Source of the DNA: Asaia bogorensis
Lineage (GTDB): Bacteria; Pseudomonadota; Alphaproteobacteria; Acetobacterales; Acetobacteraceae
Assembly (NCBI GenBank): GCA_945868845.1
Contig: CAMBMS010000002.1
Span: 1 to 64,000 of the forward strand
DNA length: 64,000 nt
Reading direction: 5' to 3'
Shown: in pieces, positions 1 to 64,000 of the stretch
Layout: each line of letters opens with the position of its first letter
Numbering within the stretch: position 1 is the first letter of the stretch
The notes under the pieces: generated by a model
What the model saw: the letters and a program-made list of their open reading frames with translations, nothing else
The model's database searches: none
What the model was told of the DNA's origin: nothing
Position numbers and translations under genes: made by a program

Positions 1-2098
1 CGAAGGGCGTGCATTTGATCCGGCACTTGATTACCATGGCGGTGTCTTCCATGCGCACCAGGCCCATCATGTCCAGATCGCCGATGATATCCGTCTCCCA
101 TAGGGCTTCGGCGCGCATGTCGGCGAAGATGGCACGCAGCATATCGGCCACTTTATCGTAGTCCTCGGTATTGGCCACGCGCGCCTCGATCACCGCCTGG
201 CCGAAATCGCGTGTCAGATTGGTAACTGTAATGACGGCGCTGAACGGGATGACATGGACCGAGCCGTCCTCGGCGCGCAGGCGGATAGAACGGATGGTTA
301 GTTCCTGCACCACGCCAGTTAATCCCCCTAACGTCACTACATCGCCCACCTGAATGGCGTTTTCTAGCAACAAGAACAGTCCGGTGATCACGTCCTGTAC
401 CAATTTCTGAGAGCCGAAACCGATGGCGATGCCCAGCACGCCGGCGCCGGCCAGCAAGGGAGCGATATTGACCCCAAGCTGGCTCAGCACTGTCAGCCCG
501 ACCAAGATCACGATTCCGACGAACAACGCGGTGCGCAGCATCGGCAGCAAGGTACGCAGCCGCACGGCACGTGCCGCCTGTGCGCCGGAGGCCAGCCGCG
601 CGATGTGGCGATCGACGGCCAGGTTAGCGCCCTCCCACACGATGACTGCGATCACGACGGTGATGCCGATGGTGCCCGCGCCGCTTAGCATCTGCCTACC
701 CAGCGTGGTGGCGAACAGCCATGGCAACGGTGCCAATCCCCAGACCTGCAATAGCGCCAGGGCGGCCAGCAGGGCGATGATCAACCGTGCCGCGGCGCGC
801 AGCCATGTGTACAGCCCGGGCGCGCGATCCGTCCTTGTGCCCAGCCGCGCCAGGGTCCGGCAGGCGGCGGCATCGGCGAGCCGTGCCAGGAACAGCACCG
901 CCAAGCTGCCCAGTAGGAAACCCAGTAACTGCACTTGTCCGCCCACTGGCCCGCCCGCTGGTTCCGCCACCAGCAGCACCCATAGAGCCACGAGCCCGAC
1001 CAGTGCGCCCCAATGCCAGACCGGTGCAAGGCGGGCCAGCCAGGAGGTGGGTGCGTCCGCGTCGGCTGGTGGCGCGCTCAGCCAGGCCGCGACCTCGCCG
1101 CGCCGGCGCAGCACGATCGCCGCCAGCCAGAGATGCGTCACCAGCAGGATCGCATGTTCCACCACCGCCTGCGCGGCCAAGGACATGCCTAGCAGCCAGC
1201 CCATGCGAGCGAGTACCCCGCCTAGGACCACCAACCCCAGCAGCCAGCCAACCTGACGTTGTATATAGTTTGCCGCGTCATCGTCGATCATGACCAGCCG
1301 AATGGGCCGGGCCCGCGGCGCGAGCAACGCAACGCTGATCGCTAATCCTGCTCGCCAGGCGGCGAAGCCCTGCAAGGGCGCTAGGATCACTAGCTGCATC
1401 AGGCGCGAGCCACCGGCCGGCGTCGCTATCACCAGATGCGCCCCCAGCAGGAAAGCCAGGACCCCCAGCCAGTCCAGCGCCAGGCATCCCAGCGCGAAGG
1501 GTAACCGCCGCCAGGCCGGATGCTCCGCCGGGGGCGGGGCAGAGACCTCGGTCTCGCCTTCCGTGGCGGAAGCGGCAGGACGGGGGCTGCGCGCGATCAA
1601 CGCGGCGCGCGGGTGGCGCAGCAGGCGCAGGACTGCCCATTGCGCCATCCAGCCTCCGACGAAGGCGAGCGCTGGCCGCCACAGGGCGCCGAGTAGCAAG
1701 GCGCGCTTATCCGGGTTGCTCAGCATTTCCCATGCCCAGCCGGCCAGCCAGGGCAGTCCCTGCGCCACGCTCACGGAATCGTTGATCTGATCGCCGAGTC
1801 GGTCGAGCCAACCCGCCGCGCCGATCAGAAAATTGGCGCCCAGGCTGTTCGGCGCGAGAGGAATTACCGGCGGTGTCGGTGACGCCTCGGCCGGTTTACC
1901 GCCCTGCGCCGCGACGATGGCCTCGAGCGTGGCGATCAGTTCGGTTCGCCGATGTTCGTCCTTCAGCACCTCCAGCGTGCGTCGCGCATCCGCCGCCACC
2001 GGCGCGGCGGGCGCGGCCGGCTGACCCGTAGCCGGCACTGAGCACAAAGAAAACACGAGGTAAAACAGCAAAAACGGCATCAATTTCGGGCGAGGCAT
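1..2098 (-). CDS. MscS-family mechanosensitive ion channel (3' end outside window)
   Basis: Inner-membrane channel that should release solutes on hypo-osmotic shock. The frame opens at an ATG at 2098 and stays open for 699 codons to the window edge, so the C-terminus is missing. Residues 1-26 form a signal-like hydrophobic segment. A long N-terminal part with several hydrophobic stretches (about residues 100-500) precedes the MscS core. The pore helix and its exit carry GAGVLGIAIGFGSQ near residues 545-570, followed by the beta domain (VGDVVTLGG, then RAEDGSVHVIPFS) and the start of the C-terminal alpha/beta domain. The size fits the large MscS paralogues with extended N-termini. It diverges from the broken HIG1 gene. 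Family assignment is firm; the exact subfamily is not. Confidence 0.9.
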   Translation of the reverse strand, partial: MPRPKLMPFLLFYLVFSLCSVPATGQPAAPAAPVAADARRTLEVLKDEHRRTELIATLEAIVAAQGGKPAEASPTPPVIPLAPNSLGANFLIGAAGWLDRLGDQINDSVSVAQGLPWLAGWAWEMLSNPDKRALLLGALWRPALAFVGGWMAQWAVLRLLRHPRAALIARSPRPAASATEGETEVSAPPPAEHPAWRRLPFALGCLALDWLGVLAFLLGAHLVIATPAGGSRLMQLVILAPLQGFAAWRAGLAISVALLAPRARPIRLVMIDDDAANYIQRQVGWLLGLVVLGGVLARMGWLLGMSLAAQAVVEHAILLVTHLWLAAIVLRRRGEVAAWLSAPPADADAPTSWLARLAPVWHWGALVGLVALWVLLVAEPAGGPVGGQVQLLGFLLGSLAVLFLARLADAAACRTLARLGTRTDRAPGLYTWLRAAARLIIALLAALALLQVWGLAPLPWLFATTLGRQMLSGAGTIGITVVIAVIVWEGANLAVDRHIARLASGAQAARAVRLRTLLPMLRTALFVGIVILVGLTVLSQLGVNIAPLLAGAGVLGIAIGFGSQKLVQDVITGLFLLLENAIQVGDVVTLGGLTGVVQELTIRSIRLRAEDGSVHVIPFSAVITVTNLTRDFGQAVIEARVANTEDYDKVADMLRAIFADMRAEALWETDIIGDLDMMGLVRMEDTAMVIKCRIKCTPF

Positions 2099-2186
2099 GC
2101 ACGGCACCATGATAGGGAAAACCGGTTCAATCGAAGCCTTATACCATTTTCCTGCTGCACCTGGCACCAAAGCGTCCTATGTCGCG

Positions 2187-2366
2187 GATATCAAAATTCT
2201 GCTGATGGTCCTGGCGGCGCTCGCCATGCCTACTACCCTAGGTATTCTGTTCAACGGGCTGTTCAGCATGGCGCGTGGCAAAGATCCGGCGCGTTCCGAC
2301 ACGTTCATGCTCTGACGCGTGATCCTGCAAGCCGCCGTCCTCCGGCTAGTGGCGCTGCTCGCCTAG
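2187..2366 (+). pseudogene. HIG1 (hypoxia-induced) domain protein broken by an in-frame TGA
   Basis: Small inner-membrane protein of the HIG1 family, linked to respiratory complexes in alphaproteobacteria and mitochondria. The frame reads LGILFNGLFSMARGKDPAR, a good match to the HIG1 core, then hits TGA at 2313-2315. The same frame continues as RVILQAAVLRLVALLA to a TAG at 2366. Family members carry a tryptophan before RV, so TGG to TGA explains the break with no frameshift. The original start is unclear: the frame is open back to an ATG at 2097, but homology begins near 2187 and the next ATG is 2205. Readthrough is possible but unsupported. Confidence 0.75.
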
Positions 2367-2497
2367 GGTCGGCAGGACCGGAGCTAGGCTGTTCTCCGAC
2401 CATGAGAAAATCTTAGGGAGGACCGAGAAACCATGCGCTGATTGGTCCCGCCGCGTTGAAAAATGTCCGGAGCATGATAGCAACAGGAGGCATAGCC

Positions 2498-3012
2498 ATG
2501 GATGCCACATGGATCTCCCCCGAGGACGCTTTCGCCCTGATGAGGATATTTTTCCGGCCGTAAATCCTCGATGTTAGCCGCGCGGCGGTGTGTGATGCGG
2601 CCATCACGACCTTGACCGGCGCGCCGCGTCGCGACCATGAGACCGTTGACGCCTGGGCCGGTGGGTTGGAACCTCGCTGCGCGGTGATCGCGGTCTACGT
2701 GCATGGTCATGAGGTCAGCCAGGATGTCGCCACCAACCTCGCCGTGCGCGGCCTGTAGGCTGATTTTCTTGCCGGGGAGCTTGCCGAATGGAGTGCACTC
2801 GGCCTGCCGCTTTCTGCCAAGCGGGCGCGGCCTTTCGCCTGGGTGACGCGCGAGCGCTCGAAAGTTGACAGCGTGGCCTACCCCTGGCTGCACGTCCAGA
2901 TTTGCACAGCGCTTCCGGTGAACTATTCGTGGCCGCGTTGGAAATGTTCGCCTTGTTCGGCGCAGATGATCGCGCCACACTCCGCCATACCCTGGTGCTG
3001 TATAGCGCGTAG
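2498..3012 (+). pseudogene. chrB: Decayed chromate-resistance protein ChrB (rhodanese plus ChrB C-terminal domain)
   Basis: Remains of a sulfurtransferase/ChrB fusion, which in many proteobacteria sits directly before chrA as it does here. It starts MDATWISPEDAFALM at 2498 and meets TAA at 2561. After a frame change the rhodanese part reads APRRDHETVDAWAGG and VHGHEVSQDVATNLAVRGL, then a TAG at 2755-2757. The same frame continues through LSAKRARPFAWVTRERSKVD and AYPWLHVQ (family: WVTRERPKID, ACPWL). The middle of the ChrB domain is deleted. In a third frame the C-terminus is still legible as LEMFALFGADDRATLRHTLV, ending at TAG 3010-3012. Two stops, two frame changes and a deletion make it non-functional. 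Confidence 0.85.
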
Positions 3013-3094
3013 TAAATTTAATGCCGAGACGCGCAACAGAAAGCGCATCGTTGGCCGTCTGTAATGCCAAATGCTGAAAAGGTAGAACAACCGC

Positions 3095-4435
3095 ATGAGC
3101 GATCGGGACGAGCCGCCGCCGCTGCCGAGTTTATCCACCGCAACGAAGGTGTGGTTGCGCATCGGATTGCTGTCCTTTGGCGGGCCGGCCGGACAGATCG
3201 CGCTGATGCATCGCGAATTGGTGGATGACCGGCGCTGGGTTTCCGATGCGCGGTTTCTGCATGCCCTGAATTTCTGCACGTTGCTGCCGGGGCCGGAGGC
3301 GATGCAGCTTGCCACCTATATCGGCTGGCTGCTGCATGGCGTGCCGGGCGGACTGGTTGCGGGCACGTTATTCGTTCTTCCGGGCGCGCTGGTGATGCTG
3401 GCGCTGTCAATCTTCTATGCCTTGCTGGGCGCGGTGCCGGTGGTCGCGGTGATCTTCTTCGGCCTAAAATGCGCCGTGCTGGTGCTGGTGGTGGAAGCGT
3501 TGCTGCGGGTCGCCCGGCGCGCATTGAAATCCAACGAGGCCCATGCCCTGGCCTTCGCTGCCTTCCTGGCGCTGTTCGTCTTCGCTGTGCCGTTTCCCAT
3601 CGTTGTGTTGGTCACTGCGCTGATGGGGTACTGGCGGAGCGACACATTTCGCGGTGGCGGCCATGGCACGGGGAAAGCCGGGCCCCTGGCGGCCATCGAT
3701 CATATCCTGGCGCATGATCCGGCCCGCCCATCCATGCTGGCCACCAGCGCCTGGCGCGCCGGCTGGGTCACGCTCGCGCTGTGGCTGGTACCGCTGGCGG
3801 CCTTGCTGATCGGACAAGATAGCGTATTTGCCGACGTGGGTTGGTTCTTTTCCAAAATGGCGGTGGTGACGTTTGGTGGCGCCTATGCCGTGCTCGCCTA
3901 TGTGGCGCAGGAGTCGGTGGTAAATTATCGCTGGCTCTCCGCCGGGCAGATGCTGACCGGGCTAGGGTTGGCGGAGACCACGCCGGGGCCGCTCATTCTT
4001 GTCCTGCAATTCGTTGGTTTCCATGCCGGGTTGCGCGATTTCGGACTGCCGGGCGCGATCGCGGCGTCGGGCATTACTTTGTGGATGACCTTCATGCCCT
4101 GCTTCGCCTGGATTTTTCTTGGCGCGCCCTATATCGAGCGCTTGCAGAACACGCCGCGCGTGCAAAGCGCGTTGGCCGGTGTGACAGCCGGGGTAGTTGG
4201 CGTGATTGCCAATCTGGCGTTGTGGTTTGGCCTGCATGTGCTGTTCAGCGAGACCTACGCATTCCGCTCGGGACCTATCGCATTGGATGTGCCCGTGCCG
4301 GCCTCGCTGGATTTCCTGGCGCTGATCCTGGCCACCGTCGCTGCGTTGACGCTGTTCCGGTTCAAGGGTGGCGTGATCATCACGCTTGGTGTGACCGCGG
4401 CGGCGGGGTTGGTCTTGCAATTCGTATTAAACTAA
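3095..4435 (+). CDS. chrA: Chromate efflux transporter ChrA
   Basis: Inner-membrane chromate exporter of the CHR family, 446 residues, the usual length of two-domain ChrA. It has two homologous halves: the first carries SFGGPAGQIALMHRELV (about 27-43) and LLPGPEAMQLATYIGW, the second TFGGAYAVLAYVAQESV (about 257-273) and ETTPGPLILVLQFVGF. Many hydrophobic segments are visible. It follows the decayed chrB, so the regulator or companion has been lost while the pump frame is intact. It meets the aldo/keto reductase gene tail to tail with a 4-base overlap. Chromate as substrate comes from the family and the chrB context. Confidence 0.95.
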   Translation: MSDRDEPPPLPSLSTATKVWLRIGLLSFGGPAGQIALMHRELVDDRRWVSDARFLHALNFCTLLPGPEAMQLATYIGWLLHGVPGGLVAGTLFVLPGALVMLALSIFYALLGAVPVVAVIFFGLKCAVLVLVVEALLRVARRALKSNEAHALAFAAFLALFVFAVPFPIVVLVTALMGYWRSDTFRGGGHGTGKAGPLAAIDHILAHDPARPSMLATSAWRAGWVTLALWLVPLAALLIGQDSVFADVGWFFSKMAVVTFGGAYAVLAYVAQESVVNYRWLSAGQMLTGLGLAETTPGPLILVLQFVGFHAGLRDFGLPGAIAASGITLWMTFMPCFAWIFLGAPYIERLQNTPRVQSALAGVTAGVVGVIANLALWFGLHVLFSETYAFRSGPIALDVPVPASLDFLALILATVAALTLFRFKGGVIITLGVTAAAGLVLQFVLN

Positions 4436-5430
4436 CGCGGCTCCCCCACGAAGCCCGCGCGTAGTTCCGCCAGCCGGGCCAACGCGGCGGTGGAGAGCGG
4501 GCCTTTCAATCCGGCGGCCAGACCGGTTTGGAGTTCCTCCACCGTGGCGATGCCGAATAGCATCGTGCTGAGCGCGGGATGCGCGATCGGAAAGCGCAAA
4601 GCCGCTTCCAGTAGGCTTCCGGCATGGCCTTCCGCCACCACGGGCAGGAAGCGCCGGGCGCGCGCCAGGTCTCGATCATAGGAGAGCGAGGAGCCGATCG
4701 GTTCCGGCGGCGCGCTGGCAATCGGGTGGCGCTGATCGGTGCCGGTCAACGCGCCGGCTGCCAAAGCGCGAATGCCGATCGTGCCGACACCGTGTTGCTG
4801 GCAGAGGTTGAGCAACCCGCTGTAATCCTGCGCTGGATAACCGACCGGAACCGGACCGCTGGCAGAGGGGTTCAGCATGTTGTAGCTGACCTGTGCACTG
4901 TTGATCAGGCCAGAGGCAATCACCCGGTGCAGCGCTGTGGTGTCGCCAATGGCGGTAATGCCGAAAAAACGTGTCTTCCCGGCTTGCCGTAATTTCTGAA
5001 AGGCAGGGATCACCTGTTCCAGTACCTGCGTCGCGCTGAGATCGCCTTCGCGGGCGCCGGTTTCGGTGATCGGATTGTGCAGCTGGTATAGTTCGACATG
5101 GTCCTGCGCGAGGCGCGTCAGGCTATCATGCATCGCGCGCGCAATCTCAGCGCCGATTGTGATTTTTGCTTCCGGGGGCACGCGCACCTTGGTGCCGAGG
5201 ACGATGTCTATCTTTCGCGCATTGATAATGCGGCCAAGATTTTTCTCCGATTCACCCATGCCATATTGTGGTGCGGTGTCAAAATAATTGACGCCGGCAT
5301 CCAGCGCGATTCCCACTGCGCGATCCTGATCTGCGGCCGAGCCGCGGACCATTAGCCCGCCCACAGCGCCAGCGCCGAAGCCAAGTACGCTGAGTTGTAG
5401 ACCGGTATTGCCGAACGCTCGACATTCCAT
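4432..5430 (-). CDS. Aldo/keto reductase
   Basis: NAD(P)H-dependent oxidoreductase with a TIM-barrel fold, 332 residues. The catalytic tetrad can be placed: D51 ([10 protein letters not shown]), Y56, K81 (VLGTKV) and H118 (LYQLHNP). The start at 5430 is preceded by an AAGGAG site. It lies 15 bases downstream of the GMC oxidoreductase gene on the same strand, suggesting one operon acting on alcohols, aldehydes or sugars. The substrate cannot be told from sequence. Confidence 0.92.
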
Positions 5431-5445
5431 CTGCGAAACTCCTTT

Positions 5446-7065
5446 TTACTTCGCGGCAGCCAGGATCATGTCTGCGCCTTTTTCCGCGATCATGATCGTT
5501 GCCGCGTTGGTATTGCCGGAAATTACCGTTGGCATGACGGCGGCATCGATCACTCGCAACCCGGTGACGCCATGGACGCGCAGTTGCGGGTCGACCACCG
5601 CCATCGGATGCGTACCCATCGTGCAGGTGCTGGTCTGATGGTAGGTCGTGCCGGCGGTCTGGCGCGTATGCGCCAGTAAGGCCTCGTCGCTGGTCGCTGC
5701 GGCGCCCGGCAACAGTTCCTCGGTCACGAATTCCCGCATTGCCTTAGTCTGGAAAATTGCCCGCGCCACGCGTAGCCCCGCCACTACTGTGTCCCTGTCG
5801 CCCTGTGTTGCCAAATAATTAGGCTGCAAGGCCGGCGGGACGGAGATGTCGGACGATTTGATTCTGATCCAGCCGCGACTTTCCGGCCGGCAGGGAATGG
5901 TGGAGAGCGAACAGCCCGGCACCTTGTGCATCGGATCGCCAGCCTTGTCGAAGCTGCCAGCGAGGAATTGATACTGGATATCGGGCGAAACTAATTCCGG
6001 GCGCGTCTTTACAAACATGCCCATCGGTCCGGCGCCGGTCATCAACGCGCCTTTGCGCGCGAAAATATATTCCAGCCCGGCTTTTGCGCGTAGGAACAGG
6101 CTGTGATAAATCTCATTGAACGTGGTTATGCCATCACGCACGCGATAGGTAATGCGTGGTCCGACATGGTCTTGCAGATTTTCACCGACGCCGGGTAGAT
6201 CATGCACGACGCCTATGCCATGCTCCTGTAACAGTGCTCCCGGCCCGATGCCGGAGACCTGCAATAACTGCGGCGAATTAATGGAGCCGCCGCAGAGGAT
6301 AACCTCTCGCTTCGCGTGCACGCGCCGGATCGCTCCATTCTGCTTGAACTCCACGCCGACGGCTTTGTTGCCTTCCATGATCACGCGCTGTGCCCAGGCC
6401 TTCGTCTCCACGCGCAGATTTTGTCGTCCCATCGCCGGGCGCAGATAGGCCACGGCGGTGGAGCTGCGGCGCCGGTTCTGCACCGTCAGCTGCAGTGGCC
6501 CGACGCCCTCCTGCTCTTCGCCATTGAAATCGGGGTTGGAGGGAATGCCGATCTCGTTCGCCGCGCGTTCGAACGCATCGTGCAGCACATGCGGCGTACG
6601 CAGGTTGGTCACGCCCAGCGGGCCGGCCATGCCGTGATAGTCGTTCTCGCCGCGTTCCTGGTTTTCCGCTTTACGGAAATAGGGTAGGCAATCGTCATAG
6701 GACCATCCGGTTGCGCCCAACTGGCGCCACAAGTCAAAGTCCTCTTTCTGGCCGCGGATATAGATCAGGCCGTTGATGGAAGACGATCCGCCCAGCACCC
6801 GCCCGCGCGGCCAGGGAATGCGCCGGTTGTTCATCCCCGGCACGGGTTCGGTCTCCCACTGCCAGGTGATGTTCTTGTTATAGATATTGCGGAAAAACCC
6901 TGCTGGCACATGGATCCACGGGTTGGTATCGCGCCCGCCTGCTTCCAGCAGCATCACCTGGTGCGCGCCGCTGCTGGAAAGCCGGTTGGCCAGCACGCAG
7001 CCGGCGGACCCGGCGCCCACGATGATGAAATCGACCTCGTCGGCGTCGGCATTAGCATCCGCCAT
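5446..7065 (-). CDS. GMC-family FAD oxidoreductase (choline dehydrogenase-like)
   Basis: Flavoprotein oxidising an alcohol group, 539 residues, the usual length for bacterial choline or alcohol dehydrogenase-like GMC proteins. The FAD-binding VGAGSAG lies at 16-22. GMC signature 1 ([18 protein letters not shown]) is near 90-107 and signature 2 ([16 protein letters not shown]) near 264-279. The C-terminal catalytic region has [11 protein letters not shown] and [10 protein letters not shown], supplying the active-site His and Asn. The first gene of a pair with the aldo/keto reductase. No BetA-type betaine cluster lies nearby, so choline is not implied. Confidence 0.93.
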
Positions 7066-7381
7066 GGTGATATCCTTTCCAGAGCTTTCTGTTCGTAGGT
7101 ACCGTAGCGAGCGTGTGGGGGAGCGGCAATGAGGTTTGATTCGTGAAAAAGGTCGCCAGGGACGGTGGCACGTCCTGGCGTCCCAATCGCAAGCCCGGAC
7201 CCCGAGTCAGCGGAGAGGGAGGAGGATACCCCGACGCGACCACGCGGTGAGCGCTAGGCCCGGGACAAATATAATGGCTTTCGCACTGGGGCGCCTTGAT
7301 ACAGATTAAGGAAACGGTCCCTACCTTCGTGCTATGCGCGCGGCGCGTTATGCTCGTCGTCATCCCGGAAAGGACACTCGC
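7066..7381. other. Divergent intergenic region between GMC oxidoreductase and hyuB
   Basis: About 315 bases holding the promoters of two divergent genes. An imperfect hairpin lies at 7154-7180 (CGCCAGG pairing with CCTGGCG, with further GACG/CGTC pairing inside). I see no coding remnant and no clear operator. Confidence 0.4.
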
Positions 7382-9025
7382 ATGGATGCCACCGCCAGCA
7401 CGGCCATCGATCCCATCACGGTGGAGGTCATCGGTTCTGCGCTGGAGTCGATCGTCGAGGAAATGGGGGAGGCGCTGATCCGGGCCAGTTTCTCCACCAA
7501 TATCAAGGAACGCCGTGACTGTTCGACGGCGTTGTTTGATCTCGCCGGCAATACGTTGTGCCAGGCGGAGCATATCCCTATGCATCTGGGGAGTTTCATC
7601 GGGCTGATCGATCACGTCGTCAAACGCCATCCGGTAGCGGATATGCAGCCGGGCGACGTGTTCGCCGGCAACGATGCCTATACGGGCGGTGGCACTCATC
7701 TGCCCGATATAGTGCTGGCGGAGCCGACCTTCGTCGATGGCAGGTTGATTGCCTGGGTGGTGAATCTTGCGCATCACGCCGATTTTGCTGATCGGGGGCA
7801 TGCGCATATCTACCAGGAAGGCCTGCGTATCCCACCCATTCGCCTTTACCGCGCCGGGGTGCTGCAGCAGGATGTGATGGATCTTATTCTGCTGAACTGC
7901 CAGGTGCCGCGGGAACGGCTTTCCGATTTTCGCGCCCAAATGGCGGCCAACCGGTTGGGGGTGCAGCGTATGACTTCGTTGTGCCGGAAATATGGCACCG
8001 AGACGGTGCTGGCGGCGGGCGACGCGTTACAGGATTATGCCGAACGCAAAATGCGGGCCGGCATTAGTGCGATCCTCGATGGCACGTACGAATTCGCCGA
8101 CCGTTACGACAATCCGGAAGTAGACGGTGAACTCGATTTCACCTGCGCGATCACGATCGAAGGTGATGAGATGCGTCTGCATTTCGACGCGCCGGATCAG
8201 GTGCGCGCGGGGATGAACATGACCTATACGGCGCTGCTTTCCACCGTTTACTACGCGGTAAAGGCGGTGGTGGACCCGAGTATCTTGCCGAATTCTGGCC
8301 TTGCTCGCCCGCTGCACGTCACTGCGCGCGAAGGTACGGTGGTGAATTGCGTCCATCCGGCGGCGGTGAACGGTCGGCTCGGCGCTTGCCAGCGCGTGGT
8401 TGATTTGATTCATGGCGCGCTGGCGCGGGTGGTTCCCGAGCGTGTCACCGCTGCTTCCAATGGTGCCTGCGTTTCGGCGACCTTCGCCGGGCGGTTGGAT
8501 AATGGCGATCTCTGGGTCTATCTGGAGACCATCGGCGGCGGCTCCGGCGCGCGCGCGACCAAGGACGGGCTGGATGGTGTGCATGTGCATATGACCAACA
8601 CCTCCAACCTGCCTGCCGAGGCGCTGGAAGTGGAATATCCGCTGACGTTGCTGCGCTATGAGCTGGTGGATGGCTCGGGTGGGGCCGGGAAATTCCGCGG
8701 CGGCATGGGGTTGCGTCGCGTCTATCGGGCGGAACGTGAATGCCGGTTGCGCCTGGATGTGTCCCGGCTTCGCTCCGCGCCCTGGGGACTAGCCGGCGGG
8801 CATAATGGCGGTAAAGGCGATTTTCGCCTGAGCCCCGGCACGACACCGTTCCATCTCGGCCATGGCACTTTGCTGCCGGGCCAGATCGTCGAGGTGATCA
8901 CGGCGGGCTCCGGCGGTTACGGTGTCCCCAGTGAACGGTCGCGCAGGGCGGTCCGGCGCGATATCGCCGAGCGCGTGATAGACCCCATAACAGCGCAAGC
9001 TGTCTATGGTGACCCAGGTTCGTAA
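7382..9025 (+). CDS. Hydantoinase B/oxoprolinase family protein
   Basis: Beta-subunit-type protein of the HyuA/HyuB family, ATP-dependent ring-opening enzymes acting on hydantoins or 5-oxoproline; 547 residues from the ATG at 7382. The start fits the family (MDATASTAIDPITVEVIGSA) and has GGAAAGGA upstream; an earlier in-frame ATG at 7334 has no such site. Typical stretches are FAGNDAYTGGGTHLPD near 100, NLAHHADFADRGH near 125, and a glycine-rich C-terminus (YELVDGSGGAGKFRGGMG). The partner HyuA subunit is not adjacent, so it must be elsewhere or the activity differs. Confidence 0.92.
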   Translation: MDATASTAIDPITVEVIGSALESIVEEMGEALIRASFSTNIKERRDCSTALFDLAGNTLCQAEHIPMHLGSFIGLIDHVVKRHPVADMQPGDVFAGNDAYTGGGTHLPDIVLAEPTFVDGRLIAWVVNLAHHADFADRGHAHIYQEGLRIPPIRLYRAGVLQQDVMDLILLNCQVPRERLSDFRAQMAANRLGVQRMTSLCRKYGTETVLAAGDALQDYAERKMRAGISAILDGTYEFADRYDNPEVDGELDFTCAITIEGDEMRLHFDAPDQVRAGMNMTYTALLSTVYYAVKAVVDPSILPNSGLARPLHVTAREGTVVNCVHPAAVNGRLGACQRVVDLIHGALARVVPERVTAASNGACVSATFAGRLDNGDLWVYLETIGGGSGARATKDGLDGVHVHMTNTSNLPAEALEVEYPLTLLRYELVDGSGGAGKFRGGMGLRRVYRAERECRLRLDVSRLRSAPWGLAGGHNGGKGDFRLSPGTTPFHLGHGTLLPGQIVEVITAGSGGYGVPSERSRRAVRRDIAERVIDPITAQAVYGDPGS

Positions 9026-9031
9026 CGGCGT

Positions 9032-9717
9032 ATGCCCGCACGGGACCCGAGCGAGCCGGTCGATCAGAAATATTATCAGGTCGCGCCGCCGCGTTCCCTG
9101 TTGGATAGGCTAGTAATCAAGGCGGGCGCGGAAATCTATCGGGACTGCCTGCGTCTCTGCCGCCCCACGCGCCTCGATAACTATCCTCGATATCGGGGTG
9201 TCGGATGTGGTTGGGAAATTGCCCAAATGTGGGAGCGGCTCTATCCATACCCGGCCCGTATCACGGTGCTGATTCTGGGGGATGCCTAGGATTTTCGGGC
9301 TAAATTTCCCGATGTGCAATACAGGCAGGTGGAACCGAATACGAAGCTGCCATTCACCGACCAATCTTTCGCAAGCGCTACTTCCAACGCCGTGCTGAAA
9401 CATTTAGGGAGCGTGGACAATCAGCAACGCTTTATGGCGAAGATGCTGCGCATCGCATGGTCGGTTTTCACCAACGTTCCGTACCAGTTTTCCCGGTAAA
9501 ATATCATACTGGGATTTCGTTTCTGCATTATTCCGACCCGAGTTTTTCTTTTGCTTGCTGACTGGCGGGTAAAAGTCAGCGGTCCAGTCCGGATCAGTTA
9601 ATTCTGATGTAAGGGGGGCGGTTGCGGCGTGCCTGGCCCGTAGGCCGGCCGGTGACGATCAGCTGGACGGGGTTGCGCCTGGTGCGGCTCAGTTCGAAAT
9701 TTTATGTGTACGGATAA
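9032..9717 (+). pseudogene. Decayed SAM-dependent methyltransferase
   Basis: Remnants of a class I methyltransferase lie in three frames directly after hyuB. The first frame reads QKYYQVAPPRSLLDRLVIKA to CRPTRLDN. The SAM-binding motif ILDIGVSDVVG is legible only in a shifted frame near 9185. The first frame returns with WERLYPYPARITVL, stops at a TAG near 9287-9289, and resumes as DFRAKFPDVQYRQVEPNTKL, LPFTDQSFASATSNAVLKHL and VFTNVP. Another frame change gives FPVKYHTGISFLHYSDPSF, and the C-terminus GRPVTISWTGLRLVRLSS ends at TAA 9715-9717. There are at least two stops and several frameshifts. Confidence 0.8.
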
Positions 9718-9721
9718 TATT

Positions 9722-10516
9722 CTAACTACCGCGAAATACCGGCGCCCGCTTTTCCACGAACGCGCGCGCTGCTTCCTGGTGGTCGTCGGTATCGCGCGTG
9801 ATGCGCATACCGTTGGCTTCCAGATCCAGCAGATCTGCCAGTGGCTGTTCTTCGGCGGCTTTCAGGTTGCGTTTCATGTAGCGCCAGGCCACGCGCGGGC
9901 CGGAGGCCAGTTGCCGTGCCAGGGCCATGGTTTCTTCCTCTAACGTATCGTCGGGCACCACGCGGTTGGCGAGGCCCAGCGCGGCGATGCGTCGCGCATC
10001 GAGCATTTCCGCCGTAAAATAAAGCTCCCGCGCCTTCGATGGCCCCACCAGTCGGGTCAGGAACCAGGTGCCGCCAAAATCGCCAGATAGCGCCACGCGC
10101 GCGAAGGCCGTGGTCATGCGGGCGCTCTCGGCGACGATGCGCAGGTCCGGGGCGAGCGCCAGGGAAAACCCAGCCCCGGCGGCGACGCCATTCACCATCG
10201 CGATGGTTGGTTTTGGCATCTCATGCAACAGCCGGGCCGCTTCCATGGCGTTGCGCAAATCCTGTGACCGCGAATCCGGTGTACTGCCGGGTTCATATTG
10301 CCGGGCCGCCTGTGCCTTTACATCGCCGCCGGAGCAAAATGCCTTGCCCGCACCAGTGATGACGACGCAGCCGATTGCCGGATCCACCGCCCAGGCGGCG
10401 AGTCGGGGCACCAGATCGCGCATCAGGGCCCGTGAGAGCGAATTATAGCTGGCTGGCCGGTTCAAGGTGAGCAGACCGACACCATCTGTCACCTTGGTCA
10501 GAATTTCGTCGCTCAT
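9722..10516 (-). CDS. Enoyl-CoA hydratase/isomerase family protein
   Basis: Crotonase-fold enzyme of 264 residues, typical length, acting on acyl-CoA thioesters. The oxyanion-hole segments are AGKAFCSGGDVKAQ (about 55-68) and NGVAAGAGFSLALAPDLRI (about 109-127). The position usually occupied by a catalytic acid reads SGDFGGTWFLTRLVG, as in PaaG-like members, so hydratase versus isomerase activity is open. Monocistronic, ending next to the methyltransferase relic. Confidence 0.9.
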   Translation of the reverse strand: MSDEILTKVTDGVGLLTLNRPASYNSLSRALMRDLVPRLAAWAVDPAIGCVVITGAGKAFCSGGDVKAQAARQYEPGSTPDSRSQDLRNAMEAARLLHEMPKPTIAMVNGVAAGAGFSLALAPDLRIVAESARMTTAFARVALSGDFGGTWFLTRLVGPSKARELYFTAEMLDARRIAALGLANRVVPDDTLEEETMALARQLASGPRVAWRYMKRNLKAAEEQPLADLLDLEANGMRITRDTDDHQEAARAFVEKRAPVFRGS

Positions 10517-10540
10517 GCCCTGAAATCTCTATTGATGGCG

Positions 10541-10734
10541 TTATTTGCACTTCGCCAGGCAGCCTTGCGCCTTGCCGCCGCACTAGTCCTTGTTGCTGGT
10601 GCTCTGTAGGCAGCCATTTTCCTCGGACGTGCTAGCCGCCGGAAAGTTGCCTGAGCGTTTGCCGGCGTGGTGGACGCCAGGATGGCAAAGGCGGTGAGGG
10701 GCGTGAACAGCGATGGGGCGACAACGGCTCGCAT
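10541..10734 (-). pseudogene. Small secreted cysteine-containing protein, frameshifted
   Basis: From the ATG at 10734 the frame gives a clean signal peptide (RAVVAPSLFTPLTAFAILA, cut near PANAQA). It then becomes an Arg/Ala-rich run without family character. In the next frame the continuation reads GNFPAASTSEENGCLQ, STSNKD, a TAG, then CGGKAQGCLAKCK ending in TAA. I infer an original 55-60 residue exported protein with four cysteines, broken by one frameshift and one nonsense change. I do not recognise the family. The alternative is that the Arg-rich frame is the true product, which looks less natural. Confidence 0.45.
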
Positions 10735-10866
10735 GACTTTTCTCCGGTGGTCGGTTGATAGAGCATAGGCTGGCCGGGTAGGTGTGCAATCATCGTCCAG
10801 CGTGGGGCGCTTGCCTATCCGGTGCCGCTTGGCTACTTCCCCGGCCAGATCCAAAGGATATCCACC

Positions 10867-12096
10867 ATGCGCGTGAAAGATGTGAAGAAAGTCGTGCTCG
10901 CCTATTCCGGCGGCCTTGATACCAGCGTCATCCTTCGCTGGCTGCAAACCACCTATCAATGCGAGGTGGTGACCTTCACCGCCGATCTTGGTCAGGCGGA
11001 GGAGCTGGAGCTGGCCCGCAAGAAGGCCCAGATGGCCGGGGTGAAGGAGATCTTTGTCGATGATCTGCGCGAGGTTTTCGTCCGTGATTTTGTCTTTCCG
11101 ATGTTTCGAGCGAATGCGCTGTATGAGGGGCAGTACCTGCTCGGCACCTCCATCGCCCGGCCGCTGATCGCCCAGCGCCAGATTGAGATCGCCGAGGCGG
11201 TCGGCGCCGATGCGGTTGCGCACGGCGCGACGGGCAAGGGCAATGACCAGGTGCGGTTCGAAATCGCCTATTACGCCCTTAAGCCCGACATCAAGATCAT
11301 CGCGCCCTGGCGCGAATGGGATCTGACGAGCCGCACGCGGCTGATCGAGTTTGCGGAAACCCACCAGATTCCGATCGCCAAGGACAAGCGGGGCGAGGCG
11401 CCGTTCAGTGTCGATGCCAATCTTTTGCATTCCTCCTCGGAGGGCAAAATCCTGGAAGATCCTGCGGTGGAGGCAGATGAGATCGTTTACCAGCGCACGA
11501 TTTCCCCGGAAGCCGCGCCGGACAAGGCGACCGTGATTTCCGTTGATTTTGAGCGCGGCGATGCCTGCGCCATCAATGGCGAAATCCTCTCGCCGGCCAG
11601 CCTGTTGACAAAACTGAACGAGTATGGCCGCAACAATGGCATCGGCCGGCTGGATCTGGTGGAAAATCGCTTCGTCGGCATGAAATCGCGCGGTGTTTAT
11701 GAGACGCCGGGCGGCACCATCCTGCTGGTGGCGCATCGCGGTATCGAATCCATCACGCTTGATCGAGAGGCCGCGCATCTGAAGGACAGCCTGATGCCGC
11801 GCTATGCGGAGCTGATCTACAATGGCTTCTGGTTCAGCCCGGAGCGGCGTATGATGCAGGCGCTGATCGACGAAAGTCAGCAGAGTGTTAGCGGCCGGGT
11901 GCGGTTGAAGCTTTACAAGGGCAATGTTACGGTCATCGGCCGGGAAAGCCCGAACAGCCTCTATTCGATGAAGGTTGTGACGTTTGAGGACGACCAGGGC
12001 GCTTATGACCAGTTTGACGCCCAGGGATTTATCAAGTTGAACGCGCTGCGCCTTCGCCTCGCGGCGATGGCGGGCCGCAAAGGGGGAAAACTCTAA
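10867..12096 (+). CDS. argG: Argininosuccinate synthase
   Basis: Joins citrulline and aspartate with ATP to make argininosuccinate, the penultimate step of arginine synthesis, in the cytosol; 409 residues, standard length. The ATP-binding loop [12 protein letters not shown] is at 10-21. Further conserved stretches are [27 protein letters not shown] and [15 protein letters not shown] chose the ATG at 10867 because [16 protein letters not shown] matches family starts; the upstream in-frame extension looks untranslated. DUF1993 follows 2 bases after the stop, so the two are probably co-transcribed. Confidence 0.98.
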
Positions 12097-12098
12097 TT

Positions 12099-12596
12099 AT
12101 GTCGATGTCAATGTATCAGGCCTCGGTGCCGTTGTTCACGCAATTGCTGGGCGGCATGAAAGGCACGCTCGCCAAGGCCAAGGCGCATGCCGAGGCGAAG
12201 AATATCGAAGCCAGCGCGCTGCTGGAGGACCGGCTGTTTCCGGATATGTTCAAACTGAGCCGGCAGGTGCAGCAGGCGACCGACATGGCCTGCGGCGTTG
12301 CCCGCCTAGCCGGGGTGGACGTGCCAAGCTTGCCGACCGCGGCGGCAAGCTTCGATGACATGATCGCCCGTGTCGATGCCGCGTTGGCTTTCCTCGGTGG
12401 CCTCAAGGCGGGGCAGATTGATGGTTCGGAGGCGAAGGACGTGACCATCACCCTGCGCGCTGGCCCGCGCAGCTTCACCGGGCAGAATTATCTGATGACC
12501 TGGCTGATCCCGCATACCACCTTTCACATCACCACCGCCTATAACACCCTGCGCCATCGTGGCGTGGAAATCGGTAAGCGCGACTTTTTGGGCTGA
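12099..12596 (+). CDS. DUF1993 family protein
   Basis: 165-residue soluble protein with a predominantly helical composition, matching the DUF1993 family (likely related to the DinB four-helix fold). It begins MSMSMYQASVPLFTQLLGGM; characteristic segments are LFPDMFKLSRQVQQATDMA (about 46-64) and FTGQNYLMTWLIPHTTFH, ending HRGVEIGKRDFLG. It sits immediately behind argG. Biochemical function unknown; no catalytic residues can be named. Confidence 0.88.
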   Translation: MSMSMYQASVPLFTQLLGGMKGTLAKAKAHAEAKNIEASALLEDRLFPDMFKLSRQVQQATDMACGVARLAGVDVPSLPTAAASFDDMIARVDAALAFLGGLKAGQIDGSEAKDVTITLRAGPRSFTGQNYLMTWLIPHTTFHITTAYNTLRHRGVEIGKRDFLG

Positions 12597-12704
12597 TTCG
12601 CGCCCGATCGCACCGGCTGGGCACAAAACACGCTTGCGCCCAGCCGCGTGGCTTGCCATGTGAGGGGCCGGGATACCGCCCGATCCGGGCAGGTGGAGGA
12701 GAGT

Positions 12705-12956
12705 ATGGGTAGTTTCAGCATCTGGCATTGGGTGGTCGTGCTCCTGGTCGTGCTGCTGTTGTTTGGCGGCGGCAAAGTCAGCTCGCTGATGGGCGATTTC
12801 GCCAAGGGAATTAAATCCTTCAAGAAAAATATGGCGGACGAAACCACCGACGCCTCCATGGAAGCTGCGGCCGACCAGAAGCCGGCCGGCAATATCCCCG
12901 CTCCGGGCGGCCAGACCGCGGCGGGTACCAGCCAGACAACGGCCAATCGATCCTGA
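12705..12956 (+). CDS. tatA: Sec-independent protein translocase TatA
   Basis: 83-residue pore-forming component of the twin-arginine export pathway. A single N-terminal membrane helix ([19 protein letters not shown], residues 6-24) is followed by the amphipathic helix [15 protein letters not shown] and a disordered tail. The ATG at 12705 is chosen over an upstream frame start because AGGTGGAGGAG lies just before it. tatB and tatC are not adjacent. The SRRGFLF protein at 58462-58671 is a possible Tat substrate in the same window. Confidence 0.93.
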
Positions 12957-12962
12957 CCACAT

Positions 12963-13217
12963 AAGGGCCGATTGCGACTGCGTGCTGGTACAGGCAGGCA
13001 AAAACGAGGATTGGGGGTTTTTCTCCCTGGCCTTCCGTCAGTACGGTGATAATGAAGAAGGGGGCTGAGGTGCTGTTGAAAACAGCTCCTCAGCCCCCTT
13101 CTTCATTATCACCACTTCAATGGGTTCTAAGGGCCCCCGCCCCTTAGCGGGCCTGCGGGTAGTGCCCCGACCTAATTTTTGGCTGCCTGCACCAGCACGC
13201 AGTCGCAATCGGCCCTT
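12963..13217. repeat. 255-base element bounded by 47-base inverted repeats
   Basis: Left arm 12963-13009 (AAGGGCCGATTGCGACTGCG onward) and right arm 13171-13217 are inverted copies with only a few mismatches. The interior holds a second, perfect hairpin at 13045-13113 and a GC-rich stretch with its own short stems. No transposase frame is inside. It could be a MITE or a remnant of a mobile element. I cannot see a convincing target duplication. It lies between tatA and the acetamidase gene. Confidence 0.7.
13045..13113. repeat. Perfect 26-base-arm hairpin nested in the 255-base element
   Basis: Arm 13045-13070 (GGTGATAATGAAGAAGGGGG then CTGAGG) pairs perfectly with 13088-13113. The loop can extend pairing further through GCTGTT/AACAGC. 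No T-run follows on either strand, so it is not a standard intrinsic terminator, though so stable a stem could stop or stabilise the tatA transcript. Confidence 0.8.
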
Positions 13218-13268
13218 GACGGGGCGCGGCGTTTGGCCAGCATCGCGAATGAAAATCCGGAGGATGTC

Positions 13269-14225
13269 ATGGCCACGCACCGTCTCGACGCGACCCCCGC
13301 TACTGTGCGCTGGGGGATGTTCGATGCCTCGTTCCCGCCCGTCCTGACGGTCAATTCCGGCGATACGGTTGTACTGGAATGCGTGAATGCCGGGATGCCG
13401 GATATTTTACCGCCGCCCGGGTCTGGCCTGGTGATTCCGCCGGCGATCACGGCCATCCATGGCGCCAGTTTGCCCCGGTTGGGTGGGCATATCGTGACGG
13501 GGCCGGTGGCCGTGGCCGGCGCCATGCCGGGCGACATGCTGGAAGTGTATGTGCAGAAAATAGAATTCGGCGCCGATTGGGGCTATTGCGGATTTCGCCC
13601 GCTGGGGGGGACATTGCCGGAGGATTTTCCCGAGCGCTATCTGAGCCATATCCCGATCGACCGCGCCCGCGGCACCTGCCGTCTGCCGTGGGGGACGGAG
13701 CTGACCTTGGCGCCGTTTTTCGGCGTCATGGGCGTGGCGCCACCGCCGTCGCATGGCACATTATCGTCGAAGGAGCCGCGCGCGCATGGCGGCAATCTGG
13801 ACAACAAGGAGCTGGGCGCTGGCGCAAAACTGTTCCTGCCGGTGTTCGTCGCGGGCGCCAATTTTTCCGTCGGCGACGGTCATGGCGTGCAGGGAGATGG
13901 CGAGGTCTGTATTAACGCATTGGAAACCTGCCTAACCGGCACGTTCACCCTCACCTTGCACAAGGGCTCTCCCACTGCGCCCTTGCTGCGGTTCCCGCGC
14001 GCGGAGACAGCAACACATTTCATCACCATGGGCATGCATGAGGATATGGACCAGGCGATGAAACAGGCCTTGCGGGAGATGATCGCCTTCATCTGTTCCC
14101 GCTCGAACCTGTCTCGTGAACAGGCCTATCAGTTCTGTTCCCTGGCCGTGGATTTCCATGTGACGCAAACGGTCAACGGCGAGAAGGGGATTCACGGGCT
14201 ATTGCGCAAGGGATTGTTGTTTTAG
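13269..14225 (+). CDS. Acetamidase/formamidase family protein
   Basis: Amidohydrolase releasing ammonia from short amides (FmdA/AmdA family), cytosolic, 318 residues. The start MATHRLDATPATVRWGMFDA at 13269 has CCGGAGG upstream; the frame is open further left, but that part is inside the inverted repeat. Family segments are VLECVNAGMPDI, HIVTGPVAVAGAMPGDMLEV, PFFGVMGVAPP, the glycine/aspartate stretch HGGNLDNKELGAGAKLFLPV, and VGDGHGVQGDGEVC. The actual amide is unknown. Confidence 0.92.
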   Translation: MATHRLDATPATVRWGMFDASFPPVLTVNSGDTVVLECVNAGMPDILPPPGSGLVIPPAITAIHGASLPRLGGHIVTGPVAVAGAMPGDMLEVYVQKIEFGADWGYCGFRPLGGTLPEDFPERYLSHIPIDRARGTCRLPWGTELTLAPFFGVMGVAPPPSHGTLSSKEPRAHGGNLDNKELGAGAKLFLPVFVAGANFSVGDGHGVQGDGEVCINALETCLTGTFTLTLHKGSPTAPLLRFPRAETATHFITMGMHEDMDQAMKQALREMIAFICSRSNLSREQAYQFCSLAVDFHVTQTVNGEKGIHGLLRKGLLF

Positions 14226-14269
14226 GGCGAATTTTTTACCACCTATTGTGTTTTTAGCCAACTAGGCCA

Positions 14270-14298
14270 TTGAGATTGTGCTCCAAGCAGGTTACCAT
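14270..14298 (+). promoter_or_regulatory. Candidate sigma-70-type promoter for gcrA
   Basis: TTGAGA at 14270-14275 and TACCAT at 14293-14298 are 17 bases apart, upstream of the gcrA start at 14331. The -35 element is close to consensus, the -10 weaker. Found by eye only. Confidence 0.35.
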
Positions 14299-14330
14299 AT
14301 TTTGTGTTAAAACCTCAGGGAGGCCGCAGT

Positions 14331-14834
14331 ATGGAGTGGAATGAGGAGGTTATTGGCCGGCTTCGCGCATTGTGGATGGAAGGTCATTCCACCGCCGAGA
14401 TTGGCCGGCGGCTCGGTGTGAGCAAAAATGCGGTGGTCGGCAAGGCACATCGGCTGGATTTGCCGGCTCGGCCCTCGCCGATCCGGCGAGATGGCAATGG
14501 CGGTGCCCCGCGTCAGCCCTCGCCGCGCCGGGTCGCGGGCCCGACCCTGCCGCCTTTGCACAGCACCGCTCTGCCGGCGGTGGAGGCTGCGCCGCCGCCG
14601 CCGCGCCAGGTTGCCGCGGCTCTGCGGCGCCCGGTTCCGCCCACGGGGCCCCGCATGCAGGTAGTGCCGCGTCCCTACGCCCGGGCCGTGGCCTGCTGTT
14701 GGCCGATTGGCGATCCCGGCACGCCCAGTTTCCGCTTCTGCGACACGCAGGCGATGACTGGCAAACCCTATTGCGGAGACCACGCCCAACTCGCTTATGT
14801 AAAGGTCCGTGATCGGCGCGAGGACGCCGCCTAA
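14331..14834 (+). CDS. gcrA: Cell-cycle transcriptional regulator GcrA
   Basis: Alphaproteobacterial regulator that works with sigma-70 holoenzyme at methylated promoters and drives S-phase genes; 167 residues. The N-terminal helix-turn-helix reads WNEEVIGRLRALWMEGHS and TAEIGRRLGVSKNAVVGKAH (residues 2-50). A proline/arginine-rich linker follows, and the conserved C-terminus has CCWPIGDPG, FRFCDTQAMTGKPYCGDHA (about 120-153). The ATG at 14331 follows CAGGGAGG. Its presence strongly supports an alphaproteobacterial host. Confidence 0.95.
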   Translation: MEWNEEVIGRLRALWMEGHSTAEIGRRLGVSKNAVVGKAHRLDLPARPSPIRRDGNGGAPRQPSPRRVAGPTLPPLHSTALPAVEAAPPPPRQVAAALRRPVPPTGPRMQVVPRPYARAVACCWPIGDPGTPSFRFCDTQAMTGKPYCGDHAQLAYVKVRDRREDAA

Positions 14835-15108
14835 GCGAGTGGCGGGGACGTTCGCCCGCCCCGGCGAAAGAATTCCCGGGCATCCGCGCAGGGTGTGTTG
14901 TCCTTGCACCCCCGCGTCGCGTAATCTCGGAGCGGGTTCGTGGCGTGTCACGCCTCTTTAGAAGGCAAAATCAGAAGGACATGACGCCGCCCAGGGAAAG
15001 GGTGCGCCGGAAACAAGAGACGCCTGTAGGCTCTTCGTTCAGCCACCCTCGTGAAACGAGGCGCCGCCGCTTCGGTGGTGTCGCCCACGGGAGAAAGGCG
15101 ACGGGCCG

Positions 15109-15318
15109 ATGCCGCAGGGCACAGTGAAATGGTTCAATCCGACCAAGGGTTATGGGTTCATTGCGCCCGATACCGGGGGCAAGGACGTATTCGTGCATAT
15201 CAGCGCCGTGCAGAAGGCGGGTATGCGCACTCTGAACGAGGGTCAGAAACTGGGTTTCGAGATCCAGCAGCAGCAGAATGGCCGCGACGCGGCGGTCGAA
15301 CTGACCAAGGCTGATTGA
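15109..15318 (+). CDS. Cold-shock domain protein (CspA family)
   Basis: 69-residue single-stranded nucleic-acid binding protein acting as RNA chaperone. RNP1-like KGYGFI (13-18) and RNP2-like VFVHIS (26-31) are intact; start [14 protein letters not shown] is canonical. The leader (about 14945-15108) has several GC stems such as CCTCGTGAAACGAGG, in line with the long structured leaders of csp transcripts, but thermosensing cannot be shown. A GC-rich hairpin (CCGGCCGCGGGCCGG) lies just after the stop without a T-run. Confidence 0.95.
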
Positions 15319-15714
15319 GCCGGCCGCGGGCCGGAGCTCGAAGCCATGCAGGGATAGAGATGGCGATAGCCTGGCAACATCGTGTCGGGTGACGCGCTAA
15401 TTTTGCGGCGAATTTCCGACTTTGACACGAGCGGCGAACTCCAATTGGGAAAGTGGGCCGTGTGGATTTCCAAGCTGCTGCAATTGGCGGAAATACTTGA
15501 TGGAAATGTAGTGATGGGGGCTTGCGCGTGCCCGGTTCCCTGGCTTAGAGCATTCGTAAGTGGTGTCGGATTGGCTGCCGGCCCGCGCCCTCAGCTGGTC
15601 ACCTGATGAAAATATACGAGCGTGGGTGGTCAGTTGGGGGCGTGGGCCGGTGCTACCCCGGGTCTTTGATGTTTAGTTACGATATCTAATAACACCGCGC
15701 GGGGGGGTGGTCGC
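15319..15714. other. Intergenic region after the cold-shock gene
   Basis: About 400 bases. After the GC-rich stem at its left end I see no coding frame with family character, no relic I can read, and no repeat. The right end is AT-richer (TTTAGTTACGATATCTAATA) and may hold the pmtA promoter. Confidence 0.4.
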
Positions 15715-16377
15715 ATGAGCAACACGCTGTCTCCGCGCCGCGGAGCGGACCCTAAGGTCGCTCTCGACGCGGATGCTGTGCGCGCGGCCTATCGGCGCTG
15801 GGCTGCCGTTTATGACCTAGTGTTTGGAGCAATTTCTTCGGGTGGGCGGCGGCGGGCGGTGACGCTGGTGAACCAGTTGCCGGGGGAGCGTGTGCTGGAA
15901 GTAGGCGTGGGCACGGGGCTGGCTCTGCCGCACTATGGACGCGAAAAGCATATTACCGGCATCGATCTGTCGCGGGAAATGTTGCAACGCGCGCGCGAAC
16001 GGGTAGTGGAGCAACGGCTGGGCAATGTCGATGCCCTGTTGGAATTGGATGCCGAGGATACCGGCTTTCCCGAAGCCAGTTTTGACATTGCCGTGGCGAT
16101 GTATGTCGCGTCCGTGGTGCCGCACCCGCGCGAATTGCTGGCGGAAATGCGGCGCGTGGTGCGGCCCGGCGGACATATCCTGTTCATCAACCATTTTGCC
16201 GCGCAGAGCGGCCCGCGCTGGTGGGTGGAACGGGCGATGGCTCCGGCATCGCATGCGCTGGGCTGGCACCCGGATTTTTCCCTAGACGCGCTGCTTGCCG
16301 TGCCGGATCTGGCCAAAGCCAAGCTAACAGGTGTTCCGCCCTGCGGCTTGTTCACGTTGGTGCACCTGCCGAACTGA
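15715..16377 (+). CDS. pmtA: PmtA-type phosphatidylethanolamine N-methyltransferase
   Basis: SAM-dependent enzyme expected to methylate phosphatidylethanolamine toward phosphatidylcholine at the membrane; 220 residues. Motif I is VLEVGVGTGLALPHY (about 61-75). GIDLSREMLQRAR (motif II) and INHFAAQSGPRWW are typical of the Rhodobacter/Agrobacterium PmtA family. The N-terminal AAYRRWAAVYDLVFG also fits. A related UbiE-like methyltransferase is the main alternative. Confidence 0.85.
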   Translation: MSNTLSPRRGADPKVALDADAVRAAYRRWAAVYDLVFGAISSGGRRRAVTLVNQLPGERVLEVGVGTGLALPHYGREKHITGIDLSREMLQRARERVVEQRLGNVDALLELDAEDTGFPEASFDIAVAMYVASVVPHPRELLAEMRRVVRPGGHILFINHFAAQSGPRWWVERAMAPASHALGWHPDFSLDALLAVPDLAKAKLTGVPPCGLFTLVHLPN

Positions 16378-16414
16378 GTGTCTATTTGAAAAAACGCTGA
16401 AGGGCGCCTTTTAG

Positions 16415-16531
16415 AAGTCCGGCACCTTCCCGCTCCCCCACTCCATCTCCCCTTGGGCCAGCCAACGAGAGCTTACTGATGTGGGTGGCTCAAGGGGAGA
16501 TGGGGTGGGAGAGCGGGAAGGTGCCGGACTT
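16415..16531. repeat. 117-base imperfect hairpin with 50-base arms
   Basis: Arms 16415-16464 and 16482-16531 are inverted copies, 46 of 50 positions pairing, with a 17-base loop. The outer part (AAGTCCGGCACCTTCCCGCT) is perfect. No coding frame crosses it. It lies in the 394-base gap between pmtA and the M32 carboxypeptidase gene; the rest of that gap (16532-16771) holds nothing I can identify. A degenerate copy of the outer sequence may exist near 35101-35130 (GGGGGAACGGGAAGGTCCCG). Confidence 0.8.
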
Positions 16532-16771
16532 AAACTGACCCACTACCGATTTTGCCCTAGAGGCGCGAAAACCGGCACGGACCATCATTAAATTGCCTCA
16601 CAAATGCATGGTGGACCTTGATCTCGGACCACGGCTCGGGTACCGCATTTCCGTGAGGCTGGGTCGTACCGACGCGGCGCAGGCAGGCTTGGATGACACG
16701 AAAGCGGGATGAGTCGGCCGATGCAATTTTTTAGGTGGCTTGTGGCGCTATGCCCGTAAAATGGTGCGCTC

Positions 16772-18271
16772 ATGAACCCGACCCCGGCCTATGATCGGCT
16801 GAGCGCCCGCTTCGCGCGCATCGCCACTATCGGCGAGGCAGCAGCGATGTTGGGCTGGGACGCGGCGGTGATGATGCCGCTCGGTGGCGCCGCGGCACGT
16901 GGCGACCAGATGGCGGTGCTGGCAGGCCTCAGCCACGGATTGCTGGTGGCGCCGGAGGCTGCAGAGGAACTGGACGAGGCGATGGCCGCTGCACCGGACG
17001 CTGACCCCTGGCGGGTGGAGAATCTGCGCCTGATGCGCCATGCTCATACCCGCGCGACCGCGCTGCCGGCCAAGCTGGTGGAGGCTCAGGCGCGTGCTAA
17101 TTCTGCTTGCGAAAAAATCTGGCGCGAGGCTCGGCGCACCGCCGATTTTTCACTTGTTTGCCCGCATTTGGTGATGGTTCTCCAGCTTGTACGCGAACAG
17201 GCATCTTGTCTTGCCTCGGCTTTGGGGCTGTCGCCCTATGATGCGCTGATGGATGGTTATCAGCGTGGAATCGGCGCTGCCGACGTTGCTCAGATTTTTG
17301 ACAATTATGAGGTTTTTCTGGCCACTGCCTTGCCGCGCGTGGAGGAGTTGCAGGCGCGTCGCCCGGCGCCGGTTCGCCCGCTTGGGCCGTTTCCGGTGGC
17401 GCAACAGGAAAAACTCTGCCGCATGCTCTCCGAACGCGCCGGGCTGGATTACAATCACGCACGGCTCGATCGGTCGGCGCATCCGTTCTGCGGCGGAACC
17501 CAGACCGATATCCGCATGACCACGCGCTATCGCGAAGACGATTTCGCACAGGCGCTGCTCGGCGTGCTGCATGAGACCGGGCATGCGCTTTATGAGCGTG
17601 GTCTGCCGGATGGTTTTGCGCGCCAGCCGGTGGGTGATGCGGCAGGGATGGCGGCGCATGAAAGCCAATCCCTCATTATCGAAATGCAGTCCTGCCGGTC
17701 GGATGCATATCTGTCTTGGCTGGGGCCCCAACTGCATGCCAGTTTTGGTGGAGATCCGGCGCCCTATACGCCGAAGAATCTGGCCCTGCTCTGGCGGCAT
17801 GTGGAGCGGGGGTTTATTCGCGTGGATGCTGATGAGATGACCTATCCGGCGCATGTCATCCTGCGCGTTCGCCTTGAACAGGCATTGATCGGCGGCGATC
17901 TGTCCGTGGCCGATCTGCCTGGCGCGTGGAATGAGGGGTTTCATGCGCTATTGGGCCTGACGCCGCCCGACGACGCGCAAGGTTGTTTGCAGGATATTCA
18001 TTGGTACGATGGCGGGTTCGGCTATTTTCCCAGCTACACCTTAGGGGCGATGGGGGCGGCGCAGCTGATGGCGGCGGCGCAGCGTGCGGTGCCGGGGCTG
18101 TACCGGGCGTTGGGGCAGGGCGATCATTCGCTGCTGCTCAGCTGGCTGCGCGCGAAAGTGCATGGCCTGGGCAGCCTGCTGGACTTCAACGATCTGCTGC
18201 GCTCGGCGACCGGCAAGCCGCTCGATCCCACTGATTTTGAGGCGCATCTGACGGCGCGCTACCTGAGCTGA
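16772..18271 (+). CDS. Carboxypeptidase M32
   Basis: Zinc metallocarboxypeptidase of family M32 (thermostable carboxypeptidase Taq type), 499 residues, cytosolic. The zinc motif HETGH is at 267-271, followed by LYERGLP, and the third ligand region AAHESQSLIIE lies near 293-303. Other family segments are GDVRMTTR-like TDIRMTTRYREDDF and HWYDGGFGYFPSYTLGA near the C-terminus. It is followed by a small lipoprotein gene 14 bases on, probably the same transcript. Confidence 0.95.
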   Translation: MNPTPAYDRLSARFARIATIGEAAAMLGWDAAVMMPLGGAAARGDQMAVLAGLSHGLLVAPEAAEELDEAMAAAPDADPWRVENLRLMRHAHTRATALPAKLVEAQARANSACEKIWREARRTADFSLVCPHLVMVLQLVREQASCLASALGLSPYDALMDGYQRGIGAADVAQIFDNYEVFLATALPRVEELQARRPAPVRPLGPFPVAQQEKLCRMLSERAGLDYNHARLDRSAHPFCGGTQTDIRMTTRYREDDFAQALLGVLHETGHALYERGLPDGFARQPVGDAAGMAAHESQSLIIEMQSCRSDAYLSWLGPQLHASFGGDPAPYTPKNLALLWRHVERGFIRVDADEMTYPAHVILRVRLEQALIGGDLSVADLPGAWNEGFHALLGLTPPDDAQGCLQDIHWYDGGFGYFPSYTLGAMGAAQLMAAAQRAVPGLYRALGQGDHSLLLSWLRAKVHGLGSLLDFNDLLRSATGKPLDPTDFEAHLTARYLS

Positions 18272-18285
18272 CGGAGTGTTTTGAC

Positions 18286-18705
18286 GTGTTCCATTCAGGT
18301 CGACCGGGCACGGCCCGTATCGTGCTGGCGGCTCTTCTTGCGCTGGGCCTGGCGGCCTGCAACGACGGTGGCGGCGAACAGCCAGTGACCGTGGCCAGCA
18401 CGCCGGGCGGCGTGGCGGGAAATTTTGAGGTCGTCTATCGTGGCGCCTCTACCCGGTTCCAGGCCGATCATCGTGCCTGCCCCTCCCCGGGCCTAGTGGT
18501 GTTGCGGCCGGAAAACGATTCTTTTACGTATCGCCTGGGCGGGCGCATCCTGATCGAGACGACGATCATTGGGAATGGGAGCCTAGCCGGGCAGGGCCAG
18601 GATTACACCCTGACCGGCACCGCGACGGCGGAGAAGATCGAGGGGGACGTGACCAACGGGCAATGCAGCTTTCATTTTAGGGCGTTTCGTAAGCAGGATT
18701 CGTAA
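18286..18705 (+). CDS. Putative small lipoprotein
   Basis: 139-residue exported protein starting at a GTG (18286) shortly after the carboxypeptidase gene. The N-terminus has arginines, a hydrophobic stretch and the lipobox LGLAAC (cysteine near residue 25), predicting a lipid-anchored periplasmic protein. The mature part is rich in short beta-like segments (NFEVVYRG, TYRLGGRILIETT, DYTLTGTATAEKI), suggesting a small beta-barrel or sandwich. No known family recognised. It abuts the next gene with no gap. Confidence 0.75.
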   Translation: MFHSGRPGTARIVLAALLALGLAACNDGGGEQPVTVASTPGGVAGNFEVVYRGASTRFQADHRACPSPGLVVLRPENDSFTYRLGGRILIETTIIGNGSLAGQGQDYTLTGTATAEKIEGDVTNGQCSFHFRAFRKQDS

Positions 18706-18756
18706 GTGAGAATCGTGACTGTTAAACTGACCCGCCGCGCTTTAGGCTCTGCCGCT

Positions 18757-19227
18757 ATGGAAGATGGCCCGAAATTCTGGGAAACCAAGACGCTGGAAGA
18801 GATGTCTCCGGACGAATGGGAATCCCTCTGCGATGGCTGTGGGCGATGCTGTTTGCACAAGTTGCGCCATGACGATACCGGCGCACTGAGTTTTACCAAT
18901 GTCGCCTGCCGCCTGCTGGACGTGAGCACCGCGCGCTGCTCGGATTATGCTAACCGGCGCCGGCGCGTGCCCGATTGCGTCAACCTGACCCCGGCAGAGG
19001 TGCGCGAGATCGATTGGCTGCCACCGAGCTGCGCCTATCGGTTGCTAGCAGAGAACAAGCCGCTTTACTGGTGGCATCCGCTGGTGTCCGGCGATGTGGC
19101 GACGGTGGCGCAGGCCGGCATTTCCGTCGCCGGGCGCGCCGTTAACGAGAGAAAAGCCGGGCCGTTGGAACACCATGTCGTCGATTGGCCGGGGCGCACG
19201 CCGCGCGCCCGCAAGCCGAAAAATTAA
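18757..19227 (+). CDS. YcgN family (UPF0260) cysteine-cluster protein
   Basis: 156-residue cytosolic protein with the conserved N-terminal [19 protein letters not shown] followed by [11 protein letters not shown], then [19 protein letters not shown] and SCAYRLL. The clustered cysteines suggest metal or Fe-S binding, as proposed for this family; function is not established. A GTG at 18706 would add 17 residues, but [11 protein letters not shown] matches family starts better. It lies between the lipoprotein and the DapA-family gene, all on one strand. Confidence 0.9.
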
Positions 19228-19239
19228 GGAAAATCGATC

Positions 19240-20160
19240 ATGATGAAAAATGCCCTCTATGGCGGGGTGAATGCCGCTGTATTGACCGCGATGAACGAAG
19301 ATCTCTCGGTTGATCTCGACCGTATGGCTGCGCATTCGCAATGGCTGCTGGCCAATGGGTGTGATGGGCTGGGGGTTCTGGGTACCACCGGCGAAGCCAA
19401 TAGCATCGGTGTGAATGAACGCATGGAGGCCCTGGAAGGTCTCGTCGTGCGCGGCGTGCCGGCGGCGCGGATGATGCCGGGGACCGGCATGCCCTCCATC
19501 ACCGATACCGTGCTGCTGTCGAAGCACGCGGCCAGCCTCGGCGCGCGTGGCGTGCTGGTGCTGCCGCCCTATTACTACAAAAATCCGTCCGATGACGGGC
19601 TGTTCGCGTTTTTCTCGGAAGTGGTACAGCGCATTGGCAGTGGTCTGCCGATCTATCTTTATAACTTTCCGCAGCAGACGGCGGTTCCGTTTACCTTCGC
19701 GCTGATCGCGCGGCTGCTGAAAGCTTATCCTGGGGTGATCCGGGGCGCTAAGGATTCTTCCGGTAATTTTGAGAATACCGGTGGCATGGCGAAGGAATTC
19801 GGTAAGGATGGGTTCGAGGTCTATGCCGGCGACGATGCGCTGTTGCGGGATCTGCTTAAGGTGGGCGGCGCGGGTTGTATTACCGCGGCCTCCAATGTCT
19901 CCTGCGGCTGGAACCAGGAGGTGTGTCAGACCTGGAATTCTTCCGCCGGCGATGCCGCGCAGGCGCGCCTCGGCGCCGTGCGCAAGGCGGTGATTTCGGT
20001 ACCGTTGATCCCTGGCCTGAAGGCGCTGAAGGCGCGCCATACAGGCGATGCCGGCTGGCACAATATCCGCCCGCCGCATTTGAAATTGACCGCCAATCAG
20101 CAAGCCACATTGTTCGCCAACTTCGACGCCAGCGGGATGACCCTCGCAAAGGCCGCCTGA
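19240..20160 (+). CDS. DapA/NanA-family aldolase (dihydrodipicolinate synthase family)
   Basis: TIM-barrel Schiff-base lyase or synthase, 306 residues. The substrate loop GTTGEANS lies near 47-54, the catalytic tyrosine is in YLYNFPQQT (Y141) and the Schiff-base lysine in IRGAKDSSGN (K171). The sequence differs from typical biosynthetic DapA, for example FPQQT in place of VPGRT, so a catabolic keto-acid aldolase is as likely as lysine synthesis. It ends directly against mltG on the other strand. Confidence 0.88.
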   Translation: MMKNALYGGVNAAVLTAMNEDLSVDLDRMAAHSQWLLANGCDGLGVLGTTGEANSIGVNERMEALEGLVVRGVPAARMMPGTGMPSITDTVLLSKHAASLGARGVLVLPPYYYKNPSDDGLFAFFSEVVQRIGSGLPIYLYNFPQQTAVPFTFALIARLLKAYPGVIRGAKDSSGNFENTGGMAKEFGKDGFEVYAGDDALLRDLLKVGGAGCITAASNVSCGWNQEVCQTWNSSAGDAAQARLGAVRKAVISVPLIPGLKALKARHTGDAGWHNIRPPHLKLTANQQATLFANFDASGMTLAKAA

Positions 20161-21144
20161 TCAGCGCGCGGGCGGGGTGGTTAACGCCCGCCAGAGCGCG
20201 GCATTGCGGTTATGTTCCTCCACGGTGCGCGCAAATATATGCCCGCCGGTGCCGTCGGCAACGAAATAAAGTTCGTCCGTGGTTGCCGGGTGCAGCACGG
20301 CCTGGATGGCGGCCGCGCCAGGCGCGGCGATGGGTGTCGGCGGTAGGCCTTTTATTTTGTAGGTGTTGAACGGGCTGTCGCGGTCCAGTTCGGTGCGGGT
20401 AATCGGGTGGTCGAGAACTCCGGCGCCGTTGCTGGCGGCATATATCACGGTCGGGTCGGATTGCAGGCGCATGCCTTGTTTCAGTCGGTTGAGGAAAACC
20501 GCCGCGACGCGCTGGCGTTCTTCGGGTTTCGCGGTTTCGCGTTCGACGATGGAGGCGAGGATCAGTGCCTCGCGCACGTTGGCCAGCGGCAGGCGTGGCG
20601 CGCGCGCGGCCCAGGCCTCGGTGAGCAGTTTGTCCATCAGCTCCCTGGCCCGCGCGACGATCGCGGCGCGTGGGGTGCCGCGTTCGAACGTATAGGTCTG
20701 CGGCAGCAGGCTGCCTTCTTCGATCGCCGGGGTATCGCCGCTGAGGGTTGTCGCGTGGACGAGCAAGATGACAATCTGCTGCGCGGTCAGTCCCTCGGGA
20801 ATGGTTAAGCGGTGCTGCACCGGGCGAGCGGTACGTAGCACGCGTAGCACGTCGGCCAGGCGTGCCTGGGCGGGGAAGGAAAACTCTCCGGCGCGCAGAT
20901 CACCGTCCTTATGCGTGGCGAACGCCAGCAGGCGGAACAGCAGTGGATCGGCAATCACGCCTTCGCGCGCCAAGGTGTCTGCGGTGGCGCCCAGGCGGCC
21001 GCGCATCACGATCACATCGCGCGCCTGAACCAGGGGGCCGGGGGCTTCCAGCCGCTGCCAGATCGCCCCAGCCGCGCCGGCCACCAGCAGCACGGATACC
21101 GCCAGCACGAGGAGGCATTTCAGGGCCCAGCGGCGGAGATACAC
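20161..21144 (-). CDS. mltG: Endolytic transglycosylase MltG
   Basis: Membrane-anchored murein lytic transglycosylase thought to terminate nascent glycan strands; 327 residues. One N-terminal membrane helix (about 9-28) is followed by a LysM-like region and the YceG domain. The catalytic glutamate lies in ILASIVERETAKPEERQ, near residue 205. QSDPTVIYA and SPFNTYKIKGLPPTPI are hallmark motifs. Last gene of the fab operon, 23 bases after fabF, as in many alphaproteobacteria. Confidence 0.96.
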   Translation of the reverse strand: MYLRRWALKCLLVLAVSVLLVAGAAGAIWQRLEAPGPLVQARDVIVMRGRLGATADTLAREGVIADPLLFRLLAFATHKDGDLRAGEFSFPAQARLADVLRVLRTARPVQHRLTIPEGLTAQQIVILLVHATTLSGDTPAIEEGSLLPQTYTFERGTPRAAIVARARELMDKLLTEAWAARAPRLPLANVREALILASIVERETAKPEERQRVAAVFLNRLKQGMRLQSDPTVIYAASNGAGVLDHPITRTELDRDSPFNTYKIKGLPPTPIAAPGAAAIQAVLHPATTDELYFVADGTGGHIFARTVEEHNRNAALWRALTTPPAR

Positions 21145-21167
21145 TGGCAGCCCCGGAACAGATTGCC

Positions 21168-22430
21168 CTACGCCGTTGCGCGGAAGATCACGGAGGCGTT
21201 GGTGCCCCCGAAGCCGAAGCTGTTGGAAAGCGCCATTGTAATTTTCCGCTCCTGCGCGACTTTTGCCACGCGGTCGATGACGCTGGCGCGCGAAGGCTCT
21301 TCCAGGTTCAGTGTGGGTGGCGCGACGCCATCGCGAATCGCCAGGATGGAGAAGATTGCCTCCACCGCGCCGGCCGCGCCGAGCAGATGGCCGGTGGCGG
21401 ATTTGGTGGACGACATCGCCAGCCCCCGGGCCGAATCGCCGAACAGTTTTTCCACCGCCTCCAGTTCCAGATCGTCGCCGAGCGGAGTGGAGGTGCCATG
21501 CGCGTTGACATACTGGATGTCAGCCGGGCTGACACGACCATTCTTCATCGAGGCGCGCATGGCGCGGAAGGCGCCTTCATGATGTTCTGCCGGGGCGGTG
21601 ATGTGGAAGGCATCGCCGGACATTCCGTAGCCGGCGAATTCCGCATAGATTTTAGCACCGCGTTTTTTGGCGTGTTCATATTCTTCCAGCACGACCACGC
21701 CGGAGCCTTCGCCCATGACGAAGCCGTCGCGATCCTTGTCCCATGGGCGCGAGGCCAGGGTGGGTGTGTCGTTGAAGCTGGTGGAGAGCGCACGTGCCGC
21801 GCAGAATCCGGCGATGCCCAGTTCGCACACGGCGGCCTCGGCGCCGCCGGCGACCATCAGATCTGCGTCGCCCAACATGATCAGCCGGGCCGCGTCGCCG
21901 ATGGCGTGCACGCCAGTGGCGCAGGCGGTGACGGCAGAATGGTTCGGGCCTTTCAAGCCGTATTTGATCGAGACATGGCCGGAGATCAGGTTGATCAGTG
22001 CCGCCGGAATAAAGAACGGGGAGACGCGCCGCGCCTTGCCTTCATGCACCAAAAGCGATGTTTCGTAGATCGTTTGCAACCCGCCAATGCCCGAGCCGAT
22101 CATCACCCCGGCGGCGCAGCGATCTTCCTCCGATGTCGGAACCCAGCCGGAATCTTCCATCGCCTCGGTGGCGGCGACGAGGCCCAGATGGATGAATCGG
22201 TCCATCTTCTTTATGTCCTTCACCGGCATCCATTCGCCGACATCCAGGGCATGATCCGCCTTGCTGCCTGGCGGCACGATGCCAGCGATCTTACACGGCA
22301 GGTCTTTCGGATCGAAGGCCTGGATGGCGCCAATGCCGGATTCGGAATTGATCAGACGACGCCAAGCATGTTCCACGCCCAACCCCAGGGGAGAGGCGAT
22401 GCCCATGCCGGTCACGACCACGCGGCGCAT
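21168..22430 (-). CDS. fabF: Beta-ketoacyl-ACP synthase II
   Basis: Condenses malonyl-ACP with acyl-ACP in fatty-acid elongation; 420 residues. The active-site triad is C170 (TACATGVHA), H311 (NAHGTSTPLGD) and H348 (KSATGHLLGAAGA). I chose the ATG at 22430 (MRRVVVTGMGIASPLG) instead of the longer frame from 22490, which overlaps acpP. The C-terminal NSFGFGGTNASVIF is intact. Part of fabD-fabG-acpP-fabF-mltG. Confidence 0.97.
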   Translation of the reverse strand: MRRVVVTGMGIASPLGLGVEHAWRRLINSESGIGAIQAFDPKDLPCKIAGIVPPGSKADHALDVGEWMPVKDIKKMDRFIHLGLVAATEAMEDSGWVPTSEEDRCAAGVMIGSGIGGLQTIYETSLLVHEGKARRVSPFFIPAALINLISGHVSIKYGLKGPNHSAVTACATGVHAIGDAARLIMLGDADLMVAGGAEAAVCELGIAGFCAARALSTSFNDTPTLASRPWDKDRDGFVMGEGSGVVVLEEYEHAKKRGAKIYAEFAGYGMSGDAFHITAPAEHHEGAFRAMRASMKNGRVSPADIQYVNAHGTSTPLGDDLELEAVEKLFGDSARGLAMSSTKSATGHLLGAAGAVEAIFSILAIRDGVAPPTLNLEEPSRASVIDRVAKVAQERKITMALSNSFGFGGTNASVIFRATA

Positions 22431-22458
22431 GGCTTCTCTCCCTGTCGTCTGCGCCGGC

Positions 22459-22698
22459 TCAGGCCGTCTTTTGCTTCTCGATATAGTCAATGGCGTCTTT
22501 CACCGTGGTGATCTTTTCCGCCGCGTCCTCGGGTATTTCCACGCTGAAGGTTTCCTCGAAGGCCATGACCAGTTCGACCTGGTCGAGGCTGTCGGCGCCC
22601 AGATCATCGATGAAGGAGGCTTCGGGCAATACCTTGGCTTCTTCGACGCCAAGATGTTCGACCACAATTTTCTTCACCCTGTCGGCGATTTCACTCAT
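22459..22698 (-). CDS. acpP: Acyl carrier protein
   Basis: 79-residue acidic four-helix protein carrying growing acyl chains. The phosphopantetheine serine is S37 in [13 protein letters not shown]. Length and acidity are typical. A 164-base gap separates it from fabG upstream (22699-22862), leaving room for its own promoter, common for this highly expressed gene; I see no coding frame in that gap. Confidence 0.98.
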
Positions 22699-22862
22699 TT
22701 TGAGTTGTTGCTCCTACTGATCCCGCTATCCCGCTCGGCAGTCTGGCTCGAGGGGTCGAATTGTCGTCCACGCGTTGCAGAATCGCCGGGGCGATGCTTT
22801 CATCGTGCAATATCGCGGCGCTTAGCATGATTTCCACCAGCGCGCCTAGATCATCGCTCGCT

Positions 22863-23612
22863 TTAAATCATTGCCATGCCGCCATTGACGTGCAGGGTCG
22901 CGCCTGTCACCCAGCCCGCCTCCTCGGCGGCCAGATAGACGACTGCGGCGGCGATATCGGCGGGCTGGCCCAGCCGGCCCAGGGGGATCGCCGCGGCGAG
23001 TTTTTCCTTCTGCGTGTTGGCCAGCACATCCGTCATCGGCGTGACGATGAAGCCCGGGGCGACGGTATTCACGGTCACGCCGCGCGAGGCCACTTCCTGC
23101 GCCAGCGACTTGCTCATTCCCACCAGCCCCGCCTTTGCTGCGGCGTAGTTGGCCTGCCCGGCATTACCGGTGGCGCCGACGATGGAGGAGATATTGATCA
23201 CGCGCCCCGCGCGCCGGCGCAGCATGCCGCGCAGGGTGGCGCGGGCGAGGCGGAAGGGGGCGGCGAGATCTACATCTAGCACGGTCTGGAACGCCTCGTC
23301 CGACATCCGCATTGCCAGCCCGTCCCGGGTGAGGCCGGCGTTGTTGACCAGCGCCCAAAGCGGGCCGGCGGCAGCCTCGGCGGCTTCCACCAACGCATCC
23401 GCGGCGGCGGGATCCCTCAGATCGGCCGGGCAGATACGTGCTCTGCCTGGAGCTCGATCGTCGAGTTCCCCGGCCAGGGTCTCCAGCGCGTCAAGTCGCG
23501 TGCCCGAGAGCACCACGGTGGCGCCCTGTGCGTGCAAGGCGCGGGCGATGGCGGCGCCGATGCCACCCGAGGCGCCGGTGATCAGCGCCGATTTGCCGTT
23601 CAATTGGAACAT
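22863..23612 (-). CDS. fabG: 3-oxoacyl-ACP reductase
   Basis: NADPH-dependent short-chain dehydrogenase reducing ketoacyl-ACP, 249 residues. Cofactor motif TGASGGIG is at 12-19, NNAG at 90-93, and the catalytic residues are S143 (NISSIVGATGN), Y156 and K160 (NYAAAKAG). The C-terminal VTGATLHVNGGMAMI is the FabG signature. It begins 11 bases after fabD. Confidence 0.97.
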   Translation of the reverse strand: MFQLNGKSALITGASGGIGAAIARALHAQGATVVLSGTRLDALETLAGELDDRAPGRARICPADLRDPAAADALVEAAEAAAGPLWALVNNAGLTRDGLAMRMSDEAFQTVLDVDLAAPFRLARATLRGMLRRRAGRVINISSIVGATGNAGQANYAAAKAGLVGMSKSLAQEVASRGVTVNTVAPGFIVTPMTDVLANTQKEKLAAAIPLGRLGQPADIAAAVVYLAAEEAGWVTGATLHVNGGMAMI

Positions 23613-23623
23613 GGCCGCGCCTC

Positions 23624-24586
23624 CTACAGAGTTTTGAGAACGGCTTCGATATCGGCCGGATTGCCGACCGCGATGCCGGTGGCATCGGGGGCGATGCGTT
23701 TGCCGAGGCCGGTCAGCACCTTGCCGGCGCCGATTTCAATAAAATGATCGACGCCGAGCGCCGTCATCGTGTGAACGCATTCACGCCAGCGCACAGTGGC
23801 GGTCACTTGGCTGATCAGCAGGTCGCGGATGCGCGTGGAATCGGTTTCCTTGGCCGCCGAGACATTGGCGACCAGGGGAACTAGTGGGACGCGAGGTGGG
23901 GTTTTCTCAAAAGCTTCGGCCATGGCATCCGCGGCCGGGGCCATCAGGGCGCAATGGAACGGCGCGGAGACCGGCAGTAGCATGGCGCGCTTCACGCCCT
24001 GCGTCTTGGCGATCTCGATGGCGCGCTCGATGGCGGTGCGGTGGCCGGAGATCACCATCTGGCCGCCGCCATTGTCGTTGGCGCATTCTACCACCTCGGC
24101 CTTACCGGTGATGGGGTCGGGGGCGGCTTCGGCGCAGATCGTCTGGGCCTGCTCCATCTCTACGCCCAGCAGCGCGGCCATCGCGCCGAGGCCAGCAGGG
24201 ACGGCTTTCTGCATCGTCTGGCCACGCAGTTTCAGCAGCCGCGCGGCATCGGCGACGGTGAAGGCCCCGGCGGCGGCGAGGGCTGAATATTCGCCCAGCG
24301 AGTGGCCGGCGACAATGGCGGCTTTCTGCTTGAGGTTGATGCCGCCTTCCTTTTCCAGCACCCGCAGCACGGCGATGGAGAGGGCCATGAGGGCAGGCTG
24401 AGTGTTTTCTGTGAGAGTGAGTTCCTCGCCCGGGCCTTCGAACATGATTTTGGAGAGGTTCTGCTTCAGGACTTCGTCGATTTCCTGGAACACTTCGCGG
24501 GCGGATGCGAAGGCGCCCGCGAGGTCGCGGCCCATGCCGACGGCCTGGCTACCTTGCCCGGGGAAGATGAAGGCGTGCACCGCCAT
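23624..24586 (-). CDS. fabD: Malonyl-CoA:ACP transacylase
   Basis: Loads malonyl groups onto ACP; 320 residues. Conserved FPGQGSQ is at 8-14, the nucleophile is S96 in GHSLGEYSALAA and the partner histidine is H211 in SAPFHCALM. Start supported by a GAGGAAAA site. First gene of the five-gene fatty acid operon. Confidence 0.97.
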   Translation of the reverse strand: MAVHAFIFPGQGSQAVGMGRDLAGAFASAREVFQEIDEVLKQNLSKIMFEGPGEELTLTENTQPALMALSIAVLRVLEKEGGINLKQKAAIVAGHSLGEYSALAAAGAFTVADAARLLKLRGQTMQKAVPAGLGAMAALLGVEMEQAQTICAEAAPDPITGKAEVVECANDNGGGQMVISGHRTAIERAIEIAKTQGVKRAMLLPVSAPFHCALMAPAADAMAEAFEKTPPRVPLVPLVANVSAAKETDSTRIRDLLISQVTATVRWRECVHTMTALGVDHFIEIGAGKVLTGLGKRIAPDATGIAVGNPADIEAVLKTL

Positions 24587-24649
24587 GGCGAATTTTCCTC
24601 AGTGGTTCCGGCGCGGCGCGTAGCTTTGCTCCTGCATGAAGTCAATCGT

Positions 24650-25459
24650 CTACGATGTGTTGCGCGAATAGCCGAGAGTGCAAAAGGCGCCGCCCATATG
24701 GCGTTCGGCGACCGGATTGCTGCTGACCTTGCTCGCCATCTGGTCGGCATAGGCATCGGCGCTGTCCTTGGGTGCCCAGCCGATATTTTGTCGTGCGTCA
24801 CCTTGCCACCAGGTCATACGCGCATTGTTACTGGCGCCCCAGATCACATGGCATTCGACCTTCTCCGCCAGCACGCAGCGCGTCATCATGGCGGCCAGAT
24901 CGTCATAGGACAACCATGTCGCCAGCATGCGCGCGTCAATCGGTTTCGGATAGGCGGAGCCGATACGGACGAAAATGCTTTCGACGCCGTGCTTGTCCCA
25001 ATAAAGCCGCCCGATCAGTTCGCCATAGGCTTTCGACAGGCCGTAATAGCCGTCCGGGCGGAAAGGCTGTTCGGGGGTGATGGAATCGGTGCGGTCGTAA
25101 AAGCCGATGGAGTGGTTCGATGAGGCGAAAATCACCCGCGCCTGCTCCCGCCGTGCGGCTTCGTAGATGTGGTAGAGGCCACGGATATTCGGGCCGATAA
25201 TGTCTTCGAACGGATGCTCGGTGGCGACGCCGCCGAAATGCAGGATGGTGGAGCAGCCTTCCGCTAGTTTTAAGATCGTGACGCCATCTTCTAGATCGGC
25301 GCGCGTGAACTCCGCGCCGGATGGCAGCGGATCGGGGAAGGGCGAAATATCAGTCAGGCGCAGGCGCCAGCCATGCGCCGACAGCGCCTTGGCCAACAGG
25401 CGCCCCAGCTTGCCGGACGCGCCGGTGAGCAGGACAGGGTGGGGGTGATGTTGCGTCAT
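24650..25459 (-). CDS. NAD-dependent sugar-acid dehydrogenase (uronate dehydrogenase-like)
   Basis: Extended short-chain dehydrogenase/epimerase, 269 residues from the ATG at 25459; the longer frame to 25645 overlaps the divergent amidase. Nucleotide motif TGASGKLG is at 12-19, the catalytic serine in IFASSNHSIGFYD (about 110-122) and YxxxK at Y139/K143 in YYGLSKAYGE. SSNHSIGFYDR and GSAYPKP closely resemble uronate dehydrogenases that oxidise galacturonate or glucuronate. The substrate is inferred from this likeness, with no uronate cluster nearby. Confidence 0.82.
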   Translation of the reverse strand: MTQHHPHPVLLTGASGKLGRLLAKALSAHGWRLRLTDISPFPDPLPSGAEFTRADLEDGVTILKLAEGCSTILHFGGVATEHPFEDIIGPNIRGLYHIYEAARREQARVIFASSNHSIGFYDRTDSITPEQPFRPDGYYGLSKAYGELIGRLYWDKHGVESIFVRIGSAYPKPIDARMLATWLSYDDLAAMMTRCVLAEKVECHVIWGASNNARMTWWQGDARQNIGWAPKDSADAYADQMASKVSSNPVAERHMGGAFCTLGYSRNTS

Positions 25460-25523
25460 GTCGTCCTCCCATTGGTCGGATGTCCCGCTTGCGCGCCTGC
25501 CCGCGGCGCTCCAGGGTTGCATC

Positions 25524-26861
25524 ATGCACACGATCGAAGACCATGCCCAAGCCCTGGAAGCCGGCACGATCAGCGCCCGCGAGCTGGTGGAGACATCGCT
25601 GGCCCGCATCGCCGATCCGGCTGGGGAGGGCGCTCGCGCCTTCATCGCCGTGCATGCCGGTCAGGCGCAGGCCATGGCGGACGCGGCGGACACGCTGCGC
25701 CGAGCCGGGCGGGCGCTCAGCCGCTATGCCGGTATTCCGGTCGGCCTGAAGGATCTGTGCGACATCAAAGGGGACGTGACCACGGCGGGGTCGCGCGTCT
25801 TGGCCGATGCGGCGCCCGCGACAGCGCATGCGCCGGTGGTGGCGCGATTGGTTGCGGCCGGATTTATCCCGGTCGGGCGGACCAACATGACGGAGTTCGC
25901 CTTTTCCGGCCTGGGCATCAATCCGCATTACGGCACGCCGAAAATTCCGTGGGACCGGGACGCGGGCCGTATTCCGGGCGGCAGTTCGTCGGGCACGGCC
26001 GTTGCCGTCGCTGATGGCATGATCGTGGGTGGGCTGGGGACGGATACGGGTGGATCCTGCCGCATTCCGGCGGCGTTCTGCGGCGTGGTTGGCTATAAGC
26101 CGACGGCGCGGCGGGTGCCGACCGCGGGCGTGGTGCCACTCTCGACCAGCCTCGATTCCATCGGTCCTCTGGCGAACTCCGTGATGTGTTGCGCGGCGAT
26201 GGACGCGGTGATGGCAGGCGAGGATTTTTCCCCGCCGGTCGCTGCGTCATTGACCGGATTGCGGTTGGGGCTGGTGGAGAATTTCTTCCTCGATGCCATG
26301 GATGCGACGGTGAGCGCGACATTCGATCGGGCGCTAATAAAGCTTTCGGCTGCTGGCGCGCGCGTGGTGCGTATGCGGTTGCCGGTGTTGGACGATTATG
26401 TTGCCGCCAATACCAAGGGGGGGTTCGCGGCTGCGGAAGCCTATGCCTGGCATCGCACGCTGTTGGCGCGTGCCGGGGAAAAATACGATCCGCATGTGCG
26501 CGCGCGCATCGAGCGCGGGGCGCAGCAAAGTGCTGCCGATTTTATCGATCTACTGGCGGCGCGCGCGCGCATCACTGCGGCCGCCAATGCGGCGACCGCA
26601 GGGGTCGATGCGCTGGTCATGCCGACGACGCCGATAGTGCCGCCGCGCATCGCTGATTTGGATGACGAGCGGGAATACGGCCGCGTCAATCTGCTGCTGC
26701 TGCGCAATTGTGCGGTGGGGAATTTCCTTGACCGCTGCGCGATCTCGCTGCCGTGCCATGCGCCGGGCGAGGCGCCGGTCGGACTGATGCTGGTGGGTGA
26801 GACGATGGGCGACGCGAAGCTTTTTTCCATTGCCCGCGCCGTGGAAGCGGCGCTGGTTTAA
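25524..26861 (+). CDS. Amidase (amidase-signature family)
   Basis: Ser-cisSer-Lys hydrolase of 445 residues acting on an amide. The triad is K76 (IPVGLKDLCD), S154 (PGGSSSGTAV) and nucleophile S178 (GTDTGGSCRIPAA), with the expected 24-residue spacing. The ATG at 25524 begins MHTIEDHAQALEAGTISARE; an upstream start at 25458 is possible but would overlap the divergent gene. It overlaps hemY tail to tail by 4 bases. It resembles GatA, but with no gatB or gatC beside it a catabolic amidase is more likely. Confidence 0.92.
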   Translation: MHTIEDHAQALEAGTISARELVETSLARIADPAGEGARAFIAVHAGQAQAMADAADTLRRAGRALSRYAGIPVGLKDLCDIKGDVTTAGSRVLADAAPATAHAPVVARLVAAGFIPVGRTNMTEFAFSGLGINPHYGTPKIPWDRDAGRIPGGSSSGTAVAVADGMIVGGLGTDTGGSCRIPAAFCGVVGYKPTARRVPTAGVVPLSTSLDSIGPLANSVMCCAAMDAVMAGEDFSPPVAASLTGLRLGLVENFFLDAMDATVSATFDRALIKLSAAGARVVRMRLPVLDDYVAANTKGGFAAAEAYAWHRTLLARAGEKYDPHVRARIERGAQQSAADFIDLLAARARITAAANAATAGVDALVMPTTPIVPPRIADLDDEREYGRVNLLLLRNCAVGNFLDRCAISLPCHAPGEAPVGLMLVGETMGDAKLFSIARAVEAALV

Positions 26862-28141
26862 CCGCGGATCGCCGTGATCGCGCCAGGCGTCGGCTCAGCG
26901 CTGCGCCAGGCCAGTGTGGCGGTAGCGCCGCAATGAGTGCAGGCGGCGTGCCAATCGGTGTGCGGCGCGCCGCATTTGCTGCAATGCCAGCTCGGGTCGT
27001 CCTCGGCCTCCGTCGCGCGGCGTAAGGCATTGCGCTGGGCGGTGCGGCCGGGTTCGGTGTCGCCGCGCTCGGCTTCCTCGATATCGGCGAGTAGCGACCA
27101 GAGCCGGCGCTGGTTCATTCCCGCCTTATGTGCGGTGTCCACATGGCGGCGCGCTTCCCCTGTCAGTCCGGCGATGAAGGCGGTGCGGGCCAGCAGGAAA
27201 TGCGACTCGGCATGGGCGGGGTTCGCCGCCGCCAGGCGCTGTGCCGCCCGGGCGCGGGACAGCGGATCGGTCGTCGGGGCTAAGGCGAGATCGGCCAGCG
27301 CTTGATGTGGGGCTTTCGTCCAGGCTTGGCGCAGCACCGCCTGGGCCCGGCGCTCGCGGCCGGTGACGCGCAGGCGGGCGGCGTAGGCTACCGCTGCCGG
27401 GGTCAGACTGTCATCTAGTTCGAAAGCCTGGCGGGCGAAATGCAGGGCCTTGACGACATCTGATTCCGCCAGGGCGGCGGCGGTGGCCAAGGCGGCTTTC
27501 GGGGTAGCTTCGCGGGTCAGGCCGATAGCGTCCGCCCAGGCCCCGGCGCGGACGGCCAGCTGCGCGCGTTCGTCGCGCAGCCAGGCGGCGCCGGGATGCG
27601 CGGCCTCAGCGCGGCGGGCGAGATCAGCGGCGTCCGCCCAGGCTTCTCGTGCTATCGCATCGCGCAGCAGACCCCGCAAGCCGAGGAACGCAGAATCTTG
27701 GCGCGCCGCGAGGGCCAGCAGTGCCCCTTCGGTCTCGTCCGTGCGCCCGGCGAGGCGACCGGCTTCAGAGACCAGCAGCAGGGTTTGCGCGGTCTCGCCC
27801 AATAGCTGGCGCGCCCGTGCGGCTTCGCGCCGTGCGGCCTGCGTGTCGCTGGCGGCGAGTGCCACGAGCGCGCGGGTGATAGCGCGCTCGCCTAGCCATC
27901 GGTGCTGGCGGGCGCGACGGGCGCGCAGGCGAGCGGGGGTGTCCATCAGCCACGCAATGGCGCGGATCGCGGCATAAAGCAGGACAAAGCACGCCAGCAG
28001 TCCGAGCCCGGCCACCGGCACGGGCATATCGAGCGAAAATTCTCCGAATTCTGCCGAGAAGGTGCCGGGAAGGAGAAGGACTTGCCAGGCCAGCAGGACC
28101 GTGGTGGCGCCGAGCAGCAGAGTGAACAGAATCTGCCGCAT
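26858..28141 (-). CDS. hemY: HemY-type heme-biosynthesis-associated membrane protein
   Basis: 427-residue membrane protein of the HemY_N/TPR family, clustered with heme genes though its precise role in protoheme synthesis is unsettled. Two N-terminal hydrophobic helices (about 4-26 and 42-66) are followed by alanine-rich TPR-like helices to about 370. The end carries a zinc-ribbon pattern with C387, C390, C401 and C404 (CSKCG, CTHCG), as in other alphaproteobacterial members. Its start overlaps the mitofilin-like gene's stop by one base (TGATG), suggesting coupled translation. Not related to the protoporphyrinogen oxidase also called HemY. Confidence 0.9.
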   Translation of the reverse strand: MRQILFTLLLGATTVLLAWQVLLLPGTFSAEFGEFSLDMPVPVAGLGLLACFVLLYAAIRAIAWLMDTPARLRARRARQHRWLGERAITRALVALAASDTQAARREAARARQLLGETAQTLLLVSEAGRLAGRTDETEGALLALAARQDSAFLGLRGLLRDAIAREAWADAADLARRAEAAHPGAAWLRDERAQLAVRAGAWADAIGLTREATPKAALATAAALAESDVVKALHFARQAFELDDSLTPAAVAYAARLRVTGRERRAQAVLRQAWTKAPHQALADLALAPTTDPLSRARAAQRLAAANPAHAESHFLLARTAFIAGLTGEARRHVDTAHKAGMNQRRLWSLLADIEEAERGDTEPGRTAQRNALRRATEAEDDPSWHCSKCGAPHTDWHAACTHCGATATLAWRSAEPTPGAITAIRG

Positions 28142-29247
28142 CAGCTTCGCGCGGCCAGTTCAGCCAGGGCGGCGCGCGCCGCGAGCAGGGACACAGCCTG
28201 GGCGCGCCATCCGGCCATGGCCTGCGCAGTAGGGCCGCTCAGATCGCCCATGGCGGCGACAGTACCGGCAAGGTCGCCCGCATCAAGCGTACGGCGGGCG
28301 CGGGCCAACACACCGGCGGCTTGATCCCCAATCAGGACGTGATCGCCCTGGCGTAAGGTGACGAGCGACAGCGCGCGCGCCCAAATCCGGTCCAGCAGGC
28401 CGGCATTGGCGGGCGCGGGGCTGGCGGCGCTGATGGCATCCCGCGCGGCGACGGGGAAGGCGAGGCGAAGCGCGGCTTCGGTCGGTGGGGCGATGGTGGC
28501 GAAGCGGGCGAGGGCGGCGGGGGCGCCGGGAATGTCGCCGAGTTTTTCGCCTGCTTCCAGCGCGGCCAGCGCGGCCTGCAAGCGCGCCATCCGGGCGGTG
28601 CGATCTGCCAAAGCGGGCACCTGGCTGGCGGCGGCTTCACTGACGGTCTGGCGGCGTTCCAGCGCTTCCAGCCTTACCTCTAGGATTTTGGCGCGGGTGG
28701 CGGCGTGCTCCAACGCGTTCAGGCGGGTTTCGGAGGCGTCCTGGCGGGTGATACTGACGGCCTCGATACCTTGCGCGCGGGCAGAAAGCGCGTCCTGCTG
28801 GCTGGCCAGCGTGTCGAGCCTTGCGGCCAGGGCGGCGGTGTCGGCCAGGGCGGGGCGTTGTTCCAGTGCGGCGAGCCGGGTTTCCAGGGCGATGAGATCG
28901 GGCGGGGTGCGCTGTTCCAGGGCCTGCAGGCGGGCGATGAGCGGGCGCAGGTCGGGGCTGGCAGGTGGCGCGAGGGCGGGGCGCTGTTCCAGCGTGGCTA
29001 GGCGGGATTCGAGGGGGAGCAAATCGGGCAATGATGGCGTCGGGCGCTGTTCGAGCTGCACGACGCGCAGTTCTAAGGCCTCGATCCGTCCGGTGGGTGC
29101 GGGTGCGGGCGGGGTTTGCCAGAGCCAGAGCAGTCCGGCTGCCAGCGTGAGGAAGCCGGCCGCGTAGATCCACGGCACCAGGTCGCGGGATTTGGCTGCC
29201 GCGGGGGGGGGCGGGGGCAGGGTCTTGGGTTCGTTTATGTCAGACAT
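28141..29247 (-). CDS. Mitofilin-domain (COG4223) inner-membrane protein
   Basis: 368-residue protein related to bacterial mitofilin/Mic60, typically between hemD and hemY in alphaproteobacteria. A proline-rich start (TLPPPPPAAAKSRDLVPW) leads into one membrane helix (about 26-44). A long coiled coil from about 50 to 250 has repeated LxxLEQRP units, and a helical C-terminal domain ends the protein. The start MSDINEPKT at 29247 overlaps hemD by 13 bases; the frame is open further upstream inside hemD. It may shape membrane architecture, inferred from mitochondrial homologues. Confidence 0.85.
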   Translation of the reverse strand: MSDINEPKTLPPPPPAAAKSRDLVPWIYAAGFLTLAAGLLWLWQTPPAPAPTGRIEALELRVVQLEQRPTPSLPDLLPLESRLATLEQRPALAPPASPDLRPLIARLQALEQRTPPDLIALETRLAALEQRPALADTAALAARLDTLASQQDALSARAQGIEAVSITRQDASETRLNALEHAATRAKILEVRLEALERRQTVSEAAASQVPALADRTARMARLQAALAALEAGEKLGDIPGAPAALARFATIAPPTEAALRLAFPVAARDAISAASPAPANAGLLDRIWARALSLVTLRQGDHVLIGDQAAGVLARARRTLDAGDLAGTVAAMGDLSGPTAQAMAGWRAQAVSLLAARAALAELAARS

Positions 29248-29948
29248 GCCAGCATCGCGTCCTGGGTCGGTCGCGCAGCGATGCGGATGCGCCGCCACGG
29301 CGCGGCCTCTAATGCCACGCGCGCAGGCTGGCCGATAGTAATAGCGTCGATATTGCGCAGCCTGTCCCATAGTCCGGCGCGCCGAGCTAGACGAAGGAAA
29401 GCACGTGCGGTAGCGGCGGAAAAAAACAAGGCGCAGGTGATGTCGCCCTGGGCAAGCGCGGCGTGGGCCGCGGCGGGCAGGGCGGGCGCGGCGACGGCGG
29501 CATAGGCGACGCGGCGCGCGACCCGGAATTTGGCCGCGCGCAGAGTGTGGGCCAGCGCCTGGCCCTGGCCGCGCCCGCTGAGCAGCAGCAATGTGCCCTG
29601 CCCCGGGTGGCATGTTTGGATGACCAGCGCGGCGAGGGCGGCAGCATTGGCATCCGTGTTGCGGACATCGGAAAAGCCTTCTTCGTCCGCTTGCGCCGCT
29701 GTCGTGGCACCAACGACGAAAACAGGATGGGCATGCCAAGTGGCGGTAAGAGAAGGTAGGGCGTTGGCGCTGGTGACCAGCACGGCCTGGATGTCCGCCG
29801 GGTCCGGCAAGGACGTGGGCAACGCACGGATGACCAGGGCCGGGGCGAGGATCGGGGTAAAACCCAGTTCGGCGAGGCGCGCGGCGGTGCGGCTTGCCCC
29901 TGGTTCGGGGCGGGTGAGCAGGACGGCGGGGTGGCTCGGTTCTGGCAA
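29235..29948 (-). CDS. hemD: Uroporphyrinogen-III synthase
   Basis: Cyclises hydroxymethylbilane to uroporphyrinogen III in heme synthesis; 237 residues, usual length. The family is poorly conserved, but LLTRPEPGASRTAARLAELG at the start, VLVTSANAL, FVVGATTAAQADEEGF, LLLLSGRGQG and IGQPARVALEA are recognisable. It begins 6 bases after hemC and overlaps the mitofilin-like gene, so the four genes form one transcription unit. Confidence 0.92.
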   Translation of the reverse strand: MPEPSHPAVLLTRPEPGASRTAARLAELGFTPILAPALVIRALPTSLPDPADIQAVLVTSANALPSLTATWHAHPVFVVGATTAAQADEEGFSDVRNTDANAAALAALVIQTCHPGQGTLLLLSGRGQGQALAHTLRAAKFRVARRVAYAAVAAPALPAAAHAALAQGDITCALFFSAATARAFLRLARRAGLWDRLRNIDAITIGQPARVALEAAPWRRIRIAARPTQDAMLACLT

Positions 29949-29954
29949 GTTGGT

Positions 29955-30947
29955 TTAAGCAAAAATGTCGCGCGGCGAATCGGCGCGCAAATATTTACCC
30001 AATGCGGCGCCAAGCCGCGCCGCGTCCGCCGCAGGGCCGCTGATTTCGCGCCGGAGCAGGAAGGAACCGTCGGCGCGGGCGACGAGGCCTGCTAAATGCA
30101 ACGCACCGTCCGGCAGTAATCTGGCATAACCCCCGATCGGGGTACGGCAAGAGCCATCCAGCTGCGCGAGCAGGGCGCGTTCGGCGGTGGCGACGGCCTT
30201 GGCTTCCGGGTCTTCGATGCCGGCCAGCATTTCGCGTAGCTCCGTGTCATCCGCGCGCACAGTGACACCGATAATGCCCTGGCCCGCGGCCGGCAGCATG
30301 ATGCTGGGATCCAGGATGGCGGAGGAATGGTCTTCCAGGCCCATGCGGCGCAGCCCAGCGAGCGCGAGCAGGGTAGCGGCGCAGTCGCCGCGCGCGAGTT
30401 TTTCCAGTCGCGTCTGCACATTGCCGCGCAGCAGGACGATGCGCAGATCCGGCCTTGTGTGCAAAAGCTGTGCCTGGCGGCGGACGGAGGAAGTGCCGAT
30501 CACCGCATTAGCTGGTAGGGCGGCGAAGGGATCCGCGGGATCGATTCGCCCGCAACTGGGTCCGAGAATGAGGGCATCGCGCGCATCCTCCCGCGCCAGC
30601 GTACAGGCGACGACGATGCCGGCCGGAAGTTCGGTTTCCAGATCCTTCAGACTGTGTACGGCGAAATCGATGCGGCCATCGGCCAGGGCCTCGTGGATTT
30701 CCTTGGCGAACAGGCCCTTGCCGCCGATTTCGGCTAGGCGGCGATACTGCACTGCGTCGCCGGTAGTTTGGATGGCATGTTCCTCGAACACGTCCATGCC
30801 GCGCAGGACGGGGCAGAATTTCTGCAGCAGGGCGAGAAAGCCGCGTGTCTGCACCAACGCCAAAGGTGAGCCGCGGGTGCCGACTTTTAGCGGCAGGGCG
30901 CATGCATGGGGTTTCATCGGTGGCGTCGAGGGGTGGGCGGGGGCCAT
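29955..30947 (-). CDS. hemC: Porphobilinogen deaminase (hydroxymethylbilane synthase)
   Basis: Polymerises four porphobilinogens into hydroxymethylbilane; 330 residues. Conserved KVGTRGSPLALVQT lies near the N-terminus; DFAVHSLKDLETELP and IGTSSVRRQAQL bind the cofactor and substrate. The dipyrromethane-carrying cysteine is C267 in LDGSCRTPIGGYARL. First gene of hemC-hemD-mitofilin-hemY, diverging from tsaD across 44 bases that must hold both promoters. Confidence 0.97.
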   Translation of the reverse strand: MAPAHPSTPPMKPHACALPLKVGTRGSPLALVQTRGFLALLQKFCPVLRGMDVFEEHAIQTTGDAVQYRRLAEIGGKGLFAKEIHEALADGRIDFAVHSLKDLETELPAGIVVACTLAREDARDALILGPSCGRIDPADPFAALPANAVIGTSSVRRQAQLLHTRPDLRIVLLRGNVQTRLEKLARGDCAATLLALAGLRRMGLEDHSSAILDPSIMLPAAGQGIIGVTVRADDTELREMLAGIEDPEAKAVATAERALLAQLDGSCRTPIGGYARLLPDGALHLAGLVARADGSFLLRREISGPAADAARLGAALGKYLRADSPRDIFA

Positions 30948-30991
30948 GACAATGTCCTATTACCCTCACCACGGAATTGAAAGACTCGTCG

Positions 30992-32047
30992 ATGCAAATT
31001 GGCCCCGTGTTGGGGATTGAAACCTCCTGCGATGAAACTGCCGCCGCGGTGCTGGACGCGGATGGGCGCATTCTGGCCGAGATGGTGCTGAGCCAGGAGC
31101 GCGAGCATGCGCCCTTTGGCGGCGTGGTGCCGGAGATAGCGGCGCGGACGCATCTGGCGCATCTGCCCACCATGTTGGCCGGGGTGATGGACAGGGCGAG
31201 GCTGGGCTATGGCGATCTGGGTGGCATCGCAGCGAGCGCCGGGCCGGGGCTTATCGGCGGGCTGATTGTCGGCAGTGGCGTAGCCAAGGGGATCGCGTTG
31301 GCGCGGGGCCTGCCCTATGTCGCGGTCAATCATCTGGAGGCGCATGCGTTGACCGCCCGGCTACCGGGACTGGTTCCGGGGGGTGCGCCGTTTCCCTATC
31401 TGCTGCTGCTAATTTCCGGCGGGCATTGCCAATGTATCGCGGTGCGTGGCGTGGGCGCGCATGAACGGCTGGGCGGTACCCTTGACGATGCGGCGGGGGA
31501 AGCGTTCGACAAGGTGGCTAAGCTGCTCGGCCTACCTTGGCCGGGCGGGCCGGCGCTGGAACGGCTGGCGGTCTCGGGCGATGGCGCACGGTTTACTTTG
31601 CCACGCCCAATGTTGGGGCGGGAGGGGTGTGATTTTTCGTTTTCCGGGCTGAAGACCGCGGTGGCGCAGCTGGTGGCGCGCTATCCCGATGGAGCGCTAC
31701 CGGCGCGGGACGCCGCCGATATCGCCGCCAGCTTCCAGCGTGCCGTGGCCGACGTGCTGGCCGATCGGGCGTCTCATGCGATGCGGATTTTTGGTGCAAG
31801 CGATCCGGTGGGGCGTTTGCTGGTGGTCGCGGGCGGTGTGGCGGCGAATGCGACGATCCGCCGGGCGCTGGAACGGGCCGCCGCGGCGGTAGGGTTTGTC
31901 CTGGTCGCCGCGCCGCCGCGCCTCTGCACCGACAATGCGGTGATGGTGGCCTGGACGGGAGTCGAGCGGCTGCGGATCGGGTTGGTGGATGGGTTGGATT
32001 TCGCGCCGCGTCCGCGCTGGCCGTTGGAAGACTTGGTTACGCCATAG
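30992..32047 (+). CDS. tsaD: tRNA threonylcarbamoyladenosine transferase TsaD
   Basis: Transfers threonylcarbamoyl to A37 of ANN-decoding tRNAs together with TsaB and TsaE; 351 residues. Metal ligands H114 and H118 are in VNHLEAHAL; the start MQIGPVLGIETSCDETAAA is canonical. GGTLDDAAGEAFDKVAKLLG and VAGGVAANATIR are also conserved. A TTG at 30977 is an alternative start but the ATG at 30992 fits homologues. The hemC/tsaD head-to-head arrangement is common in alphaproteobacteria. Confidence 0.97.
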   Translation: MQIGPVLGIETSCDETAAAVLDADGRILAEMVLSQEREHAPFGGVVPEIAARTHLAHLPTMLAGVMDRARLGYGDLGGIAASAGPGLIGGLIVGSGVAKGIALARGLPYVAVNHLEAHALTARLPGLVPGGAPFPYLLLLISGGHCQCIAVRGVGAHERLGGTLDDAAGEAFDKVAKLLGLPWPGGPALERLAVSGDGARFTLPRPMLGREGCDFSFSGLKTAVAQLVARYPDGALPARDAADIAASFQRAVADVLADRASHAMRIFGASDPVGRLLVVAGGVAANATIRRALERAAAAVGFVLVAAPPRLCTDNAVMVAWTGVERLRIGLVDGLDFAPRPRWPLEDLVTP

Positions 32048-32284
32048 CCGGGTCGGGGCGGAAGGTCGCCACCGACCAGCCACCATCCACCGGCCAGGTG
32101 ATGCCGGTAATGAATTTTGCCTCGTCGGAGACGAGGAGCAGGCAGGTATAGGCAATATACTCCGGCATTCCGGTATGCCGCGTCGGCGTCCCCTCGCGCC
32201 CTCCGCCAGAAAGAGTGGCGTGATGGCCAGGCCAATGCCCGAGGTTGTGCCGGTGATCACCGCGATTCTTCCCGCCAATCGCAT
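32037..32284 (-). pseudogene. Short-chain dehydrogenase remnant with large internal deletion
   Basis: The start MRLAGRIAVITGTTSGIGLA with its TGxxxGIG cofactor motif is intact for about 30 residues. The frame then jumps by one and reads directly into an SDR C-terminus: RHTGMPEYIAYTCLLLVSDE, KFITGITWPVDGGWSVATF, ending at TAA. SDRs are near 250 residues, so roughly two thirds, including the catalytic Ser-Tyr-Lys, are gone. It overlaps the tsaD 3' end by 11 bases. A deletion of this size cannot be a sequencing error. Confidence 0.88.
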
Positions 32285-32412
32285 GTGCGTCTCCTGCTTT
32301 CTGTTGGCGCAGCCTGCCGCAGGGGTGGCGGACGCCCTAATGGCTTCTCACGTGACTTCCCACTGGCTCGCTAGCGACTACACTGTGGAGGACAGTGACA
32401 GGAGTGACGAAG

Positions 32413-34737
32413 ATGCCAGATGGAAGTGAGCGGCCGCTCCGGCGGGTGGAAGATCTTCGTTTACTGACCGGCAGAGGCAGCTATACGGCCGATCTGTCGC
32501 CGCCGGGTTTGCTGCATGCGGTGATGCTGCGTTCGCCGCATGCGCATGCGAATATCGTGAGCATCGATATCGCCGTAGCGCGTACTCTGCCGGGCGTGAT
32601 CGCGATTTATACCGAGGCCGATCTGGAGGCTGACAATCTTCCGCCCCTGCCGGGTGGCGTGGAAATTCCGGGCCCGGATGGCAAGCCGGGGCCGAAGCAT
32701 GGCCGGCCGGCTTTGGCGCGTGGGCGGGTACGGTTCGTGGGGGAGGGGGTGGCGATGATCGTTGCCGAAACGCGCGCCGCAGGGCTGGAAGCGGCCGAGG
32801 CGATTGCGGTGGTATATGCCCCGCGCGCGGCGGTGACGAGCGCCGCCGCCGCGCTGGGGTCGGGGGCGGCGCTCGTGTGGGATGACGTGGCAGATAACAC
32901 GGGGTTTTTATGGATACGCGGTGACAAGCCCGCCGTAGCGGCAGCTATGGAAAGCGCGGCGCATATCGCGCGTGCGCGTATAGAAATTTCGCGCGTGACA
33001 GCGAATACGATGGAACCGCGCGTGGCGCTGGGCCAGGTGGACCCGGACGGACGGCTGCGCATCACCGCTGCGCATCAATCGCCGCACCAGCTGCGCAACG
33101 CGCTAGCGAATAATATCTTCAAAGTTGCGCCGGAGGATATTCGTGTCACCCTCGGTGAGGTGGGTGGATCGTTCGGAATGAAATCCGGCCTGCATGTGGA
33201 AGTGGTACTGTGCGGCTGGGCGGCACGAAAGTTAAACCGACCGGTGCTCTGGGTGTCGGATCGTACCGAGGGGTTTCTGACCGATGAGCAGGCGCGCGAT
33301 ATCGTGGTAGATGTGGCGTTAGCATTGGACGCTGCCGGAAATTTTTTGGCCCTCGATGTGCATTACGACGCCAATATCGGGGCGTTTTTGTCCGGCCGTT
33401 CGCCGTCGATGGTGGGCAATGCGGGAGGGTTGGCCGGAGTTTATGTGCTGCCCGCCATGGCGGCGGAAATTCGTGGCGTGTTCAGCCATACGATGCCGAC
33501 AGCCGCCTATCGCGGCGCCGGGCGGCCGGAGGCGACCTATGTGCTGGAACGCATTATCGACATTGCGGCGCGCGAGACCGGCCGCGATCCTTTCGCGTTG
33601 CGTCGGCAGAACCTAATTCCGCCAGAGGCGATGCCGTACAAGACGGCGCTGACCTTTACTTATGATTGTGGCGAGTTCGAAGGAAACATGACCCTGGCGG
33701 CCGAAATTGCTGATTTGGCAGGGTATGCGGGGCGGCGGGCGGAATCTGAATCACGCGGCAAGTTGCGCGGGATAGGACTGTGTAATTGCATCGAGGTGGC
33801 GGGCGGACCGTTCGTACGCCCCGCCTCGGACATGGCGCAGCTGACCTTAGCTGAAGATGGCGTACTGACGCTGGTGTCGGGTTCGATGTCCGTGGGGCAG
33901 GGTCTGGAGACTACGATGCCGCAACTGGTATCAGAACGGTTTGGCATTCCGCTGGAGAAAATCCGTTATAAGTTTGGCGATACGGATAATTTGCCTTCGG
34001 GAAAGGGCAACGGCGGGTCGGGTGCGCTGTGTATTGGGGGTGCGGCGGTGTCCATTACCATGGATGCGTTGATCACGAAATTACAGAATATTGCCGCCGA
34101 ATTACTGGAGGCAGCACCGGGCGATATCGAGTTGACGAATGGGAAATTTTGTATCGCGGGGACGGACCGGAGCGTGAGTTTGGCCCAGGTAGCGCGCGGG
34201 GCGTTGAGCCCCGATGAGTTGACCGAGACAGGTAAATTCACACCAACCGCAGTGACATTTCCGAACGGCACGCATGTGGCAGAAGTGGAGATAGATCCGG
34301 AAACTGGCGTCACCAAGCTGGTGCGCTATGCGGCGGTGGAGGAGTTGGGGCGTATTTTAAATATGCAAGTTGTTGCTGGTCAGATCCATGGTGGTGTCGT
34401 GCAGGGCGTCGGCCAGGCGCTGGGGGAAGTGATCCTGCATGATTCCGAAACAGGCCAGCTGCTGACCGCCTCCTTCATGGATTACCAGATGCCTCGCGCT
34501 GATGAGATGCCGGAGTTTATCCTCGCCACGCGGGAGGTGCCAACGAAAGTTAATCCGCTCGGCGCCAAGGGTGTGGGCGAGGCCGGCACAGTGGGCGCGC
34601 TGGGTGCGGCGATGAATGCGATCTGCGATGCGTTGGCGCCACTGGGGATTTCGCACTTTGATATGCCGGCGACGCCGGGGCGGGTTTGGGAGGCAATCCA
34701 GGCGGCGTCGGGGCGTCGCCAAGGGATAAGCGGATAG
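32413..34737 (+). CDS. Molybdenum hydroxylase large subunit (xanthine dehydrogenase/CoxL family, form II)
   Basis: 774-residue molybdopterin-cytosine-dinucleotide-binding subunit that hydroxylates an aromatic, aldehyde or CO-like substrate. N-terminal RRVEDLRLLTGRGSYTADL is typical. The active-site loop reads AYRGAGR (365-371), the form II pattern, not the AYxCSFR of true CO dehydrogenase. The catalytic glutamate is E723 in GVGEAGT. The ATG at 32413 has AGGAG upstream. The FAD and 2Fe-2S partner subunits and maturation genes are not adjacent, which is unusual. Confidence 0.93.
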   Translation: MPDGSERPLRRVEDLRLLTGRGSYTADLSPPGLLHAVMLRSPHAHANIVSIDIAVARTLPGVIAIYTEADLEADNLPPLPGGVEIPGPDGKPGPKHGRPALARGRVRFVGEGVAMIVAETRAAGLEAAEAIAVVYAPRAAVTSAAAALGSGAALVWDDVADNTGFLWIRGDKPAVAAAMESAAHIARARIEISRVTANTMEPRVALGQVDPDGRLRITAAHQSPHQLRNALANNIFKVAPEDIRVTLGEVGGSFGMKSGLHVEVVLCGWAARKLNRPVLWVSDRTEGFLTDEQARDIVVDVALALDAAGNFLALDVHYDANIGAFLSGRSPSMVGNAGGLAGVYVLPAMAAEIRGVFSHTMPTAAYRGAGRPEATYVLERIIDIAARETGRDPFALRRQNLIPPEAMPYKTALTFTYDCGEFEGNMTLAAEIADLAGYAGRRAESESRGKLRGIGLCNCIEVAGGPFVRPASDMAQLTLAEDGVLTLVSGSMSVGQGLETTMPQLVSERFGIPLEKIRYKFGDTDNLPSGKGNGGSGALCIGGAAVSITMDALITKLQNIAAELLEAAPGDIELTNGKFCIAGTDRSVSLAQVARGALSPDELTETGKFTPTAVTFPNGTHVAEVEIDPETGVTKLVRYAAVEELGRILNMQVVAGQIHGGVVQGVGQALGEVILHDSETGQLLTASFMDYQMPRADEMPEFILATREVPTKVNPLGAKGVGEAGTVGALGAAMNAICDALAPLGISHFDMPATPGRVWEAIQAASGRRQGISG

Positions 34738-34746
34738 GGAGCACGC

Positions 34747-34860
34747 ATGGCCGCGGAGGGATCCAAACGCCGGATGGCTGCCATTTTAGCAGCAAATATG
34801 GTGGGCTGCTCGCGCCAGATGGGCGCGATGGCGTCCTCGCGCGAATGGACTGGGGGTTAA
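34747..34860 (+). pseudogene. Fragment of a class III adenylate/guanylate cyclase N-terminus
   Basis: A 37-codon frame reads KRRMAAILAANMVGCSRQMG, closely matching the start of class III cyclases (RRLAAILAADVVGYSRLMG). The metal-binding aspartate of AADVVGYS is asparagine here and the tyrosine is cysteine. The frame then loses similarity and stops at TAA 34858-34860. Nothing further of the catalytic domain is visible. It lies just after the CoxL-like gene. Confidence 0.7.
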
Positions 34861-35075
34861 CCCAGGACGACTAGAACCTGTCCCTCGGTCACCGCGTCGC
34901 CTTCGTTGACGGAAATAGAGTGTATCGTGCCGGCTTTCGGGGCGGTGACGGGGATTTCCATTTTCATCGATTCCAGGATGATCAAGATGTCGTCTTCGGC
35001 GACCTGATCGCCGAGTTTGACTTCGATCTTCCAAACATTGGCGTTTAGTTCGGATGTGACGTTAGTGTTGGCCAT
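34857..35075 (-). CDS. Biotin/lipoyl attachment domain protein (biotin carrier)
   Basis: 72 residues comprising just a biotinyl domain: LESMKMEIPV with the modified lysine at K38, preceded by VKLGDQVAEDD and followed by TAPKAGTIHSISVNEGDAV. Such small proteins act as swinging-arm carriers for biotin-dependent carboxylases. No biotin carboxylase or carboxyltransferase lies beside it, so the partner is elsewhere. Its 3' end overlaps the cyclase fragment by 4 bases. Confidence 0.93.
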   Translation of the reverse strand: MANTNVTSELNANVWKIEVKLGDQVAEDDILIILESMKMEIPVTAPKAGTIHSISVNEGDAVTEGQVLVVLG

Positions 35076-35147
35076 ATTTCTCTCGTTTCCTGATCAGCTT
35101 TGGTGGGGGAACGGGAAGGTCCCGGCACAGCGTAGGCGACGAATGCG

Positions 35148-35912
35148 CTAGCCGGAAGACGGCAGGTCAACCTCGAACAGTTCGCCGCCGTAGTCGGCCT
35201 CGATGGGCAGGCGGAGGTGGCGTTTGCCGCTATCGTCTAGTTTCACCTGCTCGGGCATCACGGTGACGATGCGGCTGGCGCGCGCTGCGGCGAGCGCGGT
35301 GACAGCGCTGGGATACCGACTAAGCTTCTTCAGGTTGAGAAAGGTGGGAAAAACTAGCTTGTATTCTCCTGTTGCCTGCCCGGCGAGGGCAGCGGTTGGG
35401 GTGATCCACAGCGAGTCCACGGATTCGCTGCCGTCATGCGCGGCTAGTTGGTCGGACGGCGCCTGGGTCATGAAGAAATGTGTGTCGAACCGCTTGCGCT
35501 GTGTGCGCGGGGTGATCCAGTGCGCGAAGGGGATTAGTAGATCGGCGGCGAGGGAGAGTTTCTCGGCGGCCAGAATTGTGGCGAAATCAATTTCCGCGGC
35601 GCAGAGCGTTGCGCGCCATTTGGCCTCGATGGCAAAAGCGCGATCGGCGGGCACCAGGTTGGCGCCGCCATGGGGGCGTGCCAGCAGCACGCCGCATTCC
35701 TCAAACGTTTCACGAATGGCGGCGACGTGAAAGGCGCCGATGGATGAAAATTCGTGGTCGGCGTCGTCCACCCGACCGCCGGGGAAGACCAGGGCGCCGC
35801 CAGCGAAGGCAATGGCGTCGTGGCGGACGACCATGAAGACCTCCAGCCCGCCCGGCCCATCGCGCAGCAGCAAGACGGTGGCGGCGGGGCGGGGGATGGC
35901 TTCTTGGGTCAT
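35148..35912 (-). CDS. Nudix hydrolase
   Basis: 254-residue hydrolase of nucleoside-diphosphate-linked or CoA substrates. The Nudix box is split: GGR at 45-47, then after an insertion AAIRETFEECGVLL with R67, E68, E71 and E72 as the metal-binding core. The insertion and length resemble the NUDT7/NUDT19-like subgroup rather than MutT. Substrate unknown. Confidence 0.9.
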   Translation of the reverse strand: MTQEAIPRPAATVLLLRDGPGGLEVFMVVRHDAIAFAGGALVFPGGRVDDADHEFSSIGAFHVAAIRETFEECGVLLARPHGGANLVPADRAFAIEAKWRATLCAAEIDFATILAAEKLSLAADLLIPFAHWITPRTQRKRFDTHFFMTQAPSDQLAAHDGSESVDSLWITPTAALAGQATGEYKLVFPTFLNLKKLSRYPSAVTALAAARASRIVTVMPEQVKLDDSGKRHLRLPIEADYGGELFEVDLPSSG

Positions 35913-36121
35913 GCGGCACGGGCTCCGGCATTCTGCGTGGTAGGTTAGATCGGGATGCTTTTAGAAGGAAACGTATCCCAGTCTAGGGTCTTGATTTTAG
36001 GCCGTGATTCAGCCCTCCGGAGACTTGCCTATGGCCACCACGTTCTAGTTCGGGATGCGTGGCGTAGCCAGATGGGCAGCGCGGGCACGGTGCGCTACGG
36101 TTTGCCGAAAGGACAAATACA

Positions 36122-37282
36122 ATGGATTTTGGATTGACCGCTGAACAGAAAGTTTTGCGCGAAAACATTGCGCGGATATGTGCCGATTTTGGTGATGATT
36201 ACTGGCTGGCGCGCGATCGTGATGGAAAATTTCCACATGAATTTGGCGATGCCTTCGCCCGGGCGGGCTGGTTCGGCGCGATTTTCCCAGAAGAGGTGGG
36301 GGGTGCTGGGCTGGGAATGGTGGAAGCCGCGATCATCATGATGGAAGTGGGCAAGTTGGGCCTAGCGGCCTGTTCCACCCTGCATATGAACATGTTCGGC
36401 GCGCAGCCGATCGTGAAATTTGGCAATACCGAACAGAAGCGTTGCTTTCTGCCGCCGATTATTGCCGGCACGGATCGCCTGTGCTTTGGCGTGACGGAGC
36501 CCGATGCCGGGCTAGATACCACGCGCATTCGCACCTTCGCGCGTCGGCAAGGGGACAAATACATCGTGCATGGCAAGAAGGTGTGGACCTCCACCGCGCA
36601 GGTGGCGAACAAAATTTTGCTGCTGACGCGCACGCAGAGCTATGAAGAAAGCGCGCGGCCGGCGGATGGGATGACGCTGTTCTATACCGATCTTGATCGT
36701 GGCAAGATCGATGTGCGGCTGATCGAGAAATTGGGTCGCCGGGCGGTGGACTCTAACGAATTGTTCATCGACGGATTGGAAATCCCGGTGGAAGATCGCA
36801 TCGGCGAAGAAGGGCGGGGGTTCCGCTATCTGTTGCATGGATTGAATACGGAAAGGATCATCGTCACGGCGGGATTTTTGGGCGCTACGCAATACGTGTT
36901 GGACAAGGCGGCGCAGTATGCGAAGGACCGTGTGGTCTTCAACCGCCCCATTGGGCAAAATCAGGCAGTACAGCATCCGCTGGCGGAAATCTGGATCGAG
37001 CGGCTAGCGGCGGAACTTGTGATGTTCAAAGGGGCGGTATTATACGACAACCGAGAAGAATGCGGCGCGGAGGTAAACGCGGCAAAATATCTTGCCGCAG
37101 AAATCTTCCTTAAGGCGGCGACCCGGGCGGTAAGGGTGCATGGCGGCTTCGGCTATGCGAAGGAATTTCATGTGGAACGCTATTTCCGCGAATCCATATT
37201 GCCGCAGATGGCGCCTATTAGCCAGGAACTGGCGTTGTGTTATGTGGCTGAGCGCGTGCTCGGGTTACCAAAATCCTATTGA
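36122..37282 (+). CDS. Acyl-CoA dehydrogenase family protein
   Basis: 386-residue FAD enzyme with the three-domain acyl-CoA dehydrogenase fold. Substrate and flavin segments are FGVTEPDAGLDTTRIRTFA (about 120-138), VWTSTAQVANKILLL and VHGGFGYAKEFHVERYFRE near the C-terminus. The usual YEGTSEI motif with the catalytic glutamate is absent; this position reads LPQMAPISQELALCYVAERV. Such proteins form a subgroup seen in proteobacterial operons. First gene of a unit with a CoA ester lyase and a lactonase-like gene. Confidence 0.9.
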   Translation: MDFGLTAEQKVLRENIARICADFGDDYWLARDRDGKFPHEFGDAFARAGWFGAIFPEEVGGAGLGMVEAAIIMMEVGKLGLAACSTLHMNMFGAQPIVKFGNTEQKRCFLPPIIAGTDRLCFGVTEPDAGLDTTRIRTFARRQGDKYIVHGKKVWTSTAQVANKILLLTRTQSYEESARPADGMTLFYTDLDRGKIDVRLIEKLGRRAVDSNELFIDGLEIPVEDRIGEEGRGFRYLLHGLNTERIIVTAGFLGATQYVLDKAAQYAKDRVVFNRPIGQNQAVQHPLAEIWIERLAAELVMFKGAVLYDNREECGAEVNAAKYLAAEIFLKAATRAVRVHGGFGYAKEFHVERYFRESILPQMAPISQELALCYVAERVLGLPKSY

Positions 37283-37296
37283 TGGAGTTCTGATCC

Positions 37297-38181
37297 ATGT
37301 GGCCTTTGCGTTCCATGCTGTATGTGCCGGCCCATCGTCGTGATTGGGTGGGCAAGGCGATCCGGGTATTGCCTGACGCGGTGATCCTGGATGTCGAGGA
37401 TTCTGTGCCGCCCGATAGTAAGCAGGCGGCGCGGAATTTTCTGCATGCAGAAATCGCTGAGCTGCGCGAGGCTGGCATTTCCCCTTTTGTGCGGGTTAAC
37501 GCGATCGGCGAGGGCGCGGAGATCGATGTGGCGGCAGCGATGTGCGCGGGGTTGGCGGGGGTGAAGCTGCCAAAGGCGGGGACGCCGGAGCAGATCCATG
37601 AATTACACGATCTTCTAACTTATCATGAAGGCCGGATGGGGATGGAGCGTGGTTCGGTTGCTATCCTTCCGATTCCGGAAACTACGGAAGGGCTTTACCG
37701 AATGCACGAACTGGCGAAGGCCAGTCCACGCGTGCAATCTTTGTGCGGAGCGATCAGCGGTGAAGTGGGCGGGGATATCGCACGCGCCTTTGGGTTTCGT
37801 CCCACCCGGTGCGGGATGGAGCAGATTTATTTAGCTTCCAAGACCGTTCTGGACAGCCGCGCGGGAGGGGCGCCCTATCCGATTGCTGGTGTCTTCGGGA
37901 TGGATATGAACAACATGGAGGTGGTGGAGGATGCGATTCGCCGCGCCAAGGAAATCGGTTTTTCCGGCGTGGCGGTGATGCACCCACTGCATGTCGCTAT
38001 TGCCAATCGGGTGATGCGCCCGAGCTTGGGGGAAATCGCCTACTTCAAGGGTATGTTGGATGCGTTCAAGGACGCGGAAAGCAAGGGCCTGGGTGCCATC
38101 AGCTATCAGGGGGCGATGGTGGATTACGCCATGCTGCCTGTGGCCCGGCAGATCGTATCGGAAGCGGAGCGCGGCAAGTAG
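37297..38181 (+). CDS. CitE-like CoA ester lyase (HpcH/HpaI aldolase family)
   Basis: 294-residue TIM-barrel lyase cleaving or forming malyl-, citramalyl- or related CoA esters. Family features are RSMLYVPAHRRDWVGKA at the start, DAVILDVEDSVPP with acidic metal ligands, FVRVNAIGEG, GVKLPKAGTPEQI and FGMDMNNMEVVEDAI. It starts 14 bases after the acyl-CoA dehydrogenase gene. Together they suggest breakdown of a branched dicarboxylic acyl-CoA, by inference only. Confidence 0.9.
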   Translation: MWPLRSMLYVPAHRRDWVGKAIRVLPDAVILDVEDSVPPDSKQAARNFLHAEIAELREAGISPFVRVNAIGEGAEIDVAAAMCAGLAGVKLPKAGTPEQIHELHDLLTYHEGRMGMERGSVAILPIPETTEGLYRMHELAKASPRVQSLCGAISGEVGGDIARAFGFRPTRCGMEQIYLASKTVLDSRAGGAPYPIAGVFGMDMNNMEVVEDAIRRAKEIGFSGVAVMHPLHVAIANRVMRPSLGEIAYFKGMLDAFKDAESKGLGAISYQGAMVDYAMLPVARQIVSEAERGK

Positions 38182-38194
38182 GAAAGGATCTGGC

Positions 38195-39117
38195 ATGTTC
38201 GCGCCACCGCAAGACATTCCATTGCAGCTTTATGCAACAGTGCCAGAGACTTTAAGTTTGGCGGATCGGGTATCGTGGATGGCGCGGCGGCGGCCGGGGA
38301 TGCGGATTCCAGCGTTCCTGGAGGGGCCATCCTTCGATCGCGCCGGAAATCTGTGGCTGGTGGATCTGGCGCATGGGCGGCTGTTGCGCGTGTCGCCCCA
38401 GGGCGCGTGGGATGTCGCGCTGGAGTATGACGGGCAGCCGAACGGGTTGGCGATCCATCGGGATGGTAGCGTCTATATCGCCGATCACGTGAAGGGAATT
38501 CTGAAACTTGATCCCACGTCCGGCATTCTGACAGCGGTGTTGGCGGAATTGCCGGGAGCAAAACTGAAAGGGCCGAACGACCTAGTGTTCGCCCATAATG
38601 GCGATCTTTACTTTACTGACCAGGGCAATACCGGGCTGGATGATCCCACGGGACGTTTAGTGTGCATTCGTGCCTCCGGCGCGATAGAGGTGCTCGTGGA
38701 AAATGTGCCGAGCCCGAACGGACTGGTGGTGCAGCCGGATGGACGGGCGGTGTTTCTTGCCGTTACCCGCGATAACGCGATCTGGTATGTGCCGCTGCTG
38801 GGCGAGCAGCAGGAGGAGGTGGGGCGCGTCGGGCGTTTCGTGCAGTTGATCGGCGGTGCGGGTGGCGGGCCGGACGGGTTGGCGATGGATGCGGCGGGAA
38901 ATCTGGTGATCGCGCATGTGATGCTAGGCTCAATCTGGGTTTTTCCGCCCTCGGGGAGCCGATATATCGGCTGCGTAGCCTGGGTGGGTCGCTGATCACC
39001 AACGCCGCGTTTGGCGGGGCGGATGGGAAGACGTTGTTCGTGACTGAATCCTCCACCGGCACCTTGTATCAGGCGCGACTGCCGGTAGCCGGGATGACGC
39101 TTGATTCGCATCTGTGA
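38195..39117 (+). pseudogene. SMP-30/gluconolactonase-like protein with a C-terminal frameshift
   Basis: Beta-propeller lactonase-type gene starting MFAPPQDIPLQLYATVPE at 38195. Propeller segments are FLEGPSFDRAGNLWLVDLAH, GQPNGLAIHRDGSVYIADHV, GPNDLVFAHNGDLYFTDQG and VPSPNGLVVQPDGR. The frame is intact to about 38955, then ends early at 38995 after WVFPPSGSRYIGC. Shifting by one base restores EPIYRLRSLGGSLITNAAFG and KTLFVTESSTGTLYQARLPV up to TGA at 39115-39117. About 50 residues are therefore out of frame. A single sequencing error could mimic this; otherwise the propeller cannot close. Confidence 0.82.
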
Positions 39118-39391
39118 CTTGCGGGTGACGTTCTATGAGGAGATTGTGACTCGGGCGCATATGCATTCGAAGGCTGATAATTGTTATCCGAACACTACAT
39201 CCGATGCGGTGGCGGATTACTACCCGACGCAGCCTTGCACCCGTTATATCGCGGGGAAGGGTACCTATACCGTGTCTCTGTGGGGCGTTGGATGGGCCAG
39301 GCGAGTGCGCCGACGGCGCCACGCCTGGCATCTCGGCCGCTGCCGAAGCCGGCGGGCGGCGCAATGCCAATGAAGCATTAACTTTCGTGGA
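39118..39391. other. Intergenic stretch between lactonase relic and aminotransferase
   Basis: About 300 bases between convergent genes. A plus-strand frame (39101-39373) contains DNCYPNTTSDAVADYYPT and ends in an arginine-rich run; I recognise no family. It might be a further relic, but nothing secure can be said. Confidence 0.3.
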
Positions 39392-39422
39392 TTAAACCCG
39401 GCTGCCCAGGGCCTGGGTTTAA
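39392..39422 (-). terminator. Hairpin at the end of the DegT aminotransferase gene
   Basis: TTAAACCC (39392-39399) pairs with GGGTTTAA (39415-39422), with an inner CCCAGGCCCTGGG-like palindrome on the minus strand. The aminotransferase stop codon lies within it. No long T-run follows, so termination is possible but not certain. Confidence 0.4.
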
Positions 39423-40561
39423 GCGGATACGGCGGCCAGAACGGCGTCGCAGACTCGGGCGCGGGCGGCTGCATCCAGATCGGGGTGGATGGGCAGGGCC
39501 AGGATGCGCCCAGCCAAATTTTCTGATACGGGCAATGGCGTGCCGACGTGATAGTCCCGGTAGGCCGGTTGGTGGTGCAAGGGTTTCGGGTAATAGATCG
39601 CGGTCGGCACGCCAGCTTCGCGCAGCGATGCTTGCACGCGGTCCCTGGTGGCGGCATCGGGCAGCAGGATGGAGTAGATGGCCCACGCGCTGGTGGAATC
39701 GGGCACGCGCGTGGGAATGGCGACGGCGTTGCCGAGGCGCGAGTCGTAATAGCTCGCGATCTCCTCGCGGATTGTCAGTTCGTCGGCGAAGACGGTGAGC
39801 TTGGACAGCAGCACGGCGGCTTGGATGGAATCGAGCCGCCCGTTCATCCCGGTGCGCAGTACTTCATAGCGCGTGGCACCCTCGCCATGCGTGCGCAGGC
39901 TGCGGTAGAGCGCGGCGCGGGTATCGTCGTCAGTAAATAGCGCGCCGCCATCGCCATAGGCGCCGAGGGACTTGGAGGGATAAAAACTGACCGCCGTCGC
40001 ATCGGCCTGCACGCCGAGGCGCTTGCCATGCAGGCTGGCACCGTAACTTTGCGCGCAATCATCTAGGGTGAAGATTTTTTCTCTTGTCGCGATTGTGTTG
40101 AGCGCGTCCCAGTCTGCTGGCTGGCCGAACAGATCGACGCCGATGAGGCCGCGTGGTTTTAATTCGCCATTGGCTTTCACGGCCGCGATACGGCGTTCCA
40201 GATCGGCGGGGTCGATCTGGAATGTATGAGGATCGACATCGACGAAGACCGGGGTGGCGCCCAGCACCAGCACGACTTCGGCGGTGGCGGTGTAGGTGAA
40301 GCCGGGCAGGAACACCGCGTCTCCGCGGCCGATCTCCTCGCCCATCAGGGCGATTTGCAGCGCATCGGTGCCGGAGCTAACGGCGATACAGTATCGCGCG
40401 CCGCAAAAGGCGGCCAGCGCGGCTTCCAGCTCCGCCACCTCCGGGCCCTGGATGAACTGGCAATGGGCCAGCACCGTATCCAGACGGTGGCGCAGATCGG
40501 CAGCGATACGCGCCTGCTGGGCTTTCAGATCCAGGAAGGGAATGGGGTTGGCTGGGCTCAT
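39419..40561 (-). CDS. DegT/DnrJ/EryC1/StrS family aminotransferase
   Basis: 380-residue PLP-dependent sugar aminotransferase type protein. The PLP lysine is K197 in VSFYPSKSLGAYGDGGALF; SSGTDALQIAL (62-72) and the aspartate in LDDCAQSYGA bind cofactor. I chose the ATG at 40561 (MSPANPIPFLDLKAQQARI), the canonical start; the longer frame runs into the relic upstream. Such enzymes make amino sugars for surface polysaccharides. Here it stands alone, which fits loss of neighbouring polysaccharide genes. Confidence 0.93.
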   Translation of the reverse strand: MSPANPIPFLDLKAQQARIAADLRHRLDTVLAHCQFIQGPEVAELEAALAAFCGARYCIAVSSGTDALQIALMGEEIGRGDAVFLPGFTYTATAEVVLVLGATPVFVDVDPHTFQIDPADLERRIAAVKANGELKPRGLIGVDLFGQPADWDALNTIATREKIFTLDDCAQSYGASLHGKRLGVQADATAVSFYPSKSLGAYGDGGALFTDDDTRAALYRSLRTHGEGATRYEVLRTGMNGRLDSIQAAVLLSKLTVFADELTIREEIASYYDSRLGNAVAIPTRVPDSTSAWAIYSILLPDAATRDRVQASLREAGVPTAIYYPKPLHHQPAYRDYHVGTPLPVSENLAGRILALPIHPDLDAAARARVCDAVLAAVSA

Positions 40562-40667
40562 TGGCAGTTGGCTTTCGGGTGGGCTGCTACAGGCACGCAG
40601 TCGAGCCTCGGGGCCTTCGGGGCGGTGATCGAGGCAAGGGATTAGCCTGAAAATCAGGGTGAGCGCC

Positions 40668-40850
40668 AGATGGCTCGCGCGGTCGCGGCAGGCGGCCTTC
40701 ACGCTGAACGCCTCGGCGATCTTCGGGCTGGCCCAGCCGGTCAGTATCACGGTATGGCGCGAGAATAATCTGCCTCCCCACGGTCTCGCGAACTGGCCAG
40801 GCCCGTCAGGGCAGATCGCTGCACTTCGGTGGATGAGAGTGGCGATCTTC
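40668..40850 (+). pseudogene. Possible relic of S-adenosylmethionine synthetase C-terminus
   Basis: Short pieces in different frames follow the order of the MetK C-terminal domain: ARAVAAGG (family: ARYVAKNIVAAG), AIFGLAQPVSITV (family: AYAIGVAEPVSIxV), NLPPHGL (family: FDLRPxGI) and HFGG (family: YGHFGR). Spacing between them is shorter than in MetK, so deletions would be needed. The rest of the 396-base gap (40562-40957) has nothing else I can read. Weak evidence; chance similarity is possible. Confidence 0.3.
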
Positions 40851-40957
40851 CGGTCATGTCTGGTACCTGCAAAGCACCGCAGCCGGGCAATCAGCCCACC
40901 AAACGTTGGCCAATCAAGCAGTTTCTGCTTAGCCGTTCGAGGCCTTGCGGGTGCGGG

Positions 40958-41317
40958 CTAGCCGCTGCCCTTGCGAGTACCAGACGCGGCCTCACCCATA
41001 ATGGTGCGCAGGTCGCGCAGGAAAACGGAGCCTTTCAGGGTCCGTTGTACGAGCACGCTGCGCCGGTCCATTAGGTCCACCTTGCGCCGGGCTAGGTCCA
41101 GCTCGTCCAGGCGGTCGAGCGCGCGGGTGATGGCGGGCTTGGACACGTTCAGGCCGGCAGCGAGGCCGCGTACGGTATGCGCGCCATCCTGCAAATAGCA
41201 GGTGAGAAACACACCGAGCTGGCGGGCGGAGAGATCCGGTCCGTCGCGGCGCACCAGCGCGACGATGGTGTCACGCATGATGCCGACGAGCTGATCGGCG
41301 TTGGGGGGAGCGGCCAC
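40958..41317 (-). CDS. MarR-family transcriptional regulator
   Basis: 119-residue winged-helix DNA-binding protein starting at a GTG (41317) with AAGGGAT upstream. The recognition region reads HTVRGLAAGLNVSKPAITRA with LDRLDELDLARRKVDLMDRR forming the wing, about residues 46-90. Shorter than usual MarR proteins (about 140-150), with a brief C-terminal dimerisation helix. Regulon unknown; no divergent target gene lies beside it. Confidence 0.85.
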   Translation of the reverse strand: MAAPPNADQLVGIMRDTIVALVRRDGPDLSARQLGVFLTCYLQDGAHTVRGLAAGLNVSKPAITRALDRLDELDLARRKVDLMDRRSVLVQRTLKGSVFLRDLRTIMGEAASGTRKGSG

Positions 41318-41491
41318 TTCTTTATCCCTTCATCGAACCGGCTGGAGTCGGACGTGAGAGATCGGTCGTGCCGTCTTGTTTTTGAAGCTTGGTCTGTAGA
41401 GCTCGTCTCGCGGATTTTATGTGTGGGAAACCTTGCCAATAGGCGTGCGATTCACGTTATTGTCCTACATAATTCTCGTCACAATATGAGA

Positions 41492-42889
41492 CTAAATTGA
41501 TCCTGTAACAGGAAATTTGGTCGCCAAAGCCGTGAAAACCGCGCGCATTGCTTGCGCCTCGCCGCCTTCGGGGCGGGCTGGGCTAGTTTGATCGTTCCAG
41601 GCATAGAGGTCGATATGCGCCCAGGGTAAGGTTTGGGTAACGAAACGACGCAGAAACAATGCGCCGATGATGGCGCCGGCGAAGGGCTTGGCGGAGACAT
41701 TGTTCAGATCCGCCACCGGACTGTTCAGCCAGGCATCGTAGCCTTCCCACAAGGGCAGGCGCCAAAGCGGGTCGTGCGCGGTATGCGCCGCATCCAGCAA
41801 GGACTGCGCCCAGCCGCTATCGTTGCAAAATAACGCAGGAATATCAGGACCTAAGGCCACGCGTGCGGCTCCTGTCAGGGTGGCACAATCCAGGAGGAAG
41901 GTCGGTTTGTCGGCGCTTGCCTCTGCCAACAAGTCGCAGAGCACCAGCCGGCCCTCGGCGTCCGTGTTGCCGATTTCCACGCTGAGGCCGGATCGGGTTT
42001 TGACGACATCGAGTGGGCGCATGGCCCGGCCGGAGACGCTGTTTTCCGCGCAGCCCAGGCGGACGGAGAGGCAAACCGGTAAATCCGCCTGCATCACCAT
42101 GCGCGCGATGCCGAGCACGACCGCGGCGCCACCCATGTCTTTTTTCATCCGCAGCATGCCGGCGGAGGGTTTGAGGTCGTAGCCGCCGGTATCGAACACC
42201 ACGCCCTTGCCGCAGAGCGCGATCAGCGGTGCGTCCACCCCGGCCTGGCTGCCGCGCCAGTCGATTCGGGCGACGACCGGGGGGCGGGCGGAACCGGCGC
42301 CGACGGCGGCGATCATGGGATAGGCCGCGTGCAGGTCGACGCCGCTGGTCAGGGTAGCGGTGGCGCCGAATTGTTGCGCGAGATCGGCGGCGGCGTTGGC
42401 GAGGTCCGTTGGCCCGAGCAGGTTGGCTGGCAGGTTGATTAGGTCGCGCACCATCCAGGTGGCCTGCGCGCAGGCTTCGGCTGGTGCGGAGGCGGCAGCG
42501 AGCCGGGCCGGGGCGCGGGCGGCCGGTTTGATGGCAGTGAAACGATAGGCGCCAAGACAAAAGCCCAGGATCGCGAGATCGGTGTCAAAATCGCCGGGCT
42601 CGAGGCGCCAGATTGTGCCTTCCGGCAGACGGAAAGCTAGGCCGCCGAAACAATCGGGCGAACGGTCCTCGCCCAGGCCGAGCACGGCGCCGGCCAGCCC
42701 GTCGGGGCCGGGGAGGAGGAACAGCTCCTGCGCGGTGGCGCGGAATTTTTGCGCGCGCAGGAAAGCGGCCTGTGCCGCAGGGAGTGCCCCCAACGCCGCC
42801 TCCAGCCCGGCGGGGCGGATCGCGAGCAAGGGCAGGGAAGCGGCGCCCGGCGCGGCGAGGCAGTCCAGAGTTTGGTCGATGACGTTCAT
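41492..42889 (-). CDS. M17-family leucyl aminopeptidase (PepB-like)
   Basis: 465-residue cytosolic di-zinc aminopeptidase. The metal and catalytic residues can be placed: K228 and D233 in GKGVVFDTGGYDLK, K240, D251 in MKKDMGGAAVVLG, and the signature NTDAEGRL at 308-315. The N-terminal regulatory domain is present (1-150). ATG at 42889 chosen (MNVIDQTLDC); the frame extends six codons further. It precedes no obvious partner gene. Confidence 0.94.
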   Translation of the reverse strand: MNVIDQTLDCLAAPGAASLPLLAIRPAGLEAALGALPAAQAAFLRAQKFRATAQELFLLPGPDGLAGAVLGLGEDRSPDCFGGLAFRLPEGTIWRLEPGDFDTDLAILGFCLGAYRFTAIKPAARAPARLAAASAPAEACAQATWMVRDLINLPANLLGPTDLANAAADLAQQFGATATLTSGVDLHAAYPMIAAVGAGSARPPVVARIDWRGSQAGVDAPLIALCGKGVVFDTGGYDLKPSAGMLRMKKDMGGAAVVLGIARMVMQADLPVCLSVRLGCAENSVSGRAMRPLDVVKTRSGLSVEIGNTDAEGRLVLCDLLAEASADKPTFLLDCATLTGAARVALGPDIPALFCNDSGWAQSLLDAAHTAHDPLWRLPLWEGYDAWLNSPVADLNNVSAKPFAGAIIGALFLRRFVTQTLPWAHIDLYAWNDQTSPARPEGGEAQAMRAVFTALATKFPVTGSI

Positions 42890-42943
42890 CCGGTGGTCTC
42901 TTCGCATCTGAGGGTCTCTCCGTGCGGATGGAATGCGCGGCGG

Positions 42944-44812
42944 TTACGAGGCATGTGGGGTGAGTGCCTGCGCCAGCAGTGCGGTGACGGCGTGGGCGAA
43001 GCGGGCCGGATCACGCGGGGTATCGCCATCCTGCACGCGGGCCAGATCGAGCAGGGTTGCGGCGGCCTCGGCGATCGTTTCCGTTTCCGCCGCGCGCGGC
43101 GCGAGGGCGCGGATCAAAGCGTGGCGCGGATTGATTTCCAGCACGGGTGCGCCGGCGCCCGTCCCAGGGGTCCCGGCCCGGCCGGCGCGGCGCAGCAGGC
43201 GTTGCATCTGCAAATCCGGCCCGTTGGAGCTGGCGGCGAGGATGCAGGCGCTGTCGGTTAGGCGATACGTGGCGCGGACATCAGTGACATCACCGCCGAG
43301 CGCCGCCTTCAGCGCGGTGAGGAGAGCGGAGATATCATCAGCCTTACCGCCGGCTTTCTCGTCATCGGCTTTTGGTAAATCGTCGGCGGTAGCCTGCGTC
43401 ACGCTGTGCAGTGATTTACTCTCATAGCTGTCCAGCCGTTCCGGCCAGAAGGCGTCAATCGGATCGGTGAGCAGCAGCACCTCGATACCCAGGGCACGAA
43501 AGCCTTCGAGTTGCGGGGAGGTACGCGCGGTATCGAGAGAATCGGCGACGAGGTACCAGATCTTTTCCTGCTCGGGCGGCATACGCGCGACGTAATCGGC
43601 GAAGGATGTTAGGCTGTCCTGGGTGGAAGAGGGAAAGCGCATGAGCGTGGCAACGTCGTTGCGATGCTCGGGGTCATCATAGGCGCCTTCCTTCACGAGT
43701 GTGCCGAAATTATTCCAAAATTTCTCGTAGTCGTCCGCGTCCTTCGCCTTGGTTTTTAGTTCCGAAATGACCCGTCCGGTGACGGCCTTGCGGATGCGTG
43801 CGAGGACTGGCGTCGCTTGCAGCATTTCGCGCGAGACATTGAGGGGAAGATCCTCGGTATCGATGACGCCGCCGACGAAGCGCAGCCAAGGTGGCAGAAG
43901 CTCCGCGGCATCAGTGATGAACATACGGCGCACATGCAGACGGAGTTTCGAGGCGCGGTCCTGATCCAGGGGCGTGAAAGGCTTTATGCTGGGGATGAAG
44001 AGCATGGCATAGAATTCCAGCATGCCTTCCGTACGCCATTGCAACGTCACCCAGGGCGTGTCGAAGAAATTTCCCAGACGGCGATAGAATGCGGTGGCGG
44101 ATTGTTCGCTTACCTCGGATTTCGGCCTGCGCCACAACGCGGTACCTTCATTGGCGGGCAGGTCCTTGCCATCCCGCGTGATGGTGATCGGGATGGTGAC
44201 GTGATCGGCCCATTTTCGGATCACGGTCTCCAGGCGTATCGGTTCGAGATATTCGTCCGCGTCGGGCTTCATGTGCAGCACGACATCGGTGCCCGGCGTG
44301 TCGCGTTCGGCGGGCCTCAGGGAAAATTCGCCGGCGCCGGCGGAGGCCCAGGTCCATGCCTCGTCTTGGCCAGCCTTGCGTGAGGTCACTTCCACCTGGT
44401 CCGCCACAATGAAGGCGGAATAGAAGCCGACGCCGAACTGGCCGATCAGGCTGGGGCGGTCGTCGGGTTTTGCCTGCGCCAGGGCCTCGCCGAAGGCGCG
44501 GGTGCCGGAGCGGGCGATGGTGCCGAGATTCTGGATCAATTCGTCTCGCCCCATGCCGATGCCGTCATCGGCGATGTGCAGGAGGCGACCAAGCTTGTCG
44601 GGGATGACGCGGATTTTCGCGCCATCGGGCAGCGCGAGAGCGGGATCGGTTAGGCCTTCGAAGCGTCGGCGGTCGATGGCGTCGGCGGCGTTGGCGACGA
44701 GTTCGCGGAGGAAAATCTCGCGCTCCGAATAGAGCGAATGCACGACGAGATCGAGTAGGCGCCCGACCTCGGCGCCAAAATTATGTTTTTCCACCTGCGC
44801 TTTAGCAGCCAT
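42944..44812 (-). CDS. htpG: Molecular chaperone HtpG (Hsp90)
   Basis: 622-residue ATP-dependent chaperone. The N-terminal GHKL ATPase has [32 protein letters not shown] and [15 protein letters not shown]. The middle domain includes [17 protein letters not shown] and [18 protein letters not shown], and the C-terminal dimerisation domain ends near the stop. In E. coli the equivalent of DAIDRRRF is DAADKLRF, so substitutions are mild. Full length, single gene. Confidence 0.97.
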
Positions 44813-44912
44813 GCCGATCTCTCCGTCTCGTCACGTAATAACCGGCTCGATATGTGCCGGTTTGTCGAGCGATTCAATGGACCGTGGCGCGTGACGGGCG
44901 GCGGGACGACAA

Positions 44913-45614
44913 TCAGCCGGCTGGATCGAGGCGGTAGCCGCCGGTCTCCGTGAGCAGAAGTCGCGCATTGCTGGGGTCGGATTCGATCTTCTGGCGCAAC
45001 CGGTAGATATGGGTTTCCAACGTGTGGGTGGTGATCCCGGTATTGTAGCCCCAGATCTCGTTCAGTAGCACCTGGCGCGCCACCGGCTTGGTGCTGGCGC
45101 GAAAGAGGAGTTTCAGGATCGCGGCTTCTTTTTCGGTCAGGCGGATGCGCCGGTTATCCGCGGCATCGTGCAGCCATTTTGCCGAGGGGCGGAACGTGTA
45201 GGGGCCGATGGTGAAGACCGCGTCCTCGCTGTTCTCGAAGATGCGGAGCTGGGCGCGCAGCCGGGCCAGTAATTCGTTCAGGCGGAAGGGCTTGACGATA
45301 TAGTCGTTGGCGCCCGAATCGAGGCCGCGCACCACATCGGCCTCCTCGTCGGAGCCGGTGAGCATGAGGATTGGCACCTTGTTGCCCTGCCGGCGCAGTT
45401 TCGAGCAGAGGTCGCGGCCATCGCCGTCGGGCAGGCCGATATCGAGAATGATGGCATCGTAGCGGCCATTGTGCCCGGCGAGGCGGGCTTGGGCCTGGGC
45501 GATGCTGGCGGCCTCGGCGGTGCGGAATTCACCTCCCAGGGTGAGTTGCTCGATCAGGGTATCTCGCAGATCGTCGTCGTCATCTACTATCAGGATGGAG
45601 CGCTCGGCCGTCAT
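44913..45614 (-). CDS. OmpR/PhoB-type response regulator
   Basis: 233-residue two-component regulator. Receiver domain 1-120 with acidic pocket DDDDD (11-15), phospho-acceptor D58 in IILDIGLPDGDG, T86 and K108 (YIVKPFRL). C-terminal winged helix includes RIRLTEKEAAILKLLFRA and TTHTLETHIYRLRQKIESDP. The ATG at 45614 starts MTAERSILIVDDDDD. No histidine kinase gene is adjacent, so its partner must be elsewhere. Confidence 0.95.
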   Translation of the reverse strand: MTAERSILIVDDDDDLRDTLIEQLTLGGEFRTAEAASIAQAQARLAGHNGRYDAIILDIGLPDGDGRDLCSKLRRQGNKVPILMLTGSDEEADVVRGLDSGANDYIVKPFRLNELLARLRAQLRIFENSEDAVFTIGPYTFRPSAKWLHDAADNRRIRLTEKEAAILKLLFRASTKPVARQVLLNEIWGYNTGITTHTLETHIYRLRQKIESDPSNARLLLTETGGYRLDPAG

Positions 45615-45879
45615 CCGCTGCTCCTTATTGTTCGATTTGATCCTCTTGTCCCGTGAACGGGTCGCACCATGTATGGCACAAGGCGGGCCCGATGACATCT
45701 GTTGGGGAAGCGGAGCAATGGCTCGTGAATTGAAATAATACCTGCTGATGGTGGTTATCGCAGTTTGCGGCGGGAAGGATTGGCGGTGGCGGGCGTAGGG
45801 TATGACATAAAGCTGCCGCCTTGGTCGTTTTGACTATAGGAGGTAGTGAGGGGATTGCTGTGACGAGGAAAATCCAGCC

Positions 45880-47007
45880 GTGACTGCCGAAGGGGCCTAT
45901 CCGACATTGCATCATACGCGCACCGTGCATCGCGCCGTGGCGGAACTGCGCCGGGGGGCGCCGGTGCTGCTGCGCGCCGGCCCCGCCTTGGGGGGACCGG
46001 CGCTGGTTGTAATGGCGGCGGAGACTGCCGGGGCCACGGGGCTGGCGGAGTTTTCCCGCCTGGGTGAGGCGCCGGGGGTGTTGTTGCTGGCGCCGATGCG
46101 CGCGGCGGCCGTGCTGCATCGTCCGGTAGAGCAGGCGGGTGCGGCGGTGGCGCTGCGGCTGAGCGCTGATCTGCTGTCCGAGACCGTATTGCGCGGGCTG
46201 GCGGATCCGACGGCGGTGCAGCTGGTGGGCGTCAGCCCGGAGACTGCGCCGGTCCCTCCCCTGGCGGAGGCGGCGCTGGCGCTGGCGAAGCTGGCGCAAT
46301 TGTTGCCCGCGGTGCTCGTCGCGCCGTTGCGCGCGAAGGCCGTCGCGACGGCAGCGGCGCTGGATGTTCTGGGCGCGTCCGCCACTGATATCCTGACCTA
46401 TCCGCATGCCATGGCTGCTGGGCTGCGCCGGGTGGCAGAGGCCGTGGTGCCGCTGGAGGGCGCGCCGAAATCGCGCGTCGTCGCGTTTCGAGCCCCCGAT
46501 GCCGGGATCGAGCATTTGGCGATCGTGGTGGGCGAGCCGGATAAAATGGACGCACCGCTGGTACGGCTGCATTCGGAATGTTTCACCGGCGACCTGTTGG
46601 GGTCGTTGCGCTGTGATTGCGGTGCGCAGCTGCGCGGGGCGATCCAGCGCATGGTGGCGGATGGCGGTGGGGTGCTGCTCTATCTGGCGCAGGAAGGGCG
46701 CGGCATAGGGTTGATGAACAAGCTGCGTGCCTATGCCATGCAGGATCGTGGGCTGGACACGGTGGACGCCAATAGGGCCTTAGGCTGGGGGGCGGATGAA
46801 CGGAGTTTCTTGCTCGCCGCGACCATGCTGCGCGAGCTGGGGATTTCGCGGATCCGGCTACTAACCAATAATCCGGACAAGATTTCTGCTGTCGTGGCCT
46901 GCGGGGTGGATGTGGTGGGGCGGGAGGCGCATGAATTCGCGCCTAATGGGGTGAACGACCATTACCTCGCCACTAAGGCGAAGCGGTTCGGGCATCTTCT
47001 GGGTTAG
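45880..47007 (+). CDS. ribA: GTP cyclohydrolase II
   Basis: Opens GTP to start riboflavin synthesis; 375 residues, GTG start at 45880. The RibA catalytic domain is the C-terminal half: LHSECFTGDLLGSLRCDCGA with zinc ligands C234, C245 and C247, then LLYLAQEGRGIGLMNKLRAY and LLTNNPDK. The N-terminal 170 residues are alanine-rich and occupy the place of a RibB domain, but I see no intact DHBP synthase motif. Such long RibA forms occur in alphaproteobacteria. Confidence 0.93.
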   Translation: MTAEGAYPTLHHTRTVHRAVAELRRGAPVLLRAGPALGGPALVVMAAETAGATGLAEFSRLGEAPGVLLLAPMRAAAVLHRPVEQAGAAVALRLSADLLSETVLRGLADPTAVQLVGVSPETAPVPPLAEAALALAKLAQLLPAVLVAPLRAKAVATAAALDVLGASATDILTYPHAMAAGLRRVAEAVVPLEGAPKSRVVAFRAPDAGIEHLAIVVGEPDKMDAPLVRLHSECFTGDLLGSLRCDCGAQLRGAIQRMVADGGGVLLYLAQEGRGIGLMNKLRAYAMQDRGLDTVDANRALGWGADERSFLLAATMLRELGISRIRLLTNNPDKISAVVACGVDVVGREAHEFAPNGVNDHYLATKAKRFGHLLG

Positions 47008-47136
47008 AGTGTTTGGCGCCGCCTCCGCGTAAGTGCCTCATAATCGGAAATCCACTTGCCTCGAAGGGGCGTTCTCCGCTAACTCCCGCCGCGTAGCGCA
47101 AGGGTGCGGTGCACAATCAGTCAGGAGCATGTCGTC

Positions 47137-48168
47137 ATGGGTTACAGGGTAGCGGTCGTCGGTGCCACCGGGGCAGTCGGGCGCGAGATCCTGAAAACCC
47201 TGGCCGAGCGGCGTTTTCCGGTCGATGAGGTTGTCGCGCTGGCGTCCGGGCGGTCGGCGGGCACGGAAATCTCATTCGGCGAGAAGCGGGTGCTGAAGGT
47301 GCAGAACCTGGAGACGTTCGATTTTACCGGCTGGGATATCGGCTTGTTCAGCCCCGGTGCTGCCGTCTCCGCCATCCATGCGCCGCGGGCCGCGGCGGCG
47401 GGCTGCGTGGTGATCGACAATACTTCACAGTTCCGCATGGAGCCGGATATTCCCCTGATCGTGCCGGAGGTTAACCCGCATCATCTGGGGAGGTTCGCGC
47501 GGCGGAATATCATTGCCAATCCAAATTGCTCCACCATCCAGATGGTGGTGGCGCTGAAGCCGTTGCATGACAGATTTAAGATCAAGCGCGTTGTCGTCTC
47601 CACCTATCAATCGGTCTCTGGCGCGGGGAAGGAGGCGATGGACGAGTTGTTCATGCACACCAAGTCCAGCTACGTGCATGAAAGTGGTGCGCCGCAGGAG
47701 TTCACCAAAGAAATTGCCTTTAACTGCATTCCGCATATCGACAAGTTTATGGATGACGGGTCGACCAGGGAAGAGTGGAAGATGATGGCGGAGACAAAAA
47801 AAATTCTGGATCCCGATATCGACGTGTTCGCCACTTGCGTGCGCGTGCCGGTGTTCATCGGCCATGGCGAGGCGGTGCACGTGCAGTTCGCTAACCCGAT
47901 CACCGCCAGCGAGGCGCGTAATATTCTGCGCGATGCACCCGGCGTGACGGTCGTGGACCAGCGCGAAGATGGCGGCTATGCGACGCAGCTGGATTGTGTG
48001 GGCGAGGACGCCGTGTTTGTCAGCCGTATTCGGAAGGATCCGACGGTCGCGAACGGGCTGGCGTTCTGGTGCGTGTGCGACAATCTGCGCAAGGGCGCGG
48101 CGCTGAATGCGATTCAGATCGCCGAAACCTTGGTGGCGCAGGGGTTGCTGGCGAACAAAGCGGCCTAA
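47137..48168 (+). CDS. asd: Aspartate-semialdehyde dehydrogenase
   Basis: Reduces aspartyl phosphate to the semialdehyde, feeding lysine, diaminopimelate, threonine and methionine; 343 residues. Cofactor motif VVGATGAVGREIL is near 6-18; the catalytic cysteine is C131 in ANPNCSTIQM. Conserved STYQSVSGAGKEAMDEL and RVPVFIGHGEAVHVQ follow. ATG at 47137 selected for its AGGAGCA site and canonical MGYRVAVVGATG start. Confidence 0.97.
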   Translation: MGYRVAVVGATGAVGREILKTLAERRFPVDEVVALASGRSAGTEISFGEKRVLKVQNLETFDFTGWDIGLFSPGAAVSAIHAPRAAAAGCVVIDNTSQFRMEPDIPLIVPEVNPHHLGRFARRNIIANPNCSTIQMVVALKPLHDRFKIKRVVVSTYQSVSGAGKEAMDELFMHTKSSYVHESGAPQEFTKEIAFNCIPHIDKFMDDGSTREEWKMMAETKKILDPDIDVFATCVRVPVFIGHGEAVHVQFANPITASEARNILRDAPGVTVVDQREDGGYATQLDCVGEDAVFVSRIRKDPTVANGLAFWCVCDNLRKGAALNAIQIAETLVAQGLLANKAA

Positions 48169-48811
48169 GGAGCGTCGGCGGGCTGCTTCTGGTCGTTTTC
48201 AGACAGGCAGGTTCCTCGAGGAATAACGCGGCGTATTACGCCCTGAGCTCGTTCAGAGTGGGCGGGTTATGGGGAAAATTTTGAATTTTGCATTCCATGC
48301 AGCAGCTGCCGCGACCCACTGGAGGAGGCGGATTCGGTCAGCCTGGGCGATTATCCTGATCGTGTTTATATCGTAACATAAATGGCCTGTCCCAGATCAG
48401 TGCCAGTGAGATAGATTTATGGGGTTGAGGAAGAGAGGATTTATGGCTCATCGTAGTTCTGCGAGGAGTGCAGATGAGCCAGAAATCGGTTGCCCTGCGT
48501 TCGTCGTTGGAGCGGCTGGTGAAAAACTTCCACCGAGCGACGTATATCATCACTCAACACATGCGCCAGAGTCTACGTTCTGCATAAATCCGATCTATCT
48601 AAAATTATCTATCGATGAACACCGGGTAATAGTCAAAAATATAACATTTTCCAAAAGCCGCGCCGCAGTCATCTCTATATAGTGGCATGGCCTTTGGAAG
48701 GCTTTACGTAAAACACACCGCAAGCCGGGCTTGGATCACAGTCATCCGGACTGGAAACGTCATCGCAAGCATCACGACGCTATCTGGGGTCTGTGTCCCC
48801 GGACCTCTGGG
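48169..48811. other. AT-richer gene-poor stretch
   Basis: About 640 bases after asd with no convincing gene. A plus-strand frame at 48419-48682 (87 codons) reads HRSSARSADEPEIGCPAFVV and has no recognisable family. A shorter frame at 48474 reads SQKSVALRSSLERLVKNFHR. Base use between 48350 and 48690 is visibly AT-richer than the surroundings. It may be decayed or acquired DNA. Confidence 0.4.
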
Positions 48812-48839
48812 ATTGCTTGGTCGCTTCGCTCCTCGCAAT
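48812..48839. repeat. REP-like palindrome
   Basis: ATTGCTTGGTCGCTTCGCTC followed by CTCGCAAT forms an imperfect palindrome. It closely resembles the extragenic palindrome (ATTGCGAGGAGCGAAGCGAC type, in inverse) scattered through many bacterial genomes. Only one copy was noticed in this window. Confidence 0.6.
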
Positions 48840-48869
48840 GCCATCGTATGTGTTTTCAGTTCCGGTCAC

Positions 48870-50324
48870 TCAAGCCTCAGCCGCGGGAGGTACCCTACCG
48901 GGGCGAGGGTCGATAGGTAGCAGTCTGTCAAGGCCTGTCAGTTTTTCAAACAGCGCGGCAACTTGAAGGGCGCGAGCTTCGTGGCGGGGTGGAGCGACGA
49001 TCTGCAAGCCTATAGGGCGGCCATACTGGTCAAAGCCGCAGGGGATGGCGATGGCGGGGCAGGCGCTCATGGTGATGGCGGCGTTCAAGGTGCTGGCGGC
49101 CATGTAGTTGTCAAGCCTCTTGCCATCGACATGGGTGGGGAAGCGCAGGTTCACGTCGAAGGCTGGTGTCGCGGCGCCGGGAGTGATGAAGATGTCGTAG
49201 CGTTGGAACATTGCCATCATGCGGCGGTAGAAGGCGTTGCGCTCGCGTTCGGCCCAGGCGAGTTGCTCGGGGGTTTGCGCGAGTCCTTTCTCGGTGTTCC
49301 AGATGATGTCAGCTTTGATTTGGTCCCGGTGGGTGGCGATCAGCGGCCCGTGGTCGATAACGAATTGCTGCGCGCGCGCGACCATGAAGGCCTCGTCGAT
49401 GGCACCGAGGTCTGGGGCGAATTCTTCCACCTCGCAGCCCAGTTCGGCGAAACGACTTGCGGCGGCGGCGCAGATTTTTCTCGTTTCGCGGTCGACCGGG
49501 ATGCGGCCATTAAAATCGGTGGTGAACGCGATGCGTCTCGGTGAACGGGCATCCGCCACGGCTTGCGTGAAGGAGATGTCCGGTGCGTCAAAAGTTAACG
49601 GATCATGTGGGCAATGCCCGGCCATCGTGTCGAGGAACAGGGCAAGGTCGGGAATGTTACGCGCCATCGGGCCTTCGACGGATTGGGCAGAGAACAGCGC
49701 CCCCGCCGAGCCGCGCGTGACCCGCCCGGGGGAGGGGCGCAGTCCTACGACGGAGCAATAGGTGGCCGGACGACGCAACGAGCCGCCATGGTCAGTGCCT
49801 TGCGCCAGCCAGGCCTGGCCGGTGGCCAAGGCGACCGCGCCGCCACCGGTTGAGCCGGCGCAGGTGAGGGACGTGTTCCAGGGATTGCGCGTCTTACCGA
49901 ATACTTCGTTGAAGGTGGAGCCGCCGGCGGCGAATTCCGGCGTGTTGGATTTGCCAATGACGATGCCACCCTTGCGTTCGATGCGTTCGACGATCGGGTG
50001 GGAATGGGTGGGGATGTGGTCGCGGTAGATGGGCGAGCCGTAGGTTGTGCGCACGCCATCAACTTCCGTAATGTCCTTGATGACGACGGGCAGGCCGGCT
50101 AGCCAGCCGGGTTCGCCCTCGGCTTCGCGCCGTTCGCCGCGCATCAGGGCCTGCGCGTGGTTGCGGGCTCGATCGAGGCAAATTGTGGGTAGGGCGTTAA
50201 CCGCCGGTTCGACCTCCGCGATGCGTGCGGCGGCGGCCGCGATGAGGTCAAGTGGAGAGATCTCGCGGCGTTTCAGGCGGGCGACGGCCGCGCTGGCGGT
50301 GAGGCGGATCAGCGCATCCGTCAT
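48870..50324 (-). CDS. Amidase (amidase-signature family)
   Basis: 484-residue Ser-cisSer-Lys hydrolase. Triad K83 (LPVVIKDITEVDG), S158 (CAGSTGGGAVALA) and nucleophile S182 (GTDHGGSLRRPA), with 24 residues between the serines. The usual GGSSGG reads AGSTGGG, so the second serine is threonine; the cis-serine itself is kept. A second, unrelated-looking amidase lies at 25524-26861. Substrate unknown. Confidence 0.92.
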   Translation of the reverse strand: MTDALIRLTASAAVARLKRREISPLDLIAAAAARIAEVEPAVNALPTICLDRARNHAQALMRGERREAEGEPGWLAGLPVVIKDITEVDGVRTTYGSPIYRDHIPTHSHPIVERIERKGGIVIGKSNTPEFAAGGSTFNEVFGKTRNPWNTSLTCAGSTGGGAVALATGQAWLAQGTDHGGSLRRPATYCSVVGLRPSPGRVTRGSAGALFSAQSVEGPMARNIPDLALFLDTMAGHCPHDPLTFDAPDISFTQAVADARSPRRIAFTTDFNGRIPVDRETRKICAAAASRFAELGCEVEEFAPDLGAIDEAFMVARAQQFVIDHGPLIATHRDQIKADIIWNTEKGLAQTPEQLAWAERERNAFYRRMMAMFQRYDIFITPGAATPAFDVNLRFPTHVDGKRLDNYMAASTLNAAITMSACPAIAIPCGFDQYGRPIGLQIVAPPRHEARALQVAALFEKLTGLDRLLPIDPRPGRVPPAAEA

Positions 50325-50340
50325 GGTGGTTCCAGTCTGT

Positions 50341-51168
50341 TTAGGGCGCGGTCAGGATTGTCTTGCAGGCGGCGAGGATGGGTGCTGTGCGGCGGGGCGG
50401 CGGGCCGGAGGCATGTGGAGCCACATCCAGCTGGTCAAACCACCATTGCAGGCTTGCGTCGCAACTTTCGCCGGTTGGAGGTGGCTCGGCCTGGGTGCAT
50501 TCGGGCTGGTCGGGCGGGCAGCGGAAACGTAGATGAAAATGGGCCGCGTGACCATACCAGGGGCGGATCAGACGCAGCCAGGAGCGGTCGCCGCGTGCCT
50601 CTTCGCAGAGTTGTTTCTTGATGGCGGGGTTGACCAGGATCCGATCCACGTTGGGCAGCCCGGCGGCTAGGCTGAGCAGGGTGACGTGTTCGGGTTGCCA
50701 GCGCGCGGGGTCGATGCTGCGACGGTCAGTGCGGACCAAGCCGGCGGGCAGCAGGTTTTCGCGTTGGGCGATGTTCAGGGGTGGCTTGGCGGTGAGGTCG
50801 AAATAGATATCCGCGTCCAGCCCCGCCTGGTGGCTGGCATGGATGCCGACTAAAGGGCCGCCGCGAGGGCGGGAGATTTCGCCGATATAGAGATCGGGCA
50901 GGCCGGCTTGCCTGGTCTGTTCGGCCAGGGTTTGCACGGCCTGGATGGTAACGGGGGCGCCCCAGAACGTCGTTTTGTCATTGCGAATGGTCTGATAGCC
51001 GCGGCCGGATACAGGCAGTTGCACCGCTCCGGCGAGGCAGCCAGCGCCGCTGGGTTCGAGGATGATGCGTAGCTGCCCCTTAATGGGTACCTCAGCCGCG
51101 CGTGCGGAGCCGAGGACGGCGGCTAGCAGCGCGAGAAGGATCGGGGACAGTCGGGAGAAAAAAATCAG
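50341..51168 (-). CDS. mepA: Penicillin-insensitive murein endopeptidase MepA, start damaged or non-standard
   Basis: Periplasmic M74 metallo-endopeptidase cleaving peptidoglycan cross-links. Motifs are intact: HASHQAGLDADIYFDL and the C-terminal YGHAAHFHLRFRCP. A signal peptide is legible in frame (RLSPILLALLAAVLGSARA), but no ATG or GTG precedes it: the frame is closed by TGA at 51178-51180 and only CTG (51168) or ATT remain. An ATG at 51181 (MSDASDF) would join if a 7-T tract lost or gained a base. The GTG at 51024 would remove the signal peptide. Either a frameshift mutation, a sequencing error, or an unusual start. Confidence 0.75.
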   Translation of the reverse strand: MIFFSRLSPILLALLAAVLGSARAAEVPIKGQLRIILEPSGAGCLAGAVQLPVSGRGYQTIRNDKTTFWGAPVTIQAVQTLAEQTRQAGLPDLYIGEISRPRGGPLVGIHASHQAGLDADIYFDLTAKPPLNIAQRENLLPAGLVRTDRRSIDPARWQPEHVTLLSLAAGLPNVDRILVNPAIKKQLCEEARGDRSWLRLIRPWYGHAAHFHLRFRCPPDQPECTQAEPPPTGESCDASLQWWFDQLDVAPHASGPPPRRTAPILAACKTILTAP

Positions 51169-51570
51169 AAGCGTCGCTCATAGATGGTGATGACACCGCC
51201 CAGCCTTCCAGGGCGCTGCCCTCGACCATGCGGACGACGCCAGCATAGTCGCTGATGGCGCGGTAGGTAAAGTCACCCATGGCGGCGACGGCGCTGACCA
51301 CGGTTATGCCGGACTGGAATGGGTATTGGCCTGGGAGGGTAACCTCGCCCAGCACTTAGACCGGGCGGGTGGACACGATCTCGACGCTGACGCTGGGGGC
51401 GCGGAACAGACCGGCGTGGCGCAGTCGGGTGCCGATATCGTCCTGCAGGCCGCGCGGGTCTCACCGCGCTGGCCGCGCACCTGCGCCAGGCCAGCAATGT
51501 CGGGCTCCTTCCACCGCCTCGCCGCGTTAATGTCTGAAACCTGTATCGAAAGCCGTTCGCCACAGTGCGA
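51165..51570 (-). pseudogene. Decayed Wza-like polysaccharide export protein
   Basis: Outer-membrane polysaccharide export (SLBB) protein remains. The readable frame gives LQDDIGTRLRHAGLFRAPSV and SVEIVSTRPV, then TAA at 51356-51358 (family has tyrosine here: RPVYVLGEV). It continues VLGEVTLPGQYPFQSGITVV and AAMGDFTYRA. After a frameshift near 51210 it ends LGGVITIYERRF, the usual C-terminus. Upstream GERLSIQV is in another frame. One stop and two frameshifts; the N-terminus is not clear. Its end overlaps the mepA start. Confidence 0.8.
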
Positions 51571-51801
51571 CCAGAATTTCTTCGTCTGGGCCTCACTGAT
51601 GCTGTCCTGTTCGCCGATCCTCTCAGTGTCACAAAATTTCTAACCACTGATTAAGTCCGTATCTAGCAGCCCTCGCATGCGGCATACCGACGGAAAATTT
51701 CCGTCACTATCGCGATCACCGTCATTTCAGCTGATCGGCGATGCGATTGCGCCCTATGCCAGACACGGGTACGCTTTAGCCTGTATCAGCGGAGAACCCA
51801 C

Positions 51802-53091
51802 ATGGCCTCAAAACACCCAGAAACCCTTGCCCTGCACGCCGCCTGGCGCGCCGACCCCGCGACCAATTCAGTCGCGGTGCCGATCTATCAGACCTCCTCC
51901 TATCAGTTCGACAGCGCGGAACACGCAGCCAATCTGTTCGGCCTGAAGGAGTTCGGCAACATCTATACCCGCATCATGAACCCGACGACCGATGTACTGG
52001 AAAAGCGCGTTGCGGCGCTGGAAGGCGGCGTGGCGGGCCTTGCGCTGGCTTCCGGTCAGGCAGCCTCGGCCTTTTCCGTGAAGAACCTGGCGCGGGCGGG
52101 CGATAATATCGTTTCCTCCACCGATCTTTACGGCGGCACCTGGAATCTATTCCAGAACCAGTTGAAGGACGAGGGGATCGAATGCCGCTTCGTCGACCCC
52201 GCAGACCCGGAAGCCTTCGCGCGCGCGACGGATGACAAAACCCGCGCCTACTACGCCGAAACCTTACCGAATCCGAAACTGATCGCGTTCCCTATCGCCG
52301 AGGTCTCGGCAATCGGAAGAAAGCTTGGCGTCCCGCTGATTATGGACAACACCGCCGTGCCGATGCTGGTGCGCCCGTTCGAACACGGCGCCGCCGTGGT
52401 GATGTATTCCACCACCAAATATATCGGCGGCCACGGCACCTCCATCGGCGGCCTCGTCATCGATGGGGGCAATTTCGACTGGGAAGCCCACCCCGCTCGC
52501 CAGCCGATGCTCAACCAGCCCGACCCCAGCTACCATGGCGCCGTCTGGACACAGGCCGTCAAAGGCATCGGCCCTGTGGCCTACATCATCAAGATGCGCG
52601 TGACGTTGCTGCGCGATCTCGGCGCGGCAATGAGCCCGTTCAATGCCTTCCTGTTCATCCAGGGGCTGGAGACTATGCCGCTGCGTATGCGCGAACACAG
52701 CCGCAATGCCCTTGCAGTGGCGAATTTCCTCGCCGGGCATAAATCCGTAGCGCGCGTGATCCATCCTGCGCATCACCAGGGCACGGCCGCCGAACGCACG
52801 GCGAAATACCTGCCGGACGGCACCGGCGGTCTTTGCGGGTTTGAACTTAAAGGCGGCACCGAAGCGGGCCGCGCCTTCATCAACGGGCTGAAGATGTTCT
52901 ACCACGTGGCCAATATCGGCGATGCCCGCAGCCTGGCCATCCACCCCGCCAGCACCACCCATAGCCAGCTCACGGCAGCCGAGCAGCTCGCCACCGGCGT
53001 CTCACCCGGCTATGTCCGGCTCTCCGTCGGCCTCGAGCATATCGACGACATTCTCGCCGATCTGTCGCAGGCACTGGATGCGGCCGCCTGA
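51802..53091 (+). CDS. metY: O-acetylhomoserine sulfhydrylase (aminocarboxypropyltransferase)
   Basis: PLP enzyme making homocysteine from O-acetylhomoserine and sulfide, direct sulfhydrylation route to methionine; 429 residues. PLP lysine is K206 in MYSTTKYIGGHGTSIGG. Cys/Met metabolism features are SVAVPIYQTSSYQFDSAEHA, YTRIMNPTTDVLEKRVAALE, and the metY-length insertion near 210-260. I looked for a SAM riboswitch in 51648-51801 and did not recognise one; a short GACGGAAAATTTCCGTC palindrome is present. Confidence 0.95.
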   Translation: MASKHPETLALHAAWRADPATNSVAVPIYQTSSYQFDSAEHAANLFGLKEFGNIYTRIMNPTTDVLEKRVAALEGGVAGLALASGQAASAFSVKNLARAGDNIVSSTDLYGGTWNLFQNQLKDEGIECRFVDPADPEAFARATDDKTRAYYAETLPNPKLIAFPIAEVSAIGRKLGVPLIMDNTAVPMLVRPFEHGAAVVMYSTTKYIGGHGTSIGGLVIDGGNFDWEAHPARQPMLNQPDPSYHGAVWTQAVKGIGPVAYIIKMRVTLLRDLGAAMSPFNAFLFIQGLETMPLRMREHSRNALAVANFLAGHKSVARVIHPAHHQGTAAERTAKYLPDGTGGLCGFELKGGTEAGRAFINGLKMFYHVANIGDARSLAIHPASTTHSQLTAAEQLATGVSPGYVRLSVGLEHIDDILADLSQALDAAA

Positions 53092-53158
53092 CCCCCCAAC
53101 GCGGGCGCTGACGCGACCCGGCACCAAGACCGGGCGCGCCAGGTCAGCTGCTACCGAT

Positions 53159-54115
53159 TCAGCTGCTGCCGATCAGGATGCCGGTGGCGAAGACCAGGGC
53201 GCCGCCGACCATGACCTGGAAGGAGGCGCGCAACAACGGCGTGTCCATGTATTTCCAGCGGATCCAGCTGATCGCCGCTAGTTCCACCACCACCACGGCG
53301 AAGGCGATGGTAGTCGCAATCCAGAAATGTGGGATCAGGTAGGGCAGGGTGTGGCCGACGCCACCGAGTGTGGTCATCAGCCCGCTGATGGCCCCGCGCA
53401 GCCAGGGCGTGCCGCGTCCGGTCAGGCTGCCATCGTCGGATAGTGCCTCCGCGAAGCCCATGGAAATGCCGGCCCCGATGGAGGCCGCCATGCCGACCAG
53501 GAAGGCTTCCCAGGAATGGCCGGTGGCGAAGGCGGCGGCGAACAGGGGCGCCAGGGTGGAGACGGAGCCATCCATCAGGCCGGCCAACCCAGGTTGGACA
53601 ACCCGCAGAAGAAAACTGCGCTGCGCCGTCTCGTCCTCGATCTGACGGGCGCTGCGCGGGAGGTGCTCGGCGACCAGGCGGCCGGCATTGTGTTCGTGCT
53701 TTACCTCGGCTTCTGCGAGGTCGCCCAGCAGCTTGCGGATGGAGGCATCCTCACTGCGGGTGGCGGCGCGGTGGTAGAAGGTGGTGGCCTCCAGCTCCAT
53801 CGATTCCGCCAGGTCGCGCATGGCATCGAGGCCGAGCGGCCGGGTCTGCCAGATCGGCTTGCGCTGGATGAAGCCGCGAATGTCCTGGCGTCGGATCAGC
53901 GGGATGTGTTCGCCGAATTTCTGCCGATAGAGGTCGATCAGATCGCGACGATGCTCGTTTTCCTCCGCCGCCATGTCGGTGAAAAGCTGAGCGGAGGAAG
54001 GGTAGTCATCGCGCAGACCCTCGGCGACGTCGGTGTAGATGCGGCCGTCTTCTTCTTCGGCCGCGATGGCGAGGGCGAGGATTTCGCGTTCGGTGAGACT
54101 GGAGAAGTTGCGCAT
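53159..54115 (-). CDS. mbfA: MbfA: ferritin-like domain fused to CCC1/VIT1 iron transporter
   Basis: Inner-membrane iron exporter that protects against iron and peroxide stress in alphaproteobacteria; 318 residues. The N-terminal erythrin/rubrerythrin-like domain (1-155) has di-iron glutamates in [39 protein letters not shown] and [11 protein letters not shown]. The C-terminal VIT1 part (about 170-318) has [20 protein letters not shown] and several membrane helices. Usually repressed by Irr; I could not identify an ICE box. Confidence 0.94.
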
Positions 54116-54170
54116 GCCCGCCTATGTCGTGACGGGCACGCTGTCGTCAAGGGATGGCACGCCTTGAGGC

Positions 54171-55256
54171 CTATTTCGGCGTCAGGTGCGCGACCTTTGG
54201 CAACACCTCCTGGGCCAGCAGGCGCAAGGAGTTCCGCCAGGCCTCCGGCTGGTCGATATAGTCGAAGCCGAAGACCAACAGATGGCCGAAGCCGCCGACA
54301 TCTTTGTAGACTTGTTCTAGTTTGCGGGCGACCGTGGCGGGCGAGCCGACCAGCCAGTTATGCCGGGCGCAATACTCCACCGTGACGTCGGAATCGGGCA
54401 CGTCCGGGTTGTGCTTCAGGAACTCCTTGAAGCCGAAATTATCCAGCAGCGGCAAAAAATATTCTCGCATCATGCGCCCCATCATGGAGCCGACGGAAAG
54501 GCGCATGGCTTCCTCGTCGGTGTCGGCGACGAAGACCTCGCGCACCATACGCCATTCGTTGCGGTCCGTACGGCGTCCGGATTTGGCGGCGCCGGCTTCC
54601 ACCGCGTCCCAATGCGAGGAAACATAGCCGGGATTGAGATTAAGGCTCATCGGGATGAAGCCGCGCTCGCCGGCTAGTTTCAGGGTGTCGGAGTTTTTTG
54701 ACAGGCCGGCAACGCCGATTGGCGGATGCGGGGCTTGCAGCGGCTTCAGATGCGGTTTCAGGAAACCGTGCATCGTGTCCGGCTTGTTGGTGGTCCAGAA
54801 TTTTCCGGTCTGTTCGTAGGGGCCGTCCTCGGTCCAGAGACGAAGAATCATGTCCAGCGCTTCGCGGGTCATGTCGCGGTTGATGCCACTCATGCCATCA
54901 ACGCCAAACATAGCCCAATCCGATGGCAGGCCCGACGCGGCGACGCCGAAATTCAGCCGCCCTCCGGAGATGTGATCAAGCATGGCGATACGGTTCGCGA
55001 GTTCGGCCGGATGGTGATAGGGCAATAAAAAACCGCCCGGGCCGAGGCGAATATTCTTCGTCTGCATCAGCGCCTGCGCGATCAACAGATCGGGCGCGGG
55101 ATGGGGTTCCCACGGCGCGGTATGGTGCTCCCCGATCCAGGCTTCCTTGTAGCCGAATTCGTCAAGCCAGCGGATTACCTGGAGGTCCCAGTCATGCCCG
55201 GCTTTCAGGCCACGTTCGGGGGGATGGGAAGGCATGCCAAAATAGCCGAGTTGCAT
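54171..55256 (-). CDS. LLM-class flavin-dependent oxidoreductase
   Basis: 361-residue bacterial-luciferase-like TIM-barrel monooxygenase using reduced FMN. Family stretches are WLDEFGYKEAWIGEHHTAPW near 30-48, IRLGPGGFLLPYHHPAELAN, GGRLNFGVAASGLPSDWAMF and GSPATVARKLEQVYKDVGG. Resembles the luciferase/limonene-type group. Substrate unknown. It lies just downstream of the TctC-type binding protein, with about 80 bases between them. Confidence 0.93.
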   Translation of the reverse strand: MQLGYFGMPSHPPERGLKAGHDWDLQVIRWLDEFGYKEAWIGEHHTAPWEPHPAPDLLIAQALMQTKNIRLGPGGFLLPYHHPAELANRIAMLDHISGGRLNFGVAASGLPSDWAMFGVDGMSGINRDMTREALDMILRLWTEDGPYEQTGKFWTTNKPDTMHGFLKPHLKPLQAPHPPIGVAGLSKNSDTLKLAGERGFIPMSLNLNPGYVSSHWDAVEAGAAKSGRRTDRNEWRMVREVFVADTDEEAMRLSVGSMMGRMMREYFLPLLDNFGFKEFLKHNPDVPDSDVTVEYCARHNWLVGSPATVARKLEQVYKDVGGFGHLLVFGFDYIDQPEAWRNSLRLLAQEVLPKVAHLTPK

Positions 55257-55334
55257 CGGGTGTCTCCTCCAGTTTGTAGCGATGGGGAGGCGAGCAGGAG
55301 GCGTGGCGGCGTGGCGACCGCCGCCCCGGATCGA

Positions 55335-56312
55335 TCACTCCATACGCAGATCAAGCTTCTTCACCAGTGCGCCGTAGCGGTCGAAATCCTTGCGGGTCAG
55401 CGCGGCCAGTTCCGCCGGGGTGCCGGGGTTGGGCGAGAGGGCGAGCTTTAGAAAATGTTCCCTCAGGTCGGCCTGCGCGGCGACCTTGGCCATCTCGGCG
55501 GACATCTTGTTGACGATGGCCTGCGGCGTGCCGGCGGCAGCATAGAGCGCAAACCAGCCCAGGTAATCCAGTTCTGGATAAACTTCGCTCAGCAGCGGCA
55601 CGTTCGGATAAGTCGGGTGGCGCTTGCTGTCCAACACCGCCAGCAGCTTGCCCTTGCCGGCTGCGACGTGCGGGAAGGTGTTCGGATCGACATGGATCTG
55701 GTGCACACCGGCCAGGAAGTCGGCCAGCGATTCGCTGCCGCCGCGATAGGGTACGTGCAGGATATCAATGCCGGCGATGATTTTCAGCGCCTCACAGATC
55801 ATGTGGCCTTGCGAGCCAATGCCGGCGGTGCCCCAGCTCAGCTTACCGGGATTGGCCTTGGCGTGGGCCACCAGTTCCTGCACCGAATTCGCCGGCACCG
55901 AAGGATGTACCGCGATCAGCAGGGTGGCGTTGGTAAAGTTGGAAACCGGCATTAAATCCTTGAACACGTCGAATGCCACCTTACGCACATGCGGCAGGAT
56001 GGCGATCGAAAGGACGGGTGTGGCGATGAAGGTGTAGCCATCGGCCGGGGACTTGATCGCTGCCTCGATACCAATGGCGCCTGATGCGCCGCCCTTATTA
56101 TCGATAACGAATTGCTGGCCGACCGCCTTGGACAGCCTTTCGGCGAAGGGGCGCATGGCGTTGTCGGTGGAACCGCCAGGGGCAAAATTAACGATTATGC
56201 GCACCGGCTTGTTGGGCCAGTTCGCTGTCGTGTTCTGTGCCGATGCCGCACCGGTGCCCAACAGCAGTACAAAACTCGCTATCGCCACGCGGGCCCATGT
56301 GGTGCAAGTCAT
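55335..56312 (-). CDS. Tripartite tricarboxylate transporter substrate-binding protein (TctC/Bug family)
   Basis: 325-residue periplasmic binding protein. Signal peptide about 1-25 (ATWARVAIASF-type hydrophobic run ending ASAQN). Family landmarks are WPNKPVRIIVNFAPGGSTDN (about 32-51), VIDNKGGASGAIGIEAA, SWGTAGIGSQGHMICE and ILHVPYRGGSESLADFLAG. TctA/TctB membrane subunits are not adjacent, common for orphan Bug proteins. Ligand, often a carboxylate, cannot be predicted. Confidence 0.93.
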   Translation of the reverse strand: MTCTTWARVAIASFVLLLGTGAASAQNTTANWPNKPVRIIVNFAPGGSTDNAMRPFAERLSKAVGQQFVIDNKGGASGAIGIEAAIKSPADGYTFIATPVLSIAILPHVRKVAFDVFKDLMPVSNFTNATLLIAVHPSVPANSVQELVAHAKANPGKLSWGTAGIGSQGHMICEALKIIAGIDILHVPYRGGSESLADFLAGVHQIHVDPNTFPHVAAGKGKLLAVLDSKRHPTYPNVPLLSEVYPELDYLGWFALYAAAGTPQAIVNKMSAEMAKVAAQADLREHFLKLALSPNPGTPAELAALTRKDFDRYGALVKKLDLRME

Positions 56313-56422
56313 TCCATCGTCTCCTTGGGAAGTGGCTGTTTCACTGTTGATTGCCGCAGCCTGTCAGATTGACCGTGACGAGGCTATTCTGGAATAAAAA
56401 AAGTGCGAAGTGGAAGCGGCGA

Positions 56423-56926
56423 TCAGTCCGTGGGCCGCGCGTCATGATAGGGGGCGAGGGTTTGCGCCACGGCACTATCGGAGCTTATGTGGCCTTGGTC
56501 CAGCCAGATGATGAGCGAGTTCCATTGCTGCTGTACCGCGTCGTGATGCGTGGCGAGAACGAGAATTTCGGCGCCGCGAGCTCTGCCCTTTAGCCGCGCC
56601 AGCGCATTCCACAGCACCAGGGAAACGGCGAGATAGGGCACGTAGTCGCGCGCAGGCAGATGGAACAACGTCGGGTAGACCAGTCCTAGCACGGCGACCA
56701 TGATGGTGTTGAAAAGGCTGAGCCAGAGCGGGCCGAGCCAGGAGCCGCGATAGCGCAGCTGGATGTCCAGCCAGCCCACCGCGCCGATCAGCCACCGGAG
56801 CCGCACCGCGCCGGTAACATCGGCCCAGGCGGCATTTTGCAGTGGTCTCCCGATCATTTGAGTGGCATCGTCGTATACGAGGCCGGAAAATATAACCGAG
56901 ACGGGAACTGGGCCCCGGACGCTCAA
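56423..56926 (-). pseudogene. In-frame fusion of polysaccharide ABC permease N-terminus to ATPase C-terminus
   Basis: One open frame of 167 codons made from two genes. Residues about 30-107 match a KpsM/Wzm-type ABC-2 permease start (GWLDIQLRYRGSWLGPLWLS, DYVPYLAVSLVLWN). Residues about 112-163 match the end of a KpsT/Wzt-type ATPase (AEILVLATHHDAVQQQWNSL, IIWLDQGHISSD, LAPYHDA). Most of the permease, and the ATPase Walker A, signature and Walker B motifs, are missing. A single deletion across an adjacent permease-ATPase pair explains it. Transport is impossible; a stable chimeric product is conceivable. Confidence 0.8.
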
Positions 56927-57097
56927 AATAGGCGATGACGGGATTTCTTGCGTAGAATGTCAATTGGCGCTAATGGCTTAGGCTAAGTTGTTGACCGATA
57001 ATATGAGCGTCGGCCCGATTGCCGTCATGCTCTCCCGGCGCATGAGTATAAATCCGATTGCAGGACGCCGCGCTGGCAGGACGGAGGTTTGGGCTGG

Positions 57098-58318
57098 ATG
57101 CTATCTTTACGTGCTCCATACATTCGACGTTTGGATATTGGCTGTCTGACACGGGCCCTGGCGGGTGTGGCGCTGGTGTCGCTGTTGGCGGCCTGCGCTG
57201 GCGGGCCAAGCCCGCATACCGCGCGCGATGCCAATTATTACCGCTCTCACGCAAGGTCCAACTATTTGCCGCCGGGGCCCCCGGGGGATCCGTGGGGGCC
57301 CTATATTACCCAGGCGGCCAACCGGTTCGATGTGCCCGATACCTGGATCCGTGAAGTTATGCGGGTGGAATCAGGGGGCAAACTGTTTCGGAATGGCGCG
57401 CCGATCACTTCCCATGCCGGGGCGATGGGGCTGATGCAGGTGATGCCGGGCACGTACGAGGAGTTGCGCGAGCGGCATGAGCTGGGCGCCGATCCGTTTG
57501 ATCCGCAAAACAATATCCTGGCTGGCACCGCCTATATCCGGGAGATGTATGACATCTATGGCGCGCCGGGCTTTCTCGCCGCTTATAACGCGGGGCCGAA
57601 GCGGCTGGATGATTACCTCGCCAACCAGCGCGGGTTGCCCGATGAGACGCGGAGCTATATGGCGAAGATCGGGCCGAATATTTTGGATGTGCATCCACAG
57701 TTACGGTCGCAGGCGGAGAAGTATGCGATGAATACGATACCGGTGCGTGTGCCGCCGGGACTGCGCTATGCTCGCGGCGGAAGGCCCGCCGCGGTGCAGA
57801 TGGAACACGGGCGCGCGCCGCGCGAGGCGCCTATCGTGGCTAATACCTCGATGCAGGGGAATGCGCCCATGCAGGGCAACGCGCTAGGTTCGCGCGGGTC
57901 GGTGCAGTTGGGGCAGTTGGCGTCGCCTTCTTCTCCAGCGCGGGCGCCGATTTTGGTCGCGGCCCCAGCGCCGCAAATGGCACCGCAGCAGGGTGGGTTC
58001 CGGCTCGTACCGAGCGCGATCGCCGTGCCAATGGCTCCCAGCACCACCGCGACTGGAGAATCGGGGCAGTGGGCGATTCAGCTCGGCGCGTTTACTAACG
58101 AAAATCTTGCCCGCATGGCAACCGGCAGCGCCATTGCTAAGGTGAGCGATGCGCTGGGGCACGCGAAGGCGCAAATTTCCAGCGTGCGCCAACGCCAGGC
58201 AACCCTTTACCGGGCCCGCTTCGTTGGCCTCTCGCAGGCCTCTGCCATGCAGGCCTGCGAACGTCTGCAACGCGACCAAGTCACCTGCGTCGTCGTATCT
58301 CCCGACGCAAGGTCCTAA
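57098..58318 (+). CDS. Lipoprotein lytic transglycosylase with SPOR domain
   Basis: 406-residue envelope protein. Lipobox LLAAC (C33). SLT domain about 75-200 with catalytic E91 in VMRVESGG, GAMGLMQVMPGT and YIREMYDIYGAPGFLAAYNA. A flexible linker has MQGNAPMQGNA repeats and Pro/Ala-rich sequence, followed by a C-terminal SPOR domain (about 322-402; GQWAIQLGAFTNENLA) that binds denuded septal glycan. The ATG at 57098 has ACGGAGG at good spacing. Likely acts at division sites. Confidence 0.93.
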   Translation: MLSLRAPYIRRLDIGCLTRALAGVALVSLLAACAGGPSPHTARDANYYRSHARSNYLPPGPPGDPWGPYITQAANRFDVPDTWIREVMRVESGGKLFRNGAPITSHAGAMGLMQVMPGTYEELRERHELGADPFDPQNNILAGTAYIREMYDIYGAPGFLAAYNAGPKRLDDYLANQRGLPDETRSYMAKIGPNILDVHPQLRSQAEKYAMNTIPVRVPPGLRYARGGRPAAVQMEHGRAPREAPIVANTSMQGNAPMQGNALGSRGSVQLGQLASPSSPARAPILVAAPAPQMAPQQGGFRLVPSAIAVPMAPSTTATGESGQWAIQLGAFTNENLARMATGSAIAKVSDALGHAKAQISSVRQRQATLYRARFVGLSQASAMQACERLQRDQVTCVVVSPDARS

Positions 58319-58340
58319 ATACCCAATCGTGCAAAAATAT

Positions 58341-58366
58341 CCGATCAGATGGAAATATCTGATCGG
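58341..58366. repeat. Perfect 10-bp hairpin after the SPOR gene
   Basis: CCGATCAGAT (58341-58350) pairs with ATCTGATCGG (58357-58366) around a 6-base loop, 23 bases after the transglycosylase stop. No T-run follows; a transcript-end stabiliser is possible. Confidence 0.5.
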
Positions 58367-58461
58367 GTTACGTTGCTCGCTCAAGTAATCAAATAGGGCG
58401 TTTTCCGGCCTCAAATAGGCGCGAAACACGCGCCAACGGGCACGCTAACCGAAATCCGGCG

Positions 58462-58671
58462 TTAGGCCGCAATATGGCGCCGGCGGCGGCGTTGGACATG
58501 CTTCTTCGGCTTGGTCGATTTCGCGTGCTTGGGATTGGTATGGGCCTGCGTCGGCTTGCTCCGGCGCGTGCGCGGGCGCCCTTCGACCGCCTCCACCTCC
58601 CCCCCCGTCAGGGTCACGGCCGGCAGGGCAAGGCCAAGGGCAAACAGGAAACCACGGCGGGATAGCGACAT
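58462..58671 (-). CDS. Small basic protein with Tat-type signal
   Basis: 69 residues. The start has a twin-arginine motif and hydrophobic core (SRRGFLFALGLALP, residues 4-17), suggesting Tat export. The mature part is very basic (KPTQAHTNPKHAKSTKPKKH, then RRRRRH) and has no folded domain I can recognise. Basic low-complexity exported proteins of this kind may bind the cell wall or nucleic acid, but the function is unknown. Confidence 0.65.
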   Translation of the reverse strand: MSLSRRGFLFALGLALPAVTLTGGEVEAVEGRPRTRRSKPTQAHTNPKHAKSTKPKKHVQRRRRRHIAA

Positions 58672-58758
58672 GGAGATTCTCCACAGGTCGGAAATTTACC
58701 TGTAGCACTTGCGCAGGAGTCGCGCACAAGGTCTTGAAAAATGATTACGTACTACGTC

Positions 58759-59181
58759 TTACAGCAAACATAGCTCGCGTAACGCGCGCGCCAGCTCGGG
58801 TGGTAGTTCCTGCCCGCCGCGCGGGGTAAGATTCACCATCAGATCCTCCGGCGCGTCGCCCGCCGCCAGATAGCGCCAGCCCTGGAATGGCTTCATCAGC
58901 CGTGCCGAAACCGGGATCAAAAGCGGCTCCAGGACGATTCCCGTGCAAGCGCGGCCATCGTCGCGCTGGTCCGCGATGATATTTAACACCGGCTGGCGCA
59001 CCACCATCGCCCCGGCGATTACCCAGTACATCGAACCGCCTAATAGGATCTCTGCAGCCCGGCGCGGAAACGACCGGGTGCGGTGGCGCAAGGGCGGCAG
59101 GGCCACCGCCCGCGCCGCCTGCAACGCCCGTAGATGCGCAATATCGCGCACCCCCACCGCCAGTTTCATCAAATGCAGCAT
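58759..59181 (-). CDS. DUF1489 family protein
   Basis: 140-residue protein of a family almost confined to alphaproteobacteria. Starts MLHLMKLAVGVRDIAHLRAL; further family segments are RRAAEILLGGSMYWVIAGAM, RQPVLNIIADQRDDG and FQGWRYLAAGDAPEDL. An upstream ATG at 59214 adds MESQYGTPGWR and is possible. It diverges from a lipoprotein gene. Function unknown. Confidence 0.88.
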   Translation of the reverse strand: MLHLMKLAVGVRDIAHLRALQAARAVALPPLRHRTRSFPRRAAEILLGGSMYWVIAGAMVVRQPVLNIIADQRDDGRACTGIVLEPLLIPVSARLMKPFQGWRYLAAGDAPEDLMVNLTPRGGQELPPELARALRELCLL

Positions 59182-59310
59182 ACGCCAACCCGGAGTCCCA
59201 TACTGTGATTCCATGTCGCATTCCGCTTGCGCGCAAGAGGAAACATGCCCCGCGCGCTGGCGCGTAAAACTGCATTGACCGGCCCGGCCTCGATCGTCAA
59301 TTCTTCCCCC

Positions 59311-59922
59311 ATGCACATCCCGCCCCGCCGCGCCATCATGCTTGCCCTGATGCTTCCCTTTTTTCTCGCCGCCTGCGGCAACTGGGAACGCGTGGACCGT
59401 ACGCCCATAGAGCCATTGCGCTACGACCATCTGATCAAGCTCCGCCTGAACGTGGCCGTCGTGCATGTGGAGGAGCATTTCGTCTCTAGCGGCCGGGGCG
59501 TTGTCAGCGCCAGCGCCCATCCCCCGCTCATCGAGGCGCTGCGCCAGATGGCGCAAGACCGACTGCTTGCCGCGGGCACCACCGGCCACGCCGTCTTAAT
59601 CATCAAGCGCGCCGACATCCTGCAGACCGGCCGCAGTCTGGATGGTCAGATGGATGTGGAACTGGCTCTGTTCGGCCCCAATACCATCCGTGTCGCCTAT
59701 GCGGAGGCGCAGGTCTATCGCCGCCAGGGCAACGCCAGCACCGCGCGCGAGGCACTGCATGAGATGACGCGGCAAATGATGGACGCGATAAACGTGGAAC
59801 TGGAATTCCAGGCCAGGCGTAATCTGCGCGATTGGCTGTTGCCAGCCGACGCACCCCGCGCGCCGGCCGATACGATCCCAGCGCCGGTGGATCGCCAGGA
59901 ACTTTTGCCCCCCCGCCGATAA
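59311..59922 (+). CDS. Putative lipoprotein
   Basis: 203-residue exported protein. The ATG at 59311 gives a short signal sequence with lipobox FFLAAC (C22). The mature part has mixed alpha/beta character: DHLIKLRLNVAVVHVEEHF, HAVLIIKRADILQT and a helical C-terminal half (AREALHEMTRQMMDAINVEL). No family recognised with confidence, though similar lipoproteins occur next to DUF1489 in alphaproteobacteria. A strong terminator follows its stop. Confidence 0.75.
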   Translation: MHIPPRRAIMLALMLPFFLAACGNWERVDRTPIEPLRYDHLIKLRLNVAVVHVEEHFVSSGRGVVSASAHPPLIEALRQMAQDRLLAAGTTGHAVLIIKRADILQTGRSLDGQMDVELALFGPNTIRVAYAEAQVYRRQGNASTAREALHEMTRQMMDAINVELEFQARRNLRDWLLPADAPRAPADTIPAPVDRQELLPPRR

Positions 59923-59927
59923 CGCAG

Positions 59928-59955
59928 CCGCCCGAGTGGCTCGGGCGGGCTTTTT
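59928..59955 (+). terminator. Intrinsic terminator
   Basis: CCGCCCGAG (59928-59936) and CTCGGGCGG (59940-59948) form a perfect 9-bp stem with TGG loop, then GC and five T. Placed right after the lipoprotein stop. It may also serve the convergent DUF4167 gene in part. Confidence 0.88.
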
Positions 59956-59967
59956 GTCCTTAGGAGC

Positions 59968-60426
59968 TTATCCCTCGGGCGGCGTCGTCGCGATCGGGAT
60001 GTCGCGGGTCTCCGGCTGCTCGCCGCTGCCGGCCAGGCGAACTTCCGCTTCGTCGCCCTCGTCGGGCGCTGGTTGCTGCCCTTCCTCGCCGGCATACTGG
60101 CGGCGATACTGGCCCTGCTGCGGCTGTTGTTGCTGCGCCGCCTGGTTCATCGCGTTCAGCATGCGGAAATAATGTTCCGCATGTTGGAAGTATCCTTCCG
60201 CCATGACGCGATCGCCGGAGCTGGTCGCGTCGCGGCCAAGCTGGAGATATTTCTCGAACAGCTGCTGCGCGGTACCACGCACCCGCACATCCGGCCCGCT
60301 GCTGTCAAACACATGGTTGCGGTTGAGCGGAATATTGCCGGTCTGGTGCCGGATAGGACCACCACCACCACCACCGCCGCCGCCACCGGGTCGGAAATTA
60401 CGTCCACGCGTGCGCTTCATGTTCAT
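59968..60426 (-). CDS. DUF4167 domain protein
   Basis: 152-residue alphaproteobacterial protein. A basic, glycine-rich start (MKRTRGRNFRPGGG with ten consecutive glycines, RNA-binding-like) precedes the conserved core VFDSSGPDVRVRGTAQQLFE and YFQHAEHYFRMLNAM. The tail is Q/G-rich and disordered. ATG at 60426 used; 60420 (MKRTRG) is equally plausible. Members usually follow prmC, as here. The gap 60427-60687 shows nothing else. Confidence 0.9.
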   Translation of the reverse strand: MNMKRTRGRNFRPGGGGGGGGGGPIRHQTGNIPLNRNHVFDSSGPDVRVRGTAQQLFEKYLQLGRDATSSGDRVMAEGYFQHAEHYFRMLNAMNQAAQQQQPQQGQYRRQYAGEEGQQPAPDEGDEAEVRLAGSGEQPETRDIPIATTPPEG

Positions 60427-60687
60427 TCGTTGCTGCCGTCTTGCTTTCCCGAGGGATCCGTTCGCGTGAGTGAATGCGGCACGCGCGCACCGCAGATACG
60501 CCATTCAGCCGCCCTGTATCAGGACATTGCCGGTTCAAGGCCTACGGTTCTGGGCACTCCCGGACCGGCGCCCTCGCCACAACAAGCATAGCGGCGCGGG
60601 ATTTCTCCAAGGGCCACGCTATCGTCCGGCGCTGCCCTGCCACAGGCGGAAACTAGTCTACGTCCGTCGCCCTGCCAAACGGTTTTT

Positions 60688-61527
60688 TCACCCACCCGCC
60701 TGGCGCAGCACCAGCGCCCGGGCGATCCCACCCAGATCGGCACGCGTGACGACGGCAAATCCAGCGGCCGCGGCGAGGGCCCGCATCGCCCCCACCTGGC
60801 CAATCCCCAGCTCCAGCACCGCCACGCCGTCCGCCGCCAGCAGGCGCGGTAAATCCGCCAGGATGACCCGGTATGCCGCCAGCCCGTCCGCCCCGCCATC
60901 GAGCGAGTGCACCGGTTCATGCCCCGCCACCTCCACCATCAGCCCGGTCAGATCCCCGGTTGGGATATAGGGCGGGTTCGCCAACACCAGATCGAATTTT
61001 TTACCGATCGCCGCCGTCCAATTCCCCACGAGGAAGGACGCGCGATCCCCAAGCCCCAGCGAGGAGGCGTTCTGTCTCGCCAGCGCAACAGCCTCTGGCG
61101 AGACATCGACCCCCACCCCAAACGCGCCCAAAAATTCGCTCAGCGCCGCCAGCAGCAAACATCCCGTCCCCGTGCCGAGATCGAGAACCTGGCGCAGCCG
61201 CAAGCGGTCGGGCAAGGCCGCCAACGCCGCCTCGATCAAGCTCTCACTGTCGGGGCGGGGGATCAGGGTGGCCGGGGATACCGCGAAAGACAGCGACCAG
61301 AATTCCTGCCGCCCGAGGATATACGCCAACGGCTCTCGCCCGGCCCGGCGCGCCAGCAGCGCATCAAATGCTGACGGCACCGGACGGTCCGGCGCCGCCA
61401 GCAAAGCTTCCTGGCTGAGCCCCAACGCATGGGCCACCAGCAAACGGGCTTCCAGCCGTGGATTGTCAATACCCGCCGCGCGCAACATCGTGGTCGCGCG
61501 TGCCAAAGCAGCGCTGGCCCGTTCCAT
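60688..61527 (-). CDS. prmC: Release-factor glutamine methyltransferase
   Basis: Methylates the GGQ glutamine of RF1 and RF2; 279 residues. SAM motif LDLGTGTGCLLLAAL lies near 116-130 and the catalytic NPPY at 184-187 (DLVLANPPYIPTGD). N-terminal substrate domain ARLLVAHALGLSQEALLA is present. Begins directly after the prfA stop with no gap, pairing enzyme and substrate in one operon. Confidence 0.96.
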   Translation of the reverse strand: MERASAALARATTMLRAAGIDNPRLEARLLVAHALGLSQEALLAAPDRPVPSAFDALLARRAGREPLAYILGRQEFWSLSFAVSPATLIPRPDSESLIEAALAALPDRLRLRQVLDLGTGTGCLLLAALSEFLGAFGVGVDVSPEAVALARQNASSLGLGDRASFLVGNWTAAIGKKFDLVLANPPYIPTGDLTGLMVEVAGHEPVHSLDGGADGLAAYRVILADLPRLLAADGVAVLELGIGQVGAMRALAAAAGFAVVTRADLGGIARALVLRQAGG

Positions 61528-62583
61528 TTATTTCTCGGCGGCCAGCCGCGTCGCCTGCTCCTCGGCGGTCAGCGTGTCGATGAATTCGTCCAGATCGCCC
61601 AGCATCACCCGGTCGATCTTATACAATGTCAGGTTAATGCGATGGTCCGAAATGCGTCCCTGCGGAAAATTATAGGTGCGGATACGTTCGGAGCGATCGC
61701 CCGTACCGACCTGCGATTTCCGGTCTGCCGAGCGCGTGGCATGCAAATTCACCCGCTGTTGTTCGTACATACGCGCGCGGAGAATTTTCATCGCTTTGGC
61801 ACGGTTCTTGTGCTGGCTCCGTTCTTCCTGCATCGCCACCACGAGGCCGGTGGGAATATGCGTGATCCGTACCGCGCTTTCCGTCTTGTTCACATGCTGC
61901 CCGCCGGCGCCAGAGGCGCGGTATACATCGATACGCAAATCGCTTTCATCAATATGTACATCCACCTCCTCCGCTTCCGGCATGACGGCGACGGTCACAG
62001 TGGAGGTATGGATGCGGCCCTGGCTTTCGGTGGCGGGTACACGTTGAACGCGATGCACTCCGGATTCGTATTTCAAACGCGCGAACACATTCTTGCCGGT
62101 GATTTCTGCAATCGCTTCCTTCACCCCCCCTAGTTCGGTATCGAAATATTCCATAATCTCGAACCCCCAACCTTTCAGGCTTGCATATTTTTGATACATC
62201 CCGAAAAGCTGCGCTGCAAAAAGTCCCGCCTCATCGCCACCCGCGGCGGGGCGAATTTCCAGAATGGCCGAACGTGCATCCGCTTCATCTTTTGGCAGGA
62301 GCGCAATACTGATCTCATGCGCCAGTGTGGGGATTTTTTCTTTCAAGGCGTATAATTCCGCTTCTGCCAGTTCCTTCATCTCTGGATCGGTGAGCATGGC
62401 CTGCGCCTCATCACGCGCGCGTTCGGCAGCGCGCAATTCGGAGATGCGCGCGACGATGGGCTCCAGTTCGGACAATTCCCTAGATGCCTTGGTATAAGCC
62501 TCACCGGTCATCACCTCGCCCAACAATGCCTGTAATTCATCTGCCCGCGCGGCGATGCGATCGAGTTTCAGCGCCAGATTCAT
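61528..62583 (-). CDS. prfA: Peptide chain release factor 1
   Basis: Terminates translation at UAA and UAG; 351 residues. GGQ at 227-229 in [33 protein letters not shown] is the conserved region before it. Codon-recognition region is in the middle domain. Start overlaps the hisS stop by 4 bases (ATGA). Confidence 0.97.
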
Positions 62584-63815
62584 ATTAGTCGGTCAACCAA
62601 CTGGGCAAACGGCACCGTCTCCTGCACGCCGGTTTCTAAATCTTTCAGCTGCGCCACGCCGACCGCGATATCGCTGTCACCAATAATAACAGCGGCGCGC
62701 GCCCCGACGCGGTTGGCTCGTTCCATTCGTCGACGCAGATTTCCCCGGTATGCCATTTCCGCGCGTACGCCGGCGCGGCGCAGACTTTGCAAAACTTCCA
62801 GCGCCCTTGCCTCAGCTGCGTCGCCGATGGGGATCACGGCCACCGACGCGCGTGGCGCGGGCGCGGCCGCCATCAGCATCGACAGGCGTTCGATCCCCGC
62901 CGCCCAGCCCACCGCCGGGGTCGACGGTCCACCCATCTCGGCGACCAGACCATCGTAACGCCCACCCGCCATCACCGTGCCCTGCGCACCGAGGCGCGTG
63001 GTGACGAATTCGAACGCCGTATGACCGTAATAATCGAGGCCGCGCACGATATGCGGATTTTCGATAAACGGCACACCGAACCGAACCAGATGCGCCTTCA
63101 GCCCGTCATAGAACGAATCGGCCGCGGCGCTCAGATAGGCACCAATCGTCGGTGCGTCGGCGACGATGCGTTTATCCGCCATATCCTTGGAATCGAGAAT
63201 CCGCATCGGGTTGCGTTCCAACCGCGCCAGGCTGTCTTCCGACAAAGCCGACTTGTGATCCGTAAAATACTCCACCAGCGCGGCGCGATAGGCATCGCGC
63301 GATTCCGGATCGCCAAGGGTATTTACCTCCAGCACCGTGCCGTCCTGCACACCAAGCGCGCACAAAATGTCCCAGCCACAGGCAATAACTTCCGCGTCCG
63401 CCAGCGGCTCAGCGGGCCCGATCAGTTCCAGCCCGATCTGGTGAAACTGCCGGTAACGCCCCTTCTGCGGCCGCTCATAGCGAAACATCGGCCCGGCATA
63501 GAACACTTTCTGCGGCAGGGACTGCGTCAGTCCATTGGTCACCAGCGCCCGGCACACCCCGGCCGTGCCCTCCGGGCGTAAGGTTACGGAATCGCCGCCG
63601 CGATCGGTGAAGGAATACATTTCCTTCATCACCACGTCCGATGTCTCGCCAAGGGTGCGCGCGAACACACGCGTATCCTCGAAGATCGGCGTGGTCCATT
63701 CATCGAAGCCGTAAACGGCGGCGATGCGGCGGGCCGTATCCGCCACATGGGTATAGCGACGCTGGCTATCGCCGATCAGATCGCGCGTGCCGCGAACCGG
63801 TTGGAGTTCACTCAA
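62580..63815 (-). CDS. hisS: Histidyl-tRNA synthetase
   Basis: Class II synthetase charging tRNA-His; 411 residues. Motif 2 region [20 protein letters not shown] (about 113-132), histidine-specific [12 protein letters not shown] and motif 3 [14 protein letters not shown] are intact, followed by the anticodon-binding domain (about 320-411). First of hisS-prfA-prmC, tightly overlapped. Confidence 0.97.
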
Positions 63816-63916
63816 TGTCGATCGTCCTTGTAAGGGTCGCCGTTATGGCAGAACCACGTAGTGCGGAAAAGCGCAGCATATTCCGCCACGAGGGCCGGAC
63901 CGAGCAGGCAAAGCGC

Positions 63917-64000
63917 TTACTCCGCCGCAACCTTCGCCGCCGCCGCCTGCAAGGCCGCCGCCTTCGCTTTGACAAGGGAAATAATATGCTCGACCATAGC
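63917..64000 (-). CDS. C-terminal end of a gene entering from the right edge (possibly ispG)
   Basis: The last 27 codons before a TAA at 63917-63919 read MVEHIISLVKAKAAALQAAA, an alanine-rich helix. Only the C-terminus lies in the window. The order ispG-hisS in related genomes suggests 4-hydroxy-3-methylbut-2-enyl diphosphate synthase, but the sequence alone does not prove it. Confidence 0.4.
   Translation of the reverse strand, partial: AMVEHIISLVKAKAAALQAAAAKVAAE

Follow-up and report, generated by a model that had tools for sequence, protein, structure and literature searches.

The open frame at positions 56423-56926 of the window (the whole 64,000-nucleotide stretch of Asaia bogorensis DNA analysed here) is very probably a decaying pseudogene of a Wzm/Wzt exporter. 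We propose that a Wzm/Wzt polysaccharide ABC exporter next to an SLT/SPOR transglycosylase gene was ancestral to the genus and that, in the window lineage, a ∼1.12-kb deletion, with short GC-rich direct repeats as its probable end points, took the permease from about residue 110 on and the ATPase up to ∼57 codons before its end. The two stumps would have come to share one frame by chance (one in three), and the remnant is most likely drifting. A sister species appears to have lost the exporter separately, through stop codons and a different deletion. A widespread polysaccharide exporter would in this way have been lost in one Acetobacteraceae genus, the different mutations in two sister species amounting to parallel gene loss, and the chimera itself is probably without consequence.

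The frame is a single one on the minus strand, ending in a stop at 56423 and spanning ∼500 bases. Its start codon is ambiguous and could be either TTG at 56926 (167 amino acids) or ATG at 56857 (144 amino acids). Chimera residues 31-110 matched the NCBIfam Wzm/RfbD permease model NF050109 (profile positions 8-87 of 272; E value, 2.8e−18), and residues 105-162 matched the Wzt/RfbE ATPase model NF050108 (profile positions 185-242 of 244; E value, 3.3e−4). Both scores lie far under the curated cut-offs, as expected of fragments, and a Pfam search of the chimera gave no match. Residues 32-109 also aligned to chain A of PDB entry 9qfx, a solved O-antigen/lipopolysaccharide transport permease (E value, 1.4e−13). 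The halves align independently, each to its own gene of an adjacent pair in relatives, and represent pieces of both exporter subunits in their native order and strand. The original prediction, that a permease N terminus and an ATPase C terminus had been joined in one open frame, was therefore borne out by the split between the two models. The features of the locus are as follows.

56598..56926, minus strand: Wzm-type permease remnant (NF050109), N-terminal ∼85-110 residues, start codon uncertain.
56594..56604, minus strand: deletion junction, inside GCGCTGGCGCGG, placed by nucleotide comparison with intact loci L056-L058 and with the congener genome G001.
56426..56597, minus strand: Wzt ATPase remnant (NF050108), last ∼57 codons.
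57089..58318, plus strand: lytic transglycosylase (SLT + SPOR, by Pfam), intact neighbor and synteny anchor to intact exporter loci.
55335..56312, minus strand: TctC-family solute-binding protein (by Pfam), intact downstream neighbor.

Unlike Wzm/Wzt exporters, the chimera keeps only ∼85-110 permease and 57 ATPase residues, and most membrane helices are gone. Full-length ABC-2 permeases of the Wzm type comprise about 270-300 amino acids with several membrane helices, whereas the permease remnant consists of one clear membrane helix (hydropathy of 1.8 over GPLWLSLFNTIMVAVLGLV) and the region following it. It shares ∼52-62% identity with the closest intact permeases and has kept the conserved stretch RYRGSxLGPLW. 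The ATPase remnant aligns without gaps to intact ATPase C termini and includes the ILVLATH (H-loop) region; the regions that bear Walker A, the ABC signature, and Walker B in intact relatives have been deleted. As the ATPase motifs and membrane helices are missing, transport by the remnant is ruled out and, judged from what it encodes, it cannot transport anything.

Matches to the Wzm permease at E values up to 1e−10 were found in 232 of 299 family genomes and 83 of 102 genera, counts that include the window's genome and the congener. Many genomes carried a second match, from the ATPase half, ∼1.1 to 1.3 kb downstream of the first. Six intact loci were inspected, and in five (L056, L057, L058, L059, and L061) the pair adjoins the orthologous SLT/SPOR lytic transglycosylase gene; the exception is L060, where the pair is not beside it. 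The transglycosylase also adjoins the remnant in the congener locus (L055). Since the pair lies beside the transglycosylase in relatives, the remnant is the inherited locus, shortened in place. Intact orthologues thus occupy the same genomic position in L056-L059 and L061, the intact locus that the original prediction had suggested seeking in relatives, and its claim that a deletion within an exporter pair gave an in-frame join is upheld by them. No second copy of the exporter was found elsewhere in the window's genome, which is rated 100% complete. One other PF01061 permease is present there, paired with a different-looking ABC ATPase.

Comparison with these relatives shows the loss of exporter sequence at the level of aligned codons. 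The join lies around window position 56597, with permease sequence to about ...LVLWNALA and ATPase sequence from about RLKGRARGAEIL. The permease end had been correctly placed near SLVLWN in the original prediction, but the ATPase had been taken to begin at AEILVLATHHDA, and the actual join is ∼12 residues earlier. Measured between equivalent codons, the join points are 1,121 to 1,154 bases apart in six intact relatives (1,121 to 1,123 in the three closest), and therefore ∼1.12 kb was deleted in the window lineage. The sequence across the join reads AAT GCG CTG GCG CGG CTA AAG, compared with AAC GCC CTG GCG CAA on the permease side in the congener and AAG GCG CGG GCG CGG CTC on the ATPase side in relatives. 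Since a GCGC-GGCG-like sequence occurs on both sides, slippage between short repeats is a plausible deletion mechanism, and a short imperfect repeat, GCGC(T/G)GGCG, may have lain at the end points. We infer a single deletion event and a repeat-based mechanism.

The congener sample consists of one genome (G001), the metagenome-assembled genome Acetobacteraceae bacterium Baikal-deep-G67 from Lake Baikal, whose contig is identical to SHWN01000145.1. It keeps orthologues of the sulfhydrylase-like gene (51802-53091 in the window), the transglycosylase, the permease remnant, TctC, and the luciferase-like gene. Two flanking enzymes share 92 to 93% identity between window and congener, compared with 56% for the permease remnant. 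In the congener, the permease core carries four stops, which correspond to three TGG codons and one TAC codon in the window, and further stops lie upstream. Past the window's breakpoint, recognizable permease sequence is still present and is followed by decayed TctC sequence; the common ancestor therefore still had permease sequence there. The lesions in the two lineages are thus different, a ∼1.12-kb deletion in the window and stops plus another deletion in the congener. With the remnant as query, no other Wzm was identified in the window's genome or in the congener. The TctC orthologue of the congener (L055:4283-4909; tblastn, 49% over 248 amino acids) is shortened and decayed, unlike the intact TctC of the window, so decay of the neighborhood extends past the exporter in the congener.

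Codon-level selection, a check proposed in the original prediction, was relaxed in the two lineages. Pairwise dN/dS between window and congener was 0.41 for the remnant versus 0.04 to 0.06 for the two flanking enzymes, and a branch codon model gave an omega of 0.32 for the window and congener lineages compared with 0.095 for intact relatives (p = 0.003). Selection on the two-species lineage is therefore relaxed compared with that on intact orthologues. The omega common to both lineages also lies below 1 (p = 0.0007), which we read as constraint before inactivation and which could include some present constraint. For the window branch alone, where the sequence is too short for a firm test, omega = 1 and a freely estimated value fit equally well, and the background value was only borderline rejected (lnL of −1609.96 with window equal to background versus −1608.03 with the value free). 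The codon test had no power on the ATPase half. Among positions at least 95% conserved, this half has lost 4 of 11, more than any of 42 intact homologues (at most 2), and the permease half has lost 3 of 17, as many as one of 49 intact homologues; mean losses in intact homologues are 0.27 for the permease half and 0.26 for the ATPase half. The better retention of residues in the permease half was not significant (Fisher p = 0.13). Within the limited power of these comparisons, the substitution pattern points to a chimera that is not maintained by selection.

Neither half of the window copy contains a stop or a frameshift, and whether the copy is debris or yields a product had been left open in the original prediction. 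A small membrane-anchored protein, expressed from the chimera and kept by selection in a new lineage-specific role gained after exporter loss, would account for the 144 to 167 open codons, the clear membrane helix, and the retained RYRGSxLGPLW stretch, but we consider it very unlikely, given that the fusion is not conserved, constraint is relaxed, and conserved residues have been lost. A second frame on the same strand, of 164 codons, is also open in the region; in DNA this rich in GC, the open frame therefore carries little weight and is weak evidence for a product. Under simulated neutral drift, the 144 codons from ATG 56857 would be stop-free with a probability of ∼0.5 at 0.05 substitutions per site, 0.2 to 0.3 at 0.1, and 0.06 to 0.14 at 0.2, and the prior for an in-frame join by chance is about one third. 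The openness of the remnant is also what first drew attention to it, which is a selection effect. A crude promoter scan, a weak test, identified no sigma-70-like site at the locus, and a terminator scan there gave nothing informative. Debris is favored because of the stops in the congener, the relaxed constraint, the lost conserved residues, and the result of the promoter scan, and nothing in the sequence evidence supports a function for the chimera.

Misjoining of the ends of an intact pair during assembly is slightly less probable again. The conclusion rests on assembled sequence, but no intact exporter copy was found elsewhere in the genome, the ATPase piece is substituted at many conserved sites, unlike a misjoined working gene, and this locus has undergone its own decay in the congener. 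Small transporters in which the start of a permease is fused to the end of an ATPase could also form a natural family; this would suit halves drawn from two subunits of one transporter and is the least credible reading, as most of the permease and every catalytic ATPase motif are absent and the fusion aligned over its whole length in no other genome among ∼340 searched. A fusion conserved in many genomes, or one known protein behind both halves, had been named in the original prediction as evidence against a deletion; no other searched genome has the fusion, and two different proteins were matched. Scanning named genomes with P0001 likewise gave no match, and titles and abstracts on in-frame deletion chimeras and on Wzm/Wzt in Acetobacteraceae held nothing on this locus.

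The decaying exporter pseudogene resembles deletion-derived bacterial pseudogenes in having intact orthologues in place, relaxed constraint, and independent decay in a sister species. Its only unusual point is that the frame happens to span both stumps, a reminder that pseudogenization in GC-rich DNA can leave frames open. The adjacent SLT/SPOR transglycosylase (57089-58318) shares 70% identity between the congeners versus 92 to 93% for the two nearby enzymes, and its pairwise dN/dS of 0.15, compared with 0.04 to 0.06 in those enzymes, indicates faster evolution than its neighbors.
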